From: Psychrobacter sp. P11G3
GTDB taxonomy: Bacteria > Pseudomonadota > Gammaproteobacteria > Pseudomonadales > Moraxellaceae
Assembly: GCF_001435845.1 (NCBI RefSeq)
Contig: NZ_CM003596.1
Span: 2,243,137-2,307,136 of the forward strand
DNA length: 64,000 nucleotides
Direction: 5' to 3'
The notes under the pieces were generated by a model. It did no database searches, had not been told where the DNA came from, and saw nothing but the letters and a program-made list of their open reading frames with translations. Position 1 is the stretch's first letter. Every line of letters starts with the position of its first letter. Shown here piece after piece: positions 1-64,000 of the stretch. The position numbers and the translations under genes were made by a program.

Positions 1-291
1 GTAGCCACCTTGCATAGTGCCTAGAATTTCAACGGCTTTTTGTTTGCTGATAAGTGGTGATGATGTTTCACCCTTTAAGATAGCAGCTAAAAATGCCGCT
101 TTAACGTATGCTGCTTGGTCAACACCAGCAGGGATACGGTTTTCTAATAGGTTCATCAAGAACGCATCTTCGCCTGCAGGCGGGTTCTTTAATAATTCAA
201 CCAACTCTACTACTTGTTTTTCATTTAGTGGTAGGGGTACAGTTCCTAGCTCAGCACGTTCTTCGACATGTTTACGATAAGCTTCTAACAC
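1..291 (-). CDS. acnB: aconitate hydratase B, N-terminal part (runs off the window)
   Basis: The minus strand encodes the first 97 residues of aconitase B, the TCA-cycle enzyme that isomerises citrate to isocitrate. The frame begins LEAYRKHVEERAELG and contains ELLKNPPAGEDAFLMNLL and KGETSSPLISKQKAVEILG, which follow the N-terminal HEAT-like domain of E. coli AcnB closely. The iron-sulfur catalytic domains lie outside the window. The start is a GTG at 289-291, chosen because the homology begins exactly there and a GAGG lies about 8 bases upstream; there is no ATG nearby. The gene is divergent from the decarboxylase-family gene at 712. Confidence 0.93.
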   Translation of the reverse strand, partial: MLEAYRKHVEERAELGTVPLPLNEKQVVELVELLKNPPAGEDAFLMNLLENRIPAGVDQAAYVKAAFLAAILKGETSSPLISKQKAVEILGTMQGGY

Positions 292-711
292 AATAGTCGT
301 CCTCGTCAGTTGGGGTGTAGCACATTACGTTGGTAGTCAGTATGACTGCCTGCGTCTATATACTATATGAAATAATTATCCGTGCAATCATAGCTTAAAA
401 CGCTTTAAATGTTAATGGCTCAGCTCTGAAAAGGCGCATAGTAAGGCCATATTGAACATTTATTATAAAAATAGTGCCATCAATAATATGATTGTAGCGC
501 TCATTATAACTGGCATTTGCCTGATTACGCTTATCAATAAGCGCTTGCTTTATGACTGAGCAGACACCATATGACTGATATACGATTTTGTAAGAAACAA
601 CTTCGATAAAATTTCGCTTAAAAAAATGTAGCAACTTAGATTTATTAATAGTCGATGTATTAACAGTCGATTTGGTAAAAACATTTTGGTGTAAACATTA
701 AGGACGACGAT
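292..711. other. intergenic, divergent promoter region
   Basis: This is the non-coding gap between acnB (leftward) and the gene at 712 (rightward). It is AT-rich and must hold both promoters, but I could not pick out a convincing -35/-10 pair. The short minus-strand open frames here have no family features and look like chance. Confidence 0.5.
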
Positions 712-1122
712 ATGACTGATAGCAATACGGACAACAATCCTAACTATGACAATGGTCTCAAGGTACGCACTGAGGTCATGGGTGAGCAGCATGTCAAACG
801 CTCGCTTGATGCGGCCACAGGATTTACCCAACCGCTGCAAGACTGGATTATTGAACACGCTTGGGGCAGCACTTGGCAAGATGACTCAGTATTACCACGC
901 AAGTATCGCTCATTAATCACTATTGCCTTTTTAATTGCTCAAAAAAGCCCAAATGAGTTGAAAGGTCATATACGCGGTGCCATTAACAACGGGGCCAGTG
1001 TCGCCGAGATTAGAGAAGTGCTCATGCACAGCTTGCCGTACTGCGGTGCACCTGCTACTCAAGAAGCGTTTCGCGCTGCCATAGATATACTGAATGAGTT
1101 GGAAATCGATATAGATATTTAA
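712..1122 (+). CDS. carboxymuconolactone decarboxylase family protein
   Basis: A 136-residue protein of the carboxymuconolactone decarboxylase (CMD/AhpD-like) family. The CMD core covers about residues 45-125, with LPRKYRSLITIAFLIAQ, an HIRGAINNGASVAEIREVLMH helix pair and a single PYCGAP cysteine. It lacks the CxxC pair of AhpD, so it is closer to PcaC-type decarboxylases than to alkylhydroperoxidases. In beta-ketoadipate pathways PcaC decarboxylates 4-carboxymuconolactone, but no pca genes are nearby, so the substrate is unknown. The start at 712 follows an AAGGAC box. It stands alone between acnB and lipA. Family confident, function not. Confidence 0.8.
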   Translation: MTDSNTDNNPNYDNGLKVRTEVMGEQHVKRSLDAATGFTQPLQDWIIEHAWGSTWQDDSVLPRKYRSLITIAFLIAQKSPNELKGHIRGAINNGASVAEIREVLMHSLPYCGAPATQEAFRAAIDILNELEIDIDI

Positions 1123-1173
1123 AACTATGGTCGTCCGAGCAATCATAGTAATCTTAACAATATTGTTTAAAAA

Positions 1174-1198
1174 TTGACGTCCAAATTTCTGCTATAAT
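1174..1198 (+). promoter_or_regulatory. probable lipA promoter (extended -10)
   Basis: A perfect TATAAT at 1193-1198 is preceded by TG one base before it (TGC-TATAAT), an extended -10 form. A TTGACG at 1174-1179 is only 13 bases upstream, too close to be a normal -35, so the extended -10 is the better reading. An inverted repeat (AACCCTT...AAGGGTT, 1233-1254) lies in the leader. Confidence 0.5.
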
Positions 1199-1270
1199 AT
1201 CTCCACTCATAAAACATTCTGATAATTCCATAAACCCTTATAATATAAAGGGTTAAGAGATAACTCCATT

Positions 1271-2314
1271 ATGACAACTGCCGTACAAACACATGTACCT
1301 GCTGCTAAGGCCAAACCAAAAAAAGCCATCCAAGGCGAAAAGCTGCGTGGCTATGACAAAGTTGCCCGTATCCCAATTAAGGTGATCCCGACTGTCGAGG
1401 CAAAGAAAAAGCCTGATTGGATTCGGGTAAAAATGTCCTCGCCTGCTGAAGTCGCTCGTATCAAAGCAACCTTGCGTGAGCAAAAGCTTTATACCGTTTG
1501 TGAAGAAGCGGCCTGCCCTAACCTGCCACAGTGCTTCGCTGATGGTACAGCCACCTTTATGATTATGGGTGATATCTGTACGCGTCGCTGCCCGTTCTGT
1601 GATGTAGGCCATGGTCGCCCTAATGAGCTAGACAAGGATGAGCCGCGTCATACCGCTGAGACAATTCAAGGTCTACAGCTTAAATATGCCGTAATTACCT
1701 CTGTCGATCGTGACGATCTAAAAGACGGCGGTGCGGGACACTTTGTGGAAGTGCTAAACGAATCAAGAGCACTTAGCCCAAACTGCTTGATTGAAATCCT
1801 AGTACCAGATTTCCGTGGTCGTATGGATATTGCATTGGATTTATTGACAGAGACTGCACCAGATGTGTTTAACCACAACATCGAAACCGTGCCACGTCTA
1901 TACAAAGCCTTCCGTCCAGGTTCTGACTATCAGCATTCGCTAGATTTGCTTAAGATTTATAAAGAGCGTCGTCCTGATATCGCCACCAAGTGCGGCTTTA
2001 TGGTTGGTCTTGGCGAGACAGAAGAAGAGATCTATGCGCTACTCGATGATCTAAAGGCTCATGATGTAGATATGATCACTATCGGTCAGTATCTACAGCC
2101 TAGTAAAAACCATGCGCCTGTCGATCGTTATGTCCATCCAGACGAGTTCCAACGCTATATGGACTACGGTAAAAAGATTGGCTTCTTTAGCATTTGGGCA
2201 GGTCCAATGGTACGCTCAAGCTACTTTGCAGATCGTCAATACTATGGCGAAGATTGCCCAGCACCTATCCGTAGCAAAAAAGCATTAGAAGCTGAAGGCA
2301 AACTTGGCTGCTAA
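1271..2314 (+). CDS. lipA: lipoyl synthase
   Basis: LipA is the radical SAM enzyme that inserts two sulfur atoms into protein-bound octanoyl groups to make lipoyl cofactor for pyruvate and 2-oxoglutarate dehydrogenases. At 347 residues it is slightly longer than E. coli LipA (321), with a lysine-rich N-terminal extension. Both iron-sulfur clusters are visible: the auxiliary cluster cysteines C77, C82 and C88 ([12 protein letters not shown]) and the SAM cluster C103, C107 and C110 (CTRRCPFC). The conserved C-terminal RSSY serine motif is present near residue 318. No lipB lies alongside. A strong hairpin terminator follows at 2381. Identification is secure. Confidence 0.98.
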
Positions 2315-2380
2315 TTTAGTAATAAAGTGATGCGAAAATAATTGTGAACAGCAGTCGCTAAAACATTTCTTAAGAATATT

Positions 2381-2420
2381 AAAAAGGGTGAATAACAAAT
2401 TTGTTATTCACCCTTTTTTT
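2381..2420. terminator. bidirectional terminator between lipA and the TRAP permease
   Basis: A near-perfect palindrome (AGGGTGAATAACA arm, AATT centre, TGTTATTCACCCT arm) is flanked by an A tract on the left and a T tract on the right. It can stop both lipA and the convergent TRAP operon. Confidence 0.9.
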
Positions 2421-2458
2421 GAGCTTTGTTAGACTTACGAAGGATTAAACCTAACGCT

Positions 2459-4501
2459 TTACACGGTTAAAGTTGGCGTCGGCTTTCCAGCTGTTTTTAT
2501 ATTGAATGCAGCAATACCAAGGACGATCACACCACCTGCGATACCAGTCGTAATCTCAGGATAAATCAATAGTAAAGCACCAATAGCTAAGATGACACGA
2601 GTCACCGTATTCATACCGCCTCTGAAGTACCCTTCAAGTGCCGAGCTCAGCGCAATGACACCAGTTACTGAAGTCACTACTACGGTAATAATATCTACAA
2701 TAGGTGGCAGTGGGAAATCTTTTGCTGTAACTGCCAAACCGGTTGGATCTATCATCAACATCGTTGGATTATAGATAAACATGAACGGCACGATGAATCC
2801 CGCGAGGGCAAGTTTGAGGGACAAGAACCCTGTCTTCATCGGATCACCACCGGATATACCTGCACCCGCAAAGGCTGCAAGACACACAGGCGGTGTAATA
2901 TTGGCAAAGATACCAAAATAAAAAACAAACATGTGCGCTGACAAGATTGGAATATCAAAACCGGCCAATGCTGGCGCAGCCATCGTCGCCGTAATGATAT
3001 AGGCAGGAATAGAGGGTAATCCCATGCCCAAAACCATTGATGCCAACATCGTTAAGATAAGCGTAAAGAATAATGATCCTGCACCTAACGTGACGATAGA
3101 TGACGTCATCACCGTACCAAAACTGGTCAGACTCACCACCCCAATGATAATACCAACGACCGCACAAGCAGCCATAACCGCTAGCGACTGGCGCGCACCA
3201 TCTTCTAATGCACCTAAAATATCAGAAAAACTCATGCGCGTTTCGGCACGTAGCATACTGATCACAACGGTAAAGCCAATGGTATAAGCTGCTGCATATC
3301 CCACAGGTACGTTTCTGATTAATAAGAAAATCAAGAAGACAATCGGCAATAGCATATGACCGCGGGCTTTTAATACTTCTTTTACCGCTGGTAAATTTTC
3401 TTTGGCGATACCTTTTAGATCGCGACGTCCAGCACGGAAATGCACCTGCGCAATGACCCCTAAATAGTACAATATCGCTGGCAATAATGCTGCTAAGGCA
3501 ATCGTACTATACGGCAAGCCTGTTGTTTCAGCCATAATAAAGGCACTAGCACCCATAATCGGAGGCAAGATCTGTCCACCAACCGAAGCACTGGCCTCAA
3601 CTGCACCTGCGAAATCTTTGTGATAGCCGACCTTTTTCATCAACGGAATGGTAAAGGCACCCGTACTAACCACATTTGATAACGCAGAGCCATTAATACT
3701 GCCCATAAAGCCACTAGAGATGACCGCTACTTTTGCAGGGCCGCCCTTTTTGTGACCTGCGATGGCCAATGCCAAATCATTAAATAACTGCCCCATTCCT
3801 GAACGTGCTAAAAACGCACCGAACAGAATGAATAAGAAGATAAAGGTGACCGATGCCCCAATCGCAACAGAGTATAGACCTTCCGTTTTTAAGAATAATT
3901 GACCAAAGATATCACCCATATCATAAGGGCGAGTCAGCAGCCTATCGGGCATAAAATCTAAATGACTGACAAATGGATAGGCCAAAAATATGCCGGCCAA
4001 GATTGGCAAAATCCAACCAGTGATGCGGCGACTGCCTTCTAACACGCAGACTACCGTAATCAAAGAAAATATCACATCGACCTGATTGGCCATACCGCCA
4101 CGCGAGGTGACGATGTCTTGATACTCATAAATGAGATAGCCCATACCGGATAGAGACAGGGCAAACCAAATCCAGTCATACCATGCCACTCGTTTGCGAC
4201 TGCTTTTTTTGCTGGCTGGAAAAATTAGGAATATCAATGCAAAACCAACACCTACATGCACAGAGCGCTGTAACAATGCTGGCATTGGATTAAAAGTGAT
4301 ATATAAATGAAACAGTGAATATAGTATACAAATGCCAGCGATAAAATATTTTACTGGTCCTTGAGTGATATGACGCGTGATTGACTCTCGGTCATATTTT
4401 TCCAATACTGCTCGGTTGACCGCATCCGCCTCAGCATCGTTATCAACTTGAGCATCTGGCATGGTAGTCACACTACCTTGATCCGTCACTTGGGAGTTCA
4501 T
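2459..4501 (-). CDS. TRAP transporter fused permease (DctQ-DctM type, TAXI class)
   Basis: A hydrophobic protein of 680 residues forming the membrane part of a tripartite ATP-independent periplasmic (TRAP) transporter. The first ~190 residues hold short helices equivalent to the small DctQ-like subunit, and the rest is the large DctM-like subunit, with GFMGSINGSALSNVVSTGAF and GASAFIMAETTG as recognisable conserved loops. Such 4TM/12TM fusions pair with TAXI receptors, and one lies two genes upstream. The ORF could extend to a TTG at 4528, but the ATG at 4501 is preceded by AAGGAC at 7 bases, so I use that; it still overlaps the upstream gene by 29 bases, indicating co-translation. Uses an ion gradient; substrate unknown. 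Confidence 0.93.
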   Translation of the reverse strand: MNSQVTDQGSVTTMPDAQVDNDAEADAVNRAVLEKYDRESITRHITQGPVKYFIAGICILYSLFHLYITFNPMPALLQRSVHVGVGFALIFLIFPASKKSSRKRVAWYDWIWFALSLSGMGYLIYEYQDIVTSRGGMANQVDVIFSLITVVCVLEGSRRITGWILPILAGIFLAYPFVSHLDFMPDRLLTRPYDMGDIFGQLFLKTEGLYSVAIGASVTFIFLFILFGAFLARSGMGQLFNDLALAIAGHKKGGPAKVAVISSGFMGSINGSALSNVVSTGAFTIPLMKKVGYHKDFAGAVEASASVGGQILPPIMGASAFIMAETTGLPYSTIALAALLPAILYYLGVIAQVHFRAGRRDLKGIAKENLPAVKEVLKARGHMLLPIVFLIFLLIRNVPVGYAAAYTIGFTVVISMLRAETRMSFSDILGALEDGARQSLAVMAACAVVGIIIGVVSLTSFGTVMTSSIVTLGAGSLFFTLILTMLASMVLGMGLPSIPAYIITATMAAPALAGFDIPILSAHMFVFYFGIFANITPPVCLAAFAGAGISGGDPMKTGFLSLKLALAGFIVPFMFIYNPTMLMIDPTGLAVTAKDFPLPPIVDIITVVVTSVTGVIALSSALEGYFRGGMNTVTRVILAIGALLLIYPEITTGIAGGVIVLGIAAFNIKTAGKPTPTLTV

Positions 4502-5036
4502 GACAAAAGTCCTTTTTAAATCTATCAATTAAATCATACGTCTTAGGCATGATCACCACTTCAGAATAGTCTGGCACCCACTGGTGAATCAAGAAAAGAT
4601 GACCACCATAATCCATTTCACCTTTGGTCAGTCTAGATACGACCCAATTCAGGCGAGGCAGTTTTTCGTTGATTTGATAACCCAGATAGCCAGGCTTTTG
4701 TATAGGAGCGAGCATTTCGGTGGAGGGTGTCCCCGCACCGAACGCTTCAAAATAGGTCGTGGTCAATAACAGCTCCGCACCTTCTGTACTGCTGCCGTCT
4801 ATGCGTTGATACTGCTCTTCCCACCACTGTTTTTCTACAGAATGTATCCAACGTAGCTGAAAGTCAGGCTCAGTGAAGTAACAAACCTTATCATCAGCAC
4901 CGTCTACGCCTGCGACTCGCACTTCAACGACAGACTGAAGCGTAAAGCCTAACCATAGCGTAAAAAAAACCAGCGCTGCAATAAATGCCGCGCCAGTTGA
5001 TAACCATAATGAATTACTTAGCTGCTTGTTCGTCAT
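4473..5036 (-). CDS. DUF1850 family protein of the TRAP operon
   Basis: A 187-residue protein with one N-terminal membrane segment (about residues 12-34) and an extracytoplasmic domain containing the DUF1850 signature RWIHSVEKQWWEEQY. DUF1850 genes are repeatedly found between TAXI receptors and fused TRAP permeases, as here. Its start overlaps the receptor stop by 23 bases and its end overlaps the permease start, so the three genes form one tightly coupled operon. Its molecular role is not established; a helper for substrate delivery or assembly is a reasonable guess. Confidence 0.85.
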   Translation of the reverse strand: MTNKQLSNSLWLSTGAAFIAALVFFTLWLGFTLQSVVEVRVAGVDGADDKVCYFTEPDFQLRWIHSVEKQWWEEQYQRIDGSSTEGAELLLTTTYFEAFGAGTPSTEMLAPIQKPGYLGYQINEKLPRLNWVVSRLTKGEMDYGGHLFLIHQWVPDYSEVVIMPKTYDLIDRFKKDFCHELPSDGSR

Positions 5037-6033
5037 AGTACTTTTTAGCTCCAGGATGGATTGGGGCTACCATGCCATCACGAGCGGTTTCTAAACTGAT
5101 ATCATTGGCCGCTTGGTGAGCTGTTTTTAGACCATCTAGATTATCAAACAATGCTTTGGTTAGTTTATAACCATCCGCTTCAGATAGGTCAGAGCTAACC
5201 AATAATGCATTCATGATTGCGGCAGTTGGTACGGCTGTTTCGTTGCCATAAGTGCCAGCAGGAATCTCAAAGGTTTTGAAGTAAGGCTTGGTCGCGATGA
5301 TTTCTTTTAGCTTGTCTTGGTTGATAGTGACAATCTGTAAATCTAAACCTTGCTCTAACTCCATCAACGATGAGTTTGGTAGGCCACTACTAAAGAATGC
5401 CGCTTCGATCTTACCTGCTTTCATACCATCAGCAGCTTCAGCAAAGCCTAGATAATCAACGGTGACATCATCATATGTGATACCAAACCCTTCAAGTAAA
5501 GTACGAGCATTCACTTCTGTACCAGAACCTTGATCGCCTACCGCAATACGCTTGCCTCGTAAATCTTCAATGTTTTTGATACCAGATTTTTTCGAGGTCA
5601 CGATTTGCACCACATTAGGGTACAAAACAGCAATCTGCTGAATGTTAGTGATTGGCTGCTCAAAGTTGTTTTTACCTTCGACAGCATCCGTCACCACGTC
5701 ACTTAGTGCCAAGACCATGTCGACCTTGCCTTGGGTCAATAGATTGACGTTTTCGACTGATGCGCCAGTGGTTTGAGTTTTTGAGTTTACGCCAAAGGTT
5801 TTGACATAGACTTCAGACAATGAAGTACCAATGATGTTGTAAGGGCCAGACGCACCGCCAGTAGCGATGGTCAAAAACTTAGTATCAAGCTTATCTGCTG
5901 CAGTATCTGTTGCCGCGCTATCTGCAGATGCAGTATCACTGCCCTCTGAGCTTGGAGATGAGCATGCGGTTAGACCTAGCGCAGCACTCAACATAGCTGA
6001 CAAAAGTAATGGGGATTTTAAAGAATTAAGCAT
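5014..6033 (-). CDS. TAXI family TRAP transporter solute-binding lipoprotein
   Basis: A periplasmic substrate receptor of the TAXI (TRAP-associated extracytoplasmic immunogenic) family, 339 residues. The N-terminus MLNSLKSPLLLSAMLSAAL ends in a lipobox LTAC with the modified cysteine at residue 24, followed by a Ser/Asp/Ala-rich tether. The mature domain starts TIATGGASGPYNIIGTSLSE, the family's hallmark. The open frame extends to 6132 and another ATG lies at 6042, but AAGGA is placed 8 bases before the ATG at 6033 and that start gives a proper lipoprotein signal. It leads the three-gene TRAP operon. Family members often bind glutamate or other dicarboxylates; ligand not predictable here. Confidence 0.92.
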   Translation of the reverse strand: MLNSLKSPLLLSAMLSAALGLTACSSPSSEGSDTASADSAATDTAADKLDTKFLTIATGGASGPYNIIGTSLSEVYVKTFGVNSKTQTTGASVENVNLLTQGKVDMVLALSDVVTDAVEGKNNFEQPITNIQQIAVLYPNVVQIVTSKKSGIKNIEDLRGKRIAVGDQGSGTEVNARTLLEGFGITYDDVTVDYLGFAEAADGMKAGKIEAAFFSSGLPNSSLMELEQGLDLQIVTINQDKLKEIIATKPYFKTFEIPAGTYGNETAVPTAAIMNALLVSSDLSEADGYKLTKALFDNLDGLKTAHQAANDISLETARDGMVAPIHPGAKKYYDEQAAK

Positions 6034-6516
6034 TGAATTCATCCTTGAAGTGGTCGATTTTGTACGTTTAACAATATCCGTATTTATACATAAATACGTT
6101 ACAGACGAGTAATAATATAGTAATTCTGTCAATAAATAAACCTTAGCTTACTTTCTCTTTTTCTTTCAATACCTTATATTTAAAGCTATCAGAGAAAATA
6201 TAGGGCATTCATTAATTAAGCTAACATATACGTATGTTTTGCTATGCGAAACAAAGTTCCATTTAATAAATATTAAAACAAAAATTGTCGCTATTGTAAA
6301 CCTTTATCGATATCTGGAAAATATCGTCATATCGCATTATTTCTTAGGAATTTTTAGATATAGCAAATTAATAAGGACTCTCGATTTATAACTATCTCTA
6401 TTTATAACTATAAGGACAAAAGTTCTGCTATATTTTATCTGAGCTATTTTTTGGTTCAGGATATTACATGGCACTAGTCTGTGTCTCTCTTTTATTAACC
6501 CATTCGGATAGTCCTT
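6034..6516. other. intergenic, divergent promoter region
   Basis: AT-rich gap between the TRAP operon and mtnP. Several short TATCGATA-like and TATTTATAACTAT direct repeats occur around 6300-6420, but I saw no clear operator or RNA structure. Confidence 0.4.
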
Positions 6517-7410
6517 ATGACAATACCTCACACGGAAGTACTGGCAACGTTATCTGCTGATATTGCTATCATCGGTGGCAGCGGTCTCTACCAAATGTCA
6601 TCACTGACCAACAAACGCAGTGTGACAATACAGACGCCTTATGGCAGTCCATCTGATGATATTGTCTTAGGTGAGCTTGAGGGAGTGACAGTCGCATTTC
6701 TAACACGGCATGGTCAGGGCCACAGACTGACCCCGTCTGAAGTGCCTTATCGAGCCAATATCTATGCGCTAAAAACGCTTGGGGTACGCTATATCGTCTC
6801 CGTATCAGCAGTTGGCTCTCTACGAGAATCGCTTAAGCCACTAGATATGGTCGTGCCTGATCAAATGATCGATATGACCAAGCAGAGAGTGAGTACCTTT
6901 TTTGGTGAGGGTGCCGTCGCTCATGTGTCGATGGCTGAACCACTATGCACTGCCCTAGCAAACATCTTGACGCGCGCTTATGACCAAGCAGATATTGCAG
7001 AAGGTACCAGTCATTCTAAAGCAACTTATGTCTGTATCGAAGGGCCTCAATTCTCAACTCGAGCAGAGTCAGAATGGTATCGTCAGATGCAGGCAGACAT
7101 CATTGGCATGACCAATATGCCAGAAGCCAAATTGGCACGTGAAGCCAGTATTGCTTATGCCACGTTAGCTCTGGTGACAGACTTCGACTGTTGGCATCCG
7201 ACGGAAGAAGCCGTGAGTGCCGACTATGCTATAAAGAACCTATTAAAAAATGCGGATAATGCTCAAAAAGTGATACGGGAAGCTGTTGCTTTGATTGCTG
7301 CCGAACTACCTGAGTCAATCGCTCACAATGCCCTTGCACAAGCATTAGTCACACCTATAGATGCGATGGACGAACATACCAAGATCAGACTGGCCGCCTT
7401 ACTAACGTGA
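6517..7410 (+). CDS. mtnP: 5'-methylthioadenosine phosphorylase-type nucleoside phosphorylase
   Basis: A 297-residue enzyme of the PNP/MTAP phosphorylase family, which cleaves a purine (thio)nucleoside with phosphate into free base and sugar-1-phosphate. Visible motifs are the phosphate-binding GGSGLY near residue 20, TRHGQGH, IEGPQFSTRAES and GMTNMPEAKLAREASI; the last resembles methylthioadenosine phosphorylases rather than guanosine/inosine enzymes. The usual role is recycling the methylthioadenosine made in polyamine synthesis. It faces arsM across a shared terminator, next to the arsenosugar cluster, so it might also act on the arsenic-containing adenosine made by ArsS; that is inference. 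No strong Shine-Dalgarno is present. Confidence 0.88.
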   Translation: MTIPHTEVLATLSADIAIIGGSGLYQMSSLTNKRSVTIQTPYGSPSDDIVLGELEGVTVAFLTRHGQGHRLTPSEVPYRANIYALKTLGVRYIVSVSAVGSLRESLKPLDMVVPDQMIDMTKQRVSTFFGEGAVAHVSMAEPLCTALANILTRAYDQADIAEGTSHSKATYVCIEGPQFSTRAESEWYRQMQADIIGMTNMPEAKLAREASIAYATLALVTDFDCWHPTEEAVSADYAIKNLLKNADNAQKVIREAVALIAAELPESIAHNALAQALVTPIDAMDEHTKIRLAALLT

Positions 7411-7483
7411 TTGTAATGCGTCTTTTCCATTTTTAACTAAATACTTTCAATCGGTTTAGTCTTAATCTGACTTCAATCAAGTC

Positions 7484-7517
7484 AAAAAAGGCCATTATCT
7501 AAATTAATGGCCTTTTT
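7484..7517. terminator. bidirectional terminator between mtnP and arsM
   Basis: AAAAAAGGCCATTA, a 7-base loop, then TAATGGCCTTTTTT. The A and T tracts on opposite sides let it serve both convergent genes. Confidence 0.9.
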
Positions 7518-7567
7518 TATAATTTAGCATGTATATTTAAATTTATACTAAATACATCACTTTAGCA

Positions 7568-8611
7568 TTAGCAACAACCACCTGCACCAGATGCTAACAT
7601 CATAGGTTGATTAAACGGCATTAGCTCACCGCAGCCCGCAAAAATACCGTAGTGACGACTGTCATCACCGATAAACTCAAAATGCGGCGCAAAGCGCGAC
7701 TCTTGCAGCATGCGAAACGTATTGCCACATACTGGGAATACCCGACCAGCTTCGATAGCATGATGTTTATCTAAATCAAACCGATGCGGGGACTGCTCGA
7801 TAGTTCCTTTATATATCACCGCTTGTCCATGATCTTCGCAAGCATCCTCAAGCGAGTCGATTTTAAATAAGCGGTAAGTTGCAGAGAAAAACTGAATATC
7901 ACCAATTTTGGCTGCCAATGTAGGATCTGTAATCTCAAGTGGGCGATCTTCAACCAAACGTACGTCTAAGAATCCTGCATCTCGTGACAAACGGTTAAAA
8001 TCCTTCCAATACAATGCACCGCTCAAACATTCACCATATAAGACTGGGTCATCAATTAAGTGTTGCGGGATACGGCGATCGGCATAGACGTCAGAAAAAT
8101 AAAACTCCCCACCAGGTTTCAGCAAACGCTGCACACTGGCCATGACCGAAGCTTTATCTGGTGATAAATTGATAACGCAGTTTGAGACAATAATATCGAA
8201 GCTATTAGCTTCAAGGTCTAGTTCATCTAGTTTCTCGATATAGCCATGTAAAAACGTCACATTGTCATAGCCAAAATTCTCGACATGATAAGCTTGGTGC
8301 TGTTTGGCAACGGCTAGCTGCTCATCGGTCATATCAACACCGACTACGTGGCCACTCTCGCCAACTAATTGTGCTAGTGCATAGACATCTCGGCCTGAGC
8401 CACTGCCCAAATCTAAAATTCGGCAGCCTTCGAGCAGTGCTGGACATACCAGACCACAGCCATAATAGCGATTCAATACTTCATCGTGAATGTTTGCGAG
8501 TAATGGCTTGAGCCACTCAGGCATATTGCTAATATCACAACAAGCCGAAGTCTTTAAATCATCGGTACTCTGTAACTCTTTACCATAGTAATTTTGCACG
8601 ACGTCATGCAT
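7568..8611 (-). CDS. arsM: arsenite methyltransferase (arsenosugar type)
   Basis: ArsM transfers methyl groups from S-adenosylmethionine to arsenite, giving mono- and dimethylated arsenic. In this 347-residue protein the SAM site is RILDLGSGSGRDVY (residues 64-77). Cysteines typical of ArsM are present: C52 in YYGCG, C145 in SNCVINL and C195 in YGECLSGALYW. There are also CC pairs at residues 24-25 and at the extreme C-terminus (GGCC). The C-terminal ~100 residues, with VFPVCGNTFRML and SRFAPHFEFIGD, are typical of ArsM proteins encoded beside arsS. It is the last gene of the leftward arsenosugar cluster and ends at a shared terminator. Its dimethylarsenite product is the expected substrate of ArsS. 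Confidence 0.92.
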   Translation of the reverse strand: MHDVVQNYYGKELQSTDDLKTSACCDISNMPEWLKPLLANIHDEVLNRYYGCGLVCPALLEGCRILDLGSGSGRDVYALAQLVGESGHVVGVDMTDEQLAVAKQHQAYHVENFGYDNVTFLHGYIEKLDELDLEANSFDIIVSNCVINLSPDKASVMASVQRLLKPGGEFYFSDVYADRRIPQHLIDDPVLYGECLSGALYWKDFNRLSRDAGFLDVRLVEDRPLEITDPTLAAKIGDIQFFSATYRLFKIDSLEDACEDHGQAVIYKGTIEQSPHRFDLDKHHAIEAGRVFPVCGNTFRMLQESRFAPHFEFIGDDSRHYGIFAGCGELMPFNQPMMLASGAGGCC

Positions 8612-8726
8612 AACAATATCCTTATTGAATGTGCCATCCAGTTAAAAATCTTAGTAAACCATTTTAGAATATACAACTACGTTAGTGAGTTTATTAATCT
8701 ATTTGTCAATTATCCGTTATCAGCTA

Positions 8727-9389
8727 TCAGTCGTTATCGACTTTGGTATTGAGTTGAGAATCTAGCCAGCCTGACGGCAAATGTACTAGATCTTTAGGCT
8801 CATCAATATCAGGTAAAGGGTCGAATAGTGCAAGTGTCCAACCTAATGTGGCTATACGCTGCTTGGTGACAGCAGCAACACTAGGTGTACTCCAAACAAT
8901 GTCCGAAAACAGGCTTTCATCAACTCGCTTAAACCCTAACAGTACATACCCACCATCAGTCGCTGGAATCATGACCGCATCGTGTTGATTTAGCTGCTGT
9001 ATCGCTGTCTGAATACGTGCTGTCGTAAGACTAGGACAGTCCGTACCAATTAACACAACCTTGTCAAAATGTTGAAATACGCGCTGACTGGCTATCGACA
9101 TACGCAAACCCAAATCACCATCGGTCTGCATAGAGCAACGCAGTGAGCTAGGTAAATCAAGCGCCTGCCAGCATGGATCTGTTGGTGCTGGACTCACACA
9201 TAGCTCAACGGAAAAGCCTGTATCAACGGCCTGCTCAATACTATGCAGTAATAGTCGCCTTGCCATACGTGCAGCACCATCTACCCCTAGCGCTGGCTGC
9301 AAACGAGTCTTTGCCTTATTAGGCGCTGGATACTTTGCAAAAAGAATGATGCAGGTATCTTGCTGTTTTGCAGATGAATCAGCTGTCAC
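8727..9389 (-). CDS. TIGR04282 family arsenosugar-type glycosyltransferase (DUF2064)
   Basis: A 220-residue GT-A-fold nucleotide-sugar transferase of the DUF2064/TIGR04282 family. Motifs: IILFAKYPAPNKAKTRL at the N-terminus (nucleotide-binding loop with AKTRL), LIGTDCPSL in mid-protein (the metal-binding acidic residue lies here) and ATDGGYVLLGFK. Proteins of this family are routinely paired with TIGR04283 enzymes in arsenosugar clusters, as here. The start is GTG (9387-9389); the next in-frame methionine would remove the conserved N-terminus. Its sugar donor and acceptor are unproven; one idea is that it adds or activates the glycerol/sugar part of an arsenoriboside. Confidence 0.87.
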   Translation of the reverse strand: MTADSSAKQQDTCIILFAKYPAPNKAKTRLQPALGVDGAARMARRLLLHSIEQAVDTGFSVELCVSPAPTDPCWQALDLPSSLRCSMQTDGDLGLRMSIASQRVFQHFDKVVLIGTDCPSLTTARIQTAIQQLNQHDAVMIPATDGGYVLLGFKRVDESLFSDIVWSTPSVAAVTKQRIATLGWTLALFDPLPDIDEPKDLVHLPSGWLDSQLNTKVDND

Positions 9390-9473
9390 TATAACGGTCT
9401 CTCAATTAGTCAAATGCACGAGGACGAACTCTTTCTTATTTTGTCTATCATATTTATAAATCAAACAATCTCA

Positions 9474-10193
9474 CTACTTATGGTAGCGTTGCTTTAAAAC
9501 GTTAGGCGATACGCCGCGCCAATAATCAAAGCGTAAATGCCACATCAAGAAAATCGTCCGCCATGTACCATGCTGCTGCCAACGCCGCGCAGATGTTATG
9601 ACTTTGCTTTTTAGACAAGCTGGTCGAGCAAGTTTCTTTAGCCGTTTACAGAGCTCGATATCTTCCATCAATGGCTGATCAGGATAGCCACCAATCTGCT
9701 CGAACACGGACTTTTTAATAAAAATTGCTTGATCACCAGTGGCTATACTTAATAGACGTGAACGCTTATTTATCATTAATCCGACAATGTTTAACAATGG
9801 CTCATGACTATCTAAATGAACATCAAAACGTCCCCAATCGTACTGAGCTATTGCCTGCTGAACGTTATCTATCGCATCAGCTGGCAGCTCGGTATCAGCG
9901 TGTAAAAATAGCAACACATCACCTGTTGCTAACATAGCGCCCGCATTCATTTGCTGTGCGCGCCCTACCGTAGATTCGATAATATGCCAATCAGTGATTA
10001 ATTGAGCAGTCTCTATACTTTTGAGCACACTGTTGGCGATAGCAACCGAGCCATCTACTGAACCACCATCGACCAATATTACTTGCTGCGGTGCCGGATC
10101 GAGACGGACAATATGAGCCATAAGCTCAGGCAAGTTGTCCGCTTCATTTAATAATGGAACAATAATTGATAGGTTCAATGGATATACCGTCAC
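9474..10193 (-). CDS. TIGR04283 family arsenosugar-type glycosyltransferase
   Basis: A 239-residue family 2 glycosyltransferase. The N-terminus LSIIVPLLNEADNLPEL, the VILVDGGSVDGS segment and FLHADTELP (DxD-type metal motif, about residue 98) define the GT-A fold; MEDIELCKRLKKL is the likely catalytic-acid region and HGTWRTI lies near the C-terminus. There are no obvious membrane anchors. The start is GTG at 10191-10193 with no strong ribosome site. It lies 84 bases upstream of the TIGR04282 gene, and the two probably work in succession. Role in arsenosugar synthesis follows from family and context; no substrate is shown by the sequence. Confidence 0.87.
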   Translation of the reverse strand: MTVYPLNLSIIVPLLNEADNLPELMAHIVRLDPAPQQVILVDGGSVDGSVAIANSVLKSIETAQLITDWHIIESTVGRAQQMNAGAMLATGDVLLFLHADTELPADAIDNVQQAIAQYDWGRFDVHLDSHEPLLNIVGLMINKRSRLLSIATGDQAIFIKKSVFEQIGGYPDQPLMEDIELCKRLKKLARPACLKSKVITSARRWQQHGTWRTIFLMWHLRFDYWRGVSPNVLKQRYHK

Positions 10194-10222
10194 GTTATCA
10201 GCGAGTAAGATTAAAAACTGGC

Positions 10223-11044
10223 TTATTTTTTATTCAAATTCCAGTTGTAATCGGTATAGCTTACTTTTATCTTGCCTTGTTTGAGATCTGCTGTCTGAGC
10301 TTTACTCAATCCTAGTGACGAGCTGTAACGACCCAAAAACCCTGCTAAATCTTTGGTGCCACGCCAGTTGGTTGCAAAATCCTCTTTATACCATTTAAAA
10401 ATTGGTGATACTTTAAGCGTATCGCCTTTAAGACTGTTGCGGCTACTGTCTGCTAAAAACTTAGACGTCGCCTGCTCTAACTGACTGTCTAAACGCTTGC
10501 CGGTAAAGGCATCATCTTGTAATGCAGGGCAACCGATACTGGCACAATTGACCGCAAAGTGAATGCGCGGATCGTTGTAGCGTTTAGAGCCACGAATGAG
10601 ATTGTGCTCGATATCATCAAGTGAGCGCGTCTTACCGAGTACCGAAACGAACTCTTGCTTCCATGGTGACCCAAACAGTCCGCCGATATCTTTGATAGAT
10701 TTGACGTTTGGATATTTCGTCAATACCAAATCAACCGTACCAGCGTTATAAACGTTGATTAAAAATGCCAACTGCTCATTTTTACTCCAACGATTGAACT
10801 CTGATTGAGATACCTTGCTTGTCGCTTCCAGATAGCTTGTCAGCTTACTTTGATCTGCTTTCATGCCAGCATAATTGACCACTGAAGCTTTGCCACCGTT
10901 GGTCATAGTTACATGCTTACTTAGTAAGCTATCCCAGCTCTGATGGTTGAAGTCAGCATGAGCAGCCACGCTTGCTAATAAAATAGTCGTGGCAATCACT
11001 GGTTGGGCGAACAACGTTTTCGCTGAAAAATTAAATACCGACAT
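10223..11044 (-). CDS. secreted DUF547 domain protein
   Basis: A 273-residue exported protein. Residues 1-30 form a signal peptide ending AAHA-D, so the mature protein is periplasmic. The DUF547 domain spans most of the rest: FLINVYNAGTVDLVL, KSIKDIGGLFGSPWKQEFV, and RIHFAVNCASIGCP with a Cys/Ser/Cys motif resembling a thiol-protease-like active site. The biochemical activity of DUF547 is unknown to me. It sits 29 bases upstream of the TIGR04283 glycosyltransferase on the same strand and downstream of arsS, so it is part of the arsenosugar cluster by position, and it is the only member sent outside the cytoplasm. Confidence 0.88.
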   Translation of the reverse strand: MSVFNFSAKTLFAQPVIATTILLASVAAHADFNHQSWDSLLSKHVTMTNGGKASVVNYAGMKADQSKLTSYLEATSKVSQSEFNRWSKNEQLAFLINVYNAGTVDLVLTKYPNVKSIKDIGGLFGSPWKQEFVSVLGKTRSLDDIEHNLIRGSKRYNDPRIHFAVNCASIGCPALQDDAFTGKRLDSQLEQATSKFLADSSRNSLKGDTLKVSPIFKWYKEDFATNWRGTKDLAGFLGRYSSSLGLSKAQTADLKQGKIKVSYTDYNWNLNKK

Positions 11045-11170
11045 AAGGCTTACTCCGTTTACACTGATTGTTTTTTATCTAAATTTTTATGTATGCTAAA
11101 AGCACCTATGTTTAAAGTGTTTAGGCTTAAAACATAGGTGCTTATATTAAAAGCACTTACATTAGAGCGG

Positions 11171-12163
11171 CTAAGGCGTGTCTGCTAACGCTGGCTCTAC
11201 TGGCTCTTCTTCTAACGCGCCGCCACAACTACTGCCCTGTCCTGCTGTACAGCCATAGCAGTGGTCGGCAATGGCAATGTCATCACCAGACGGGTTTTGC
11301 GTTAACAAATCACTTAGGCGTTGTCGTGACTTGTTTGGTACAGGTATCTCTAACTGCTGATTGAAATCACAATCAAACAGCTCACCTAACCAATTGACAC
11401 TAATGGTCGAACGGCACATGACCTCGGCCAGATTAGCAGCCATATAATTGGCTTTGAGCAAATCCATATACGGGTGGAACTGTTTTTTTGCCAATAGCAC
11501 CGCACCAAACCGCTGAATTGGCATATTTGTTAGGGCAAATAGATGATTAAACTCGATGTCAAAGTGCGCTTTTAGCTCACGCTTGTAATCGGCTTCAAGC
11601 TGCTGTTGATTGGGTGGCAGCGTCGCACCTTGTGGGTTGTAAACCAAGTTTAATGTTAAATTTGAATCAAGCTTGCCATACCCCAGCTGATTGAGCTTCT
11701 GTAATCCCAATATGCTGTCATCAAACGCACCTTTGCCGCGCTGCTTGTCTACATTTTCTAGGGAATAACAAGGCAAAGATGCCACCACTTCCACTTGGTT
11801 ATCTGCCAAAAACTGCGCCATATCCTCATAGCCCTCTTCCATCAGAATGGTCAGATTACAGCGGTCTATTACTTTGACACCTAATGCCCGAGCGGCCTTG
11901 ACCAAATACTTAAAATCCTCATGCATTTCAGGCGCACCGCCGGTCAAATCAAGCGTATCGATGTTTTGTGCTTGTAATACCTTCGGTATCAGCTCGACCA
12001 ACTCACGTGACATCATCTCGGTACGATAAGGGCTTGCAGCCACATGACAGTGCACACAGGACATATTGCATAAGTAGCCCATATTGACTTGTAATATCGT
12101 CAATTGGCGTCGTTTTATCGCTGGAAAATCAGTATGCTCAAGTAGCTCGATAGTTGATTTCAT
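11171..12163 (-). CDS. arsS: arsenosugar biosynthesis radical SAM protein ArsS
   Basis: A 330-residue radical SAM enzyme. The SAM cluster motif CNMSCVHC has cysteines 32, 36 and 39. The C-terminal half is the DUF3641-type domain with CRSTISVNWLGELFDCDFNQ and a cysteine-rich tail (HCYGCTAGQGSSCGGALEE) likely to bind a second cluster or arsenic; some relatives carry selenocysteine in this tail, but here all codons are ordinary. Published work on cyanobacterial ArsS shows it joins the deoxyadenosyl group of SAM to dimethylarsenite, making the precursor of arsenosugars. arsM, which makes that substrate, is four genes downstream on the same strand. Confidence 0.93.
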   Translation of the reverse strand: MKSTIELLEHTDFPAIKRRQLTILQVNMGYLCNMSCVHCHVAASPYRTEMMSRELVELIPKVLQAQNIDTLDLTGGAPEMHEDFKYLVKAARALGVKVIDRCNLTILMEEGYEDMAQFLADNQVEVVASLPCYSLENVDKQRGKGAFDDSILGLQKLNQLGYGKLDSNLTLNLVYNPQGATLPPNQQQLEADYKRELKAHFDIEFNHLFALTNMPIQRFGAVLLAKKQFHPYMDLLKANYMAANLAEVMCRSTISVNWLGELFDCDFNQQLEIPVPNKSRQRLSDLLTQNPSGDDIAIADHCYGCTAGQGSSCGGALEEEPVEPALADTP

Positions 12164-12394
12164 GGTGGTCTAAAATCCTGTTAGCAGTACAACTAAAAAA
12201 GGATAGCAACGTGACATTAAAGATTAGAAAACAAAGTTAGCGCATTGCTTTTACTGTTTATTTTTAAGATTTACAACGTAAAACCCACTTGCTCATTTTA
12301 CGGTTTATCTAATCAATCATACCTGATTATCAATAAGCATTGACAACTAATCACATGGATTTTATGGTTTATTCCAAATGAGCATTAACCTTCG

Positions 12395-13585
12395 TTAGTT
12401 CTTATCGGCTTCAATGAAACGCTTATCGATATATTTCTTGAGATGCCATACCCATCGACCTTGTAGATTTACATTACCCCAACTACCAATGGCGTATTTA
12501 TTACCGCAAGACAGTAGATATAACGTACGCGATTTTGGCTGATAACTCTTCATTATGCTCTCTTTTAGATAAGCCAATAAATTATCGGCTTCGACAGCAC
12601 CGCCATGCACTGAGTGAACCCCCGAGTGCGCCACGTATTTATCGACTCGTGTCGCCACATCACCAACCGCAAACACATTAGGATGAGAGACGCTCTGTTG
12701 CTTATCGTTTACCGCGACAAACCCATCACCTTCGATTTCCAAATCCGTAGAAGCCGTCCATGCCGAGCCTATGACGCCAGTCGCAGCGATGACAGCATTT
12801 ATGAGCAATGATTTATGCGTAGTTGATAATTTGCCATCATGATAATCGGTCGCTCGTTCTCGAACTATCGTAATGTCATGACGATGTAATTGCTTAATAA
12901 CCCGCTGTCGAAAGTTTGAGTTAAACCCTGACAATAGATTCTCACCGCATACTAATGTCACCTGATGATTACGATTGATGTTCCGTAGCGTGACTTGGGC
13001 TGCCATCACCAACTCTATTGCCGCAGCGCCTGCCCCAATAATAGCCAATTGATACTTTTCAGACTGCTGAGCGGCTTTTAGAATCCGCTGCCATTGCGTG
13101 ATAAATGTTGACAACGGTCGTATGGCAATCACGTTAGTATTAGCAGCGCCAGTATTGTTATCGTCATTATCGCTTCTGTACTCGTTGTAGCTATTGTGGT
13201 CAGGTAGCCAACGCATGTCTGTATCTGCGCCCGTATTTAGAGACAAGACATCGTAGTCAAAATCCGTTTGTTCATCGCCAGTCGTAACCACCTTATTTGA
13301 CGCTGCGTTTACTTGTACAAGCGATTGCTGAATAAAGCGCACACCTGCTCGCACACAAAGCGATTTGATATCAATACTGATATCATGCAACTGATAATGC
13401 CCTGCCATCCAACCCGGTAACATGCCAGAATATATCGTTTGCGGTTGCTCACTAATTAAGTGAATGTCCGCATCTATAGTATCGGCATCTTTTAAACGCG
13501 CTGCGCTAAGTCGGCGTAACATGCCAATGTGAGCATGACCTGCGCCTGCCAATAGTAATGTCTTTTTCGATGAAAATTTCGTCAT
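12395..13585 (-). CDS. FAD-dependent NAD(P)-type oxidoreductase of the SelD-N/NDH-2 kind
   Basis: A 396-residue pyridine-nucleotide-disulfide-oxidoreductase-like flavoprotein. The FAD-binding motif is LLLAGAGHAHIGMLRRL at the N-terminus; a second dinucleotide motif, AIIGAGAAAIELVMAA, lies near residue 182; and NVFAVGDVATRVDKYVAHSGV is the conserved C-terminal FAD motif. This GxGHxH form is the one found fused to SelD (selenide, water dikinase) in some organisms, but no SelD domain is present. No redox-active CxxxxC pair is seen, as in NDH-2 enzymes. The ATG at 13585 is used rather than the TTG at 13600. It lies 231 bases upstream of arsS on the same strand and may reduce pentavalent arsenicals for the pathway; that is a guess. 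Confidence 0.82.
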   Translation of the reverse strand: MTKFSSKKTLLLAGAGHAHIGMLRRLSAARLKDADTIDADIHLISEQPQTIYSGMLPGWMAGHYQLHDISIDIKSLCVRAGVRFIQQSLVQVNAASNKVVTTGDEQTDFDYDVLSLNTGADTDMRWLPDHNSYNEYRSDNDDNNTGAANTNVIAIRPLSTFITQWQRILKAAQQSEKYQLAIIGAGAAAIELVMAAQVTLRNINRNHQVTLVCGENLLSGFNSNFRQRVIKQLHRHDITIVRERATDYHDGKLSTTHKSLLINAVIAATGVIGSAWTASTDLEIEGDGFVAVNDKQQSVSHPNVFAVGDVATRVDKYVAHSGVHSVHGGAVEADNLLAYLKESIMKSYQPKSRTLYLLSCGNKYAIGSWGNVNLQGRWVWHLKKYIDKRFIEADKN

Positions 13586-13955
13586 AGATGATTTTATCAA
13601 GGCGGTTGGTTGCTGTTAGTGTTTGATCGAATGTTGATTGATATAAATGACTTTAAAAACTCATTTAAAAGTATCATATAAATAAGACCAGTCTGTTGCG
13701 GGCAAACAGTAAGAGCGTAAATGGCTTGTATGTGGCTTATATAGACTCAGCGATAGTCACTGCGTCAACCGTTATTAGTAGAATGAGATTTTGTATAACT
13801 GAATTAAAATCATAAAATAAGGTGAAATTATTTATCATCGCCCAGTACAATAGGACATTATAAGAGCCGCATGATAAATTGCGCTGCTTGACCCATTATT
13901 TGAGAAACATCGTCAAAACCGTTAATGAAAATTATAAGTAATCAAGGAACATTAC
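13586..13955. other. intergenic, divergent promoter region
   Basis: Gap between the FAD oxidoreductase (leftward) and the alpha/beta hydrolase (rightward). AT-rich with no clear hairpin or operator; it should contain the promoter of the arsenosugar cluster. I did not see an obvious ArsR-type palindrome. Confidence 0.4.
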
Positions 13956-14912
13956 ATGAGTACCAATATCGATACCAGTAACGATCACATTTTGTCTTCT
14001 GACAATATTCACTACTTGCATCATGACTTTTTTGAGCCAAGTAGCAAAGACGTCGAGATTAGCGCGACTTTACTGATTGTGCATGGCATGGCAGAGCACA
14101 GCGGGCGCTATAGCGATTTTGCACAGTTTTTGGCAGATAATGGTATCGCTGTGGCGACTTATGACCATTTGGGTCATGGACAGACTATCAAGACTGAGGC
14201 CGATCTTGGGTTTTTTGGTGAAGAGCATCCGGTACAGTCGTTACTAAAAGACGTGATTGTGATGGCCGATAGCCTAAAAGACCGTCATCCAGACGTCCCG
14301 CATTTTGTGATGGGTCACTCGATGGGCTCATTTATCGTGCGCAATGTACTTAAACATCATGCGCATAATTTCACAGGCGCCATTCTAATGGGTTCCGCAG
14401 ACGCCAACCCACTAGCTAAGGTGTTATTACCTATTAACAAGCTACTCGCCAGAGTCGCCCCAAGACAACCGAATACAGTTTTTGCCAAGGTGATGAACAA
14501 AGTCCTTAACAGCCAACTACCTGATCGCAATTCGTCCTCACAGTTTGCGTGGCTCAGTGAAAATACTGCAAACATTGAAGCCTATGAAGCCGATCCTAAG
14601 ACTGGTTTTGACTTTACCAATAATGGCTTTATGACATTGTTTACGCTTATGGATACTGGGCTGAATAAAAATTGGGCTACTACTATTGCCAAAAACTTCC
14701 CAATGCTATTTATCAGCGGTGAAGATGATCCGATTGGCGAAATGGGTCGCGGTATACGTAGGGTTGTCACGCGTTTGGACAAGCGTCATTTCAGTCATGT
14801 CGATATTCAGCTGTATCCTAATATGCGCCATGAAGTGCTACATGAAAAGGATAAACAGACCGTTTATCAAGATATTTTAGAGTGGATAGAGACCAACACG
14901 ACAGACGATTAA
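13956..14912 (+). CDS. alpha/beta hydrolase, monoglyceride lipase/lysophospholipase-like
   Basis: A 318-residue cytosolic serine hydrolase of the Hydrolase_4 (monoacylglycerol lipase/PldB) group. The nucleophile elbow is GHSMGS near residue 118, with HGMAEHSGRY as the oxyanion-hole region, YDHLGHGQT as the strand-4 motif, SGEDDPIG carrying the acid, and MRHEVLHE carrying the catalytic histidine. No signal peptide or membrane anchor. The start has AAGGA seven bases upstream. It appears monocistronic, followed by a strong hairpin. Likely substrates are monoacylglycerols or lysophospholipids; exact specificity cannot be told. Confidence 0.85.
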   Translation: MSTNIDTSNDHILSSDNIHYLHHDFFEPSSKDVEISATLLIVHGMAEHSGRYSDFAQFLADNGIAVATYDHLGHGQTIKTEADLGFFGEEHPVQSLLKDVIVMADSLKDRHPDVPHFVMGHSMGSFIVRNVLKHHAHNFTGAILMGSADANPLAKVLLPINKLLARVAPRQPNTVFAKVMNKVLNSQLPDRNSSSQFAWLSENTANIEAYEADPKTGFDFTNNGFMTLFTLMDTGLNKNWATTIAKNFPMLFISGEDDPIGEMGRGIRRVVTRLDKRHFSHVDIQLYPNMRHEVLHEKDKQTVYQDILEWIETNTTDD

Positions 14913-14921
14913 ATCATGATA

Positions 14922-14960
14922 AATGAGTTGTTTTGAGAGGATACCTGAAAACAACTCATT
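14922..14960 (+). terminator. strong hairpin after the hydrolase gene
   Basis: Thirteen-base arms AATGAGTTGTTTT and AAAACAACTCATT with a 13-base loop directly follow the hydrolase stop. There is no long T tract afterwards, so it may end transcription weakly or protect the mRNA 3' end. Confidence 0.6.
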
Positions 14961-15136
14961 CAATATTGTCACAATAAGACCCTCAACGTGTTTGCTAAAA
15001 GCGGTCAAATTAGCGACAATACGGCAAGCAAGTTTTTGGACCAAGCCATACCTTGAATTTTCTTTAGGCTGGGTCATATAAGTCTTTAACCATAACATTG
15101 AGATCACCCTCCCTTTCATTCATTTTAGGAACCTTT

Positions 15137-15958
15137 ATGTCATTACAACAAACCATCGAACAAGCATTTGAAAATCGCAACGAATACAGCCCAGCCAATA
15201 TGCCACAAGACGTGCGTGATGCTATCAATCAAGTACTTGAGCAACTAGATAACGGTAGCCTGCGCGTAGCAGAAAAGAAAGATGGCGAATGGGTTGTCAA
15301 TCAGTGGGCCAAAAAAGCCGTATTATTGTCTTTCCGTCTAAACGACAACTACGTCCAAGCTGCTGGCGAACACGTACAGTTCTATGACAAAGTACCAACT
15401 AAATTTGCTAACTGGACCGAAGCACAGTTTAAAGAAGCAGGCGTACGCGTTGTACCGCCAGCTGTCGCGCGTAGAGGTTCATTCATCGCAGCAGGCGCAG
15501 TATTGATGCCGTCATATGTCAACATCGGCGCATATGTCGATCAAGGCGCGATGGTTGATACATGGGCGACTGTTGGTTCATGTGCTCAAATCGGTAAAAA
15601 CGTGCATCTGTCAGGCGGCGTTGGCATCGGCGGCGTATTAGAGCCATTGCAAGCCAACCCTACTATCATTGAAGACAACTGCTTCATCGGTGCACGCTCT
15701 GAAATCGTTGAAGGCGTTATCGTTGAAGAAGGCGCTGTCATCTCTATGGGTGTCTATATCGGTCAATCGACGCGCATCTATGATCGCGAAACTGGTGAGA
15801 TTCATCGTGGCCGTGTACCAGCAGGTTCTGTTGTCGTACCAGGTAGCTTACCGTCAGAAGATGGCACGCACAGCTTGTACGCTGCTATCATCGTGAAGAA
15901 AGTTGACGCGCAAACTCGTGCAAAAACATCAGTAAACGAGCTATTACGCCTAGCCTAA
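15137..15958 (+). CDS. dapD: 2,3,4,5-tetrahydropyridine-2,6-dicarboxylate N-succinyltransferase
   Basis: DapD transfers succinyl from succinyl-CoA to tetrahydrodipicolinate in the lysine/diaminopimelate pathway. The protein is 273 residues, essentially the length of the E. coli enzyme. The left-handed beta-helix hexapeptide repeats begin at about residue 100 ([20 protein letters not shown], then [20 protein letters not shown]). SLPSEDG and [11 protein letters not shown] mark the C-terminus. An in-frame TTG lies at 15098, but the ATG at 15137 has AGGA seven bases upstream and matches the family N-terminus. It is followed by a terminator, so it is transcribed on its own. Confidence 0.97.
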
Positions 15959-16004
15959 ATATTTGGCAAGTACCGTTGTTTATTGAATAATATTGTTTTA
16001 TATG

Positions 16005-16037
16005 AAGATGCTGGAGGATGACTCTAGCATCTTTTTT
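16005..16037 (+). terminator. dapD terminator
   Basis: AAGATGCT-GAG stem, GATGA loop, CTC-AGCATCTT and a T tract at 16031-16037, about 45 bases after the dapD stop. Confidence 0.85.
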
Positions 16038-16046
16038 GCAGCTTAA

Positions 16047-16067
16047 TATAACGCGTTACGTTATAAT
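16047..16067. promoter_or_regulatory. palindrome overlapping a -10 box upstream of queE
   Basis: TATAACG, five-base spacer CGTTA, CGTTATA is a perfect 7-base-arm inverted repeat at 16047-16065. Its right arm overlaps TATAAT at 16062-16067, a candidate -10 for queE, whose start is about 115 bases downstream. The arrangement would suit a repressor site; the best -35 candidate (TTGCAG, 16036-16041) has a 20-base spacer, longer than ideal. Confidence 0.35.
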
Positions 16068-16183
16068 CCTCTTTTAGTTTGGCTTTATACAATCACAAAA
16101 TCATTCGTACCATCCCCTGCCTTTTTATTACGATTGATAAGCGCTTCATCGCCTTGTCGACCTTTAACTGTATTTGAAATATT

Positions 16184-16915
16184 ATGAGTGAATCATCATT
16201 ACGCACCGCTGCTATCCCTGTCACTGACCCTGAAGCAGGGTTACGTCTGACTGAGATTTTTTATTCTTTACAAGGTGAGGCAATCACTTCAGGCTTGCCG
16301 ACGATATTTGTGCGTCTAACGGGCTGTCCGCTGCGCTGCGTCTATTGTGATACCGAATATGCTTTTACTGGCGGCGAACGTCAATCATTAGAAACCATCA
16401 TAGAAACCATCAAGGGTTATCCGTGCAAGCGCATCTGTCTGACTGGCGGTGAGCCGTTAGCACAGCCAAATGCCATTGAATTGATGAAACGTTTGCTGAG
16501 CGATGGGTATGAGATATCCCTTGAAACCGCAGGCGCGCTCACGGTAGAAAACGTGCCAGCAGCAGTCAGTAAGGTAATGGATCTCAAAACGCCAAGCTCA
16601 GGCGAAGTCGATAAAAATCTATGGTCAAACCTCGACTATCTCACTCAGCATGACCAAATCAAGTTTGTCATTATGAATCGTACAGATTACGATTGGGCAA
16701 AAGCTAAATTGACCGAGTATAAGCTAAATGAACTGGTCGGTACTGTGTGGTTCTCTCCAATGTTTAATGTCGCAGACGATGTCGATGAACAGCTCAGCCC
16801 TGAAGTACCTGTATTGGCGCGCGAGCTAGCAGAATGGATGTTGGCTGATGCCTTACCAGTTCGCTTTCAGCTGCAATTGCATAAGATCATTTGGGCAGAT
16901 GCCAAAGGCAAGTAA
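16184..16915 (+). CDS. queE: 7-carboxy-7-deazaguanine synthase
   Basis: QueE is the radical SAM enzyme that contracts 6-carboxytetrahydropterin to 7-carboxy-7-deazaguanine on the way to queuosine in tRNA. At 243 residues it has the SAM cluster motif CPLRCVYC (near residues 48-55) preceded by the diagnostic FYSLQGE and followed by CDTEYAF and ICLTGGEPLAQ. The C-terminus VRFQLQLHKIIW is typical. The start codon has only a weak ribosome site. No queC or queD is next to it. The efflux gene follows after 61 bases on the same strand and may be co-transcribed. Confidence 0.95.
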   Translation: MSESSLRTAAIPVTDPEAGLRLTEIFYSLQGEAITSGLPTIFVRLTGCPLRCVYCDTEYAFTGGERQSLETIIETIKGYPCKRICLTGGEPLAQPNAIELMKRLLSDGYEISLETAGALTVENVPAAVSKVMDLKTPSSGEVDKNLWSNLDYLTQHDQIKFVIMNRTDYDWAKAKLTEYKLNELVGTVWFSPMFNVADDVDEQLSPEVPVLARELAEWMLADALPVRFQLQLHKIIWADAKGK

Positions 16916-16976
16916 CTATCAGCAAGTAACAAACAAAAAGTGTGAACACGTTGAATGCCATGGATAAGGTAGCGGT

Positions 16977-18134
16977 ATGATCAAACTCATTTTATTGGGC
17001 TTGTTAGCAGGTGCGTTTTTTAGCTCGACATTTATCTTAAATGAGCTTATGAGTAGCGCAGGCGGACATTGGTTCTGGTCAGCGAGTCTACGCTATGTCT
17101 TTATGCTATTGATTATTACTGCCATTATTGCGATACAACATGGCTTTGGTCGTGTTAAAGCATTAATGAAAATTTTTCTTCAGCATTGGGGTTTTTGGTG
17201 TATTACTGGCAGTATTGGGTTTGGACTTTTTTATACCGGTATTTGCTATGCCGCAGATCATGTTGCGGGATGGGTGGTAGCGGCCACCTTTATGTTTACC
17301 GTCGTCGCCAGTTTGCTTGTACTATTGGCATTTGGTCAACGTTTTGATAAAAAATTCATCGTATATGCTGTCATTGTCTTTATCGGTGTGGCGCTCGTCA
17401 ATATCAGTGAAGGTCTGCATGCTGCTGCTATAACCGACACCGTCCCCATGTCTGACATGCTGCTCTACGGTGCACTACCCGCTCTTATCGCAGCTTTTAG
17501 CTACCCAATTGGCAACCAGCTGGTTTGGCAGGCTTCTCATAATGCCCGCGAGCGCAATACTATATTACAGAAGGCAGCAGAGTTGAACGCTCAACGAGCT
17601 AGCATCAGTGTTGGTATTGATATTAATGAGCAGAGTAAACCGCTCATATCTGAAGCTTATGATTTACCAACTACGACATATGATGTTACCGACCTCGATA
17701 GCGTACTTCAAAGTGACAACACTGCGGCAACCTCATCCCTACAAAATCTAATTGCTCGTATTCCTTCTATCGAAACCACGCTACTGCAAAATGCTTTTAA
17801 CAAAGTTTGGCTAATGACTCTCGGGTGTTTGCCATTTTGGCTGTTTTTGGGCATTATAGTGCGCCCTGACCAGCCCTACCCCTCACAAATAATCAATACG
17901 TTGCTCGTTGCTCTATTGGCAGGCGTGGCAGCGACCACTATATTTTTGTATGCGCGCGAGCAAGCTGTTACTTCAAGCGAAGTTGCAGGCGTTGACTCAA
18001 CCCAAGCCAGTGAGGTTATCTTTGCTTTGATTGGGGGTATATTATTGTTAGATAATGCCATACCTTCGGCAATGGGACTGGTCGGTATAGGGCTAATTAT
18101 TATAGGTCTGATATTCTTTGCAAAAGATGGTTAA
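16977..18134 (+). CDS. DMT-superfamily efflux transporter with a hydrophilic central insert
   Basis: A 385-residue inner-membrane protein with about ten membrane segments arranged as two five-helix halves, as in drug/metabolite transporters. The opening LLGLLAGAFFSSTFILNELM and the conserved aromatic patch GHWFWSASLRY place it in the multidrug-resistance-efflux (EmrE-like, PF13536) group. Between the halves, about residues 188-262, is an acidic, Ser/Thr-rich segment that is not membrane-like and is longer than usual for the family. An AAGG lies upstream of the ATG. Substrate unknown; the downstream channel genes do not reveal it. Confidence 0.82.
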   Translation: MIKLILLGLLAGAFFSSTFILNELMSSAGGHWFWSASLRYVFMLLIITAIIAIQHGFGRVKALMKIFLQHWGFWCITGSIGFGLFYTGICYAADHVAGWVVAATFMFTVVASLLVLLAFGQRFDKKFIVYAVIVFIGVALVNISEGLHAAAITDTVPMSDMLLYGALPALIAAFSYPIGNQLVWQASHNARERNTILQKAAELNAQRASISVGIDINEQSKPLISEAYDLPTTTYDVTDLDSVLQSDNTAATSSLQNLIARIPSIETTLLQNAFNKVWLMTLGCLPFWLFLGIIVRPDQPYPSQIINTLLVALLAGVAATTIFLYAREQAVTSSEVAGVDSTQASEVIFALIGGILLLDNAIPSAMGLVGIGLIIIGLIFFAKDG

Positions 18135-18235
18135 ATGGCACAATAACACTACACCCATTTTCGTCAAATTTATGCATTGAATAGCCCCCTAAAAAACACC
18201 TATCACTTTGATGATCTCGATTTGGCACTATAACC

Positions 18236-18871
18236 ATGGGTAATGCTTTGATTTTTCCTGATATTCTATTATATTTATTGGACATGGTTGGCATTGTTGC
18301 CTGCGCGATTGCAGGGACTTTGCTTGCGCAGCATAAAGGCTTCGATATCGCTGGTTGTATTCTGGTAGCGATGGTCAATGCCATCGGCGGTGGAACATTG
18401 CGTGATATGGCTCTCGACCGTCATCCTCTATTTTGGATGACTGATCTTAATTACGTGATCGTTATCACGGTGACCTCCCTTATCTTACAAATATTCTTTC
18501 ACCTTTATCATAAGATTGATAATGCATTGAAACTCTTTGATGCCATTGGGCTAGCTGCCTTCAGTGTCATTGGCTTTAAGGTGGCCTTAACCCTAGACAT
18601 GTCTCCCCTTATTGCTATTATGATGGGTGTCTGGACTGCCATTATCGGTGGTTTGCTACGTGATATCATCTGTAATGAGATTCCGCTAGTGCTACAGCGT
18701 GAGATTTATATTACTGCCAGTATCGCAGGGTCTGTGACCTATTTATGCTTACAGTATTTCGGAGTGGGCGCCAGTCTCAACGAATTTATTATGCTGTTTG
18801 TTATCTTTGCAGTTCGTATGCTCGCGCTCAGATTCGACTGGCATCTACCTTCTATTCGACTCGTAAACTGA
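18236..18871 (+). CDS. TRIC cation channel family protein (UPF0126), copy 1
   Basis: A 211-residue membrane protein of the TRIC-type/UPF0126 family (E. coli YadS and YicG), with about seven helices in two similar halves. The family signature occurs twice: NAIGGGTLRDMALDRHPLFW in the first half and IIGGLLRDIICNEIPLVLQ in the second. Prokaryotic TRIC proteins form trimeric potassium-permeable channels. A second gene of the same family starts 71 bases after this one ends, and the two are clearly paralogous. The ATG has only a weak ribosome site. Confidence 0.88.
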   Translation: MGNALIFPDILLYLLDMVGIVACAIAGTLLAQHKGFDIAGCILVAMVNAIGGGTLRDMALDRHPLFWMTDLNYVIVITVTSLILQIFFHLYHKIDNALKLFDAIGLAAFSVIGFKVALTLDMSPLIAIMMGVWTAIIGGLLRDIICNEIPLVLQREIYITASIAGSVTYLCLQYFGVGASLNEFIMLFVIFAVRMLALRFDWHLPSIRLVN

Positions 18872-18942
18872 TTAATTGAGCAAGACTCTGCGTAGATAGC
18901 CTTTGTTTGACTGACAATAATTGAAAATAGTGAGAATTGCCC

Positions 18943-19608
18943 ATGTTGGCTATCGTATTGGACCCTACCGTACTGATCACTACTTTTGACCCGCGCTCTT
19001 TAATATATTTCTTTGATATGATTGGCATCATCGCCTGTAGCGTCTCAGGGACGATACTTGCCAAGCACAAAAACTTCGACGTCTTCGGCTGTCTACTTGT
19101 GTCTATTGTCACTGCTATCGGCGGCGGCACGGTACGTGATGTCATTCTCGATCGCCATCCGTTATTTTGGATGGTAGATATGAGCTATCTGACCCTCATT
19201 ACGATTTCATCGCTAGCGATGCAGATATTTTTTCATCCAAATTCAAGACGAGTGGATAAGTTTCTCAAACTATCCGACACCATTGGCTTGTCAGCATTTA
19301 CGCTGATCGGTATCAAAGTCGCTGATAGTATGGGTGCCAATGTACCTGTAGCACTATTGTTAGGTGTGATTACCATCGTGGTTGGTGGCATCATTCGCGA
19401 TATGATTTGTAATGAGATTCCATTGGTACTGCAGCAAGAGATTTATATTACCGCAGCATTGACAGGTGGGGTTCTGTACTTTGCTCTAAAGAATTTAGGC
19501 GTGACAGATTGGGTAGCTGACATCTCTACGATGAGTACGATTTTTACTTTGCGTATGCTGGCTATTCGTTACGATTGGCAGTTCCCCACACTAGAGTGGA
19601 AATACTGA
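18943..19608 (+). CDS. TRIC cation channel family protein (UPF0126), copy 2
   Basis: A 221-residue paralogue of the preceding gene. It shares TAIGGGTVRDVILDRHPLFW and IIRDMICNEIPLVLQQEIY and the IRYDWQFP-type end. The loops between helices differ substantially, so the duplication is not recent. The ATG at 18943 is preferred over a TTG at 18937. Both copies end in a similar LRxDWxxP tail. The two proteins could form homotrimers of different properties or a mixed trimer; the sequence cannot decide. Confidence 0.88.
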   Translation: MLAIVLDPTVLITTFDPRSLIYFFDMIGIIACSVSGTILAKHKNFDVFGCLLVSIVTAIGGGTVRDVILDRHPLFWMVDMSYLTLITISSLAMQIFFHPNSRRVDKFLKLSDTIGLSAFTLIGIKVADSMGANVPVALLLGVITIVVGGIIRDMICNEIPLVLQQEIYITAALTGGVLYFALKNLGVTDWVADISTMSTIFTLRMLAIRYDWQFPTLEWKY

Positions 19609-19611
19609 TAC

Positions 19612-19636
19612 TAGGGCGTGTCTTCATTTCAAAAAT
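19612..19636. repeat. solo end of the 30284 inverted-repeat element
   Basis: TAGGGCGTGTCTTCATTT followed by CAAAAAT matches the left end of the element at 30284 with about two differences, but no right-hand inverted copy follows. It lies just after the second channel gene, between it and recJ, and is probably a decayed or deleted copy. Confidence 0.6.
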
Positions 19637-19689
19637 ACGAACGCGTCCATATTTGAGCGCGTTGGTATTATCGATTTAACATTGCTACT

Positions 19690-21528
19690 TTAGCCGTGCT
19701 CTACCACAGCCAAATCCTTGACCATTAGCTGTAAGCTTTGCTTGCCGTTCCATTCGTTGATGTCTAGCTGAAATAATAAATGGACTTGCTTAGCACGGTA
19801 ATCCCACGCTTCATTATCGAAGTTGAAGCAAATTGCCTCTATCGGATATTGAACATCAGGATAGCGCAGCGATAACTTAAGATGTTTGTCTTTTAAAATC
19901 TTAAAGCTCAATACCTCAAACACACCATCAAATATTGGCGGTGCAAATCCATGACCCCAGATACTGGCATCGGCTAAATGCTCGGCAAACCATAAGCTAA
20001 AATCACCCGCTTGCAAAGGTCCATCGGTGAATTTTTGCTCTGCAAATACCTCATCATCTATCTGAGCCATCACTTCATTAAAAGCGGTGACAAAGGCCTC
20101 AAAGTTGCGGCGCTTGAGGGTTAAACCTGCCGCCATCGCATGCCCACCGAAGTGACTGATTAAGTCTGGATAACGCTCAGCAACTTGTTCAATCGCATCA
20201 CGAATATGTACACCAGCGATAGAACGTGCAGAGCCTTTAATGGCGCTATCTTCATCCGTTTGTTCAGTGTCTGCTGGTGCAAAAACGATACTGGGTAAAT
20301 AATGGCTTTCTTTTAGGCGACCAGCGACAATGCCAATGACTCCTTGATGCCAGTCATCTTGGTACAGAATAATACTACGCGCGCCTGCATTGCTAGCCTT
20401 AGCAGTAGAGATAGCTTGAGTAATTGTGTCATCGTTACTCGCATTGTTGTCGCTATCACCACTCACACTCTCGTCGCTATCATCTTTATTAGCCAATGCT
20501 TGTACGATACTATCAGCTTGTGCACGCATCTCGCCCTCTACATGACGACGCGTACGGTTCAGCTGCTCAAGCTCTTGTGCCAAGCGTTGTGCGGTACTCC
20601 AGTCCTCAGTCAATAAGCACTCGATACCGATGCGCATATTATCCATACGCCCAGCAGCATTGATACGTGGGCCTAATACAAAACCAAAATCCTGTGCATG
20701 AAGCTGCTTGGGATCACGGCCCGCTTGCTCAAGCAATGCCAATATTCCCATACAGCAGCGGCCTTGACGAATTGCCGATAGCCCATGATGTACCAAGATA
20801 CGGTTGTTTTTATCCAGTACCCCAACGTCTGCAATCGTCCCAAGTGCGACCAAATCCAAATATTGGCTAACCTGTACCGTAGACTTGCCAGCTTCGCGGC
20901 GTAGCTTTGCTAAGCGTCCGAGCACATAAAACGCGACTCCAACTCCGACCAGTGCTTTACTAGCAAAGTCACAACCTAGCTGATTGGGATTGACTACCGC
21001 TTCCGCAGGTGGCGTCTCTTTGGTGGTGAGATGATGGTCGGTGATAATCACCGTGATACCATCAGCTTGGGCGCGTGCCACCCCTTCATGACTTGAGATG
21101 CCATTATCAACCGTCACTATCATATCTGGCTGAAAAGTCTCAATACCTAACTCGACAATCTCTGGCGTCAGACCATAACCGTACTTAAAACGATCTGGTA
21201 CTAGGAAATCAACGACCGCACCCATCTTTGTGAGCGCGCGCATCATTAAGGCTGTACTGGTGGCACCATCACAGTCAAAGTCACCAACGATCAATATACG
21301 CTGACGCTCATCAATGGCCAAGTCCAATAAGCGCACGGCTTCTGTGACACCGTGCAGGGCCTCAGCAGGCAATAGACCTGATAGGCTAGTCTCCAGCTCA
21401 TCAGGCGCAGTGATACCTCGACCTGCATACAGACGGGCAAGCGTGAATGATTGAGCGGCAAATGGTTGCAGCGCGGCGGGCAACTCGTCGATGCGAGTGC
21501 TGGTATAACGGGGGGTTAAATTTAGCAT
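19690..21528 (-). CDS. recJ: single-stranded-DNA-specific exonuclease RecJ
   Basis: RecJ degrades single-stranded DNA 5' to 3' in recombination and mismatch repair. The 612-residue protein has the DHH-family motifs: VGDFDCDGATSTALMM (motif I), MIVTVDNGISSHEG, and ITDHHLT (the DHH itself), followed by NPNQLGCDFASKALVGVGVA. The DHHA1 domain includes GPRINAAGRMDN and FGGHAMAAGLTL, and a C-terminal OB-fold region follows. There is an acidic Ser/Asn/Asp-rich insert at about residues 350-370, not conserved in E. coli. The ribosome site is weak. Its 3' end faces the channel genes. Confidence 0.96.
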   Translation of the reverse strand: MLNLTPRYTSTRIDELPAALQPFAAQSFTLARLYAGRGITAPDELETSLSGLLPAEALHGVTEAVRLLDLAIDERQRILIVGDFDCDGATSTALMMRALTKMGAVVDFLVPDRFKYGYGLTPEIVELGIETFQPDMIVTVDNGISSHEGVARAQADGITVIITDHHLTTKETPPAEAVVNPNQLGCDFASKALVGVGVAFYVLGRLAKLRREAGKSTVQVSQYLDLVALGTIADVGVLDKNNRILVHHGLSAIRQGRCCMGILALLEQAGRDPKQLHAQDFGFVLGPRINAAGRMDNMRIGIECLLTEDWSTAQRLAQELEQLNRTRRHVEGEMRAQADSIVQALANKDDSDESVSGDSDNNASNDDTITQAISTAKASNAGARSIILYQDDWHQGVIGIVAGRLKESHYLPSIVFAPADTEQTDEDSAIKGSARSIAGVHIRDAIEQVAERYPDLISHFGGHAMAAGLTLKRRNFEAFVTAFNEVMAQIDDEVFAEQKFTDGPLQAGDFSLWFAEHLADASIWGHGFAPPIFDGVFEVLSFKILKDKHLKLSLRYPDVQYPIEAICFNFDNEAWDYRAKQVHLLFQLDINEWNGKQSLQLMVKDLAVVEHG

Positions 21529-21845
21529 GAGGGTATTCTACTGGCTTTAGTAGAGGCTCACAATGACAATTTATACTACCTCTGTATATCATTAGGCATT
21601 GTGCAACCTGATGAATAATGTCCATACATTAGTGATAATTGATACTGCCATTTTTATAGCTTATACAAATCGCCTTCGTTTAATCACTTACAAAAAAGGT
21701 GCACAGTGTGAGTAATTTCATTCATTTTGCTACAAAGCAATGATTGTAAGCCACGCATAAATCCATAAAATAGTAATCAACTGAAAGATTTGTTATTTGT
21801 TGAACTTTTTATCATTTATATTTTAATTATTTATAAGGACACTTT
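21529..21845. other. intergenic, divergent promoter region
   Basis: Gap between recJ (leftward) and the gene at 21846 (rightward). AT-rich, with no hairpin or convincing promoter pair picked out. Confidence 0.4.
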
Positions 21846-22361
21846 ATGAAAACCACGCCACTTGCTGAAAAACTTCCAAATACTATCGACCCTAACCTAG
21901 ACCTTGATAAAGTTAAAAAAGAATGTCAGGGAATGGTAAAAAGACGCGCTAGAGTTTCTGCTGGTGTAGCGGTTGTGCCAGTACCATTTTTTGATGTGGC
22001 AGTTGATGCGGGCATGTTGACGCAATTGATTCCAGAGATTAGTGAGCGTTTTGGTCTCATTGAAGACCGTCAATCAGCCATTAACTTGGAATCTCGCGAA
22101 GTGCATTGGAGCGCAGTAAAAGACCGTACCGTAGATTTCGCTGGACTCATGGCAACACGTGGTATCGTCAAAAAAACTATCCAAGGTTTCGGTGGTCGTA
22201 TCGCTGCCAAACAAGTGACCAAGTTTATCCCACTTGGCGGTCAACTGGTTGCTGCAACGATGGGCTATACGATTTTTAAGAAAATTGCCAATGACCATAT
22301 CAATGAATGCTATAAATTGGCAAAAGATATTCAGCAAAAAGAACACGGCAAAAACGTATAA
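21846..22361 (+). CDS. conserved protein, DUF697-like
   Basis: A 171-residue protein with two conserved hydrophobic patches: VSAGVAVVPVPFFDVAVDAG (about residues 38-57) and FIPLGGQLVAATMGYTIF (about 126-143). This arrangement resembles the DUF697 domain, found alone or at the C-terminus of some GTPases and thought to associate with membranes. No GTPase motifs are present. AAGGAC precedes the ATG, and a terminator follows at 22388, so it is a single-gene unit. Function unknown; family assignment tentative. Confidence 0.7.
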   Translation: MKTTPLAEKLPNTIDPNLDLDKVKKECQGMVKRRARVSAGVAVVPVPFFDVAVDAGMLTQLIPEISERFGLIEDRQSAINLESREVHWSAVKDRTVDFAGLMATRGIVKKTIQGFGGRIAAKQVTKFIPLGGQLVAATMGYTIFKKIANDHINECYKLAKDIQQKEHGKNV

Positions 22362-22387
22362 ATAAGCCGAATAGCTTAGTCTATATC

Positions 22388-22421
22388 AAGCCAGTTAAGT
22401 GTTCACTTAGCTGGCTTTTTT
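22388..22421 (+). terminator. terminator after the DUF697-like gene
   Basis: AAGCCAGTTAAGTG and CACTTAGCTGGCTT arms (one mismatch) with a TT loop and T tract to 22421. Confidence 0.88.
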
Positions 22422-22545
22422 GTGGTTTATATATCTAGGTCATAGAGTTCTAAAATAACATGCGCCTGTGGTCAATGATGTCATTGCTAGGTTTTACTGA
22501 TAATATACAGCTTTATTTATGACAGACACCTTAAAGGACTAACTT

Positions 22546-22935
22546 ATGAAAAAAATCTTGGCTTCAACGATGATGCTAGCGACTTTTGCCTTGGCGGGAT
22601 GTACCACAACAGGTGCTACAAACAACAGTACAGGTACAGCAATCGGTACCGCAAATGAGATCGGCATGAATGTTTTTAGAGCTGCGATCGATAACCAGTG
22701 TCGTAGCCAAATTGAAAAACAAAACGCGTGGCGTGTTGCAAGCGTTGCCATGACAGAAGCACAGCAAGAATCTGTTAAAACCAATGTTTGTGGCTGTGTC
22801 AGTGAGCAAGCACCGCAGCAAGTAACCATTGTTGAGTTGGGCAATGCCGCGATTGACTCTCAGTACCGTACTCAGTTAGTCGCACAAGTCGTCGCCAAAT
22901 CTCTACAGAGCTGCTATACAAGCTTTGTTCAATAG
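22546..22935 (+). CDS. small lipoprotein of unknown function
   Basis: A 129-residue protein with a lipoprotein signal (MKKILASTMMLATFALAGC; lipobox LAGC, cysteine at 19) followed by a Thr/Asn/Gly linker. The mature part contains five further cysteines (in QCRSQIE, VCGCVSE and SCYTSF among others), an odd pattern compatible with disulfides. AAAGGAC stands before the ATG. A hairpin terminator follows. I do not recognise the domain; it may be specific to Moraxellaceae. Confidence 0.8.
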   Translation: MKKILASTMMLATFALAGCTTTGATNNSTGTAIGTANEIGMNVFRAAIDNQCRSQIEKQNAWRVASVAMTEAQQESVKTNVCGCVSEQAPQQVTIVELGNAAIDSQYRTQLVAQVVAKSLQSCYTSFVQ

Positions 22936-22969
22936 AACAATCAAATTATTCATTAGAATAAGAAATAAT

Positions 22970-23003
22970 AAAAAGGGTGCGTTATACATAACGCACCCTT
23001 TTT
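22970..23003. terminator. terminator between the lipoprotein gene and the 23034 gene
   Basis: AAAAAGGGTGCGTTAT and ATAACGCACCCTTTTT around a short loop; A and T tracts on both sides make it usable from both convergent genes. Confidence 0.92.
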
Positions 23004-23033
23004 ATTGCTAATAGATTAGTTCATTTAATTAGC

Positions 23034-23411
23034 CTAAAATTTATTTGTGTCAGATGGTTGAGACGTTATAGAAGCCGTAAAAGGCAACGATTGGCTACGA
23101 CGGAAATACTTCGAGGTGCTATCAATAATTTTATCCACTTCCTTAATTAAATCATTAATCACGTCATCGTAAATACCATGATATAGCTCTTTTTCAAATG
23201 CTGTAAATGGGTGTTTGCGCGAGGCTGAACCCACCTCAGTGACACCGTCTTTACTATAAAAAATATCTACGCGACCATCACTATTCAACACACAATTTAA
23301 TAGTCCACCTTCAATTTCCATCTCTACGCGTTCTGGCATAAAAATATAGTCATCTACATTGATAAGCTTTTTTTCTACTTCTCGTTTAAAAAATGATTTG
23401 ATATCGAACAT
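23034..23411 (-). CDS. hypothetical protein
   Basis: A 125-residue soluble protein, start MFDIKSFFKREVEKKLINVD, with an AGGG ribosome site. It has an alternating alpha/beta look with RVEMEIEGGLLNCVLNSDG and a charged helical segment NDLIKEVDKIIDS, and a Ser/Thr-rich tail. No signal peptide, membrane segment or known catalytic motif. It lies between two terminators and is transcribed alone. I do not recognise the family. Confidence 0.72.
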   Translation of the reverse strand: MFDIKSFFKREVEKKLINVDDYIFMPERVEMEIEGGLLNCVLNSDGRVDIFYSKDGVTEVGSASRKHPFTAFEKELYHGIYDDVINDLIKEVDKIIDSTSKYFRRSQSLPFTASITSQPSDTNKF

Positions 23412-23637
23412 AAGTACATCCCTAACTTTATAATTATAAGATATGTGAGCATGCCGAGCACTGTGACTGTTACCCAGTATTCATCTGTGTGATTAACGGG
23501 TCATGCTTTACTCAGTTATCCTATAAGATAGCGTTAGATTATTTAAGGTGCGATATGTAAAACTGCGTTTGATGTTGGTAAAAATGCACATTTAATTCTG
23601 GCTTCAATACAGTTCCAACAACCGAAATAAACACAAC

Positions 23638-23676
23638 AAAAAAGGAAGCTACCAATAAGCAACTTCCCTTTTTTAT
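23638..23676 (-). terminator. terminator of the HisC-like gene
   Basis: AAAAAAGGAAG and CTTCC-CTTTTTT arms with a long loop, about 20 bases beyond the aminotransferase stop. The stem is imperfect and the left side is an A tract (T tract in the minus direction). Confidence 0.65.
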
Positions 23677-23697
23677 TATCGAACTGCATTGACTTAG

Positions 23698-24750
23698 TTA
23701 AACCCAACCTTTTTCACGAAATGATTTGAGTACTTCTACAAATACTGCCATTTCATCAGGTCTGCCAAGTGTTAATCGATTAAATCCAGTGATAGGTGCA
23801 AACTCACGTCCGACCGCAATACCATGTTCGCGCATTCTATCGATATAGGTTTGCACATCGCCTTTTATTTCATGGAATATAAAACTGGCTTGTGATGGCA
23901 AATAGCGCAAACCAAGCTCATCTAATGCTTGCTCAACCAGCTGACGCGATTGATTGGCCGTACGTAAGCTCAATGCCAAAAAATCTTCATCATCAAGAGT
24001 CGCTAATGCAGCTACAGCACCTGACAAATTGGTATTATCAATCGAGATAAAAGCCTCTAGTTTGGCTATCATTTGCGGGCTAGCCACTGCATAGCCGACA
24101 CGCATGCCAGCGAGTGCACATAGCTTTGAAAAGGTACGCACCACAACGATATTTTCTGAGTACTTCTCTCGTATCCATGCAACACCACTCTCAAAACTTG
24201 GATCAGTCACATACTCTGAATAAGCTTCATCTAATAAAAAGTAATGGTTACTTGGTACATGCCCTACCCATTCTTTGAGCTTTACTGTGTCAGTAATAGT
24301 CGACGTTGGGTTGTTTGGATTGCACAGATAAAACAAGCTAATACCATTAAAATCATCAGCCACTTTTTGCATGCTTTGCAAGTCAAAGGCGTAATTTCCA
24401 GTCATCAGCGGTACTTTTATCACAGGTACATCGATGGATGTTGCATATAATTCAGCATAGGCAAAGGTTGGATGCGGCACGATAACTTGGAATTTTTTAC
24501 CTGCTACTAATGCTTGATTTTGTAGCATTTGGACGACAGTACGAATATTTTCACTAGAGCCACTGCCCAGTGAGATTTGACTCTCTGTCACACCGTTTAT
24601 CTCAGCGACTTTGGTAATCAGAGCTGCACGTTGGTCATCAGGATAACGAAAACCGATGTCTAAAGAGTCGATAACGGCTTTTTTGGCAGCATCTGACATG
24701 CCGAGTGAATTTTCGTTAGAGTTTAATTCTATTAAGTTGTTGGTAAGCAC
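23698..24750 (-). CDS. histidinol-phosphate aminotransferase-like PLP enzyme
   Basis: A 350-residue class I/II PLP aminotransferase of the HisC branch. Visible are IELNSNENSLGMSDAAK at the N-terminus, LGSGSSENIR (phosphate-cup loop), LCNPNNPTSTI, LLDEAYSEYV (Asp and Tyr contacting PLP), TFSKLCALAGMRVGY (lysine of the Schiff base) and RLTLGRPDEM (substrate-carboxylate arginine). HisC normally makes histidinol phosphate, but close paralogues act on aromatic or other amino acids and no his genes are near, so I leave the symbol blank. The start is GTG at 24748-24750, with a poor ribosome site. Confidence 0.82.
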   Translation of the reverse strand: MLTNNLIELNSNENSLGMSDAAKKAVIDSLDIGFRYPDDQRAALITKVAEINGVTESQISLGSGSSENIRTVVQMLQNQALVAGKKFQVIVPHPTFAYAELYATSIDVPVIKVPLMTGNYAFDLQSMQKVADDFNGISLFYLCNPNNPTSTITDTVKLKEWVGHVPSNHYFLLDEAYSEYVTDPSFESGVAWIREKYSENIVVVRTFSKLCALAGMRVGYAVASPQMIAKLEAFISIDNTNLSGAVAALATLDDEDFLALSLRTANQSRQLVEQALDELGLRYLPSQASFIFHEIKGDVQTYIDRMREHGIAVGREFAPITGFNRLTLGRPDEMAVFVEVLKSFREKGWV

Positions 24751-24981
24751 AGTGAATAATACGCCTAGATTATGTCCATTCCAAAAATTCAGTCTATGTT
24801 GATAATGTGAGCTATAAAAACAGTAGGCCTAGCCCAAATAAAGCATTACACGTGCTCGGCTTGTTAGCTTGCGACTTAAATTTTTGAAATATTCTATGGA
24901 TGGTGAGATTTATGCGGATATGGTAAGTGGCAATGCGTTGTATTACAAGTATTCTGCACATTCCGATATTGAATAAACCAT

Positions 24982-25012
24982 AAAAAAGTGAGGTACTCAA
25001 AAAGCACCTCAC
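24982..25012 (-). terminator. uvrB terminator
   Basis: Read on the minus strand: GTGAGGT, a loop of about 11 bases, ACCTCAC and then six T. It lies 50 bases past the uvrB stop. Confidence 0.8.
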
Positions 25013-25061
25013 CTTCGCTATTGTTTAGCCTCTTTTTAGCCTTAATATTTAACCCAATCTA

Positions 25062-27173
25062 TCAGATTAAATGTGCTTTTAACTCTAGTACTTTGTCACG
25101 CGTTTTTGCTGCTTCTTCAAACTTCAAATCACGCGACATTTGCTGCATTTGCTTCTCTAATCGTTTGATTTCTTTAGCAAGCAAATCAGGACTACGCAAG
25201 ATATTGATATCCACATCTGGCAAGTTACTCTTAACTGGGATAGCTTGATTGTCATTGGCATCCAAGCTTTCACCAGTATCAATCTTGTCCGTGATACTAC
25301 GACGAGCACCTTTTGGCGTAATGTTATGCTCAAGGTTAAAGGCAATCTGCTTATCACGGCGACGATCCGTCTCGTCTATTGCCTTTTGCATACTTGGCGT
25401 AATACTATCGGCATAGAGAATGGCTTTACCGTTTAAGTGACGCGCTGCACGACCAATGGTCTGAATCAGCGAACGCTCTGAACGCAAGAAGCCTTCTTTA
25501 TCAGCATCAAATATCGCTACCAGTGACACCTCAGGCATATCCAAGCCTTCGCGTAATAAGTTGATACCGACCAGCACATCATGCACGCCAGTACGGAGCT
25601 CATGGATAATCTGCATACGCTCAACAGTATCGATGTCCGAATGTAGATAAGCGACCTTCACATCGTACTCTTTAAGGTAACTGGTCAAATCTTCCGACAT
25701 ACGCTTAGTCAATGTGGTAATCAACACACGCTCGTCCTTTTCGCGGCGTTTGGTAATCTCTGATAGCACATCATCGACTTGCGTCAAGACAGGACGTATC
25801 TCAATCTCAGGGTCAATCAGACCCGTCGGACGGACGACTTGCTCTACGACTTGCTCGCTATGCTCAAGTTCATATAGCGCTGGCGTAGCACTAACATAAA
25901 TGGTTTTGGGCTTGATACGCTCCCATTCTTCAAACTTCATTGGGCGGTTATTCATCGCACTGGGCAATCTGAAGCCATAATTGACCAAGTTTTCTTTACG
26001 CGATCTATCGCCTTTATACATCGCACCAATCTGCGAAACCGTCACATGGGATTCATCAAGGAATAGTAAGGCATCTTCTGGAATATAATCAAACAACGTC
26101 GGCGGAGCTTCCCCTGATGGACGACCAGAGAGATGCTGTGAGTAGTTTTCGATACCGTTACAGTAACCAAGCTGCTGAATCATCTCCAAATCATATTGAG
26201 TACGCTCTTTGAGACGCTGTGCTTCGATCAGTTTGTTGTTGTCACGGAAGTACTCTAAACGCGGCTCTAACTCAGCACGAATAGTATGGCTGGCAGCTTC
26301 TAACTTATTACGCGGCGTCACATAGTGCGACTTTGGATAAATAGTAATACGTGGCACGCTGCGTACCGTCTTACCCGTTAAGGGATCAAACCACGTAATC
26401 TTCTCGACTTCGTTATCGAATAAATGCACACGTACGGCTAGCTGCTCAGACTCAGCAGGATAGATATCTAACAGCTCTCCACGCAAGCGATACGTACCAC
26501 GGCCAAAATCTAGCTCATTACGCGTGTACTGCATCTCAACCAAACGCTTGATAGTCGCTGTACGGTCGATGTTATCGCCTACGACGACATGCAATAGCAT
26601 TTTTAGATAGCTTTCTGGATCACCCAAACCATAGATACAGGATACCGAAGCGACAATAATCGCATCGCGGCGCTCTAACAAGGCACGCGTGGCGGACAGA
26701 CGCATCTGATCAATATGATCATTGATAGCGCTGTCTTTTTCGATAAAGGTATCACTCGCAGCGACATATGCTTCTGGCTGATAGTAATCATAATAGCTGA
26801 CAAAATATTCAACCGCATTATTAGGAAAAAACGATTTAAACTCACCATATAGCTGAGCCGCTAGCGTTTTATTATGTGCCATAATAATGGTTGGGCGCTG
26901 AGTTTCAGCGATGACCTTTGCCATGGTATAGGTCTTACCAGAACCAGTCACACCCAATAGCAACTGCTCGTCCATGTCCGAATTGATGCCGTTAACTAGC
27001 TTTTTGATGGCTTGCGGCTGGTCGCCTGCTGGCTCAAAGTCAGTAACCATCTCAAAGGCACGACTTGATATTTGCGTCCCTGACGCATTAACACCACTAA
27101 TTTCAGCTTCGCCTTGGAGCTGAGTGGCCAATTGATTTAACTGACGCGATGAGCGCGGTTCAGGCATTCGCAT
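25062..27173 (-). CDS. uvrB: excinuclease ABC subunit B
   Basis: UvrB verifies DNA damage in nucleotide excision repair. Walker A is GVTGSGKT at residues 74-81. The beta-hairpin is present as [10 protein letters not shown], and helicase motifs follow ([38 protein letters not shown]). The C-terminal UVR motif binding UvrC is at about residues 665-700 ([22 protein letters not shown]). It is 703 residues, about 30 longer than E. coli UvrB; the excess is an N-terminal extension before [12 protein letters not shown] (M42, in-frame ATG at 27050, no good ribosome site). No canonical LexA box was seen. Confidence 0.97.
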
Positions 27174-27655
27174 AATGGCTTTCTTCTTCTTAAGGTTTAT
27201 AACAATATGGGGTCTGAGCAGCGGTTTTTAAAGGAGAATAAGGAGTCTTATCCTATAGTAGAAACGCTCTCTCGCTGCTCAAAGCATTAGTATATGAATG
27301 TACTATTTATTAAAAGTTAAGGCTTAATAGTAGCGGATAAAACTTACATCGTTATAAAAAACGCACACAGTATTCGATAAATTTACAAAGCTTTTCACGG
27401 TTAACAAACTCGTTACACGACCACCTAACAAAGCCTAACACTCAAGGGTACCAACACTGAGTTAAGCTGCTATTATCGTTCTTGAATTAACAAGTTGATG
27501 ACTTTCAAGTATTAGTGCTCAGTACTAATGAATGGATAGCTTTACAGCAATTTTTATCATTAGTTTTAACTTGATTGTCATCGAATAGAAAACCAATAAA
27601 AATACATTGAACTTTCATTCAATATAATAATTTTAAATAAATGACGGAGTAAAAT
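27174..27655. promoter_or_regulatory. uvrB/dps divergent region with a leader hairpin
   Basis: The gap holds GAGCAGCG at 27216-27223 and its inverse CGCTGCTC at 27273-27280, enclosing a small ATAAG-GAGT-CTTAT hairpin (27238-27251). Both lie 45-110 bases upstream of uvrB and could fold in its leader RNA. The right part, up to dps, is AT-rich with no firm promoter call; an OxyR/Fur type site could be there but was not identified. Confidence 0.35.
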
Positions 27656-28138
27656 ATGAGAGAACGTTACGCAAGTGGTATTTCAGACGAAACTGCGAAA
27701 AAAATGATTGATTTGCTAAACGCTAACCTAGCAAACGTTATTGATTTGACCTTAGATGGCAAACAGTGCCATTGGAATCTACAAGGCACCGGCTTCATCG
27801 GTGTGCATCAGTTATTAGATGAAACATCAGATCGCATCCTTGAAGTATCCGATACTATCGCAGAGCGTATTGTAATCCTAGGCGGTCAACCAAACGGTTT
27901 GGCAAGTCGCGTAGTCAAAGAGTCTATTCTAGATGACTACCCAACTGACATCACTGAAGTAGACCAGCATGTTCGCGAGCTAACTAGCCGTTATAAGAAA
28001 GTTGCAGAGACATTACGTGAAGCGATTGCTACTGCTGGCGATGCAGGTGATGAAGACACCGCTGACTTGTTTACAGAAGCTAGCCGTATCGTTGATAAAG
28101 ATGCATGGTTCATCGGCGCAAACGCACCGAAGAAATAA
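27656..28138 (+). CDS. dps: Dps family DNA-binding ferritin-like protein
   Basis: A 160-residue four-helix protein that forms a dodecameric shell, oxidises ferrous iron with peroxide and protects DNA in stationary phase. The ferroxidase-site signature is QCHWNLQGTGFIGVHQLLDE, followed by DRILEVSDTIAERIVILGG. The N-terminus is short but has the arginine-bearing MRERYASG that could touch DNA. Good GGAG ribosome site. Followed by a terminator. Monocistronic. Confidence 0.95.
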   Translation: MRERYASGISDETAKKMIDLLNANLANVIDLTLDGKQCHWNLQGTGFIGVHQLLDETSDRILEVSDTIAERIVILGGQPNGLASRVVKESILDDYPTDITEVDQHVRELTSRYKKVAETLREAIATAGDAGDEDTADLFTEASRIVDKDAWFIGANAPKK

Positions 28139-28176
28139 TAGCATTCAATTTGACTAGTCACTAAGCACTAGAGTTA

Positions 28177-28208
28177 TAAAAAGAGCCGTCATAGTTGACG
28201 GCTTTTTT
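28177..28208 (+). terminator. dps terminator
   Basis: GCCGTCA, TAGT loop, TGACGGC and a T tract, 45 bases after the dps stop. Confidence 0.9.
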
Positions 28209-28296
28209 GTGTTTGGCGTTTTGTTAATTTAAAAAGAATACTTAGAAGCATTCGATAAAACATACATATTACATGTTCAATTCATCAAACCCCAGA

Positions 28297-29385
28297 TTAA
28301 ATATTCTCTAAACTTAGTAGCTCAGCGTTAGGTTCTGACAGCGTCAAGATAGCCTCTTGAAAGACTGGGTTACCTCTGAATAAATTTTCAATCTCTTCAA
28401 ACTTCTGAGCGATATGCTCTTCTTTTTGATTGCCGGCGATATCTACTGCCGCCACCATAAATATCTTTTTTGGGCCAACCCACTCTAGGTGCAGATAGGA
28501 CACGCTATCGATATCTGGATGATTTAGCAGCTCGCTTAAAACATATTCGTGCATACGGTCAGTGACTCTATGTCCGACCAAGAAATCTCGGTTACGACTG
28601 ATCAAAAATATGGCGACGACGCCCAATAATAGACCAACAATGATAGACCCTAACGCATCCCAATATGGTTCGCCCGTATAAGCGTGCATACCCATAGCAG
28701 CAGCGGCAATCACCAAGCCGATAACCGCTGCTAAATCTTCAAAGAATACACCGCGTAACGTTGGGTTAGATGTATCTACGACATAGCCAAGTGCACTGAT
28801 ATCGAGCGCTTCACCATGTTTTTTACTTTGTCTGTAAGCCTGAACCAATGAAATCCCTTCGAGCACAAACGCCACTGCCAAGACGATAAATCCAATCGTG
28901 TAATTGGTCTCAGATTCAGCAGCATTCCATTCTTTGATACCCGTATAAATAGAGACAATCGAACCTGCCGTAAACACACCAAAGGCAGCAATCATCGACC
29001 AAACATAAGACTCTTTGCCGTAGCCTAATGGATGGCTCTTATCAGCAGGTTTGATGGACTTTTTTTCTGCGACGATCAGCAAAGTACCATTGCCAGCATC
29101 TGCCCATGAGTGAGCTGCTTCTGCAATCATGGAGGCTGAGCCTGTCATAAAGGCGGCAACTGTTTTTGCGATTGCAATAACTAGATTGGCCCCGACTGCA
29201 ATTAACACAGTGATCAGTGAGCCTGAATGCTCATCATTGGTTTCAGGGCTTTGATTAAGGGTATGTTTTAATTCAGGGTCATTTGGAATTTTAGGATTAC
29301 CTGCCCCACGTGCGCGAGGTGTTTGCGCCTTAGGAGAGGCTAGTAAATGGCGCTGGGGATTAGCAATAGATGGCTTTAGACTCAT
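28297..29385 (-). CDS. cation diffusion facilitator family transporter
   Basis: A 362-residue inner-membrane CDF protein exporting divalent metals (zinc, iron, cobalt or manganese) in exchange for protons. A cytoplasmic N-terminal tail of about 55 residues is followed by six helices. Metal-site motifs are seen at MIAEAAHSWADAGNGTLL (H and D) and in the FEDLAAVIGLVIA region; DSVSYLHLEWVGPKKIFM belongs to the cytoplasmic C-terminal domain. The N-terminal tail is longer than usual and basic, Pro/Arg-rich. Metal preference cannot be read with confidence. Confidence 0.9.
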   Translation of the reverse strand: MSLKPSIANPQRHLLASPKAQTPRARGAGNPKIPNDPELKHTLNQSPETNDEHSGSLITVLIAVGANLVIAIAKTVAAFMTGSASMIAEAAHSWADAGNGTLLIVAEKKSIKPADKSHPLGYGKESYVWSMIAAFGVFTAGSIVSIYTGIKEWNAAESETNYTIGFIVLAVAFVLEGISLVQAYRQSKKHGEALDISALGYVVDTSNPTLRGVFFEDLAAVIGLVIAAAAMGMHAYTGEPYWDALGSIIVGLLLGVVAIFLISRNRDFLVGHRVTDRMHEYVLSELLNHPDIDSVSYLHLEWVGPKKIFMVAAVDIAGNQKEEHIAQKFEEIENLFRGNPVFQEAILTLSEPNAELLSLENI

Positions 29386-29593
29386 GCTAGACTCACTAAA
29401 ATAACGTATTGATAGTAGAATTTTTCGCCGTAGATAAATGGCTTAAAACATACATCAGCTTAAAATAAGCGCTCTACAATATCAGTGTCTTTTTAGTGAG
29501 TCGTTGTATGAATTATTAATTCAATAAAACTAGATAATTTTATACAATTTTAGATAGCTTTGAATAACTTTAGATAGCTTTGAATAACTTGGG

Positions 29594-30154
29594 CTATTTT
29601 TCTACCTCAGCATTTTCTTCGTTCTCGCCAAACTGCTTATTAATCTCTTCGAAATCACAACTTGGACGATGTGAACTTTCCATACGCAGCTTCTTTCGTT
29701 CTTTAGCCGCATCAGCTCGACACTGTTGCATCTTGTTTTTGATATCGAGTGGCGGTGCGGATGTCGGTTTACCGTTGTCATCGATAGCCACCATCGTAAA
29801 GTAACAGCTGTTGGTATGACGAACAGTACGACCACGCACATCTTCTGCTTCGACGCGGATACCTACTTCCATTGAGGTATTACCAACATAATTGACACTG
29901 GCTGCAAAAGTAACAAGCTCGCCCACATATATCGGCTCACGGAACATCACCTGATCGACAGACAGTGTCACCACATAATTACCACTATAGCGACTGGCAC
30001 AAGCATAAGCGACCTGATCAAGCATCTTGAGCAAATCCCCACCATGCACATTGCCAATGAAATTCGCCATATCAGGCGTCATAAGTACTGACATGTATAG
30101 CTCATGGTTTAATGGTGCTTTTTTAGCAGTGGAGCTGGTATTGTATTGCGGCAT
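29594..30154 (-). CDS. acyl-CoA thioesterase (hotdog fold)
   Basis: A 186-residue thioesterase of the YciA/BACH type, hydrolysing acyl-CoA to free acid and CoA. The hotdog helix carries NFIGNVHGGDLLKMLDQVA, with N, HGG and D as the active-site set; TLSVDQVMFREPIYVGELV and EDVRGRTVRHTNSCYFTMVA follow. The last 35 residues are charged and probably exposed. AAGGA is six bases from the ATG. It stands downstream of the 174-bp inverted-repeat element. Confidence 0.9.
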   Translation of the reverse strand: MPQYNTSSTAKKAPLNHELYMSVLMTPDMANFIGNVHGGDLLKMLDQVAYACASRYSGNYVVTLSVDQVMFREPIYVGELVTFAASVNYVGNTSMEVGIRVEAEDVRGRTVRHTNSCYFTMVAIDDNGKPTSAPPLDIKNKMQQCRADAAKERKKLRMESSHRPSCDFEEINKQFGENEENAEVEK

Positions 30155-30283
30155 AATATTCCTTAATGGTTTGACACTTATTTATTATGTCTACCATTTA
30201 TACAGCAGGGCGCCGTATAGCACAAACGACCCTCTGTCATTAGACAGTCTAAATTGTGTAAATTGGTACTATTTAAACAGCGT

Positions 30284-30457
30284 TAGGGCGTGTCCTCATT
30301 TTAAAAATGGTGATAAAAATGAGATAAATTGCAGTCAAACAAGGAAAATAGCGCAGATAATATCGAGATATTAGTCAGCTATTTGACGCTGTTTGGCAAG
30401 ATTTAGCTATTTTTAACCCATTTAGATGACTATCGATTGAATTGAGGACACGCCCTA
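30284..30457. repeat. 174-bp MITE-like inverted-repeat element
   Basis: Fifteen-base perfect terminal inverted repeats, TAGGGCGTGTCCTCA at 30284-30298 and its inverse at 30443-30457, enclose 144 bases without an ORF of note. Inside are nested smaller palindromes (AAATAGC...GCTATTT around TAATATC-GA-GATATTA), so transcripts would fold strongly. Each outer end abuts TA, as if GGGCGTGTCC were the true end and TA the duplicated target. A solo copy of the left end is at 19612. Transposase-free; mobilised in trans if at all. Confidence 0.75.
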
Positions 30458-30477
30458 GATAAGCCAAGATATAGGCG

Positions 30478-30888
30478 CTAGCTTAACCAATGAAAGCGAT
30501 ACGCAAGCCATGCCACTATCGCACTCACTGAACCGGTCAAAATACCACCCCATACAAAGTCAACCAACGCCGTATCTAGCGTAAAGCCCTTATACAGCGC
30601 CAGATTGGTAAAGTCGTATGTGCCATAAGCCATCAAACCAATCAGCCCGCCAAGTAAGAAGATATGACCAACGGATGCGCCAGCTTTGATCTGCGGATAT
30701 AGAACCAAGATGCAAAGTGCCAATATATAGAACATATAGAACACGCCAGCCGCCATCATGTTTGGTTCATCGGCCAATAGATGCCCGATACGCGACTCAT
30801 AAAAGGCGCCTTTCATGGTCGTAAGCCAGACAGCATCGACACCCAAAAAGATAACCACAGCAGCGAGATAAATAAAAACGTAACCCAT
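30478..30888 (-). CDS. DUF2177 family membrane protein
   Basis: A 136-residue inner-membrane protein with four predicted helices. The family signature is seen at GVDAVWLTTMKGAFYESRIGHL near the N-terminus and GLMAYGTYDFTNLALYKG in the second half. The conserved Asp and Trp in the first helix suggest a function other than anchoring, but none is established. AGAGG precedes the ATG. It may share context with the fatty-acid-modification genes at 33-38 kb, since DUF2177 genes occur near Cfa-like clusters in other bacteria to my recollection. Confidence 0.85.
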   Translation of the reverse strand: MGYVFIYLAAVVIFLGVDAVWLTTMKGAFYESRIGHLLADEPNMMAAGVFYMFYILALCILVLYPQIKAGASVGHIFLLGGLIGLMAYGTYDFTNLALYKGFTLDTALVDFVWGGILTGSVSAIVAWLAYRFHWLS

Positions 30889-30927
30889 GATATTACCTCT
30901 TATAAAATGAATAAAAACGGATAAAAT

Positions 30928-31833
30928 TTATAGTGTTAGTCTTGGTTGAATAAAGTCTAAAAATGCCAAAATACGCGAAGATACGGCACTGTTTTTGTAA
31001 TAGACCGCCTGTATGGCTTCACGGTTGTTTGGTCTGACTATCGCCTCGGGCAATACTTCAACCAATCGTCCAGATTTCAAATCTTCACCAATCATAAAAT
31101 GTGACAGTAAAGCGATACCCTGATGATTTAAACATAGCTGACGTAAGGTCTCGCCACTACTGCCAGTCATATGAAAATTCAGTTTAACTGGAGTTTTTAG
31201 TGGCCAACTATTTAGTTTTGACGCATCGTTAAAGCCAATTAATTTATGAGTGCTTAAATCGTCAACATTCAAATTATCAATATGAGTCACTTCATTATGC
31301 TGGTGTAAGTATTCAGGACTGGCTACTAGCCGCAGCTTACTCTTACCCAATAGACGCGCATGCAGATTTGAGTCTTTTAAGTCGCCAATTCTGATAGCCA
31401 GATCTGTCTTATGTTCGAGCAAATCGATAATATTGTCATGCGAGGTAAGGTCGAGAGTGATATGTGGATACTGCGCTACAAAATCACCAACCAAAGGCGT
31501 CAGTTGATGAAAGACAAACGGGCTCGCGGCGTCAATCCGTAAATGCCCACTCGGCGCTTGTTTTAACAGCTTAATCGCTTCTTCACCGGTATATAACGTA
31601 TTTAAACTCTCACGCGCATATCTTATAAAGACATGCCCTTCCTCCGTCAGCTCCAAACGCCGTGTCGTTCTATTTAGCAGCGTGCATTGCAGTGTATCTT
31701 CGAGTCTGGACACTGCACGAGATACTTTAGCTACTTGCTGATTCAATAAGTTGGCAGCGCCAGTAAAGCTGCCCGTGTCTACTACCGTCAAAAATATCTC
31801 TATGTCTTCTGTTTTAGCATGTCCCATCATCAT
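30928..31833 (-). CDS. LysR family transcriptional regulator
   Basis: A 301-residue LysR regulator: N-terminal winged HTH (about residues 5-65, FLTVVDTGSFTGAANLLNQ ... RAVSRLEDTLQC) and a periplasmic-binding-protein-like effector domain. The LNRTTRRLELTEEG segment is typical of the CrgA/DsdC-like branch with MFS targets. Three consecutive ATGs occur at the start; AAAGG suits the first or second. It is divergent from the efflux gene at 31939 with only 105 bases between, so it very likely controls it. Confidence 0.9.
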   Translation of the reverse strand: MMMGHAKTEDIEIFLTVVDTGSFTGAANLLNQQVAKVSRAVSRLEDTLQCTLLNRTTRRLELTEEGHVFIRYARESLNTLYTGEEAIKLLKQAPSGHLRIDAASPFVFHQLTPLVGDFVAQYPHITLDLTSHDNIIDLLEHKTDLAIRIGDLKDSNLHARLLGKSKLRLVASPEYLHQHNEVTHIDNLNVDDLSTHKLIGFNDASKLNSWPLKTPVKLNFHMTGSSGETLRQLCLNHQGIALLSHFMIGEDLKSGRLVEVLPEAIVRPNNREAIQAVYYKNSAVSSRILAFLDFIQPRLTL

Positions 31834-31938
31834 GATTACCTTTACAAAATTGACAAAGGTATTTTGTCATTTGTGCTGTTTTTTGCAAATTATAAATCGG
31901 TCAAACTACGCGCATCATTTAATTATTAGGATGTCGTT

Positions 31939-33111
31939 ATGCCACTCGCTTTATGGGCGCTTACTCTAAGCGCATTTGCAATTGGGACAACCGAATTTGT
32001 CATCGTTGGATTGGTACCAACTATTGCCACCGATCTGGGCGTGAGCTTACCTTCAGCAGGGTTGCTCGTTAGCCTATATGCTGTCGGTGTTGCCATCGGT
32101 GCCCCTATACTTACCGCACTCACTGGCCGCTGGAATCGCAAAATCGTACTGATGAGCCTAATGGGTCTGTTTGTCATCGGCAACTTGCTGGCTTGGCAAG
32201 CACCCAGTTATGAAACCCTAATACTTGCCCGTATCTTGACTGGTCTAGCGCATGGTGTGTTTTTCTCTATTGGTTCCATGATTGCTACCAGTCTTGTCAG
32301 TAAAGAAAAAGAAGCCAGCGCGATTGCCATTATGTTTACTGGGCTTACCGTGGCGCTCGTCACTGGCGTACCTCTTGGTACATGGATTGGACAGCATTTT
32401 GGCTGGCGCGCTACGTTTTTGGTCGTCTCAGTACTGGGTTTAATCGCTTTAATTGGTAGCGCCATATTAGTACCAAAAAACCTAAAAAAATCTATCCCTG
32501 CAACGTTCAAAGAGCAATTACAAGTCATTGTAAAACCACAGCTACTACTGGTTTATCTAATGACTATCCTTGGTTATGGCGGTACGTTTACGGCATTTAC
32601 CTACCTAGCACCTATCTTAGAGCAGCAAACCAAATTTGCACCATCAGCCATTGGGCTCATCATGCTCGTATATGGCGTGTCCGTTGCTATCGGTAATATC
32701 TGGGGCGGAAAACTTGCAGATAAACGCGGCCCTATTAGTGCGCTTAGCATTATATTTAGCGCCTTAAGTGTCATTCTTTTATTGTTCACCTTTACTATGC
32801 AATCCAAAATTGCTGCTGTGCTGACTATTTTGGTATGGGGTGCTTTCGCCTTTGGTAATGTACCGGGTCTACAGATCTACGTAGTCAAGCAAGCTGAAAA
32901 ATATACGCCGAACGCTGTCGATGTCGCTTCTGGCTTAAACATTGCTGCCTTCAATATCGGTATTGCACTAGGCTCAATCATCGGTGGTAGCGTGGTTGAA
33001 AATATGTCATTGCAAGACACAGCTTGGATCGGCGCTGTTATCTCTTTAATGGCATTAGCGGTCACACGCTATTCAGGTCTGCGTGATAAGCGTGCTCTGC
33101 AAGCATCATAG
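31939..33111 (+). CDS. MFS transporter, AraJ/sugar-efflux-like (DHA1 family)
   Basis: A 390-residue, 12-helix major facilitator. The opening ALTLSAFAIGTTEFVIVGLVP is the classic signature of the AraJ/YdhP/sugar efflux branch; GRWNRKIVL is the loop 2-3 motif A and ARILTGLAHGVFFSIG is motif B with the arginine. It probably expels arabinose-like sugars, purine ribosides or small drugs; the family is broad. TAGGA precedes the ATG. The divergent LysR gene is the presumed regulator. Confidence 0.9.
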   Translation: MPLALWALTLSAFAIGTTEFVIVGLVPTIATDLGVSLPSAGLLVSLYAVGVAIGAPILTALTGRWNRKIVLMSLMGLFVIGNLLAWQAPSYETLILARILTGLAHGVFFSIGSMIATSLVSKEKEASAIAIMFTGLTVALVTGVPLGTWIGQHFGWRATFLVVSVLGLIALIGSAILVPKNLKKSIPATFKEQLQVIVKPQLLLVYLMTILGYGGTFTAFTYLAPILEQQTKFAPSAIGLIMLVYGVSVAIGNIWGGKLADKRGPISALSIIFSALSVILLLFTFTMQSKIAAVLTILVWGAFAFGNVPGLQIYVVKQAEKYTPNAVDVASGLNIAAFNIGIALGSIIGGSVVENMSLQDTAWIGAVISLMALAVTRYSGLRDKRALQAS

Positions 33112-33227
33112 AACTTTTTAATATACAACCTTTCAATGTATAACCTCTCAACAGATGGGTCTCAAACTGTCTATACAGTATGAGACCCTATGAATGTTAT
33201 GAACAAACCATATCTATATCACCTAAC

Positions 33228-34682
33228 TTATACCGATACTTTGTCTAACGTATCTGCATCGTTAAAGACAGTCTCATCGTTCAAAACTGTTTTATGATTT
33301 AAGACGGCAGATGGCAGATCAGAAAAATGTAGCGTATCAATGTTGTTAGGCTTCACCGCAGTAACTTGTACCACACCGATCGTGCGCTCCAAAAACCCAC
33401 CCTCGCAATAGCAAAAGTAAAACTCCCATAGGCGGATAAAGGCATCGTCATAGCCAAGCGCTTGAATCTCTGCACGCTGTGCCATAAACGCAGCACGCCA
33501 GTCACGCAGCGTGTACGCATAATCAAAGCCATAATCATGTAATTGTTTGACGACCATATCGGTCTGCTCAGTAAATTGTGTCGTCAGCTCTTGGTTTGAG
33601 AGCAGACAACCACCTGGGAAAATATGCGTTTGGATAAAATCGACTGAATCGATATAGTCTTGATAATTCTGATCGTTAAAGGTGATAGCCTGTAATACCA
33701 TAAGACCTGTTGGCTTGAGTAAGCTATTACACTTAGCAAAGAAAGTCGGTAGATACTCATGCCCCACCGCTTCAATCATCTCGATACTGACTAGCTTGTC
33801 ATATTGACCTGTCAACTCGCGGTAATCTTGCTTGAGCAGTGTGATTTTGTCAGACAGTCCTGCCGCCTCGACTCGTCGCTGTGCTTCATCATACTGGGCA
33901 TCAGAGATAGTCGTGGTAGTCACATGGCAGCCGTAATGCTTGGCCGCAAAAATAGCAAAACCGCCCCACCCTGTACCAATTTCGATCACATTATCATCAG
34001 CGCTAAGCTGTAAACGTTGGCATATGAGCGATAATTTGTGCTGCTGAGCATCACTGAGCGTCACGTCAGGCGTAGGATAAACTGCTGATGAGTACATCAT
34101 CGTATCGTCCAAAAACCGCTCATACATATCGTTGCCCAAATCATAATGCGCTAGGATATTGGATTTGGAGCCAGATTTGTCATTGCTACGCAGCTGATGC
34201 TTCGCTTTTTCAAATGCTTTACTAATACCAGCAAAACGATTCTCTAGTTTATTGAGCACTGCTAAGTTACGAGCGGCCAAACGAATCAAACCTGTCAGAT
34301 CATCCGTACCCCACTCACTATCGATATAACTGTCTGCTAGCGCGATAGAGCCACCAAGTAATAGCTGACGATAGACAGCAGGATCATGAATTTGTAATGT
34401 CACATGTAGCGAATGGCGACCAACTGCCGAGCTACTAGCGTCATTAGTAGCTACTTTACCAAAACTACTTGCCTTAGGTTCCTGCTCGTCAAATGTTTCA
34501 ATCAGCGTGAGGCTACCAAACTGAACGTGCTGTAACGCACGAAAGATAAGTTTTCTCGCTAAGTGATTCACACTATTGCTGACTGGCTGTAGTACAGCAC
34601 TTTCATTAACTACTTTGCTCACACGAGCAGTTAATTTTTCTAGTTTTGTGACAGGTGCTCGATCGGTCGGTCGTGCTGGCAT
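33228..34682 (-). CDS. cyclopropane-fatty-acyl-phospholipid synthase-like methyltransferase
   Basis: A 484-residue SAM-dependent enzyme of the Cfa family, which modifies double bonds in membrane phospholipid acyl chains. The N-terminal ~165 residues are the SCP2-like lipid domain (GGSIALADSYIDSEW); the catalytic part has SNILAHYDLGNDMYERFLDD, the SAM motif VIEIGTGWGGFAIFAA, SIEMIEAVGHEYLPTFF and a C-terminal WEFYFCYCEGGFLERTIG. It is larger than E. coli Cfa (382 residues). It ends a run that includes DUF1365, an FAD amine oxidase and an SDR; in that setting such genes may make cyclopropane or methylated/furan acyl chains rather than plain cyclopropane. Confidence 0.85.
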   Translation of the reverse strand: MPARPTDRAPVTKLEKLTARVSKVVNESAVLQPVSNSVNHLARKLIFRALQHVQFGSLTLIETFDEQEPKASSFGKVATNDASSSAVGRHSLHVTLQIHDPAVYRQLLLGGSIALADSYIDSEWGTDDLTGLIRLAARNLAVLNKLENRFAGISKAFEKAKHQLRSNDKSGSKSNILAHYDLGNDMYERFLDDTMMYSSAVYPTPDVTLSDAQQHKLSLICQRLQLSADDNVIEIGTGWGGFAIFAAKHYGCHVTTTTISDAQYDEAQRRVEAAGLSDKITLLKQDYRELTGQYDKLVSIEMIEAVGHEYLPTFFAKCNSLLKPTGLMVLQAITFNDQNYQDYIDSVDFIQTHIFPGGCLLSNQELTTQFTEQTDMVVKQLHDYGFDYAYTLRDWRAAFMAQRAEIQALGYDDAFIRLWEFYFCYCEGGFLERTIGVVQVTAVKPNNIDTLHFSDLPSAVLNHKTVLNDETVFNDADTLDKVSV

Positions 34683-34816
34683 CGTATATTTATCCTTGTT
34701 TAAATGCTTTGTTTTTTAGTGATTCATTTTTAGTATTACATTGACAAAATTTTTGGATTGTTGGTATTTGAAAATTGCTGTAACTACAAAACGTCTTTTT
34801 GACTAGTATTTTTCTG

Positions 34817-35872
34817 CTAGCTGCTTTCCTTCTGTCTACTTTTCTGATGGCCGCTTTTCTGTTGACTGTCGGCCAATTTTTCATCGTAGTTGATATACGG
34901 CACTTTTTTTATCACATAGAGCTTAAACGCATGCCAATAAATACGGGTTAATGACGTCATATTCATCAAAGGGTTCTTTCGCAAGCTATGACGAACAGCC
35001 TCTTCTGTCATCGGTACGCCTGATATCTTTATGCCAGTTTTTAAAACTTCACCGCGCTCATCGCTGATATTGATAGCGATACGCACTTGTAAGCCAATAT
35101 TAGGATGCTCATCCATTTTTGTACCTTTTACCGTGACCTGCCAGCGGTACAGCTGATCGATAGGGTTAAAAGGTGATACGTGAAAATCCTTGTCATGACA
35201 AAAATCAGTATCCTCTCCTTCTAAAAGAAATCCGTAGTAATGGCGCTTGTCCCATGGCGTATTAGACACTTCAGCCATCAGATGAGTTGGCGTTTGCTGC
35301 GCATCAAACCCTAAGTAAAAATTAACTGGGCTAAAATACATGCCCGCATTACGGCAGACAAGCAATCCCAACATATCGCCTTCAGGTGCGCTTCCCGCAT
35401 ATCTCTCAAATGCTCGGCTTAGACGTTTTTCTAGTGCTTGAACAGACTGTACATTACTGCCACGTTTTTTATCATTACTTAGGCTATTAGCACTCTGTAG
35501 GTCAGTATGCTGTAGCTCAATATGCTGTAGATAGTCATCAGCACAGAATTGTTGTAGCGCTTTTTTCTTTGCTGAAAATAGAGGCAGACCTTTTGCTAGT
35601 AGCTTTTTCGGTAATACTTTACGTAATGGTAACTTTCCTAAAACTGTACTCTCATCAAATGCTGCTGTACTAATTTCAGGAAGTTCCTGTCCTGCCGCTA
35701 GTGCGCTAATATTGACGCCCCAATAGCGATAAGGGTAGACGAATTTATTCACACTAGGTAGCAGCCGACTGTGCCATGTCGTACCCTCAAACAGCTGATG
35801 CGGCAATGCAGTGGTATCATAAGAATACTCATGACTTGGCATAGCATTGGTATCTTGAGCGGACGTGGTCAT
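34817..35872 (-). CDS. DUF1365 domain protein
   Basis: A 351-residue protein of the DUF1365 family, always seen with Cfa-like and FAD amine-oxidase-like genes. Domain landmarks: VYPYRYWGVNI and the WDKRHYYGFLLEG segment, then FHVSPFNPIDQLYRW and an SLRKNPLMNMTSLTRIYWHAF tail. There is an insertion of about 60 basic residues (100-160) with KK-rich stretches that most members lack. No membrane helix is certain. AAGAG precedes the ATG. Its reaction is not established; gene context suggests membrane lipid modification. Confidence 0.85.
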   Translation of the reverse strand: MTTSAQDTNAMPSHEYSYDTTALPHQLFEGTTWHSRLLPSVNKFVYPYRYWGVNISALAAGQELPEISTAAFDESTVLGKLPLRKVLPKKLLAKGLPLFSAKKKALQQFCADDYLQHIELQHTDLQSANSLSNDKKRGSNVQSVQALEKRLSRAFERYAGSAPEGDMLGLLVCRNAGMYFSPVNFYLGFDAQQTPTHLMAEVSNTPWDKRHYYGFLLEGEDTDFCHDKDFHVSPFNPIDQLYRWQVTVKGTKMDEHPNIGLQVRIAINISDERGEVLKTGIKISGVPMTEEAVRHSLRKNPLMNMTSLTRIYWHAFKLYVIKKVPYINYDEKLADSQQKSGHQKSRQKESS

Positions 35873-35956
35873 AAATAGTCTCTTGGGTAACGGCGTACTT
35901 TTTATATAGCGAATCTTTCAAAACACTTAGAATACATAACGGCATTAATCGTCATA

Positions 35957-37693
35957 TTATTTGGTTTTACGGCGACCGAATAAGCCACGCTTCTTATATT
36001 GGCTCGTATCAGCAGCTGAATTCTGCAGACGATCAGCATACTCAACCAGCTCCTGATTGGTTGTCGCTGTGGTTACTTCACGCTTGTTCAGTCTACGTAA
36101 TTTGGTATCCGCTTTTATAGGCAAGTCTTTATAACGAAACGGCGTATGCGCGCTATCAGCGTCAGGTAAATGAGCTGGATCAACCTCGTCTTTTATATCA
36201 ATATCAAGCCCAAGCGCCTGACAGACGCGTAATCCACTGCGTACGCCATCTTCATGAAAGCCATTAAACCAATAGGCTCCGCAGAAATGCGTGTGCGAAC
36301 CGTTACCAGAGATACTCGACCATTTAGTCTGTGCATCAATCATCGCAAGATCGAATACTGGATGACTGTAATCAATGCTCTTAATTATCTGCTTATCATC
36401 GACGCTTTTGTTGTCTACAGCTGGATTTAGGGTGACCAAATAATTGTGTTTTTTGGTCAAGCGTTGCAGGATATTCATGTGATAAGTCAGCACTGGCTTT
36501 GCAGGTATCTGTGCGTTTCCAGCCGCTTGCTCATCCTTAGTATTACCTGAAACTGTTTCATCTATTAAGTAATTCCAGCTTGCCCATGCCAGTGGTTTCT
36601 TAGGTAAAACACTGGTATCAGTGTGCAATACAGCCGTGTTTTTAGTAAAGCGGAAATGACCTAATACTTCAGATTCATCGGTGCTCGCATCCTTTAGAAT
36701 CTTTAGTGCGGTATCTGCATGACAAGCAAATATAACTTCATCGAATACAAGATTTTCGCTACGATTGTTAGCATTACCTTTATCCTGCACTGTCAAAGCA
36801 TTCTGTACTGTCAAAGTCACTTGATCGCCATCACGAACCACAGACTGTACTGGGCTATTGACTAGTATCTTGCCACCCGCTTTAATAAAGCGTGGAATCA
36901 GTTTATTGACGTACTGCTTTGAGCCGCCTTTTATCGTAAACCACTGCGGACGATTGACCACATCCAGCAACCCGTGGTTGTCAAAGAATTGTGCAAAAAA
37001 CACCAAAGGAAATTCTTGCACTTCATCTAGGCTGGTTGACCAAATGGCCGATACCATTGGCAATAGATAGTTATCAGTAAATAGCTGACCGTATTTTTTT
37101 TGTGCCAAATAACCACCGAGCGTTTGCTCTGCAAAGCTACTGACATCTTGTCCTTGAGAGCGCGCACTATCATAATCCTGACGTAGCTGTTTGATATGCT
37201 TATTAAACTGCAAAATATCTTTGATAAACTGCCAGAATTTTGGATTGAGTACATTTTTACGTTGTGATAATAAAGTGTTGAGCGTATGACCATTGTATTC
37301 AAAATGACGTGCAGTATTTTTGACAGAAAAACTCATATCCGTTGCCTGAAACGGCACCTGCAACTCATGAAGCAAACGAAAGAAGTTCGGGTATGTGCGC
37401 TCATTAAAAACAATAAATCCTGTATCTATCGCACTACTCTCTACATTGCTACTCTTTACTTTTTTACCGTTTTGGAGTGCCACGTCAATCGTATTTACAT
37501 GCCCGCCGATATAATCATTGGCTTCAAATACCGTCACATCATGTTGCGTACCTAGATAATGGGCACATGTCAGTCCTGACACACCTGAGCCGATGATAGC
37601 AATACGTTTTTGGGTAGTCTGATGGTCAGAATCTGCTGCAGCCTTGGTAGCATTTTTTTGGTTACTGGCACGCTTGAAACGAGTAAACGGCAT
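35957..37693 (-). CDS. FAD-dependent amine oxidase-like protein (COG2907 type)
   Basis: A 578-residue flavoprotein with a Rossmann FAD motif RIAIIGSGVSGLTCAHYLG (about residues 31-49), VFEANDYIGGHVNTI, SAIDTGFIVFNERTYPNF and the C-terminal THFCGAYWFNGFHEDGVRSG, matching the COG2907 family. It is ~150 residues longer than typical members because of a basic N-terminus, an internal Asn/Asp-rich segment near residue 300 and a Lys/Arg-rich C-terminal tail. It lies 84 bases upstream of DUF1365, in the SDR-FAD-DUF1365-Cfa order that recurs in other gammaproteobacteria. Substrate probably an acyl chain; not proven. Confidence 0.85.
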   Translation of the reverse strand: MPFTRFKRASNQKNATKAAADSDHQTTQKRIAIIGSGVSGLTCAHYLGTQHDVTVFEANDYIGGHVNTIDVALQNGKKVKSSNVESSAIDTGFIVFNERTYPNFFRLLHELQVPFQATDMSFSVKNTARHFEYNGHTLNTLLSQRKNVLNPKFWQFIKDILQFNKHIKQLRQDYDSARSQGQDVSSFAEQTLGGYLAQKKYGQLFTDNYLLPMVSAIWSTSLDEVQEFPLVFFAQFFDNHGLLDVVNRPQWFTIKGGSKQYVNKLIPRFIKAGGKILVNSPVQSVVRDGDQVTLTVQNALTVQDKGNANNRSENLVFDEVIFACHADTALKILKDASTDESEVLGHFRFTKNTAVLHTDTSVLPKKPLAWASWNYLIDETVSGNTKDEQAAGNAQIPAKPVLTYHMNILQRLTKKHNYLVTLNPAVDNKSVDDKQIIKSIDYSHPVFDLAMIDAQTKWSSISGNGSHTHFCGAYWFNGFHEDGVRSGLRVCQALGLDIDIKDEVDPAHLPDADSAHTPFRYKDLPIKADTKLRRLNKREVTTATTNQELVEYADRLQNSAADTSQYKKRGLFGRRKTK

Positions 37694-37755
37694 AAAAGCA
37701 TTCCCTTCTGTATTTTTCTGTCGATATGATGGCTGAGAGTTCTACTGATAGTAGA

Positions 37756-38493
37756 TTATTTTTTATTAAGTTTTTCACTAACTTGCTGCCAGACCAAATC
37801 AGGCAGCGTACCCAATGCTTTTAAAGGCATGGTTAGTTTTTTCGGAAATTCAATCACATCATGCCCGCTTTCGATACCGTCTCGTATGGCTTGACTGGCC
37901 TGCGCTGGCGTTTGGATAAACGGCATCGGAAAGTCATTCTGTTTGGTCATCGGCGTTTCAACAAAACCAGGTACGACTAAGCTGACTGACACATCATACG
38001 GAGCAAGGCTAATCTGTAGGGTCTTCATCAGATAATGGATAGCAGCTTTTGAGCTACCATAGGCCTCAGCGCGCGCAAAAGGCACATAAGCAGACGCTGA
38101 ACCGATACCGACCAAGCGACCTTTTGAGGCAATTAGCTTTGGCAGCACTCCTTCGATCGCATGAGACAACGTGCCCATATTGACCGACATGACTTTCATA
38201 AACACACTACTATCAAAGTTCGGCATATCTAAGTACTCGCACATGCCAGCGCCGCAAATAGCTAGATCGACATTGTCGATTTTTTCAAAAGCTTCGATGA
38301 CCTTTTCTCGATCCATGAGGTCTAAATCAATCGTTTCTGCGCCTAACGCCTGAAGTTCAGCCAACGCTTCGTCGTCACGGCCAACTGCATATACATGATG
38401 ATCTGCTAGCAGATAGTCTTTTGCCAACTGCTTACCAATGCCTGACGTCGCCCCAGTAATGAGAATATGTAATTTTTCAGTAGAATCTGTCAT
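37756..38493 (-). CDS. short-chain dehydrogenase/reductase
   Basis: A 245-residue NAD(P)-dependent SDR. The cofactor motif is LITGATSGIGKQLAK (TGxxxGIG), NMGTLSHA contains the structural Asn, and the catalytic Ser-Tyr-Lys are in GSASAYVPFARAEAYGSSKA. No signal peptide. AAGGA sits well before the ATG. It is the first gene of the four-gene leftward run (62 bases to the FAD enzyme) and probably reduces or oxidises an intermediate of the same lipid pathway. Confidence 0.92.
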   Translation of the reverse strand: MTDSTEKLHILITGATSGIGKQLAKDYLLADHHVYAVGRDDEALAELQALGAETIDLDLMDREKVIEAFEKIDNVDLAICGAGMCEYLDMPNFDSSVFMKVMSVNMGTLSHAIEGVLPKLIASKGRLVGIGSASAYVPFARAEAYGSSKAAIHYLMKTLQISLAPYDVSVSLVVPGFVETPMTKQNDFPMPFIQTPAQASQAIRDGIESGHDVIEFPKKLTMPLKALGTLPDLVWQQVSEKLNKK

Positions 38494-39035
38494 CGTAAAT
38501 ATCCTTTTTGAGTATTCTTATCTTTTTAAGTATTTTCATAATATGGAATTAATGCTCTTAAACTGATTGCTTAATGAAAATTTAGATTTTTGATAACAGC
38601 TAGCTATTATTGTTATTCTTCGCAGCTATCATTGGTCGCATTTAATTAAGCTATAAGCCATTTTATTTAACAAATCTAAATAATTATAGTGGTCGGCTAC
38701 AGGTTTATTGTTGTGTCTTCGCAATCGTCTGGGCTCAAGCTTAATCTCAGCGTGTTGTTTACTACCTTCACAAGGATACTGCTATTACAAGCGATAACAC
38801 AATATTCTGTTACTAGGGTCATAAGACAGCTCAATATCAGCATGCTACAATGCAAAAATTAGCAATCGCGTCGTTTGCCGAAGCATCATCTATAATCGAA
38901 TGAGCGCCGTATCACGGTAAGATGACGCTATCTTTTCTTAAACTATCTGACATCTTGTCCTGATAGCAATGAAAACGTTATATAATTAATATCAGATTTT
39001 CACCAACCCCACTCTCATATAAAAAAGGATCTCTC
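38494..39035. promoter_or_regulatory. SDR/aspC divergent region
   Basis: A 542-base gap with no ORF of substance. A possible aspC promoter is TTGTCC (38955-38960) with TATATA (38979-38984), spacing 18; TATAAT at 38981-38986 overlaps it. The left part must hold the promoter of the lipid-modification run. No clear palindrome or RNA structure was seen. Confidence 0.35.
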
Positions 39036-40238
39036 ATGAGCGAGTTGCAACTGTCTGACCGCGTCAACAACATCCAACCATCACCTACGCTAGCGATTAC
39101 CAATAAAGCCAAAGAGCTAAAAGCAGCTGGTAAAGATATTATCGGTTTGGGCGCTGGTGAACCTGATTTTGATACCCCTGAACATATCAAAAAAGCAGCA
39201 ATCGATGCAATCAATGATGGCTTTACTAAATATACGGCTGTTGATGGTACGCCAGAGCTAAAAACAGCCATCATCGAGAAGTTTAAGCGCGACAACGACA
39301 TCAGCTATGAGCCAAACGAAATCCTAGTATCGGTCGGTGGTAAGCAGTCGTTCTTTAACCTTGCCCAAGCGTTTATCAATCCTGGCGACGAAGTCATCAT
39401 CCCAGCACCATATTGGGTCAGCTATCCTGACATGGTTATCATCGCAGAAGGCGTGCCAGTCATCGTCAAATGCCCAGCTGAGCAAGACTTCAAAATCACC
39501 CCTGAGCAGCTAGAAGAAGCGATTACTGACAAGACTAAATTGTTGGTATTGAACAGCCCATCTAACCCGACTGGTATGATCTATACATTAGATGAGCTAA
39601 AGGCCATCGCTGAAGTATTGAAAAAGCATCCACAAGTTTATGTAGCTTCAGACGATATGTACGAGCACATTCGCTGGACAGGCGATAAGTTCTACAATAT
39701 CTTAAACGCGGCACCTGAGCTAAAAGATCGTGCCATCATCTTGAACGGTGTGTCTAAAGCGTATGCGATGACAGGCTGGCGTATCGGTTATGCGGGTGGC
39801 CCTGCTAAGCTAATCGGCGCGATGAAAAAGGTACAGTCACAGTCTACTTCATGCCCAACATCAATCAGCCAAGTGGCAGCGGAAGTCGCTATCAGTGGTG
39901 ATCAGAGCGTACTAGAGCCGATGGTAGCCGCTTTTGAAAAGCGCTGTGACCTAGTCGTAGATGGTCTAAATGCTATTAAAGGCATTACTTGCTTGCGTCC
40001 TGATGGCGCATTTTATGTGTATCCAAATATCGTACCGCTTATCAAAGCGGCTGGCCTGTCATCATGTACTGAATTCTCAGCATGGTTATTGGACAAAGTA
40101 GGCGTGGCAGTCGTACCTGGCGATGCATTCGGTCTTGGCGGCTATATGCGTATCTCGTACGCTACTGATGAGGCAACATTGAAAGATGCACTATCACGTA
40201 TCGAAAAAGCAGTGGCTGATTTAGACGTTGCTGAATAA
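39036..40238 (+). CDS. aspartate aminotransferase (class I, AspB type)
   Basis: A 400-residue PLP enzyme of the bacterial AspB/prephenate-aminotransferase branch, transferring an amino group between aspartate and 2-oxoglutarate. Motifs: GLGAGEPDFDTPEHI (substrate loop), NSPSNPTGMIY, VASDDMYEHIRW, the lysine loop NGVSKAYAMTGWRIGYAGG and GYMRISYATDEATL. AAGGA is well placed before the ATG. A strong terminator follows. Some members also aminate prephenate for tyrosine and phenylalanine, so a single substrate should not be assumed. Confidence 0.9.
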   Translation: MSELQLSDRVNNIQPSPTLAITNKAKELKAAGKDIIGLGAGEPDFDTPEHIKKAAIDAINDGFTKYTAVDGTPELKTAIIEKFKRDNDISYEPNEILVSVGGKQSFFNLAQAFINPGDEVIIPAPYWVSYPDMVIIAEGVPVIVKCPAEQDFKITPEQLEEAITDKTKLLVLNSPSNPTGMIYTLDELKAIAEVLKKHPQVYVASDDMYEHIRWTGDKFYNILNAAPELKDRAIILNGVSKAYAMTGWRIGYAGGPAKLIGAMKKVQSQSTSCPTSISQVAAEVAISGDQSVLEPMVAAFEKRCDLVVDGLNAIKGITCLRPDGAFYVYPNIVPLIKAAGLSSCTEFSAWLLDKVGVAVVPGDAFGLGGYMRISYATDEATLKDALSRIEKAVADLDVAE

Positions 40239-40273
40239 ATCGTAAATAGCAACGAGTCTTACCGCTGTTCATT

Positions 40274-40312
40274 AAAAAAACGCCCTATACACTCTATAGG
40301 GCGTCTTTTTTT
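40274..40312 (+). terminator. aspartate aminotransferase gene terminator
   Basis: AAAAAAACGCCCTATA, ACTC loop, TATAGGGCGT and a T tract, 35 bases after the stop. Confidence 0.92.
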
Positions 40313-40394
40313 GCGAGAGTCTTAGACATAATTAGGAAAAACACGCTATCTCATCATTAAAATGACAATTTTTACTAATTATGCAAAAAAAGGC

Positions 40395-40422
40395 TTGACG
40401 TATTTTTTAACTTTGCTAGAAT
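40395..40422 (+). promoter_or_regulatory. sigma-70 promoter of tRNA-Asn
   Basis: TTGACG at 40395-40400, 16-base spacer, TAGAAT at 40417-40422; the tRNA begins 72 bases downstream of the -10. Confidence 0.75.
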
Positions 40423-40494
40423 ACGCCCCACTTAGCAAGAACTCGTTAGAGACTTCTAAGGCTCGTTGTAAGCGATTAAACACTTACAGCCTAT

Positions 40495-40570
40495 TCTCCA
40501 ATAGCTCAGTTGGTAGAGCAACGGACTGTTAATCCGTGTGTCCCTGGTTCGAGCCCAGGTTGGAGAGCCA
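40495..40570 (+). tRNA. tRNA-Asn(GTT)
   Basis: Full cloverleaf: acceptor TCTCCAA pairs with TTGGAGA, D loop AGCTCAGTTGGTAGAGC, anticodon GTT at 40528-40530, T loop GGTTCGAGCCC, and encoded CCA at 40568-40570. A factor-independent terminator follows at 40624. Confidence 0.97.
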
Positions 40571-40623
40571 CATTTTAGTAGTAATTTTCTTGAGTCAACT
40601 TTGATTCAATTATGGCATTTGCC

Positions 40624-40655
40624 AAAACCCTCATCAATTTGATGAGGGTTTTTTT
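40624..40655 (+). terminator. tRNA-Asn transcript terminator
   Basis: AAAACCCTCATCAA and TTGATGAGGGTTTT with a seven-base T tract. Confidence 0.92.
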
Positions 40656-40666
40656 ATGCGTATCAT

Positions 40667-40997
40667 TTAGGTTCTGTTGAACATTCAAATGTGGTACTGG
40701 CAGTGACTATTTTTTAGACAATACGCAGTGAAATTTTTGACGCCTAGTCGTTCTAGGTTAGACAATTTCGCCATGTATTGGCAAAAAATAGCCCTGCCCT
40801 CCACTCGAGCACAGCTCTCGTCTTGCAAACGGGCAAAGCAGTGCTTTACTCGATCCGTTCTCAAGGCTGATGCTAAAATCACCTCAAACGTTGTTGCAAG
40901 CCTAGTTAAGGTCTCGACATTATCGTCGGTTTACGCCTAGTTTGATGCGATTTTCGCGATCAGCAGTCCTAATATTTGGATGTTCAACAGACCCTAA
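40667..40997. repeat. 331-bp MITE-like inverted-repeat element
   Basis: Terminal inverted repeats of about 24 bases: TTAGGTTCTGTTGAACAT at the left (from 40667) and its inverse ATGTTCAACAGACCCTAA at the right (to 40997), with two mismatches over the arms. Between them is no coherent gene; short frames of 65-70 codons on both strands show no family features. Like the 30284 element, the ends read TA-GG...CC-TA, suggesting a TA target duplication. It lies immediately after tRNA-Asn and before the arsenic operon. Confidence 0.78.
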
Positions 40998-41061
40998 TAT
41001 TGATTATCTATTTTACCATTTTGATAAGCGCTAATAACTACTTTATCTCATACTTGATTAT

Positions 41062-41093
41062 GACCATGATATTTAAAAGTAAATATCATAGTC
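41062..41093 (-). terminator. hairpin after arsB
   Basis: ATGATATTT and AAATATCAT arms, extended by GAC/GTC, about 40 bases past the arsB stop. No T tract, so termination strength is uncertain. Confidence 0.55.
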
Positions 41094-41133
41094 ACGATAA
41101 AACATTACTGTAGCAAGTTCTCTATTGGCTAAC

Positions 41134-42441
41134 TTAGCTTGGCAATATTGGTAACCAGAATACCAATGCTAACAGTGTCACTAACAACACAGGCGGCGTG
41201 ATCAGTAGACCAATCTTTATGTACTGCCCCCAGCTGATTTTGTAGTCCTTCTCTGCCAATACATGTAACCATAGTAAAGTAGCAAGACTACCAATCGGCG
41301 TAAATTTAGGTCCCAAATCATTACCGATGACATTAGCATAAATCATTAGCTCTCGTGTCGCTGCAGGTACTTGTGCTTGATCGATCGCAAGCGCGCCAAC
41401 TAGGGTTGCTGGCATATTATTCATAACAGAAGCGACTATCGCTGATAAAAACCCAGTTCCAACGGTAGCAATGACTGCGCCTTGTTGTCCCAACCAGTTG
41501 AGTGCTTGCGCACCATAGGCTGTAAGCCCCGCATTACCTAAACCATATACCACCAGATACATACCGATTGAGAATAGTACGATTTGCCAAGGCGCCTTAC
41601 GTACTACGTCGCTCACTGAAACCACCGCACCATGCCCGCCTTGCCATAAGCGGCCAGCGATTGCCATTAGTGTAACAGCAGCGATACCTGTGACCAGTGA
41701 AATAGGCAGTCCCAACGGCTCAGTCGCAAAGTAGGCGACCAATAGCAAGCCTAATAGAGGAAATGCAGCTCGGAATACCAATGGATCGGTAATAGCAGAC
41801 TCTGGAGCGCTGAGTTCGCTAGTCGAGTAGGTTTTTGGAATATGACGTGCGTAGACAACCCACAATACCAGTAGCGTCGCTAATACAGACACTATATTGA
41901 CTGGTACCATCACCGCCGCATAACGACCAAAGCCAATATCGAAATAATTGGCACTGACAATATTGACTAAATTTGAGGTGACCAATGGCAAGCTTGCCGT
42001 ATCAGCGATAAAACCAGTCGCTATGATAAATGCCAGAGCTGATGGTGGCGAAAATTTCAGACGCAGCAAGATAGCAATGACAATCGGGGTTAGTAATAGC
42101 GCAGCCCCATCATTGGCAAAAAAGGCAGAAATAAAGGCGCCGAGTACGACAATCATCGGAAACAATAAGCGCCCTTGCCCATTGCCAAGGCGTGCCACAT
42201 GCAATGCTGCCCAGCCGAAAAACCCTGCCCGATCTAAGATAAGCGAGATGATAATCAGCGCTACAAAAGTAAAGGTCGCATCCCAGACAATATCCCAGAC
42301 AATACCCACATCTGATAGTTGCACGACGCCAAGCACTAACGCGACTAAGGCACCACCCATGGCGATCCAGCCGATACCCAGTCCTTTAGGTTGCCAGATA
42401 ACTAAGACTAAAGTGACCACAAAAATAGCAAATGCAAGCAT
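41134..42441 (-). CDS. arsB: arsenite efflux permease ArsB
   Basis: A 435-residue inner-membrane antiporter that expels arsenite and antimonite using the proton gradient. It tracks E. coli ArsB along its length: [20 protein letters not shown] at the start, [60 protein letters not shown], and [22 protein letters not shown], with about 11-12 helices. No arsA is next to it, so it works without the ATPase. AAGG precedes the ATG. It is the last gene of the arsR-arsC-arsH-arsB run. Confidence 0.97.
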
Positions 42442-42508
42442 TGTACAACCTTACTTAAGCTGACTTTATTCAGCCGATTTAATATAGGGAATTAGATCGA
42501 TTAGGAGG

Positions 42509-43282
42509 TTAGATCGATTTTTGATTGACGCGGCTCGATACTTCTTCAGCACTCTCGACGCGTTCTGAATAGCGATCAGTGAGATAATCTGAACGCCCGC
42601 GTGTGAGCCAAGTAAACTTCACTAGCTCCTCACAGACATCGACAAGACGCAGATATAACGGAGACATATCCATGCGATTGTCGTCGTTGAACTCCAAAAA
42701 TGCTTTGGGTATCGAAGATTGATTGGGGATAGTAATCATCCGCATCCAGCGCCCAAGAATACGCATTTGATTAACTGTATTGAAGCTCTGACTGCCGCCG
42801 CTGACTTGCATCAGTGCTAGTGTTTTACCTTGAGTTGGACGCACGCCACCTAGTGACAGCGGTATCCAGTCGATTTGCGCTTTCATAATACTAGTGATAC
42901 TGCCGTGACGCTCTGGACTCACCCACAGCATGCCTTCTGACCACTGCGCCAGCTCCCGCAATTCTTGCACTTTAGGATGGTCTGAGTCTACATCGTCAGG
43001 CAACGGCAAGCCGGACGGATCAAACATTTTTACTTCACAACCATACCAACGTAGCAATCGGCTAGACTCTTCAGCGGCCAATCTAGAAAACGAGCGTGCA
43101 CGGACAGAACCGTATAGCACTAATATTTTCGGCGGATGACGTGAATCATTTGGCGCAACCAAAGAATCAATGTCGATAGGCTGAAGATTATCTATATCAA
43201 TATTGGGCAAATCGTCTAAGCTAAATTCTGGCGAAACAGTAGGATCAACTGCTAATGTTTGGTCAACCTCAGTGTTTGTCAT
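42509..43282 (-). CDS. arsH: organoarsenical oxidase/NADPH-FMN reductase ArsH
   Basis: ArsH oxidises trivalent methylated and aromatic arsenicals to the less toxic pentavalent forms with FMN and NADPH. This 257-residue protein has the flavodoxin-like FMN loop [13 protein letters not shown], the [20 protein letters not shown] segment and [12 protein letters not shown]. The N-terminal 50 residues are an acidic tail. The ATG at 43282 is used (TTG at 43291 is upstream in frame); GAGG is eight bases before it. It overlaps the arsC stop by 14 bases, indicating co-translation. ArsH is a natural partner of ArsM, which makes methylarsenite. Confidence 0.95.
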
Positions 43283-43676
43283 GAGTAACAACCTCGCCGT
43301 CTTCTTTGGTGAAGCTACTTACTGGATTTGCTAGCAATTCAAACACACGCTCTGACGGACGGCATAGAGCAGCGCCTTTATCCGTCACTACGATAGGACG
43401 GTTGATTAAAATAGGATGCGCAATCATGGCATCGATAATTTGGTCGTCAGACAACTCAGGATTATCCAGACCAAGCTCATCATTAATAGCTTCTTTGCTT
43501 CTTAATAGCTCTCTAGGCGAAATCTGCATTTGTGCCAACAGCTCCACTAAACGGTCGCGCGTTGGCGTATTTTTCAGATATTCCACCACTTCTGGCTCTT
43601 CACCCGACGCTTTAATAATGGCAAGTGTGTTACGAGATGTACCGCATTTAGGATTATGAAAGATTAATGGCTTCAT
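43269..43676 (-). CDS. arsC: glutaredoxin-dependent arsenate reductase ArsC
   Basis: ArsC reduces arsenate to arsenite for export. The 135-residue protein is the R773/E. coli type: [12 protein letters not shown] carries the catalytic cysteine (residue 11), and the arginines that hold arsenate are present in RELLRSK, INRPIVV and LCRPSERV. It is followed by arsH with an overlap. It is not the thioredoxin-coupled type, as there is no HCxxxxxR motif. Confidence 0.97.
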
Positions 43677-43720
43677 AGTGTTTACACCTATTTTATGTAT
43701 TTATTGAATTGATAATTGGT

Positions 43721-44083
43721 TTAATCATTACTTTGCTCAGCAGACTCATTTACTCTGCAGTCGCTCAGGCTATCCATGAGTGACGCACACAGTTTTGGAT
43801 GTCCCGCACAGCAATCTTGCAACAGGAACTGAATGACGTTATCCATATGTAATAACGAAGCACGATAGATAATCTGCCGGCTATGACGCTGTGAGACCAC
43901 CCACCCTGCCCGTGCCAGCACCGATAGGTGGGCTGACATTGTGTTATGAGGAACAGCGAGCTGACGGGCTATTTCGCCCGCAGGTAGGCCTTCAGGCTCA
44001 TGGCTGACTAGCAGCTTAAAAGCCTTTAAACGAGTATCTTGAGAGAGCGCAGCAAAGCTTGCGATAGCATTAGTTATTTCCAT
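43721..44083 (-). CDS. arsR: arsenic-responsive repressor ArsR
   Basis: A 120-residue ArsR/SmtB winged-helix repressor released from DNA by arsenite. The HTH is GEIARQLAVPHNTMSAHLSVLARAG (about residues 36-60). The usual ELCVCDL metal motif in helix 3 is absent; instead C91, C92 and C99 lie near the C-terminus (QDCCAGHPKLC), like the C-terminal sensing site described in Acidithiobacillus ArsR. A palindrome overlaps its own start region (44082-44105). It leads arsC, arsH and arsB. Confidence 0.95.
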   Translation of the reverse strand: MEITNAIASFAALSQDTRLKAFKLLVSHEPEGLPAGEIARQLAVPHNTMSAHLSVLARAGWVVSQRHSRQIIYRASLLHMDNVIQFLLQDCCAGHPKLCASLMDSLSDCRVNESAEQSND

Positions 44084-44105
44084 ATGTCCAATAATACAGA
44101 CATAT
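44082..44105. promoter_or_regulatory. candidate ArsR operator
   Basis: ATATGTC, ten-base spacer, GACATAT, a perfect 7-base-arm palindrome beginning at the arsR start codon and extending upstream. The AT-rich, hyphenated form is what ArsR-family dimers bind, and a -10-like TAATAT lies within it on the minus strand. Confidence 0.55.
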
Positions 44106-44137
44106 TAAAATAATTCAATGTGTTTTGAACGAGGTTG

Positions 44138-44401
44138 TTATTTTTTTGTGCGTTTAAATACCCTACCAACATGAATCAAGCTGATTAGCTTAATTAGCGG
44201 TTTGATAAGTAGTTGGGCGCTGCCAAGGATAAATAGCCATGTGCCGTCCGTCGTTAACGATTCTTTCAAAAAGAAAAAGCTACCAATCAAAAACCAAACA
44301 GCGATAAGTAAATCATTTACTGCGCCCAAAGCATCATATCGTCGCTGTATGGCAATATGCTCTTGCCCAATATCAACATCTAACGCTTTGCAGTCGCTCA
44401 A
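44138..44401 (-). CDS. YrhK-like small membrane protein
   Basis: An 87-residue protein with the YrhK domain: RRYDALGAVNDLLIAVWFLIGSFFF, then TDGTWLFILGSAQLLIKPLIKL, i.e. two membrane segments. It begins with a TTG (44399-44401), supported by AAGGA six bases upstream; no ATG or GTG fits. It lies 54 bases upstream of arsR on the same strand but outside the candidate operator, so whether it is part of the ars operon is unclear. Function unknown. Confidence 0.75.
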   Translation of the reverse strand: MSDCKALDVDIGQEHIAIQRRYDALGAVNDLLIAVWFLIGSFFFLKESLTTDGTWLFILGSAQLLIKPLIKLISLIHVGRVFKRTKK

Positions 44402-44544
44402 AATTTATCCTTTGCTTGCATGTATTTGAACAATAGATATATCAATTGGCTAGCACGGCTGTCAATGAGCTATTGTAGAATAGCTTATCAAATAAGACAT
44501 CTGTTTTTAACCTCACTAACGACAGTTCAATAACTTTATTACAC

Positions 44545-44988
44545 TTATAGAATTTTGAGACCTGAAAATATCATACATGAGACGCTAAAGATCAATCCTA
44601 AATAGTATCTAAGATCTTGGCTAAAAGGCATTATCATCGATATTTTAGGAAGTGATTTAACAACGTAAACTTTACTTTCATTCAGACACTTTGACAGTCT
44701 CGCATTAGCACTTTCATAGCTAAGCTTCATCACAGAATTCGTAGAATTAAGTAAATTACTACTATAGTTCTTTTCTGATACCTCATATTCGTAGACTATA
44801 TTTATAGAGTGCCAATGTCCTAAGCAAAACTCTCTACCAACAGGAGATATGTTATATGAAACGGTCTTGAAGTTGATTTTCTCTCCAAATAAATAGACAA
44901 ATGCATCTACTAAAAAAGTACCCACTATAATAATAGTGATAAGCGAAGAAAATAAGAACATGGTATATAGAAGAAATATTTCGTACAT
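44545..44988 (-). CDS. hypothetical membrane protein
   Basis: A 147-residue protein with an N-terminal membrane segment (about residues 5-33) and a C-terminal one (about 128-146), with a soluble stretch between. The order TM - tyrosine-rich beta region (INIVYEYEVSEKNYSS) - TM recalls DUF3592 proteins, but the match is weak. It is markedly more AT-rich than its neighbours and its ribosome site is poor, fitting a horizontally acquired or decaying gene. Confidence 0.5.
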   Translation of the reverse strand: MYEIFLLYTMFLFSSLITIIIVGTFLVDAFVYLFGEKINFKTVSYNISPVGREFCLGHWHSINIVYEYEVSEKNYSSNLLNSTNSVMKLSYESANARLSKCLNESKVYVVKSLPKISMIMPFSQDLRYYLGLIFSVSCMIFSGLKIL

Positions 44989-45548
44989 AAGCTGAATCGC
45001 TATAATTTTTTATAATCATTCTTACAAGAAAAGGAAATATTATAAGAATATAAGTAATTTAGAACTATTTTTGTAAACAACAAAGCAGAACCTACAATGC
45101 CAAATACAAAGAACCGTATTAGAGCAGTTATAGCCTTCAGAATACTAGAATAGTGAACTTAAATGAATAGTGACTTACTTATAGTTGTCACGTTGGATTA
45201 ATATATACCTTATGGCTTCAATATAAATGACATCATATGATAATGGTTACTTTTCACAAGTCTCGTATTTCCACATAAACTCCTTCTTTACCTATTGCAC
45301 TTACTCAAACTCACGATCGTAATTCCAAAAGATCATTATATTTATATTCTTTTATTTCATCCATCTATCCAAAAGAGCACTGTTTATTGGACGAATACCT
45401 ATATAAATATAAAGTCAATATATGTTATTGTATATTGATAGCTATTAAAGAATTTCCCCGAACAATAATTCGATCAGACAAATCAACGTGGCTAGTAATA
45501 TGCTACTGGCAAAAAGCTCATTTGACATAACTATAATAAGGACAAGAC
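44989..45548. other. AT-rich intergenic stretch
   Basis: About 560 bases without a convincing ORF on either strand, more AT-rich than the surroundings. Apart from the palindrome at 45415-45438 nothing was recognised. It could be the remains of an insertion near the arsenic operon. Confidence 0.5.
45415..45438. promoter_or_regulatory. palindrome upstream of the metallo-lactamase/rhodanese gene
   Basis: TCAATATA, eight-base spacer, TATATTGA: perfect 8-base arms, 110 bases upstream of the gene at 45549. AT-rich hyphenated palindromes are typical of ArsR-family sites, and persulfide-responsive ArsR-family repressors (BigR/SqrR) control similar genes elsewhere, but no such regulator is encoded nearby. 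Confidence 0.45.
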
Positions 45549-46898
45549 ATGCTATTAGAAAAAATCAAAACACTCGGACTTTCGCACTTATCTTACTTGG
45601 TAGGCTCTGGTGGTCAAGCAGCGGTAATTGACCCACGTCGTGACTGCGTGATATATGTAGAAAAGGCGCGCGCAGCAGGGCTTGAAATTACTCATATTTT
45701 TGAGACACATCGTAATGAAGATTTGGTTTCTGGCGCACCTATCTTGGCTGCAATGACAGGAGCAACAGTTTTGCATAGACCCAATCTAGAACAACCTGTT
45801 GTCTACGCTGAGACAGTACGTAATGGTGATTGCTTTTCAATTGGCCAATTAGAAATCCGTGTCTTAGAAACGCCTGGTCATACCGATGATCACCTGGCTT
45901 ATGCGCTGTTTGACACGGCGTATCCAGATAAGGCGGTTGGCGTTTTTACTGGCGATGCGCTCTTTGTAGGTGATGTCGGTCGTACTGACTTCTATCCTGA
46001 GCGTCGCAGAGAAGTTGCAGGTTTACTTTATGATTCGTTACAAGACATTCTAGCGCTCGGTGATCAGGCGCTTATTTATCCAGCTCATGGTGCAGGGTCA
46101 GTCTGTGGTTCAGGTATGGCGGAGCGTGAGTTTTCTACCGTTGGTCATGAAAAGATGAACAATCCACGCTTACAGATTAACGATCGTGAGGCATTTATTG
46201 ACTTCAAGACTAGCGAAAACCATTATCAGCCGCCCTACTTCAGATTGATGGAGCGCCTTAATATGGAAGGTGGTGAAGCGCCTCCAGTGGTTATGCGTCC
46301 GCGTAACCTTTCACTTAAGCAGCTGCATGACTGCGATGCTGATCATCTCATCGATATTCGTGAACCCATGGCATATGCGTCAGGACACCTGCCCGGTTCT
46401 ATGAGCTTACCTGTCAACATGCTACCTGCGTTTGCTGGATGGTTTATCGAGGAAGGACAAAGCTTGGCACTGATTGCCTCTGATGAAGATCAACTGGCGA
46501 CTGCAATGGAGCATCTGGTACGTATTGCTTTTGATAATATTGTCGGTGGCTATGTGGGTGTCGTCCCTGCTGCTGCCAAAGGGGAACAGATGCAGCAAAC
46601 CCCTATGATCGATACAACCGAGGTAGAGAGTCGCCTTAATAATTCTCAGAACTGGACATTGCTCGATGTACGCGATATCGATGAGAGGAATGCCAATGCG
46701 ATCGAAGGCTCACAGCATATATATGTTGGTCACCTGAACGAGCGTTGGCATGAGCTTGACCAAAGTCGCCACTATACATTAATGTGTGCCAGTGGTGCTC
46801 GAGCAACAATAGCAGCAGGGTGGCTCGCTAGTCGAGGTTTTAAGCACATTGATATTTATCTAGGGTCTATGGGCGCATGGCAAGCAACGCATAAGTAA
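45549..46898 (+). CDS. metallo-beta-lactamase-fold protein with two rhodanese domains
   Basis: A 449-residue protein: metallo-beta-lactamase domain (about 1-240), first rhodanese (about 255-345) and second rhodanese (about 355-449). This layout is that of persulfide dioxygenase/sulfurtransferase fusions in sulfide detoxification. Oddities: the first metal motif reads THRNEDLVSG, not the usual THxHADHxSG, so two ligands are replaced; later motifs ETPGHTDDHLAY, TGDALFVGDVGRTDF and PAHGAGS are present. The first rhodanese lacks a cysteine at the loop (IASDEDQ); the second has MCASGARA. AAGGAC precedes the ATG. Exact enzymatic role uncertain. Confidence 0.85.
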   Translation: MLLEKIKTLGLSHLSYLVGSGGQAAVIDPRRDCVIYVEKARAAGLEITHIFETHRNEDLVSGAPILAAMTGATVLHRPNLEQPVVYAETVRNGDCFSIGQLEIRVLETPGHTDDHLAYALFDTAYPDKAVGVFTGDALFVGDVGRTDFYPERRREVAGLLYDSLQDILALGDQALIYPAHGAGSVCGSGMAEREFSTVGHEKMNNPRLQINDREAFIDFKTSENHYQPPYFRLMERLNMEGGEAPPVVMRPRNLSLKQLHDCDADHLIDIREPMAYASGHLPGSMSLPVNMLPAFAGWFIEEGQSLALIASDEDQLATAMEHLVRIAFDNIVGGYVGVVPAAAKGEQMQQTPMIDTTEVESRLNNSQNWTLLDVRDIDERNANAIEGSQHIYVGHLNERWHELDQSRHYTLMCASGARATIAAGWLASRGFKHIDIYLGSMGAWQATHK

Positions 46899-47021
46899 GT
46901 CTTTACCCGTAGCTAAAATCTACAACTATCTAAAACGCGTCTCAAGTTTTGAACAATGAGTTTTAAGCAAAGGCATTTTAATGTACTGTAACTAAGATAT
47001 GCTATACCTAAAATAAGTACA

Positions 47022-47069
47022 ACGACCCTTCTTTTATTCAATATAAGACTGATATAAAAGAAGGGTCGT
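47022..47069 (+). terminator. long hairpin downstream of the rhodanese gene
   Basis: Sixteen-base perfect arms, ACGACCCTTCTTTTAT and ATAAAAGAAGGGTCGT, with a 16-base loop, followed by CGTTTT. About 125 bases past the stop. The rest of the 370-base gap to the tRNA genes holds only this and the tRNA terminator. Confidence 0.7.
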
Positions 47070-47196
47070 CGTTTTAGCTGACTTTTAAGTGACATGACTT
47101 AAGTAAATATCAGTCACAGTACTAGACTCTAACTCTTACTTTATTTCCTTATCTGACTTATCACTCATAAAACATAGATACATAAAAAACAGACAC

Positions 47197-47227
47197 AAAA
47201 AAACCTCAAACAATCTAATGCTTGAGG
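47197..47227 (-). terminator. tRNA-Val/tRNA-Asp operon terminator
   Basis: On the minus strand: CCTCAA, loop, TTTGAGG and a seven-T tract, about 45 bases past tRNA-Asp. Confidence 0.8.
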
Positions 47228-47269
47228 CGAAACTTGCTTAAACCCAAAGGTTTAAATTCGTTTTAAATA

Positions 47270-47346
47270 TGGCGCAGCGGACGGGACTCGAACCCGCGAC
47301 CCCCGGCGTGACAGGCCGGTATTCTAACCAACTGAACTACCGCTGC
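47270..47346 (-). tRNA. tRNA-Asp(GTC)
   Basis: Acceptor GCAGCGG pairs with CCGCTGC, anticodon GTC (complement of 47310-47312), T loop GGTTCGAGTCC, discriminator G and encoded CCA. It follows tRNA-Val with 37 bases between. Confidence 0.97.
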
Positions 47347-47383
47347 TTAGGTCTCTTAGCTTGTTTACCCACTTGCTAAGAAG

Positions 47384-47459
47384 TGGTGGGTGATGACGGA
47401 TTCGAACCGCCGACATTCTGCGTGTAAGGCAGACGCTCTACCAACTGAGCTAATCACCC
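47384..47459 (-). tRNA. tRNA-Val(TAC)
   Basis: Acceptor GGGTGAT pairs with ATCACCC, anticodon TAC (complement of 47424-47426), D loop TAGCTCAGTTGGTAGAGC, T loop GGTTCGAATCC, encoded CCA. First gene of the two-tRNA operon. Confidence 0.97.
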
Positions 47460-47539
47460 TTCGAACAATTGCTAGGCAATTTATTCAACATCAACTGAGC
47501 TCTTAAGTTTGTCACTAAGCTCTGCTGCTGTGGGTGTGT

Positions 47540-47567
47540 ATTATATAGATTTACAGTTGGGTGTCAA
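47540..47567 (-). promoter_or_regulatory. sigma-70 promoter of the tRNA operon
   Basis: Perfect TTGACA (complement of 47562-47567) and perfect TATAAT (complement of 47540-47545) with a 16-base spacer; the tRNA-Val 5' end is 80 bases downstream. Confidence 0.88.
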
Positions 47568-47683
47568 ACAGTATTTACGACTTTTTTAGATATTTTTTCG
47601 ATTTTTATTAGAATATCTAGCAAGCATTTGTTTTTATTGATTTTATATTTTTATACAAAATCAATATTTTTTAAATTTAATGC

Positions 47684-48169
47684 TTACTTATTGGCCAGTG
47701 CTTGCTCGATGTCATTTTTGATAGCTTCTGGCTTAGTCGTTGGTGCATAACGGTCAATAACCTGACCTTTACTATCGACTAGGAACTTGGTGAAATTCCA
47801 CTTAATACCATCAGTCAGCACGCCACCTTTTTGTTCTTTGAGCCATTGATAGATAGGATGAGCATCTGCGCCATTAACATCAGTCTTCGCCATCATCGGA
47901 AAGCTGACACCATAGTTCTTTTGGCAAAACGCACCAATCTCATCGTTGCTACCTGGGTCTTGGCTACCAAATTGATTACAAGGAAAACCGATAACCACCA
48001 GCCCTTGATCTTTATACTGTTGATATAGCGACTCTAAACCTTCGAACTGCGGCGTAAATCCACATTTGCTTGCGGTATTGACGATTAATAATACTTTATC
48101 TTGGTAATCTGAAAACGCTTGCGAGCTACCATCCATGCGCTCAGCCGTAAAATCATAAATTGTACTCAT
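47684..48169 (-). CDS. glutathione peroxidase-family thiol peroxidase
   Basis: A 161-residue peroxidase of the BtuE/Gpx type. The peroxidatic cysteine is in NTASKCGFTPQF, GFPCNQFGSQDPG holds the conserved Gln and second cysteine, and KWNFTKFLVD the Trp. The cysteine (not selenocysteine) form usually takes electrons from thioredoxin. Two adjacent ATGs occur; AGGA six bases from the second (48169) makes that the better start. It is two genes from msrB on the same strand, another repair enzyme for oxidised protein. Confidence 0.92.
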   Translation of the reverse strand: MSTIYDFTAERMDGSSQAFSDYQDKVLLIVNTASKCGFTPQFEGLESLYQQYKDQGLVVIGFPCNQFGSQDPGSNDEIGAFCQKNYGVSFPMMAKTDVNGADAHPIYQWLKEQKGGVLTDGIKWNFTKFLVDSKGQVIDRYAPTTKPEAIKNDIEQALANK

Positions 48170-48306
48170 CATTTATCCTTAAATTGAGGTTTTTATTGTT
48201 TTGAGTGTCTATGCACTACTTCTTTTTCTATCATACACATAATAAAACTATTGAAAAGGAAGCACCTTGTACTTCCCTTTCACGTTTCTAATACTACTTA
48301 GACTAC

Positions 48307-48732
48307 TTACTTCTCAGACTTATCTAAATCGATAGATACTGAGTTGATGCAATAACGCATGCCTGTTGTCTCAGTAGGACCATCAGGGAATACATGACCT
48401 AAATGTGCGCCGCAGTTGCTGCAAGTGACTTCGGTACGAGTCATGCCTAGCGAGTTATCGACGTGCTCTTCAATCGCGCTGTTATCGATACCTTGATCAA
48501 AACTTGGCCAACCACAGCTCGCATCAAATTTATTACTTGAGTCAAACAAGCTTGCACCGCAGCCTTTACAACGGTAAACGCCATCATCGGTCGCATCATT
48601 ATATACACCTGTAAATGGGCGTTCAGTGCCCTTCTCACGCATAATATGATACTCATCAGCGGTTAAACGCTCTTTCCAGTCAGCTTCAGTCAACTGGCTG
48701 ATCTCTTCTTTGCTTAGTTGGTTGTCTTGCAT
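48307..48732 (-). CDS. msrB: peptide-methionine (R)-S-oxide reductase
   Basis: MsrB reduces methionine-R-sulfoxide in oxidised proteins. The 141-residue protein has the two CxxC zinc pairs ([10 protein letters not shown] and [11 protein letters not shown]), the RPFTGVY entry, [10 protein letters not shown], and the catalytic cysteine in [14 protein letters not shown] is about 8 bases before the ATG. It is divergent from the aminotransferase fusion, 443 bases away. Confidence 0.96.
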
Positions 48733-49175
48733 AATTTATCCTTATTCGAGTATTTATTATCTAATCTCGGTAACTATTTTATCGCCATATGATTATGAAA
48801 ACGATGTGCTCTATCTGTTGGTTATCGACGCACTATTCAAGGCATATATAAGAAAAGCACTCTTTATATTGGGAGATAGACAGCATGATTGAAGAGATCG
48901 ACTGAGTTAAATATACCAAATTAATTTTAGATAATGATGGGTAAAGATGTAATTTGATACCTATACCTTTTATAGTCTATATAAGAGATTTAGAGCCATA
49001 CAAATATAAGCCAAGTGTTAATTGCAAGATATACTTGCAAACACTGATAGAACTGATTGTAAAATCATTTGCAAATTAACTATCAATGCAATAATATCTT
49101 GCATTAGTGTTTAATTAAAATGTTTAATATATCTCTACTCTGAATATTTACTGATTAACAAAGGCTCAAACAATA
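48733..49175. promoter_or_regulatory. msrB/XRE-alaA divergent region with three palindromes
   Basis: Three palindromes built on TTGCAA/TGCAA stand upstream of the fusion gene: TTGCAAG-ATATA-CTTGCAA (49022-49040), ATTTGCAAAT (49067-49076) and AATGCAA-TAATATC-TTGCATT (49085-49105). The right arm of the last supplies a -35-like TTGCAT (49099-49104), 18 bases from TTTAAT (49123-49128). Binding there would block the promoter. The XRE domain of the downstream gene is the obvious candidate to bind these sites. Confidence 0.6.
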
Positions 49176-50828
49176 ATGTCTGACGACAATAGCAAAAGTA
49201 CGCAAGCGGAACGACTGGTACAGTTGCGCCGTGACAAAGGATTCACAGCTGAGCAGCTAGCACAAGCCATGACAGCCGCTGGTGCCAAAGTGAGCCGTGG
49301 TGCTATCTCAAACTGGGAGCGCGGTACCAACGGTATTGTCTCATCCAAGCTGCCTACGCTCGCACATATTTTGGGCTGTAGTGAGGGATATCTGTTGCGC
49401 GGCGACCTCCACAATGAAGCTATTGATGCAGACGAGTCGACATCATCTATAGAGCGCAGTGAACATCAAAAGCTAGATGCGAGTTCACACATCCAGTCAG
49501 GTATTAAGACAACTGATGCTCAGTCCATGATAACTTCTACTGCTGGTAAAGACTTAAAAACCAATTCGACAATCAATCCGAAAAACGGTCATGCTATGAA
49601 CACCATAAAAAAATCTGATAAATTACAAAACGTTTGCTATGACATTCGTGGTCCTCTATTGCAGACTGCCAATAAGATGGAAGCAGAAGGCAAACGCATA
49701 TTAAAACTAAACGTGGGTAATCCAGCGCCTTTTGGTTTAGAAGCCCCGCATGAGATTTTACGCGATGTCGCTATGAACTTATCTGAGGCGACTGGCTATT
49801 CAGACTCACAGGGGATTTTCTCAGCGCGTAAAGCCATTTTGCAATATTACCAGTCTAAAGGATTGTTATCGGCCGTTGACGTACGTGATGTGTATTTGGG
49901 CAATGGGGTTTCTGAGCTTATTGTCATGACTATGCAGGCGTTGATGAATGATTGTGATGAAGTCCTGATTCCGATGCCAGACTACCCGCTTTGGACTGCT
50001 GCTGCTAATCTCGCTGGCGGTACTGCTGTGCACTATCGCTGCAATGAAGAAGATAACTGGCACCCTGATATTGAAGATATTAAGTCTAAAATCACGAGCA
50101 AAACGAAAGGTATCGTGGTTATTAACCCAAATAACCCGACAGGCTCCCTTTATAGTGATGAGCTATTAAAGCAAATTATTGAAGTCGCTAAAGAGCATGA
50201 TTTAATCATCATGGCCGATGAGATTTACGACCGCATTCTCTATGATGATAATGTACATACGCCGATGAGCACCTTAACTGACGACGTGCTAGTACTCTCT
50301 TACAATGGCTTGTCGAAGTCGCATCGTATTGCAGGATTTCGCTCAGGTTGGATGATGGTATCAGGCCGCAAACAGCACGCAGCTGACTTTATTGAAGGCT
50401 TAGATATGCTCGCATCTATGCGCCTTTGTTCTAACGTGCAAGGACAGTACGCCATTCAAACAGCGATGGGTGGGCATCAGAGCATGCAAGACCTAACCTC
50501 TGAAAAGGGTCGTCTATATAAGCAACGTGAAATGGCAGTCTCACGTCTAAATGCTATCAAAGGTATTTCTTGTACCATGCCTCAAGGCGCGTTTTACTGT
50601 TTTCCAAAAATGGATCCAGAGGTTTACCCTATCACCGATGATATGGATTTTATGATGGACTTGCTCGTTGAAGAAAATGTATTGATGGTTCAAGGTACTG
50701 GGTTTAACTGGGATAGACCCGACCATTTCCGTCTGGTGTTCTTACCTAATTTACTTGACCTAGAAAATGCGATGGATAGATTGGACAGATTTTTTGCCAA
50801 AAAACGTAAGCAATTTGGTACCGAGTAA
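49176..50828 (+). CDS. XRE helix-turn-helix/AlaA aminotransferase fusion
   Basis: A 550-residue protein joining a DNA-binding domain to an aminotransferase. Residues 10-76 are an XRE-type HTH (LVQLRRDKGFTAEQLAQAM ... RGAISNWERGTNG ... LPTLAHILGCSEGYLL). Residues 77-140 are a Ser/Thr/Asp-rich linker. From residue 141, MNTIKKSDKLQNVCYDIRG aligns with the very N-terminus of E. coli AlaA (alanine/2-oxoglutarate transaminase); NVGNPAPFGLEAP, NPNNPTGSLY, MADEIYDRILYD and the PLP lysine in YNGLSKSHRIAGFRSGW follow. An internal ATG (49596) at the junction could give AlaA alone but has no good ribosome site. A terminator follows. Confidence 0.9.
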   Translation: MSDDNSKSTQAERLVQLRRDKGFTAEQLAQAMTAAGAKVSRGAISNWERGTNGIVSSKLPTLAHILGCSEGYLLRGDLHNEAIDADESTSSIERSEHQKLDASSHIQSGIKTTDAQSMITSTAGKDLKTNSTINPKNGHAMNTIKKSDKLQNVCYDIRGPLLQTANKMEAEGKRILKLNVGNPAPFGLEAPHEILRDVAMNLSEATGYSDSQGIFSARKAILQYYQSKGLLSAVDVRDVYLGNGVSELIVMTMQALMNDCDEVLIPMPDYPLWTAAANLAGGTAVHYRCNEEDNWHPDIEDIKSKITSKTKGIVVINPNNPTGSLYSDELLKQIIEVAKEHDLIIMADEIYDRILYDDNVHTPMSTLTDDVLVLSYNGLSKSHRIAGFRSGWMMVSGRKQHAADFIEGLDMLASMRLCSNVQGQYAIQTAMGGHQSMQDLTSEKGRLYKQREMAVSRLNAIKGISCTMPQGAFYCFPKMDPEVYPITDDMDFMMDLLVEENVLMVQGTGFNWDRPDHFRLVFLPNLLDLENAMDRLDRFFAKKRKQFGTE

Positions 50829-50844
50829 ATCGTTATATATCATT

Positions 50845-50885
50845 AAAAAAACGCTTATCGGCATGATGCTGATAAGCGTTTTTTA
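50845..50885 (+). terminator. terminator of the XRE-AlaA gene
   Basis: AAAAAACGCTTATC, loop GGCATGATGCT, GATAAGCGTTTTTT. Confidence 0.92.
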
Positions 50886-50944
50886 TTGCGTTGAACCTAG
50901 TTATTCAAACTCAATTACGACGATTCATTGATAAAGACAGCGCA

Positions 50945-52552
50945 TTAAAAAATATTGCTCAATACGAGATAACTGATGGCAGACATAGTAGCCGCTGCAG
51001 GCAGCGTTACAATCCAAGCCAATCCAATCGGTTTCATAAGCTTCCAGTTAGTATCTCTGTTGACAATACCGATACCCAATACCGCGCCTACTAGCGTGTG
51101 AGTACTTGATACAGGCAGACCCATCGTCGATGCGCCCATCACAACTGCAGCAGCAGCCAACTCAGCTGAGAAGCCTGAAGCTGGATGCATTTTCGCTAGA
51201 TTGGTACCAACGGTTTGAATCACTTCTTTACCAATGAACCAAAGACCAACGATTAGCGCCACACCAAAGGTCAGCATGACAGCAGGTGGCACCGCAGCTT
51301 CAGTAGCGATACTATTAGTACGAATCACATCCATAATAGCGGCAAAAGGACCAACCGCGTTGGCGATATCGTTTGAACCATGACTGAAGGCAAAAGCTGA
51401 CGCGGTAAAGACCTGCATCCAGCTAAACATAATGAACGTCGCTTTGGTCAAATCTTCTTTATGCTTACCGCGGATACTCTTGGTATAGATATAGGTCGCT
51501 AACCATACTAGCGCCGCTATCATACCCATAATCAAGAAGCCCTGCAGTGTGGTCAGGCCGCTATTAACATTTTTAAGACCTTTAAAGACGACTAGAGAAG
51601 TCATCACCGCACCACCTGCGGCAGCAATGATAGGTACCCACTGCTTAAGTGCTTTTAGAGTATCAAGGCTACTACGCTCATTCTCAATATCATAAAGCTT
51701 TTTGTAGTAATCAGTTTCTAGGTCTTCAACGTTACAATCATCATCTTTATAGATTTCCTGATCACGTAGCATCGCTGACGTATAGGCCAATTGCTCAGAC
51801 TCTGTCAAACCATCCAAAAACTCTTTGTGGTTTTGCTTTAAGACTTTTTTATTGCCTTTTAGCGTCGCAATATGAGCTTCGGTTTTATCATTATATTCGA
51901 TGATGTTTTTCTTGATTTGTCCATATAAAAGATAAGACAACACGCCACCTAGTAGCGGCGACAACACCCAAGAAATAGCGATAGTTCCAACCGTTCCCCA
52001 GTCTACCGTTGATAGCGCCATGTCCGTACCACCTAACGTGATACCTAAAACAATGGAGCTACCAATCACACCGCCAATAATGGAGTGAGTGGTCGAAACG
52101 GGCAGACCTTTTTTGGTCGCAAATAACAGCCAAAATGCTGCTGCAACCAATGCGGAGAGCATGACATAAATGAACTGATTGGGCGTCACTGATAAACCAT
52201 CTAGATCGACGATGCCGCTTCGAATCGTATCAGTCACCTCCCCGCCTGCAAGGACTGCCCCCGATACTTCAAATATCGCGGCAATACCCAATGCTTGCGG
52301 GATAGTCAACGTCCCTGCACCCACCGAAGTACCAAATGAGTTGGCGACATCGTTACCACCGATATTGAATGCCATAAAGACACCAAAAGCGGTCGCCACG
52401 ATGAATAGCGTCGTTTGCTGACGCATGGTGTAATCTAAACCCCACCACAAAAAGTAGGAAGTCATCGCAATCAGTAAAATGGCAAAAAATAGATTTATTC
52501 TCATAGAGCCAACTGGCTTGACTGACTCTGTAGAACTGCTGCTAATACCCAT
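50945..52552 (-). CDS. pit: inorganic phosphate transporter (PiT family)
   Basis: A 535-residue low-affinity phosphate permease that co-transports metal-phosphate with protons. The two PHO4 half-motifs are FNIGGNDVANSFGTSVGAG (about residue 65-83) and FSHGSNDIANAVGPFA (about 395-410). Between the halves is a charged cytoplasmic loop (about 225-300). AGGAC is about 10 bases before the ATG. Polyphosphate metabolism (pap) is encoded just upstream on the same strand, a reasonable functional neighbour. Confidence 0.93.
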   Translation of the reverse strand: MGISSSSTESVKPVGSMRINLFFAILLIAMTSYFLWWGLDYTMRQQTTLFIVATAFGVFMAFNIGGNDVANSFGTSVGAGTLTIPQALGIAAIFEVSGAVLAGGEVTDTIRSGIVDLDGLSVTPNQFIYVMLSALVAAAFWLLFATKKGLPVSTTHSIIGGVIGSSIVLGITLGGTDMALSTVDWGTVGTIAISWVLSPLLGGVLSYLLYGQIKKNIIEYNDKTEAHIATLKGNKKVLKQNHKEFLDGLTESEQLAYTSAMLRDQEIYKDDDCNVEDLETDYYKKLYDIENERSSLDTLKALKQWVPIIAAAGGAVMTSLVVFKGLKNVNSGLTTLQGFLIMGMIAALVWLATYIYTKSIRGKHKEDLTKATFIMFSWMQVFTASAFAFSHGSNDIANAVGPFAAIMDVIRTNSIATEAAVPPAVMLTFGVALIVGLWFIGKEVIQTVGTNLAKMHPASGFSAELAAAAVVMGASTMGLPVSSTHTLVGAVLGIGIVNRDTNWKLMKPIGLAWIVTLPAAATMSAISYLVLSNIF

Positions 52553-53118
52553 ACGTTAGTACGTCCTGCGTAAGCTGATGAAAATTATATGAGGTTGATA
52601 ATATTACGCTGCTACTCACAGTGCTTATTGCAGCACCTAATGAATTAGCAATAGAAAATATACAACATGCGGTTAGAAGGTTTTGACCGACTAGAGCGAA
52701 AGGGAAAATACATCCCTCAACATGTCACAAAGCCGCAAGTCATATTGCCAAATCGTCTGATTACAGCATCTTGCGGCTTATATATTTCTTAGCGATATTT
52801 GTGGTACTACTAACAGCTATTGTAACAATTTTTGTCGTAATTATTAAGTTATCTATACTAAATAACCAAAATACGTTGTTTGCTAAATTAAAATTATTAT
52901 TTAGCAGGAGCTGTTTTGCGCTCTATTATATTAAATATGAGCACATAATGCATGATGATATTGCGAGATTTGTAACTGTGAGTGTATACGGACAAGACCA
53001 CACTCTGTAAAAGACAGGATAACTCGAATATGTTTCGAGCTATCCTACTTAGGAAATACTTGAAAAATACAGCTATATAAACCTATAAGAGCCCTTAAAA
53101 CTCATTCATTCTTAACAA
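52553..53118. other. region upstream of pit with two hairpins
   Basis: The gap between pap and pit. AAGCCGCAAG (52730-52739) and its inverse CTTGCGGCTT (52770-52779) form a 10-base stem, 180-230 bases upstream of pit. A small TTG-started hydrophobic ORF (52771-53010) was rejected. A pap terminator lies at 53016. Confidence 0.4.
53016..53046 (-). terminator. pap terminator
   Basis: AGGATA-CTCGAA and TTCGAG-TATCCT arms (one mismatch) with a 4-base loop, followed on the minus strand by GTCTTTT; 73 bases past the pap stop. Confidence 0.6.
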
Positions 53119-54822
53119 CTACTTGCTTTCAGTAAATGCAGACAACTGCTCAATAGCATGATCTAACACATCTAAACGCGCTTGACGTTTTTCATTGGTC
53201 GCAATAACACACCATGGCGCTGTCGTTGTATCTGTGCGTGCCAGCATATCTGCTGCAGACTGCACATAGTCTGACCATTTATCACGGTTACGCCAGTCAT
53301 CATCCGTCAGTTTAAATTGCTTATGCGGTGTTTCTTGACGATCTTCAAACCGTTTAAGCTGCTCTTTTTTATCAATCGCTAACCAATATTTGATAACCAA
53401 CGTTCCTGCTGCTGCCAAGTCCTCCTCAAAACGATTAATTTCATCATATGCTCGTTGCCATTCATCAGGAGACGCAAATCCTTCGATGCGCTCAACCAAC
53501 ACGCGCCCATACCAAGTACGATCGAAAATAGCGATACGGCTGATACGATTTTTCTGCTCGTCAGGCAATCGCGTCCAGAATCGCCACAAGTAAGGGTGCT
53601 GGGTCTCATACAACATCGGTGCGCCAATATTATAAATTTGATACTCGCGAGGATCTAACGGTGCAACCAACCTTTTGATTGCACCGCCCTTTCCGGCAGC
53701 GTCCATTCCTTCAAAGGCAAACACCACATGCCGACCTTGGCGTGCACGTAGCAACTCAGCAAGCCGTGCTTGCTTCTCTGCCAATGCCTCATGATAGTCG
53801 GACTTACTGATTTTCTTATCTTTAATAGACGTCAGCTGCTTAGGTATCGATACAGGCTCAAACTGTTTTTGTTTAGTATCTGAGTTAAGTTCCAGTTTTT
53901 CGGACTGGGAACGGTTTTCTGACATTCCCTTGTCATTGTCGTTGTCGTTATCATTGCTATCTGCCTGACTACTTGCCAGCGCGGTTTGCATAGAATGTAG
54001 CACCAGATGGCAGAAGTTATCAGCGGCCTCTAACTTATCGTCACCATCAATGATGACCCAATCATCCTGTTGACGCAGCAAGGTCGCAGCCACCTCATTA
54101 AACTTCTCAATGACTTGCTTATTATTCCAGTCAATTTGATACAAAAACTGCGGATCTGCTTCATCATCCTTTAAGCGACTGTGCAACGTTTCGATATCAA
54201 CATGAAACCAACATTTTAGTAATTTGGTTTGATTGGCAATGAGATCGTTTTCAAATGCCTTTAGCCTGTCTAACTGCTGCTGTAGATAGTCTTGCCACTG
54301 AGCGATAGGAAGCGGATTTTTACTTTTTTGACCTTTATCATTTGATAATGCTTCAAGGTTCTCACTATCTGATGTCGCTAGTCGCATGACATTGTATAAT
54401 AAATCAGCATACCAGTTGCCGAAATACACCATGACATCACCATGGCGCGGCATGGCGCTAGTATGCGCTTGCCAAATGGGTTGATAGTTCAATAGCGAAT
54501 GACCGATAGTGGCCTCAACTTTAAGCAGCCTTGGATCCACCCATTGCCGTAACTGCTTAACGGCTGTACCCTTACCTGCTTGCTCCATTCCATTAACTAG
54601 CACCAATAGACCTGTTGGCTTATTGAGGGTCTGCGGCGTTTGCTGGCGAGTGGCTTTTAAAGCGTATTGAGCAGTTACCAATGCCAGTCTAAGCGAATCC
54701 TCATCCAGTGAAAACTGACTTAAAGGATTGGGCTTTAGACGCTGCTCCACAACTTGCTCACTAAATTGTGTACTTACCGCTTGTGGTGCTTTTGGTTCAG
54801 TAGTATCATTTTTTTTAGACAT
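53119..54822 (-). CDS. pap: polyphosphate:AMP phosphotransferase (two-domain PPK2)
   Basis: PAP uses polyphosphate to convert AMP to ADP. This 567-residue protein has two PPK2 domains: N-terminal (about 55-280) with a Walker A-like LVNGMEQAGKGTAVKQL, and C-terminal (about 335-560) with the canonical FEGMDAAGKGGAIKRLV, followed by FDRTWYGRVLVERIEGF, the conserved lid region. A Ser/Asn/Asp/Lys-rich linker joins them. The C-terminal domain is the one expected to be active. Together with pit it suggests phosphate storage. The enzyme is best known from Acinetobacter. Confidence 0.92.
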   Translation of the reverse strand: MSKKNDTTEPKAPQAVSTQFSEQVVEQRLKPNPLSQFSLDEDSLRLALVTAQYALKATRQQTPQTLNKPTGLLVLVNGMEQAGKGTAVKQLRQWVDPRLLKVEATIGHSLLNYQPIWQAHTSAMPRHGDVMVYFGNWYADLLYNVMRLATSDSENLEALSNDKGQKSKNPLPIAQWQDYLQQQLDRLKAFENDLIANQTKLLKCWFHVDIETLHSRLKDDEADPQFLYQIDWNNKQVIEKFNEVAATLLRQQDDWVIIDGDDKLEAADNFCHLVLHSMQTALASSQADSNDNDNDNDKGMSENRSQSEKLELNSDTKQKQFEPVSIPKQLTSIKDKKISKSDYHEALAEKQARLAELLRARQGRHVVFAFEGMDAAGKGGAIKRLVAPLDPREYQIYNIGAPMLYETQHPYLWRFWTRLPDEQKNRISRIAIFDRTWYGRVLVERIEGFASPDEWQRAYDEINRFEEDLAAAGTLVIKYWLAIDKKEQLKRFEDRQETPHKQFKLTDDDWRNRDKWSDYVQSAADMLARTDTTTAPWCVIATNEKRQARLDVLDHAIEQLSAFTESK

Positions 54823-55142
54823 GTCTACACTCGCTATTATTCTTATTGGGCTGCTTTACCGTTGAATGACTTATGGGATAGCTATTAATAGGACAACTCT
54901 TAATATTTCGATCTTATTGTTCATTTTTATTTCATTTAATCATAGCACTGCGCCAATCGGGTAAATAATATTACTGTGTAACAGATTGGTATTTGTATTC
55001 TTAATTGTTTTCTTTTAAGGTGAACACAATTTTGAGTATAGGATAGAACAGTTGTTCAAAAGCTCATAACCCTGAATCACGATACTTAAAACAACCATAC
55101 TTAAATTTGATCACCCTATTTACTTCTACAGGATTCACTGCC
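54823..55142. other. intergenic, divergent promoter region
   Basis: Gap between pap (leftward) and the gene at 55143. AT-rich with no hairpin or clear promoter pair recognised. Confidence 0.4.
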
Positions 55143-55856
55143 ATGACCGCTTTAGCTGATTTGCAACAGCATTTGACACGTTTTTGGGCGATGCCTCATC
55201 ACCAAGATGATGCATTAAATGCTAAGCTCAAAGAAGTACAATCATGGCAACAAACACGTCTCCAGCAGACGCATCGCGAGCTATTTGAACAACCTAAAAA
55301 CCAACTAATGGCAGATTACTTCCTCACCCAGCTATATGGCGGCGAAGAGTTCAAATTGTTAGCAGATCAGTTAGCACGTATCCTGCCAAAAGCGAAAAAG
55401 CTAGAGCGCCTTGCCAAAGAGTCAGCTCTAGAGGCTGGTAGCATGGGTATCCAAGCGGCGATTTTCGCTATTGAGCTAGATCTGCATTTAGCCCAGTGGT
55501 TACTCGCTCAAGATTTACCAGTAAATGAAGAGAATATGCTAACCGCCTATCGTACTGTCGATGAAGAAAACGAGCGCCGAGTTCAGATTGCCAATTTAAA
55601 AGACGTCTGTTATCGCACGGACAAACATCTAAATTCGTTTATGCTCAAAAAAGCCTTTGCACTAGCAAAAAGCACAGCCTATCGTCATGGTTACCAGCCG
55701 CTTTATGATTTTATTGATACAGGCTTTAAGGCCATGAAACCTCTGAGTAGCGTCAGCGATTTTATTGAGCCGTTCTGCGAGCGTGAACTGTCCATTATCG
55801 ATCAGGTTCATGATACGGATAATGGCAGTAAGCCAGTAGCGTTTGGTGTATCATAA
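55143..55856 (+). CDS. FFLEELY-motif-type protein of unknown function
   Basis: A 237-residue soluble, largely helical protein seen mainly in Acinetobacter/Psychrobacter. The namesake motif is present in the variant form ADYFLTQLYGG near residue 60, and ELDLHLAQWLL and AYRHGYQPLYDFIDTGFKAM further on. No signal peptide or membrane segment. The ORF extends upstream to a TTG, but the ATG at 55143 has AGGA about 10 bases before it. It is just upstream of ubiE on the same strand with 87 bases between, and may be co-transcribed. Confidence 0.78.
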   Translation: MTALADLQQHLTRFWAMPHHQDDALNAKLKEVQSWQQTRLQQTHRELFEQPKNQLMADYFLTQLYGGEEFKLLADQLARILPKAKKLERLAKESALEAGSMGIQAAIFAIELDLHLAQWLLAQDLPVNEENMLTAYRTVDEENERRVQIANLKDVCYRTDKHLNSFMLKKAFALAKSTAYRHGYQPLYDFIDTGFKAMKPLSSVSDFIEPFCERELSIIDQVHDTDNGSKPVAFGVS

Positions 55857-55946
55857 GCTCAATATGTTAAATAGCCAATTGACACTCACTATTTGACAAT
55901 TTTCTCCGATAAAGACAATCATAAAAATAAATTCTAGGACAATATG

Positions 55947-57047
55947 ATGACTGATAACTCAAAAGATAGCAGCGCGACTTCTAATCAAGCCACAACGACC
56001 AATGGTCATTTGCAAGACAAACTGGTAAAAGACAGTATTACTAATAATCAGCAGATTAGCGCGCAGATATTACGTAACCAAACTACCAGTGTCGTGGCGA
56101 GCAAGAATAATAGCGTTGCTAATGACGACAATAGCGACTTTACTAAAGTCCAAGACCTACCAACTGGAACGCCACAAGGCCAACAAACGACTATGCCAAA
56201 CACCGAAAAATCAACCGGCACGGATACTTCAGTACGCACAGAAAGGCAAGCGCTTTTCAATCAACGTGATGATATCAATAACCCACATACGCCTGAAACT
56301 GATGGCAATGAGCAAACTCACTTTGGCTATAAGACAGTCAACAAAGCCGAAAAACAAGCACGTGTGGCTGATGTATTCACCTCCGTCGCCAAAAAATACG
56401 ACATTATGAATGATCTCATGTCATTTGGTATTCATCGTTTGTGGAAGCGCTATGCTATCAGTCTATCAGGTGTTCGTGCCGGTCAGCATGTACTAGATAT
56501 CGCGGGCGGTACAGGCGACTTAGCCAAAGTATTCAGCCGTGAAGTCGGTAGAAATGGCCATGTTGTATTATCTGATATCAATGCTGCCATGCTAGAAGTG
56601 GGCCGCGAGCGCTTAATCAATGCTGGCTGCAATAATGTTGATTTTGTGTTGGCGAACGCTGAGACGTTGGCCCCTTTTGATGACGAAAGCTTTGATTTAG
56701 TCACTATTAGCTTTGGTTTGCGTAACGTCACAGACAAAGATGCCGCGCTAAAGTCTATGTATCGCGTCCTAAAGCCAGGCGGTCGTCTCTTGATTCTGGA
56801 ATTCTCAAAGCCAGTATTTGAGCCACTCTCTAAGGCCTATGATTTGTATTCATTTACTGCATTGCCAGTGATGGGTAAGCTGATTGCTAATGATGCTGAA
56901 AGTTATCAGTACTTAGCTGAGTCAATTCGTATGCATCCTGATCAGCAGACACTTAAGCAGATGATGCAACAAGCTGGTTTTGAGAATTGTGATTATCATA
57001 ACCTGACTGCTGGTATCGTGGCTGTCCATCGCGGCTTTAAAGCGTAA
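55947..57047 (+). CDS. ubiE: ubiquinone/menaquinone C-methyltransferase UbiE with an N-terminal extension
   Basis: UbiE methylates demethylubiquinone (and demethylmenaquinone) precursors in quinone biosynthesis. From [12 protein letters not shown] (about residue 120) it follows E. coli Ubi[24 protein letters not shown] motif [42 protein letters not shown] and [15 protein letters not shown]. Before that lie about 118 Asn/Thr/Ser/Gln-rich residues absent from E. coli; they look unstructured. Two ATGs occur in a row, and AGGA fits the second (55947). No better internal start was found. ubiJ and ubiB follow. Confidence 0.95.
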
Positions 57048-57165
57048 CGATCGAGCACGATTGGCAAGACTATTACGTTTGATAGGCCATATTGAACCTA
57101 ACACGAACACACGATGCGCTGATGCAGCTGATGCAAAGGCGCTCACTTACCGATGCGAGAGCCTT

Positions 57166-57870
57166 ATGCTGACTGTCCTTCTATTAGCTGGTGCCGAAAA
57201 GCTAATTAATATTGCCATTGCTAGTGATGAGATTACCAAAGCAGGTTTAGCACCGCTTGCAGGTAAAGTGTTACGTCTTAATATGGGATTGCCTGAGATT
57301 CATTTAGACATCTTGTTCACTCATGAGCGTTTGCGCTTTGAGCCGGTCACGACGGAGAGCGTATTTGAGCCAAGTGGCCAAATGAATGAGCGCCAAAAAG
57401 CCAGCATGGAGCGCGCACGTTTTGGTCATAGTCGTCCAGATTGTACCATCACTGTAGACAATGCCGCTCAACTGCTCAATCTAATGCGTGGCGCAGAAGG
57501 TAACCTGCCAATCGCTGGTGATTACAAGGTGCTGATGCAGCTCAAACAACTGGTTGCAGGATTTGATCCTGACGTGGCTGGACAGCTTGAGCCGTTTATT
57601 GGTAAGCCAATGGCTAGCCAGTTACATCTCCTTATCTCTCAGCTCAAAGGTAGCTGGCGTCATAGTGCAAAACGTGCTTTTGATGACGTTAGTGATTGGG
57701 CCAATGAAGTGGCTGGCAATAGCACACCTGACCCTATCGAGGTGGCTGAAGTAAATGATCTTAAGCAGCAATTGTTAAAATTACGTGCTGACGTCGAACG
57801 AGAAGAAGCCAAACTTGCTGCTATCAAAGAAGAGCAGGCGCAGTTTCTGAATAACTCGTTTCATCAATAG
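57166..57870 (+). CDS. ubiJ: ubiquinone biosynthesis accessory factor UbiJ (SCP2 domain)
   Basis: UbiJ carries an SCP2 lipid-binding domain and organises the Ubi complex. The 234-residue protein starts MLTVLLLAGAEKLINIAIAS, has the SCP2 region (about 40-130), including ITVDNAAQLLNLMRGAEGNL, and ends in a coiled-coil (LKQQLLKLRADVEREEAKLAAIKEEQ). The open frame extends to a TTG at 57061, but the ATG at 57166 with a nearby GAGAG matches the family start. It lies between ubiE and ubiB, the standard order. Confidence 0.9.
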   Translation: MLTVLLLAGAEKLINIAIASDEITKAGLAPLAGKVLRLNMGLPEIHLDILFTHERLRFEPVTTESVFEPSGQMNERQKASMERARFGHSRPDCTITVDNAAQLLNLMRGAEGNLPIAGDYKVLMQLKQLVAGFDPDVAGQLEPFIGKPMASQLHLLISQLKGSWRHSAKRAFDDVSDWANEVAGNSTPDPIEVAEVNDLKQQLLKLRADVEREEAKLAAIKEEQAQFLNNSFHQ

Positions 57871-57972
57871 CCAATTGCATCAATCATAAATGAACGCTAT
57901 TACCGATGGCACTATTTATGATTAAGCGCAGCGCCTACCCTATTTTTATCTTTGTTTAGAGTACTTAATCCC

Positions 57973-59634
57973 ATGCTATTATCGCACCGCGCTCGTCTAC
58001 TTGAGCTTTGGCGTATCGCCGCAATGTATCGCCTTGATACCCATTTTTCTATCGAAGAAGCACCACAGCTACAACCTTTGGCGCGATTAATTCGCATGCA
58101 TCCAGCAGCATGGGGCAAGAAGCACCAACCAAATGCGATTAAGTATGCGCTTGAGGATATGGGTACGCTGTTTCTAAAATTAGGCCAGTTACTCTCAACA
58201 CGTCGCGACTTGGTACCGCCTGAGATTATCGCTCAGTTGATTCAGTTGCAGGACAAAGTTAAGCCTTTTGACGCTGATATTGCTGTCGCTCAAATTCAAC
58301 ATCCTAAACATGGTCTTGGTCAGTCGATTGAAACGCTGTTTGCCCGGTTCGATATAAAACCGCTAGCGGCCGCTTCTATTGCCCAAGTACACACGGCTGC
58401 CCTACATGATGGGCGTGAAGTCGTGGTAAAAGTGGTTCGCCCCGATATTCGCACTGTGATTGTTTCTGATTTTGAACTGTTGCGGGAATTGGCAAGTTGG
58501 GCATCTGCGCGTATTGAGGCGGCACGTGCCATCCATATCATTGATATTGTCGAAGACTATCGGCAAGTCATGCTCAATGAGCTTGATTTGACGCTTGAGG
58601 CTGATAATACTACTCAGATGCGTAATAACTTCTTAGGTTCAGCACTGATGTATGTCCCTGAAGTCTATGATGCTGCCAAAAACGTGATGGTCATGGAGCG
58701 CATCCAAGGCGTTCCTATCTCACAAGTTGAGATGTTCGATCAGTTGGGCTATGACCGTGCAGCGCTTGCAGAAAAAGGCCTAACGATATTTTTTACCCAG
58801 GTCTTCCGTGATAATTTCTTTCATGCTGATATGCATCCAGGCAATGTGTTCGTAGAAACACCACCCGTGCAAACCTTACATGCAGGTATGGAAGCAGTTG
58901 ATTTAGGTCATGAACCACGTTATATCGGGCTTGATTGCGCCATCATGGGCACTTTATCAAAAGACGATCAGCTCATCGTGGCGCGGATGTTACTTGCCGT
59001 GATGAACAATAACTTTACCGCTGTGGTTGATATTGTTAGCCGTGCAGGTTGGATACCACCAAATGCTGATAAGCATGCCCTGATGCGTGATATGAAACGT
59101 ACCGTCGGCCCTATGCTACAGAAGTCAATCGATGATATCGACTTTGCGGGCGTACTGATGCAGATTCTAGACATTGCGCGTAGACATCATATGAGTATTC
59201 CGCCGCAGTTGATGCTTCTGCTAAAAACTTTGGTCCATGTGGAAGGACTTGGTCGTGATTTATATCCTGACCTTGATATTTGGTCACTTGCCAAGCCAAT
59301 TCTAAGCAGTTGGATTAAAGAGCAGTTAGATCCTATGCGTAATCTACAGCAACTGCGCCAGCAACTGCCTGAAATGCTCCTGTCTACCACTGATATTCCT
59401 AAACTATTAGATCAAGGACTACAAAGCCTTGCCTCACAGGGCTCTCGTCAGGACAGTCAACTACGCGAGATACAGCAGATTCGCGCTGACATTCTAAACG
59501 ACCGTCGTCGTGATTGGTTGGCACTTGCAGGGTTTGCTATTTTTATTGCTATCGCTACGCAAGTTATCGGCTGGCTATCACCTATATTTTATATACTGGC
59601 TATCTTGGTAGTTGTTTGGCGCATCCTAACTTAG
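57973..59634 (+). CDS. ubiB: ubiquinone biosynthesis protein kinase-like factor UbiB
   Basis: UbiB is an atypical protein-kinase-like ATPase needed for coenzyme Q synthesis. The KxGQ motif is LKLGQLLSTRRDLVP, the Ala-rich loop PLAAASIAQVHTA replaces the usual Gly-rich loop, VVVKVV carries the conserved lysine, and FHADMHPGNVFV and GLDCAIMGTLS correspond to the catalytic and DFG-like motifs. Two C-terminal helices (IFIAIATQVIGWL ... ILAILVVVWRIL) anchor it. The ATG at 57973 is taken over a TTG at 57952; neither has a strong ribosome site. 553 residues. Confidence 0.95.
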   Translation: MLLSHRARLLELWRIAAMYRLDTHFSIEEAPQLQPLARLIRMHPAAWGKKHQPNAIKYALEDMGTLFLKLGQLLSTRRDLVPPEIIAQLIQLQDKVKPFDADIAVAQIQHPKHGLGQSIETLFARFDIKPLAAASIAQVHTAALHDGREVVVKVVRPDIRTVIVSDFELLRELASWASARIEAARAIHIIDIVEDYRQVMLNELDLTLEADNTTQMRNNFLGSALMYVPEVYDAAKNVMVMERIQGVPISQVEMFDQLGYDRAALAEKGLTIFFTQVFRDNFFHADMHPGNVFVETPPVQTLHAGMEAVDLGHEPRYIGLDCAIMGTLSKDDQLIVARMLLAVMNNNFTAVVDIVSRAGWIPPNADKHALMRDMKRTVGPMLQKSIDDIDFAGVLMQILDIARRHHMSIPPQLMLLLKTLVHVEGLGRDLYPDLDIWSLAKPILSSWIKEQLDPMRNLQQLRQQLPEMLLSTTDIPKLLDQGLQSLASQGSRQDSQLREIQQIRADILNDRRRDWLALAGFAIFIAIATQVIGWLSPIFYILAILVVVWRILT

Positions 59635-59730
59635 TTATGATAGAACAAATGTCTGTCAACAAAGCATATCAAATGGATATTGAATATGCTAAGTTAATGC
59701 TAAATATTCTCGTTATCTATAGGAACCCTC

Positions 59731-61158
59731 ATGTCAGCGCTACCACTGTCACAGACCCATAACACTAGTAAACCAGACTATAGTGAGGCTATCACAGCTT
59801 TGCAGGAACGTTTTGGTAAACAACTGAGTTTGAACGCTACAGTGCGTGAGCAGCATGGCCATACCATGACGTGGTTAGCCAATCAGCCTCCAGATGCAGT
59901 ATTAACAGTACAGGACAAACAGGAAGTAGCTGCGGCCGTTAAAATTTGCCATCAGCATCAAATGCCAGTGATTGCTTTTGGTATCGGCTCTTCTTTGGAA
60001 GGACAATTAAATGCTCCCTATGGTGGACTGTGCATCGATATGCATGCGATGGATGCTATTTTACAGGTTAATAATGAAGATTTGACCGTTACCGTCCAGC
60101 CTGGCGTGACGCGTGAGCAGCTAAACCATTATCTGCGCGATACAGGGCTGTTTTTTCCGATAGATCCCGGTGCCAATGCCAGTATTGGTGGCATGGTCGC
60201 CACTCGTGCCTCAGGTACTAATGCGGTACGTTATGGCACTATGAAAGATGTGGTACTCGCACTAGAAGTAGTGACCGCAAGTGGCGATATCGTACGAACA
60301 GGCACACGTGCCAAGAAGTCTGCGGCCGGTTATGATTTGACACGCTTGATGATAGGCTCAGAAGGCACCCTTGGTATTGTCACTGAAGTCACGCTGAAAC
60401 TATTTGGTATTAGCGAGTGTATAGGCAGCGGCATTTGTCATTTTTCAACCATTGAAGATGCTTGCCAGGCAGTAATGCTAACCATTCAGATGTGCTTACC
60501 TATTGCTCGTATCGAGCTGCTTGATGCAATGCAAATCAAAGCATGTAATCAATATGCCAATCTCGATTTAACCGAAATGCCTACGCTATTCGTCGAATTT
60601 CACGGTACAGAAGCAAGCGTTGCTGAACAAGCGCAAATGTTTGCTGATATCATCGAAGAGTTCGATGGTCGTGACTTTGCTTGGGATACCAATGAAGCTG
60701 AGCGTAAACGTCTCTGGCAGGCAAGACACAATGCTTATCATGCTAGCTGTGCGTTACGTCCTGAGACAAGCGCTCTATCGACTGACGCTTGCGTACCTAT
60801 TTCGCGCTTGGCAGAATGTGTCAGCGCCACTGCAAAAGATATTGAAGCATCAGGGATGATTGGGCCAATCGTAGGTCATGTAGGCGACGGTAACTTTCAT
60901 GTTTTATTATTGGTCGATACCAATAATCCTGAAGAGGTAGCTACCGCTGAGGGTATTATCGGTCGCCTCGCTACACGGGCTATCGAGATGGATGGTACTT
61001 GTACGGGTGAGCACGGGATCGGACAAGGCAAACAAAAATATATGCAGCAAGAACATGGTAATGCGTTGATACTTATGGAAGCTATCAAGGCAGCCCTCGA
61101 TCCTAAAAACATCCTTAATCCAGGGAAAATATGGCCTGAGGCCTTATCTATTTCCTAA
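59731..61158 (+). CDS. FAD-linked D-lactate/glycolate-type dehydrogenase
   Basis: A 475-residue flavoenzyme of the GlcD/D-lactate dehydrogenase (cytochrome) family. The PCMH FAD-binding domain (about 50-230) includes IAFGIGSSLEGQLNAPYGG, DPGANASIGGMVATRASGTN and MIGSEGTLGIVTEVTL; the FAD-oxidase C-terminal domain has VGHVGDGNFHVLLLVD and TGEHGIGQGK, the His/Gly motifs of the active site. It likely oxidises D-lactate or a related 2-hydroxy acid and feeds quinone, which matches the neighbouring ubi genes. TAGGA precedes the ATG; a terminator follows. Confidence 0.9.
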   Translation: MSALPLSQTHNTSKPDYSEAITALQERFGKQLSLNATVREQHGHTMTWLANQPPDAVLTVQDKQEVAAAVKICHQHQMPVIAFGIGSSLEGQLNAPYGGLCIDMHAMDAILQVNNEDLTVTVQPGVTREQLNHYLRDTGLFFPIDPGANASIGGMVATRASGTNAVRYGTMKDVVLALEVVTASGDIVRTGTRAKKSAAGYDLTRLMIGSEGTLGIVTEVTLKLFGISECIGSGICHFSTIEDACQAVMLTIQMCLPIARIELLDAMQIKACNQYANLDLTEMPTLFVEFHGTEASVAEQAQMFADIIEEFDGRDFAWDTNEAERKRLWQARHNAYHASCALRPETSALSTDACVPISRLAECVSATAKDIEASGMIGPIVGHVGDGNFHVLLLVDTNNPEEVATAEGIIGRLATRAIEMDGTCTGEHGIGQGKQKYMQQEHGNALILMEAIKAALDPKNILNPGKIWPEALSIS

Positions 61159-61203
61159 TACTATTATAAAGACTAAGACCATACTAAAATCAAAGCAATA
61201 GCC

Positions 61204-61248
61204 AAAAAAATGCGCCTACTTCTCATCAAAAGTAGACGCATTTTTTTA
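61204..61248. terminator. terminator between the FAD dehydrogenase gene and ruvB
   Basis: AAAAAAATGCG-CTACTT, loop, AAGTAG-CGCATTTTTTT; A and T tracts on both sides serve both convergent genes. Confidence 0.92.
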
Positions 61249-61262
61249 TTGAATACTGATTA

Positions 61263-62258
61263 TTATAACATCTGGTCGATTGCCATCTGTGTCAGTACGC
61301 GGCCACGAGCCGTACGCAGCACATAACCTTGTTGAATCAGATACGGCTCAATCACATCTTCGAGCGTACCACGGTCTTCAGCCATCGCTGCTGCCACTGC
61401 TTCAACACCAGCAGGACCACCGTCAAAACGCTCGTGCAATATTTCGATATAGCGTCTGTCTAGATGATCAAGACCACGTCTATCCACTGCCAACATATCT
61501 AGCGCGCTACCTGCAATCGCGCCATTAATACTACCATCGCCTCTCACCTCGGCATAGTCACGCACGCGGCGTAATAGGCGGTTAGCAATCCTTGGTGTAC
61601 CACGTGCACGGCGGGCAATCTCTACAGCGCCATCTTCACTCATTGGTACACGCATTAGACGTGCTGCGCGACTGACAATCGTCGTTAGATCAGCGATATT
61701 GTAAAACTCAAGGCGCTGTACAATCCCAAAACGGTCACGTAGTGGTGACGTCAGTAACCCTGCTCTAGTCGTTGCTGCTACCAAGGTAAACGGTGGCAAA
61801 TCAAGCTTGATAGAACGCGCAGCAGGCCCTTCACCAATCATAATATCTAATTGGAAATCTTCCATCGCTGGATAAAGTATCTCTTCAATAACCGAGCTTA
61901 GACGGTGAATTTCATCAATAAACAACACATCACCCGCTTCTAGGTTGGTCAACATGGCCGCCAAATCTCCTGGGCGCTCAAGCACAGGCCCTGAAGTAGA
62001 GCGCAGATTACCACCCATTTCACGAGCGATAATGTTGGCGAGGGTCGTCTTGCCTAGACCCGGTGGTCCAAATATAAGTGTGTGATCTAGCGCTTCGTCA
62101 CGGCCACGAGCAGCACCGATGAACACTTCCATCTGCTCACGTACCACCGGCTGACCAATATACTCAGCCAATAATGCTGGTCGGATATTGGCATCAGGAG
62201 CATCACTTGCACCTTCTAGCGGATTAATTAAACGATCTTGCGTCATAGAATTTATCAT
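61263..62258 (-). CDS. ruvB: Holliday junction branch migration ATPase RuvB
   Basis: RuvB is the hexameric motor that moves Holliday junctions. The 331-residue AAA+ protein has [18 protein letters not shown], Walker [12 protein letters not shown] (about residues 67-77), Walker [10 protein letters not shown], sensor [18 protein letters not shown] and the winged-helix end [14 protein letters not shown]. Two in-frame ATGs lie at 62258 and 62246; neither has a clear ribosome site. It is downstream of ruvA with 163 bases between, including a palindrome. No ruvC is in view. Confidence 0.96.
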
Positions 62259-62344
62259 TATATTAAAAAATTAGTTAACAAATAGCATAACCAAACGCTG
62301 CGCATAAGTCATGCAAAACCTCATTAAGCGAGCACTAAAACGAA

Positions 62345-62371
62345 AATAAGCGACATTTAATGTCGCTTATT
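62345..62371 (-). terminator. palindrome between ruvA and ruvB
   Basis: AATAAGCGACATT and AATGTCGCTTATT around one base. On the minus strand it is followed by TTCGTTTT, so it may partly end the ruvA transcript before ruvB. Confidence 0.55.
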
Positions 62372-62421
62372 AATTTAATAAATTATGTGGTTATCATCGA
62401 TAGATGGCTAGTTAATATGAA

Positions 62422-63042
62422 TTAAAAGCCAGATAGCTGCTGCAAAGTAGCTTTTAATAAGCCTTGAGTATCAGCAAAAGTATCTCCTTTACTCTTAGCA
62501 GCTTTGATCGCTAGCTGAGCTTCTTTTTCTTTGTAACCCAAGCTAATCAACGCGCCTTCCACTTCAGCGATGATACTGCCTTCGTGAGAAATCGTAGTTT
62601 CCTGAGGCGTCAACTCAAACGCACCATTATCAGCGTCGATATTTTTTAGCTTATCTTTTAGCTCAATCAATAAGCGTTGCGCCGTCTTTTTACCGATGCC
62701 TGGGATGCGAGTCAATGCCGTTTCCGACTCTTGCTCGACGTGCATCTTTAGCTCAGCTGCTGACATTGCAGACAACATGGCCAAGGCCATTTTTGCCCCA
62801 ACACCGTTAATTTTAATTAACTGGCGAAAGACATCACGTTCTTTTCGATCAATAAAGCCATAGAGCAACTGTGCATCTTCGCGAACATGGAAATGTGTCC
62901 AAATGCTGGCTTGTTCATTAAGCTGTAACTGGCAAAACGAAGGCAATGGCAGTTCGATATCATAACCCACACCAGAGGTTGTCATGATACAAGCCATCGG
63001 TGCCATCAAGTACTGCACCTGTCCGGTAATCAATCCAATCAT
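62422..63042 (-). CDS. ruvA: Holliday junction-binding protein RuvA
   Basis: RuvA binds four-way junctions and loads RuvB. The 206-residue protein shows the OB-fold start MIGLITGQVQYLMAP, domain II with two helix-hairpin-helix motifs (LIKINGVGAKMALAMLSAM and ALTRIPGIGKKTAQRLLIEL), and the C-terminal RuvB-binding domain (EVEGALISLGYKEKEAQLAI). AGGT is 9 bases from the ATG. It sits just downstream of fba on the same strand. Confidence 0.96.
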   Translation of the reverse strand: MIGLITGQVQYLMAPMACIMTTSGVGYDIELPLPSFCQLQLNEQASIWTHFHVREDAQLLYGFIDRKERDVFRQLIKINGVGAKMALAMLSAMSAAELKMHVEQESETALTRIPGIGKKTAQRLLIELKDKLKNIDADNGAFELTPQETTISHEGSIIAEVEGALISLGYKEKEAQLAIKAAKSKGDTFADTQGLLKATLQQLSGF

Positions 63043-63120
63043 TATTTACGACCTCTTATGTAGGATATTATAAAATCAGCTGCTATTTTATGATTAACAA
63101 CTACGTTCTACAACAAAGTC

Positions 63121-64000
63121 TTATTGGTAAAAATTCACCATACCTTCAAGACTGGTTGGACGAATTTTGTGTGCTTGACCTGCAGAACCAAACGCTTCAA
63201 AACGATTGGTACAGATATCTGACATGGCTACCATAGACGCTTTGAAGTATTTACGCGGATCGAACTCACTTGGATTTTTTGCAAGGAATTCACGGATAGC
63301 ACCAGTTGATGCCAGACGTAAATCCGTATCGATGTTTACTTTGCGTACGCCATGTTTAATCGCTTCAACGATTTGCTCAACTGGCACACCATAAGTTTCG
63401 CCGATATCACCACCATTTTCATTAATAACTTTTAGCCATTCTTGTGGCACTGATGAAGAACCATGCATGACCAAGTGCGTATTAGGAATACGGGCATGAA
63501 TCTCTTTTACGCGCTCAATAGACAAAATGTCGCCTGTCGGTGGACGTGTGAACTTGTAAGCACCATGACTAGTACCGATAGCAATTGCTAACGCATCGAC
63601 ATTGGTATCTTTTACAAACTGTTCAGCTTCATCAGCACTGGTCAAGAGCTGCTCATGATCTAATACGCCTTCAGCGCCAGAGCCATCTTCTTCACCAGCC
63701 ATACCAGTTTCAAGACTACCTAAACAACCGATTTCGCCCTCTACAGAAACACCGCAAGCGTGTGCCATTTTGACGACTTCGCGCGTGACGCTAGCGTTGT
63801 AATCGTAGTCCATTGGCGTTTTGCCATCTTCACCAAGTGAGCCGTCCATCATCACTGATGAGAAACCTAATTGGATTGAGCGTTGGCAGATAGCTGGCGA
63901 CATACCGTGATCTTGATGCATTACCACTGGAATATGTGGCCATTCTTCGATCGCAGCGATAATCAAATGACGCAAAAATGCTGACCCTGCATAGTTACGT
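63121..64000 (-). CDS. fba: class II fructose-1,6-bisphosphate aldolase, 5' end beyond the window
   Basis: The C-terminal 292 residues of a zinc-dependent aldolase that splits fructose-1,6-bisphosphate. The frame enters the window at [29 protein letters not shown] carries the Asp/His metal motif, [34 protein letters not shown] and [12 protein letters not shown] the remaining ligands and phosphate site, and [19 protein letters not shown] the C-terminal loop. It is the long CbbA-like type rather than E. coli FbaA. The start codon lies outside. Confidence 0.95.

Follow-up and report, generated by a model that had tools for sequence, protein, structure and literature searches.

Which enzymes turn the product of ArsS into an arsenosugar, and are they encoded together at the locus described here? 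Arsenosugars are major marine arsenic compounds, and in other bacteria ArsS makes the As-C5' bond of the arsenosugar precursor. In the literature covered, which is partial, we found no assignment of the steps that follow ArsS; the part of one review that was covered proposes a nucleosidase for the pathway (PMC10456119). We analyzed a 64,000-nucleotide stretch of Psychrobacter sp. P11G3 (hereafter the window) with an ORF check and a family profile search, which placed, at 6517-13600, an MTAP-like phosphorylase facing six co-oriented genes, listed here in their order with bit scores and cut-offs:

6517..7410, + strand: MTAP-like phosphorylase, convergent on the cluster (TIGR01694, 328 bits, cut-off 274.85)
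7568..8611, - strand: putative ArsM-like arsenite methyltransferase (PRK11873, 175.6 bits, below the cut-off of 263)
8727..9389, - strand: TIGR04282 protein, DUF2064 (TIGR04282, 201.1, cut-off 134)
9474..10193, - strand: TIGR04283 GT2-type glycosyltransferase (TIGR04283, 269.8, cut-off 182; PF00535)
10223..11044, - strand: DUF547 protein with an N-terminal signal-like segment (PF04784, 98.2, cut-off 27)
11171..12163, - strand: ArsS, radical SAM (TIGR04167, 466.9, cut-off 300; PF12345)
12395..13600, - strand: TIGR03169-like FAD/NAD(P) oxidoreductase, a flavoprotein (TIGR03169, 286.7, below the cut-off of 310; PF07992)

All seven reading frames were confirmed at the positions of the initial annotation, the flavoprotein frame opening at a TTG at 13600 with its first internal ATG at 13585, and the family scores and gene order, with TIGR04282 and TIGR04283 beside ArsS and both above cut-off, bear out its view of a contiguous arsenosugar-type cluster. 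The CxxxCxxC motif of ArsS (Cys32/36/39) was found in 74/74 copies outside the genus and in 55-57 of the 57 genus copies. The ArsM-like protein also scores below the arsenosugar-ArsM model (NF038099, 103.1 against 400), and its Cys24, 25, 52, 145 and 195 are present in 37/37 genus copies and in 9/9 copies from other genera that reach 50% identity or more; PRK11873 and NF038099 may be too narrow as models. In the DUF547 protein, Cys167, Cys172 and His162 were invariant among 17 aligned sequences, residues 1-29 of the AF2 model are disordered, and a fold search against the PDB returned no match at E<=0.001. A promoter scan gave 20 sites against a shuffle mean of 20.2, that is, no excess, and terminator-like sites numbered 14 against 6.3 in shuffles.

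To assess how often this arrangement recurs, we searched 105 genomes of the genus. It was present in 60, and in close relatives the genes stay together as one block rather than lying apart. Beyond the genus, ArsS is again accompanied by MTAP and the two transferase genes. This recurrence within and outside the genus places the arrangement beyond chance. ArsS scored above cut-off in 57 genomes, all of which (57/57) also carried both MTAP and TIGR04283 matches, whereas an MTAP match occurred in only 3 of the 48 genomes lacking ArsS. Three ArsS-less genomes (G072, G090 and G092) retain MTAP and both transferase genes. Of the 45 cluster-free genomes, 11 were examined at the equivalent position, and none of these had a cluster gene within 15 kb. 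Outside the genus, MTAP lay near ArsS at 12 of 74 loci, in varying positions and in four cases with a 6-base gap; no MTAP was found in the available DNA at the other 62, and 34 of the 74 loci span less than 20 kb. The converging phosphorylase noted initially is thus, from its co-occurrence in the genus and its proximity to ArsS elsewhere, a real member of the cluster. Broken cluster genes were seen in G051 (MTAP), G060, G075 and G049 (TIGR04283) and G004 (DUF547); in G051, G075 and G049 the breaks extend to flanking DapD, TAXI or other genes, pointing to assembly error in these three. The idea of a "complete set" of genes did not hold: ArsM is missing from 22 of the 57 ArsS-positive relatives, the TIGR03169-like flavoprotein occurs in 34 of the 60 cluster genomes, and the window also lacks a VTT/MerA-like fusion found near ArsS at 38 of the 74 outside loci. 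That the organism of the window would produce organoarsenicals can nevertheless be fairly inferred from the sequence.

Nor could we retain the wording that glycosyltransferases of both families are present, since the TIGR04282 protein is modelled as a nucleotidyltransferase. It gave weak matches to CofC profiles (F420_cofC, 44 bits; Pfam CofC, 25.1 against a cut-off of 22), and its AF2 model (pLDDT 93.8) was compared with solved structures using Foldseek. Among the best 50 of 1361 matches, the first was a structural-genomics relative (3cgx), and ranks 2-50 were nucleotidyl-, guanylyl- or cytidylyltransferases or Rv2983/Rv0371c entries without a named function, so that within these 50 the nearest fold is not that of a glycosyltransferase, despite the family name. 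The fold resembles CofC, Rv2983 and 3-phosphoglycerate guanylyltransferase (TM about 0.65-0.69 on the query), although identity to them is just 17-21%. We therefore read the protein, from its predicted structure, as a probable CofC-like nucleotidyltransferase rather than a glycosyltransferase; in the part of PMC8801600 covered, a TIGR04282 gene is named "fbiD". The link of MTAP to the arsenic cluster and this modelling of TIGR04282 go beyond the initial annotation.

On balance, we consider it probable that this is an arsenosugar-type biosynthetic cluster with a sugar-1-phosphate route that includes the phosphorylase. ArsM would methylate arsenite, and ArsS would link the arsenical to the 5'-deoxyadenosyl group of SAM, a chemistry known from elsewhere. 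The convergent phosphorylase, using phosphate, would then take adenine off the ArsS product to give 5-arsino-5-deoxyribose-1-phosphate; the TIGR04282 protein, judging from its fold, may activate this arsenical sugar-1-phosphate with an NTP, and the GT2-type TIGR04283 enzyme may transfer it to an aglycone, perhaps a glycerol derivative. The flavoprotein could supply electrons or reduce arsenic, a supply of reductant or As(V) reduction being possible roles, and the route as proposed assigns no step to DUF547. Phosphorolysis yields an alpha-1-phosphate and an inverting GT2 a beta-riboside, as in natural arsenosugars, so the stereochemistry agrees with the proposed route. Counting against the route are the three ArsS-less genomes that keep the other genes, the sub-cut-off scores of ArsM and the flavoprotein, the lack of ArsM in 22 of the 57 ArsS-positive genomes, and the 62 outside loci with no MTAP in the available DNA. 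Further points against it, detailed below, are six ArsS-positive class genomes without an MTAP-family match, the MTIP-like proteins included in the MTAP count, and the MTAPs at ArsS loci or in ArsS-positive genomes that lack the Ala235/Ala238 pair.

The role of the phosphorylase is where other explanations have to be weighed. Arsenosugars could be made while MTAP cleans up 5'-deoxyadenosine or MTA from radical SAM chemistry and another enzyme removes the adenine. MTAP family enzymes accept 5'-deoxyadenosine, the gene is kept without ArsS in G072, G090 and G092, and an MTA/SAH nucleosidase was matched in 0/105 genus genomes (against 6/14 control genomes), so a need for such clean-up could exist. 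However, 45 of the 48 ArsS-negative genomes lack MTAP despite many radical SAM enzymes (counted in the window's genome only), and MTAP stays with both transferase genes even after ArsS loss; we regard this explanation as unlikely.

Less probable still is that the product is another metalloid or thio sugar, such as a selenium compound, rather than an arsenosugar. The model names rSAM_SeCys (TIGR04167) and Nterm_to_SelD (TIGR03169) point that way, the former first given for selenocysteine-bearing members and the latter for a SelD fusion, and TIGR04167 is listed among selenoprotein families in the part of PMC9312934 covered. Against it stand the ArsM-like partner with its conserved cysteines and the arsenic adenosylation by ArsS reported in the part of PMC12159101 covered, which cites Cheng 2021.

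We give a very low probability to MTAP being a methionine-salvage gene that merely neighbours the cluster, although public records annotate it so. In a class sample of 276 genomes, MTAP-family proteins, a count into which short MTIP-like proteins also fall (they made up 21 of the 30 class loci inspected), were found in 136/142 ArsS-positive genomes, six lacking a match, versus 62/134 ArsS-negative ones. As this raw association is partly confounded by salvage (163 of the 173 MtnA-positive genomes carry MTAP), we split the sample by MtnA. The association was strong among the 103 MtnA-negative genomes (22/25 ArsS-positive versus 13/78 ArsS-negative) and weak among the MtnA-positive ones (114/117 versus 49/56); p-values for it overstate independence because the genomes are related. 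In MtnA-negative genomes MTAP thus tracks ArsS and not MtnA; in the genus MtnA was matched in 0/105 genomes (against 9/14 controls), and MTAP is missing at all 11 cluster-free sites examined. MTAP scores above the TIGR01694 cut-off and its membership of the enzyme family stands, while its membership of standard salvage fails for want of MtnA. The salvage reading is close to refuted for the genus, and we rejected it there: with neither MtnA nor MTA nucleosidase, and with MTAP lying close to ArsS on a plasmid and in further genera, MTAP appears to be a member of the arsenic cluster, outside standard methionine salvage.

Asp222/Asp224 and Ala235/Ala238 were conserved in 59/59 full-length genus copies of MTAP; we take the first pair to be that for 6-aminopurine, and positions 235/238 probably to form the 5'-substituent pocket and not the phosphate site. 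In the genus and in clade-I MTAPs both of the latter positions are Ala, while the remaining long MTAPs in the comparison carry Val or Ile there, a difference that speaks for the proposed route. Ala/Ala is not generally required, however: four of the MTAPs that lie near ArsS have Val or Ile instead, and so do five long ones from ArsS-positive genomes. Arsenate reduction by nucleoside arsenolysis, feeding arsenite to ArsM and ArsS, is the least probable role for MTAP, having a precedent in purine nucleoside phosphorylase in vitro (PMC12608789, covered in part) but no supporting genomic feature, and a 235/238 difference that presumably touches the 5'-substituent and not the phosphate site. The best solved-structure relative of MTAP is RsfP (PDB 4glf/4glj; 542 bits, residues 3-296 of 297), a methylthioadenosine phosphorylase from an Antarctic soil metagenome whose active pocket holds rhodamine B (PMC3561333); it was interpreted as a methionine-salvage enzyme, the parts of that paper covered holding neither a mention of arsenic nor an activity assay.

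Returning to the sugar-1-phosphate route, we put forward more tentatively that its core is ArsS, a specialised phosphorylase, the nucleotidyltransferase and the GT2 enzyme, with arsenoribose handled as a 1-phosphate and then a nucleotide sugar and not freed by a nucleosidase. ArsM would be optional, and ArsS of the 22 ArsM-less genomes may use external methylated arsenicals or arsenite, leading to arsenoribosides of other methylation states. As decay was also considered, we computed dN/dS in 16 genomes of an ArsM-less main group, 3 of a second ArsM-less group and 16 chosen from the 35 with ArsM. Median values for ArsS were 0.100 (115 pairs), 0.049 (3 pairs) and 0.032 (77 pairs), respectively, versus 0.027, 0.017 and 0.021 for LipA, indicating purifying selection, perhaps relaxed. 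TIGR04283 was also higher (0.242 versus 0.149), and the values of the main group are inflated by its lower dS.

Among known systems, the cyanobacterial arsenosugar pathway (Synechocystis ArsM and ArsS) shares an ArsM-like protein and ArsS, under the same NCBIfam ArsS model, and the Synechococcus elongatus control matched TIGR04167 and TIGR04283. In the window, MTAP, TIGR04282, TIGR04283, DUF547 and the flavoprotein adjoin these two genes, and the ArsM-like protein differs in falling under the arsenosugar-ArsM cut-off. An Acinetobacter portensis plasmid (NZ_CP096121.1) shares arsS, DUF547, TIGR04283, TIGR04282, the ArsM-like gene (70% identity) and a likewise convergent mtnP (70% identity); two further genes encode an inorganic phosphate transporter, lying between mtnP and arsS, and a VTT/FAD-oxidoreductase fusion, and the stretch shown lacks the TIGR03169 gene. 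The arsinothricin cluster arsQML likewise combines a radical SAM enzyme with ArsM to make a C-As natural product, but with another radical SAM enzyme and product, and sugar-transfer genes are not named in the part of the source covered (PMC8552651).

A search of the literature on arsenosugars with phosphorylases or nucleosidases retrieved no proposal of MTAP; coverage was partial, and an earlier proposal is possible. If true, the route would name enzymes for three steps following ArsS, give an arsenic role to a phosphorylase previously crystallised as a salvage enzyme, correct a widely used family name (TIGR04282 glycosyltransferase), and offer culturable heterotrophs in which the pathway could be studied stepwise by removal of single genes.

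The initial annotation had placed seven ORFs of an arsenosugar-type cluster at window 6517-13585, and the window sequence bears out both their positions and their layout, with six ORFs on the minus strand (ArsM-like, TIGR04282, TIGR04283, DUF547, ArsS and a TIGR03169 flavoprotein) and MTAP on the plus strand convergent on them. The assigned families hold for all seven, the ArsM-like protein and the flavoprotein scoring under the curated cut-offs. Named Psychrobacter proteins and loci share 93-96% identity with the window ArsS. Across 105 genomes of the genus, ArsS was above cut-off in 57 and MTAP matched in 60 (E<=1e-30, 59 above cut-off), namely all 57 ArsS-positive genomes plus G072, G090 and G092. 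TIGR04283 matches occurred in 63, comprising these 60 and three weak ones; TIGR04283 in G049 and G075 was partial and under cut-off. We retrieved the cluster region from all 60 MTAP-positive genomes (that of G095 being split over two contigs) and found TIGR04282 in 60, DUF547 in 57, ArsM in 37 (35 of these ArsS-positive), the flavoprotein in 34, a VTT/MerA-like fusion in 7 and a HAD-IB phosphatase in 2. MTAP was convergent on the remaining cluster genes in 59/59 genomes with a single-contig cluster. The HAD-IB phosphatase, encoded between DUF547 and TIGR04283 (L043:10460-11044, L044:10522-11106), is a candidate that could remove phosphate from the glycosylated product. G072, G092 and G090 (loci L039, L040 and L041) retain MTAP, TIGR04282, TIGR04283, DUF547, the flavoprotein and the VTT/MerA-like fusion, and ArsS above cut-off was found nowhere in these genomes; G090 is also without ArsM, and a glycine-betaine-type ABC transporter separates its TIGR04282 and TIGR04283 genes.

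Standard methionine salvage is not the role of MTAP in this cluster. Its salvage partner MtnA (E<=1e-20) and MTA/SAH nucleosidase were each found in 0/105 genus genomes, the same searches being positive in 9/14 and 6/14 control genomes respectively. Of 276 genomes sampled from the class, 142 had ArsS (E<=1e-60) and 198 had MTAP-family proteins (E<=1e-40). Among the 103 MtnA-negative genomes, 22 had both, 3 ArsS alone, 13 MTAP alone and 65 neither (Fisher p = 1.3e-10), and among the 173 MtnA-positive genomes these counts were 114, 3, 49 and 7 (p = 0.014); these tests treat related genomes, and the MTAP-family counts take in short MTIP-like proteins.

MTAP positions 235 and 238, the counterparts of Val233 and Val236 in the methylthio pocket of the human enzyme, are both Ala in 59/59 full-length genus MTAPs. 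Ala or Thr at 235 and Ala at 238 were found in 11 relatives near ArsS (10 chromosomal, 1 plasmid), Val at 235 and Val or Ile at 238 in four other ArsS-near MTAPs, Val or Ile at both positions in five long MTAPs away from ArsS, and Met, Leu or Ile at 235 with Ile at 238 in 21 short MTAP-family proteins. At the adjacent position, Ile239 of RsfP, a soil-metagenome MTAP (PDB 4glf/4glj), reportedly contacts the ligand in the methylthio pocket (PMC3561333). The smaller Ala/Ala side chains would suit a bulkier dimethylarsinoyl group. All five ArsS-distant Val/Ile MTAPs come from ArsS-positive genomes, G229 and G329 being MtnA-negative, so the Ala/Ala pair is not generally required; in G208 and G293, also among the five, MtnA lies within about 1 kb by coordinates.

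Outside the genus, we kept the best 80 loci from at least 594 ArsS-matching stretches, and in the 74 non-Psychrobacter loci, nearly all from Proteobacteria, counting neighbours within available flanks (at least 20 kb in 40/74), found TIGR04283 in 53, TIGR04282 in 48, VTT/MerA-like in 38, ArsM in 13, MTAP in 12, the flavoprotein in 12 and DUF547 in 10. Given an assumed 1% chance per locus, the binomial tail for MTAP is 1e-11. MTAP lies directly upstream with a 6-base gap in four Microbulbifer loci, with gaps of 22 and 91 bases in two further loci, and in other orientations in the remaining ones; in the class genomes G196 and G303 the ArsS-MTAP gap by match coordinates is 37 and 33 bases. A mobilizable Acinetobacter plasmid (L234, NZ_CP096121.1 125070-150014) carries arsS, a VTT/FAD fusion, DUF547, TIGR04283, TIGR04282, a methyltransferase and a convergent mtnP, the last two being separated by a gene for a phosphate transporter. 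Neighbour clustering also recovered a TIGR02943-type sigma-70 factor in 14/74 loci (e.g. L168:13353-13961) and phosphonate-type ABC transporter parts in 5 loci each; a 381-aa protein without Pfam match at E<=1e-8 and DUF3047 each occur in 10/74.

ArsM is dispensable among ArsS-positive genomes of the genus. Using the window ArsM as query (E<=1e-5), it was not found in 22/57, of which 20 are at least 99% complete; these 22 have partial matches alone (29-33% identity), of the same kind as elsewhere in the window's own genome. Parsimony gave 4 ArsM changes both for the 57-tip ArsS tree and for a 47-tip LipA+DapD tree, and ArsS of the ArsM-less genomes has a dN/dS of 0.05-0.10. These genomes may depend either on putative uptake of methylated arsenicals or on putative ArsS use of arsenite. 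In G077, which is without ArsS, a 70%-identical ArsM lies inside a 585-codon open frame (G077:C63:107731-108726).

In most genomes the cluster is bordered by a TRAP/TAXI transporter set on one side and an alpha/beta hydrolase-DapD pair on the other. No cluster gene was found within 15 kb around the hydrolase in the 11 cluster-free genomes examined (of 45), which argues that the block, including MTAP, is gained or lost as a unit. The gene next recognised beside the hydrolase was the TAXI gene in 4 of the 11; an amidohydrolase alone lay between the two in 2, LipA was close to the hydrolase without the TRAP set in 3, and other unidentified ORFs came next in 2. Window 2459-6132 encodes a fused TRAP permease together with two proteins provisionally labelled TAXI-type binding protein and DUF1850-like. 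Most cluster genomes have these three genes immediately next to MTAP, and several cluster-free genomes retain them at this site.

Arsenic adenosylation by ArsS has been reported (PMC12159101) and a nucleosidase step proposed for an algal arsenolipid (PMC10456119); the literature searched yielded no proposal of an MTAP role in the arsenosugar pathway. The AF2 model of TIGR04282 (45 sequences, pLDDT 93.8) matched 3cgx first and then MM2497, a probable nucleotidyltransferase, followed among the best 50 of 1361 structure matches by Rv2983, 3-phosphoglycerate guanylyltransferase, KdsB, IspD, GlmU and other cytidylyl/uridylyltransferases. Its conserved motifs K-T-R-L, G-x-D-x-P and D-G-G-Y are, on our reading, compatible with a CofC-like active site. 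On this reading phosphorolysis would precede activation by TIGR04282 and then transfer, an order that is chemically coherent because phosphorolysis, not hydrolysis, would yield the 1-phosphate needed by a nucleotidyltransferase.
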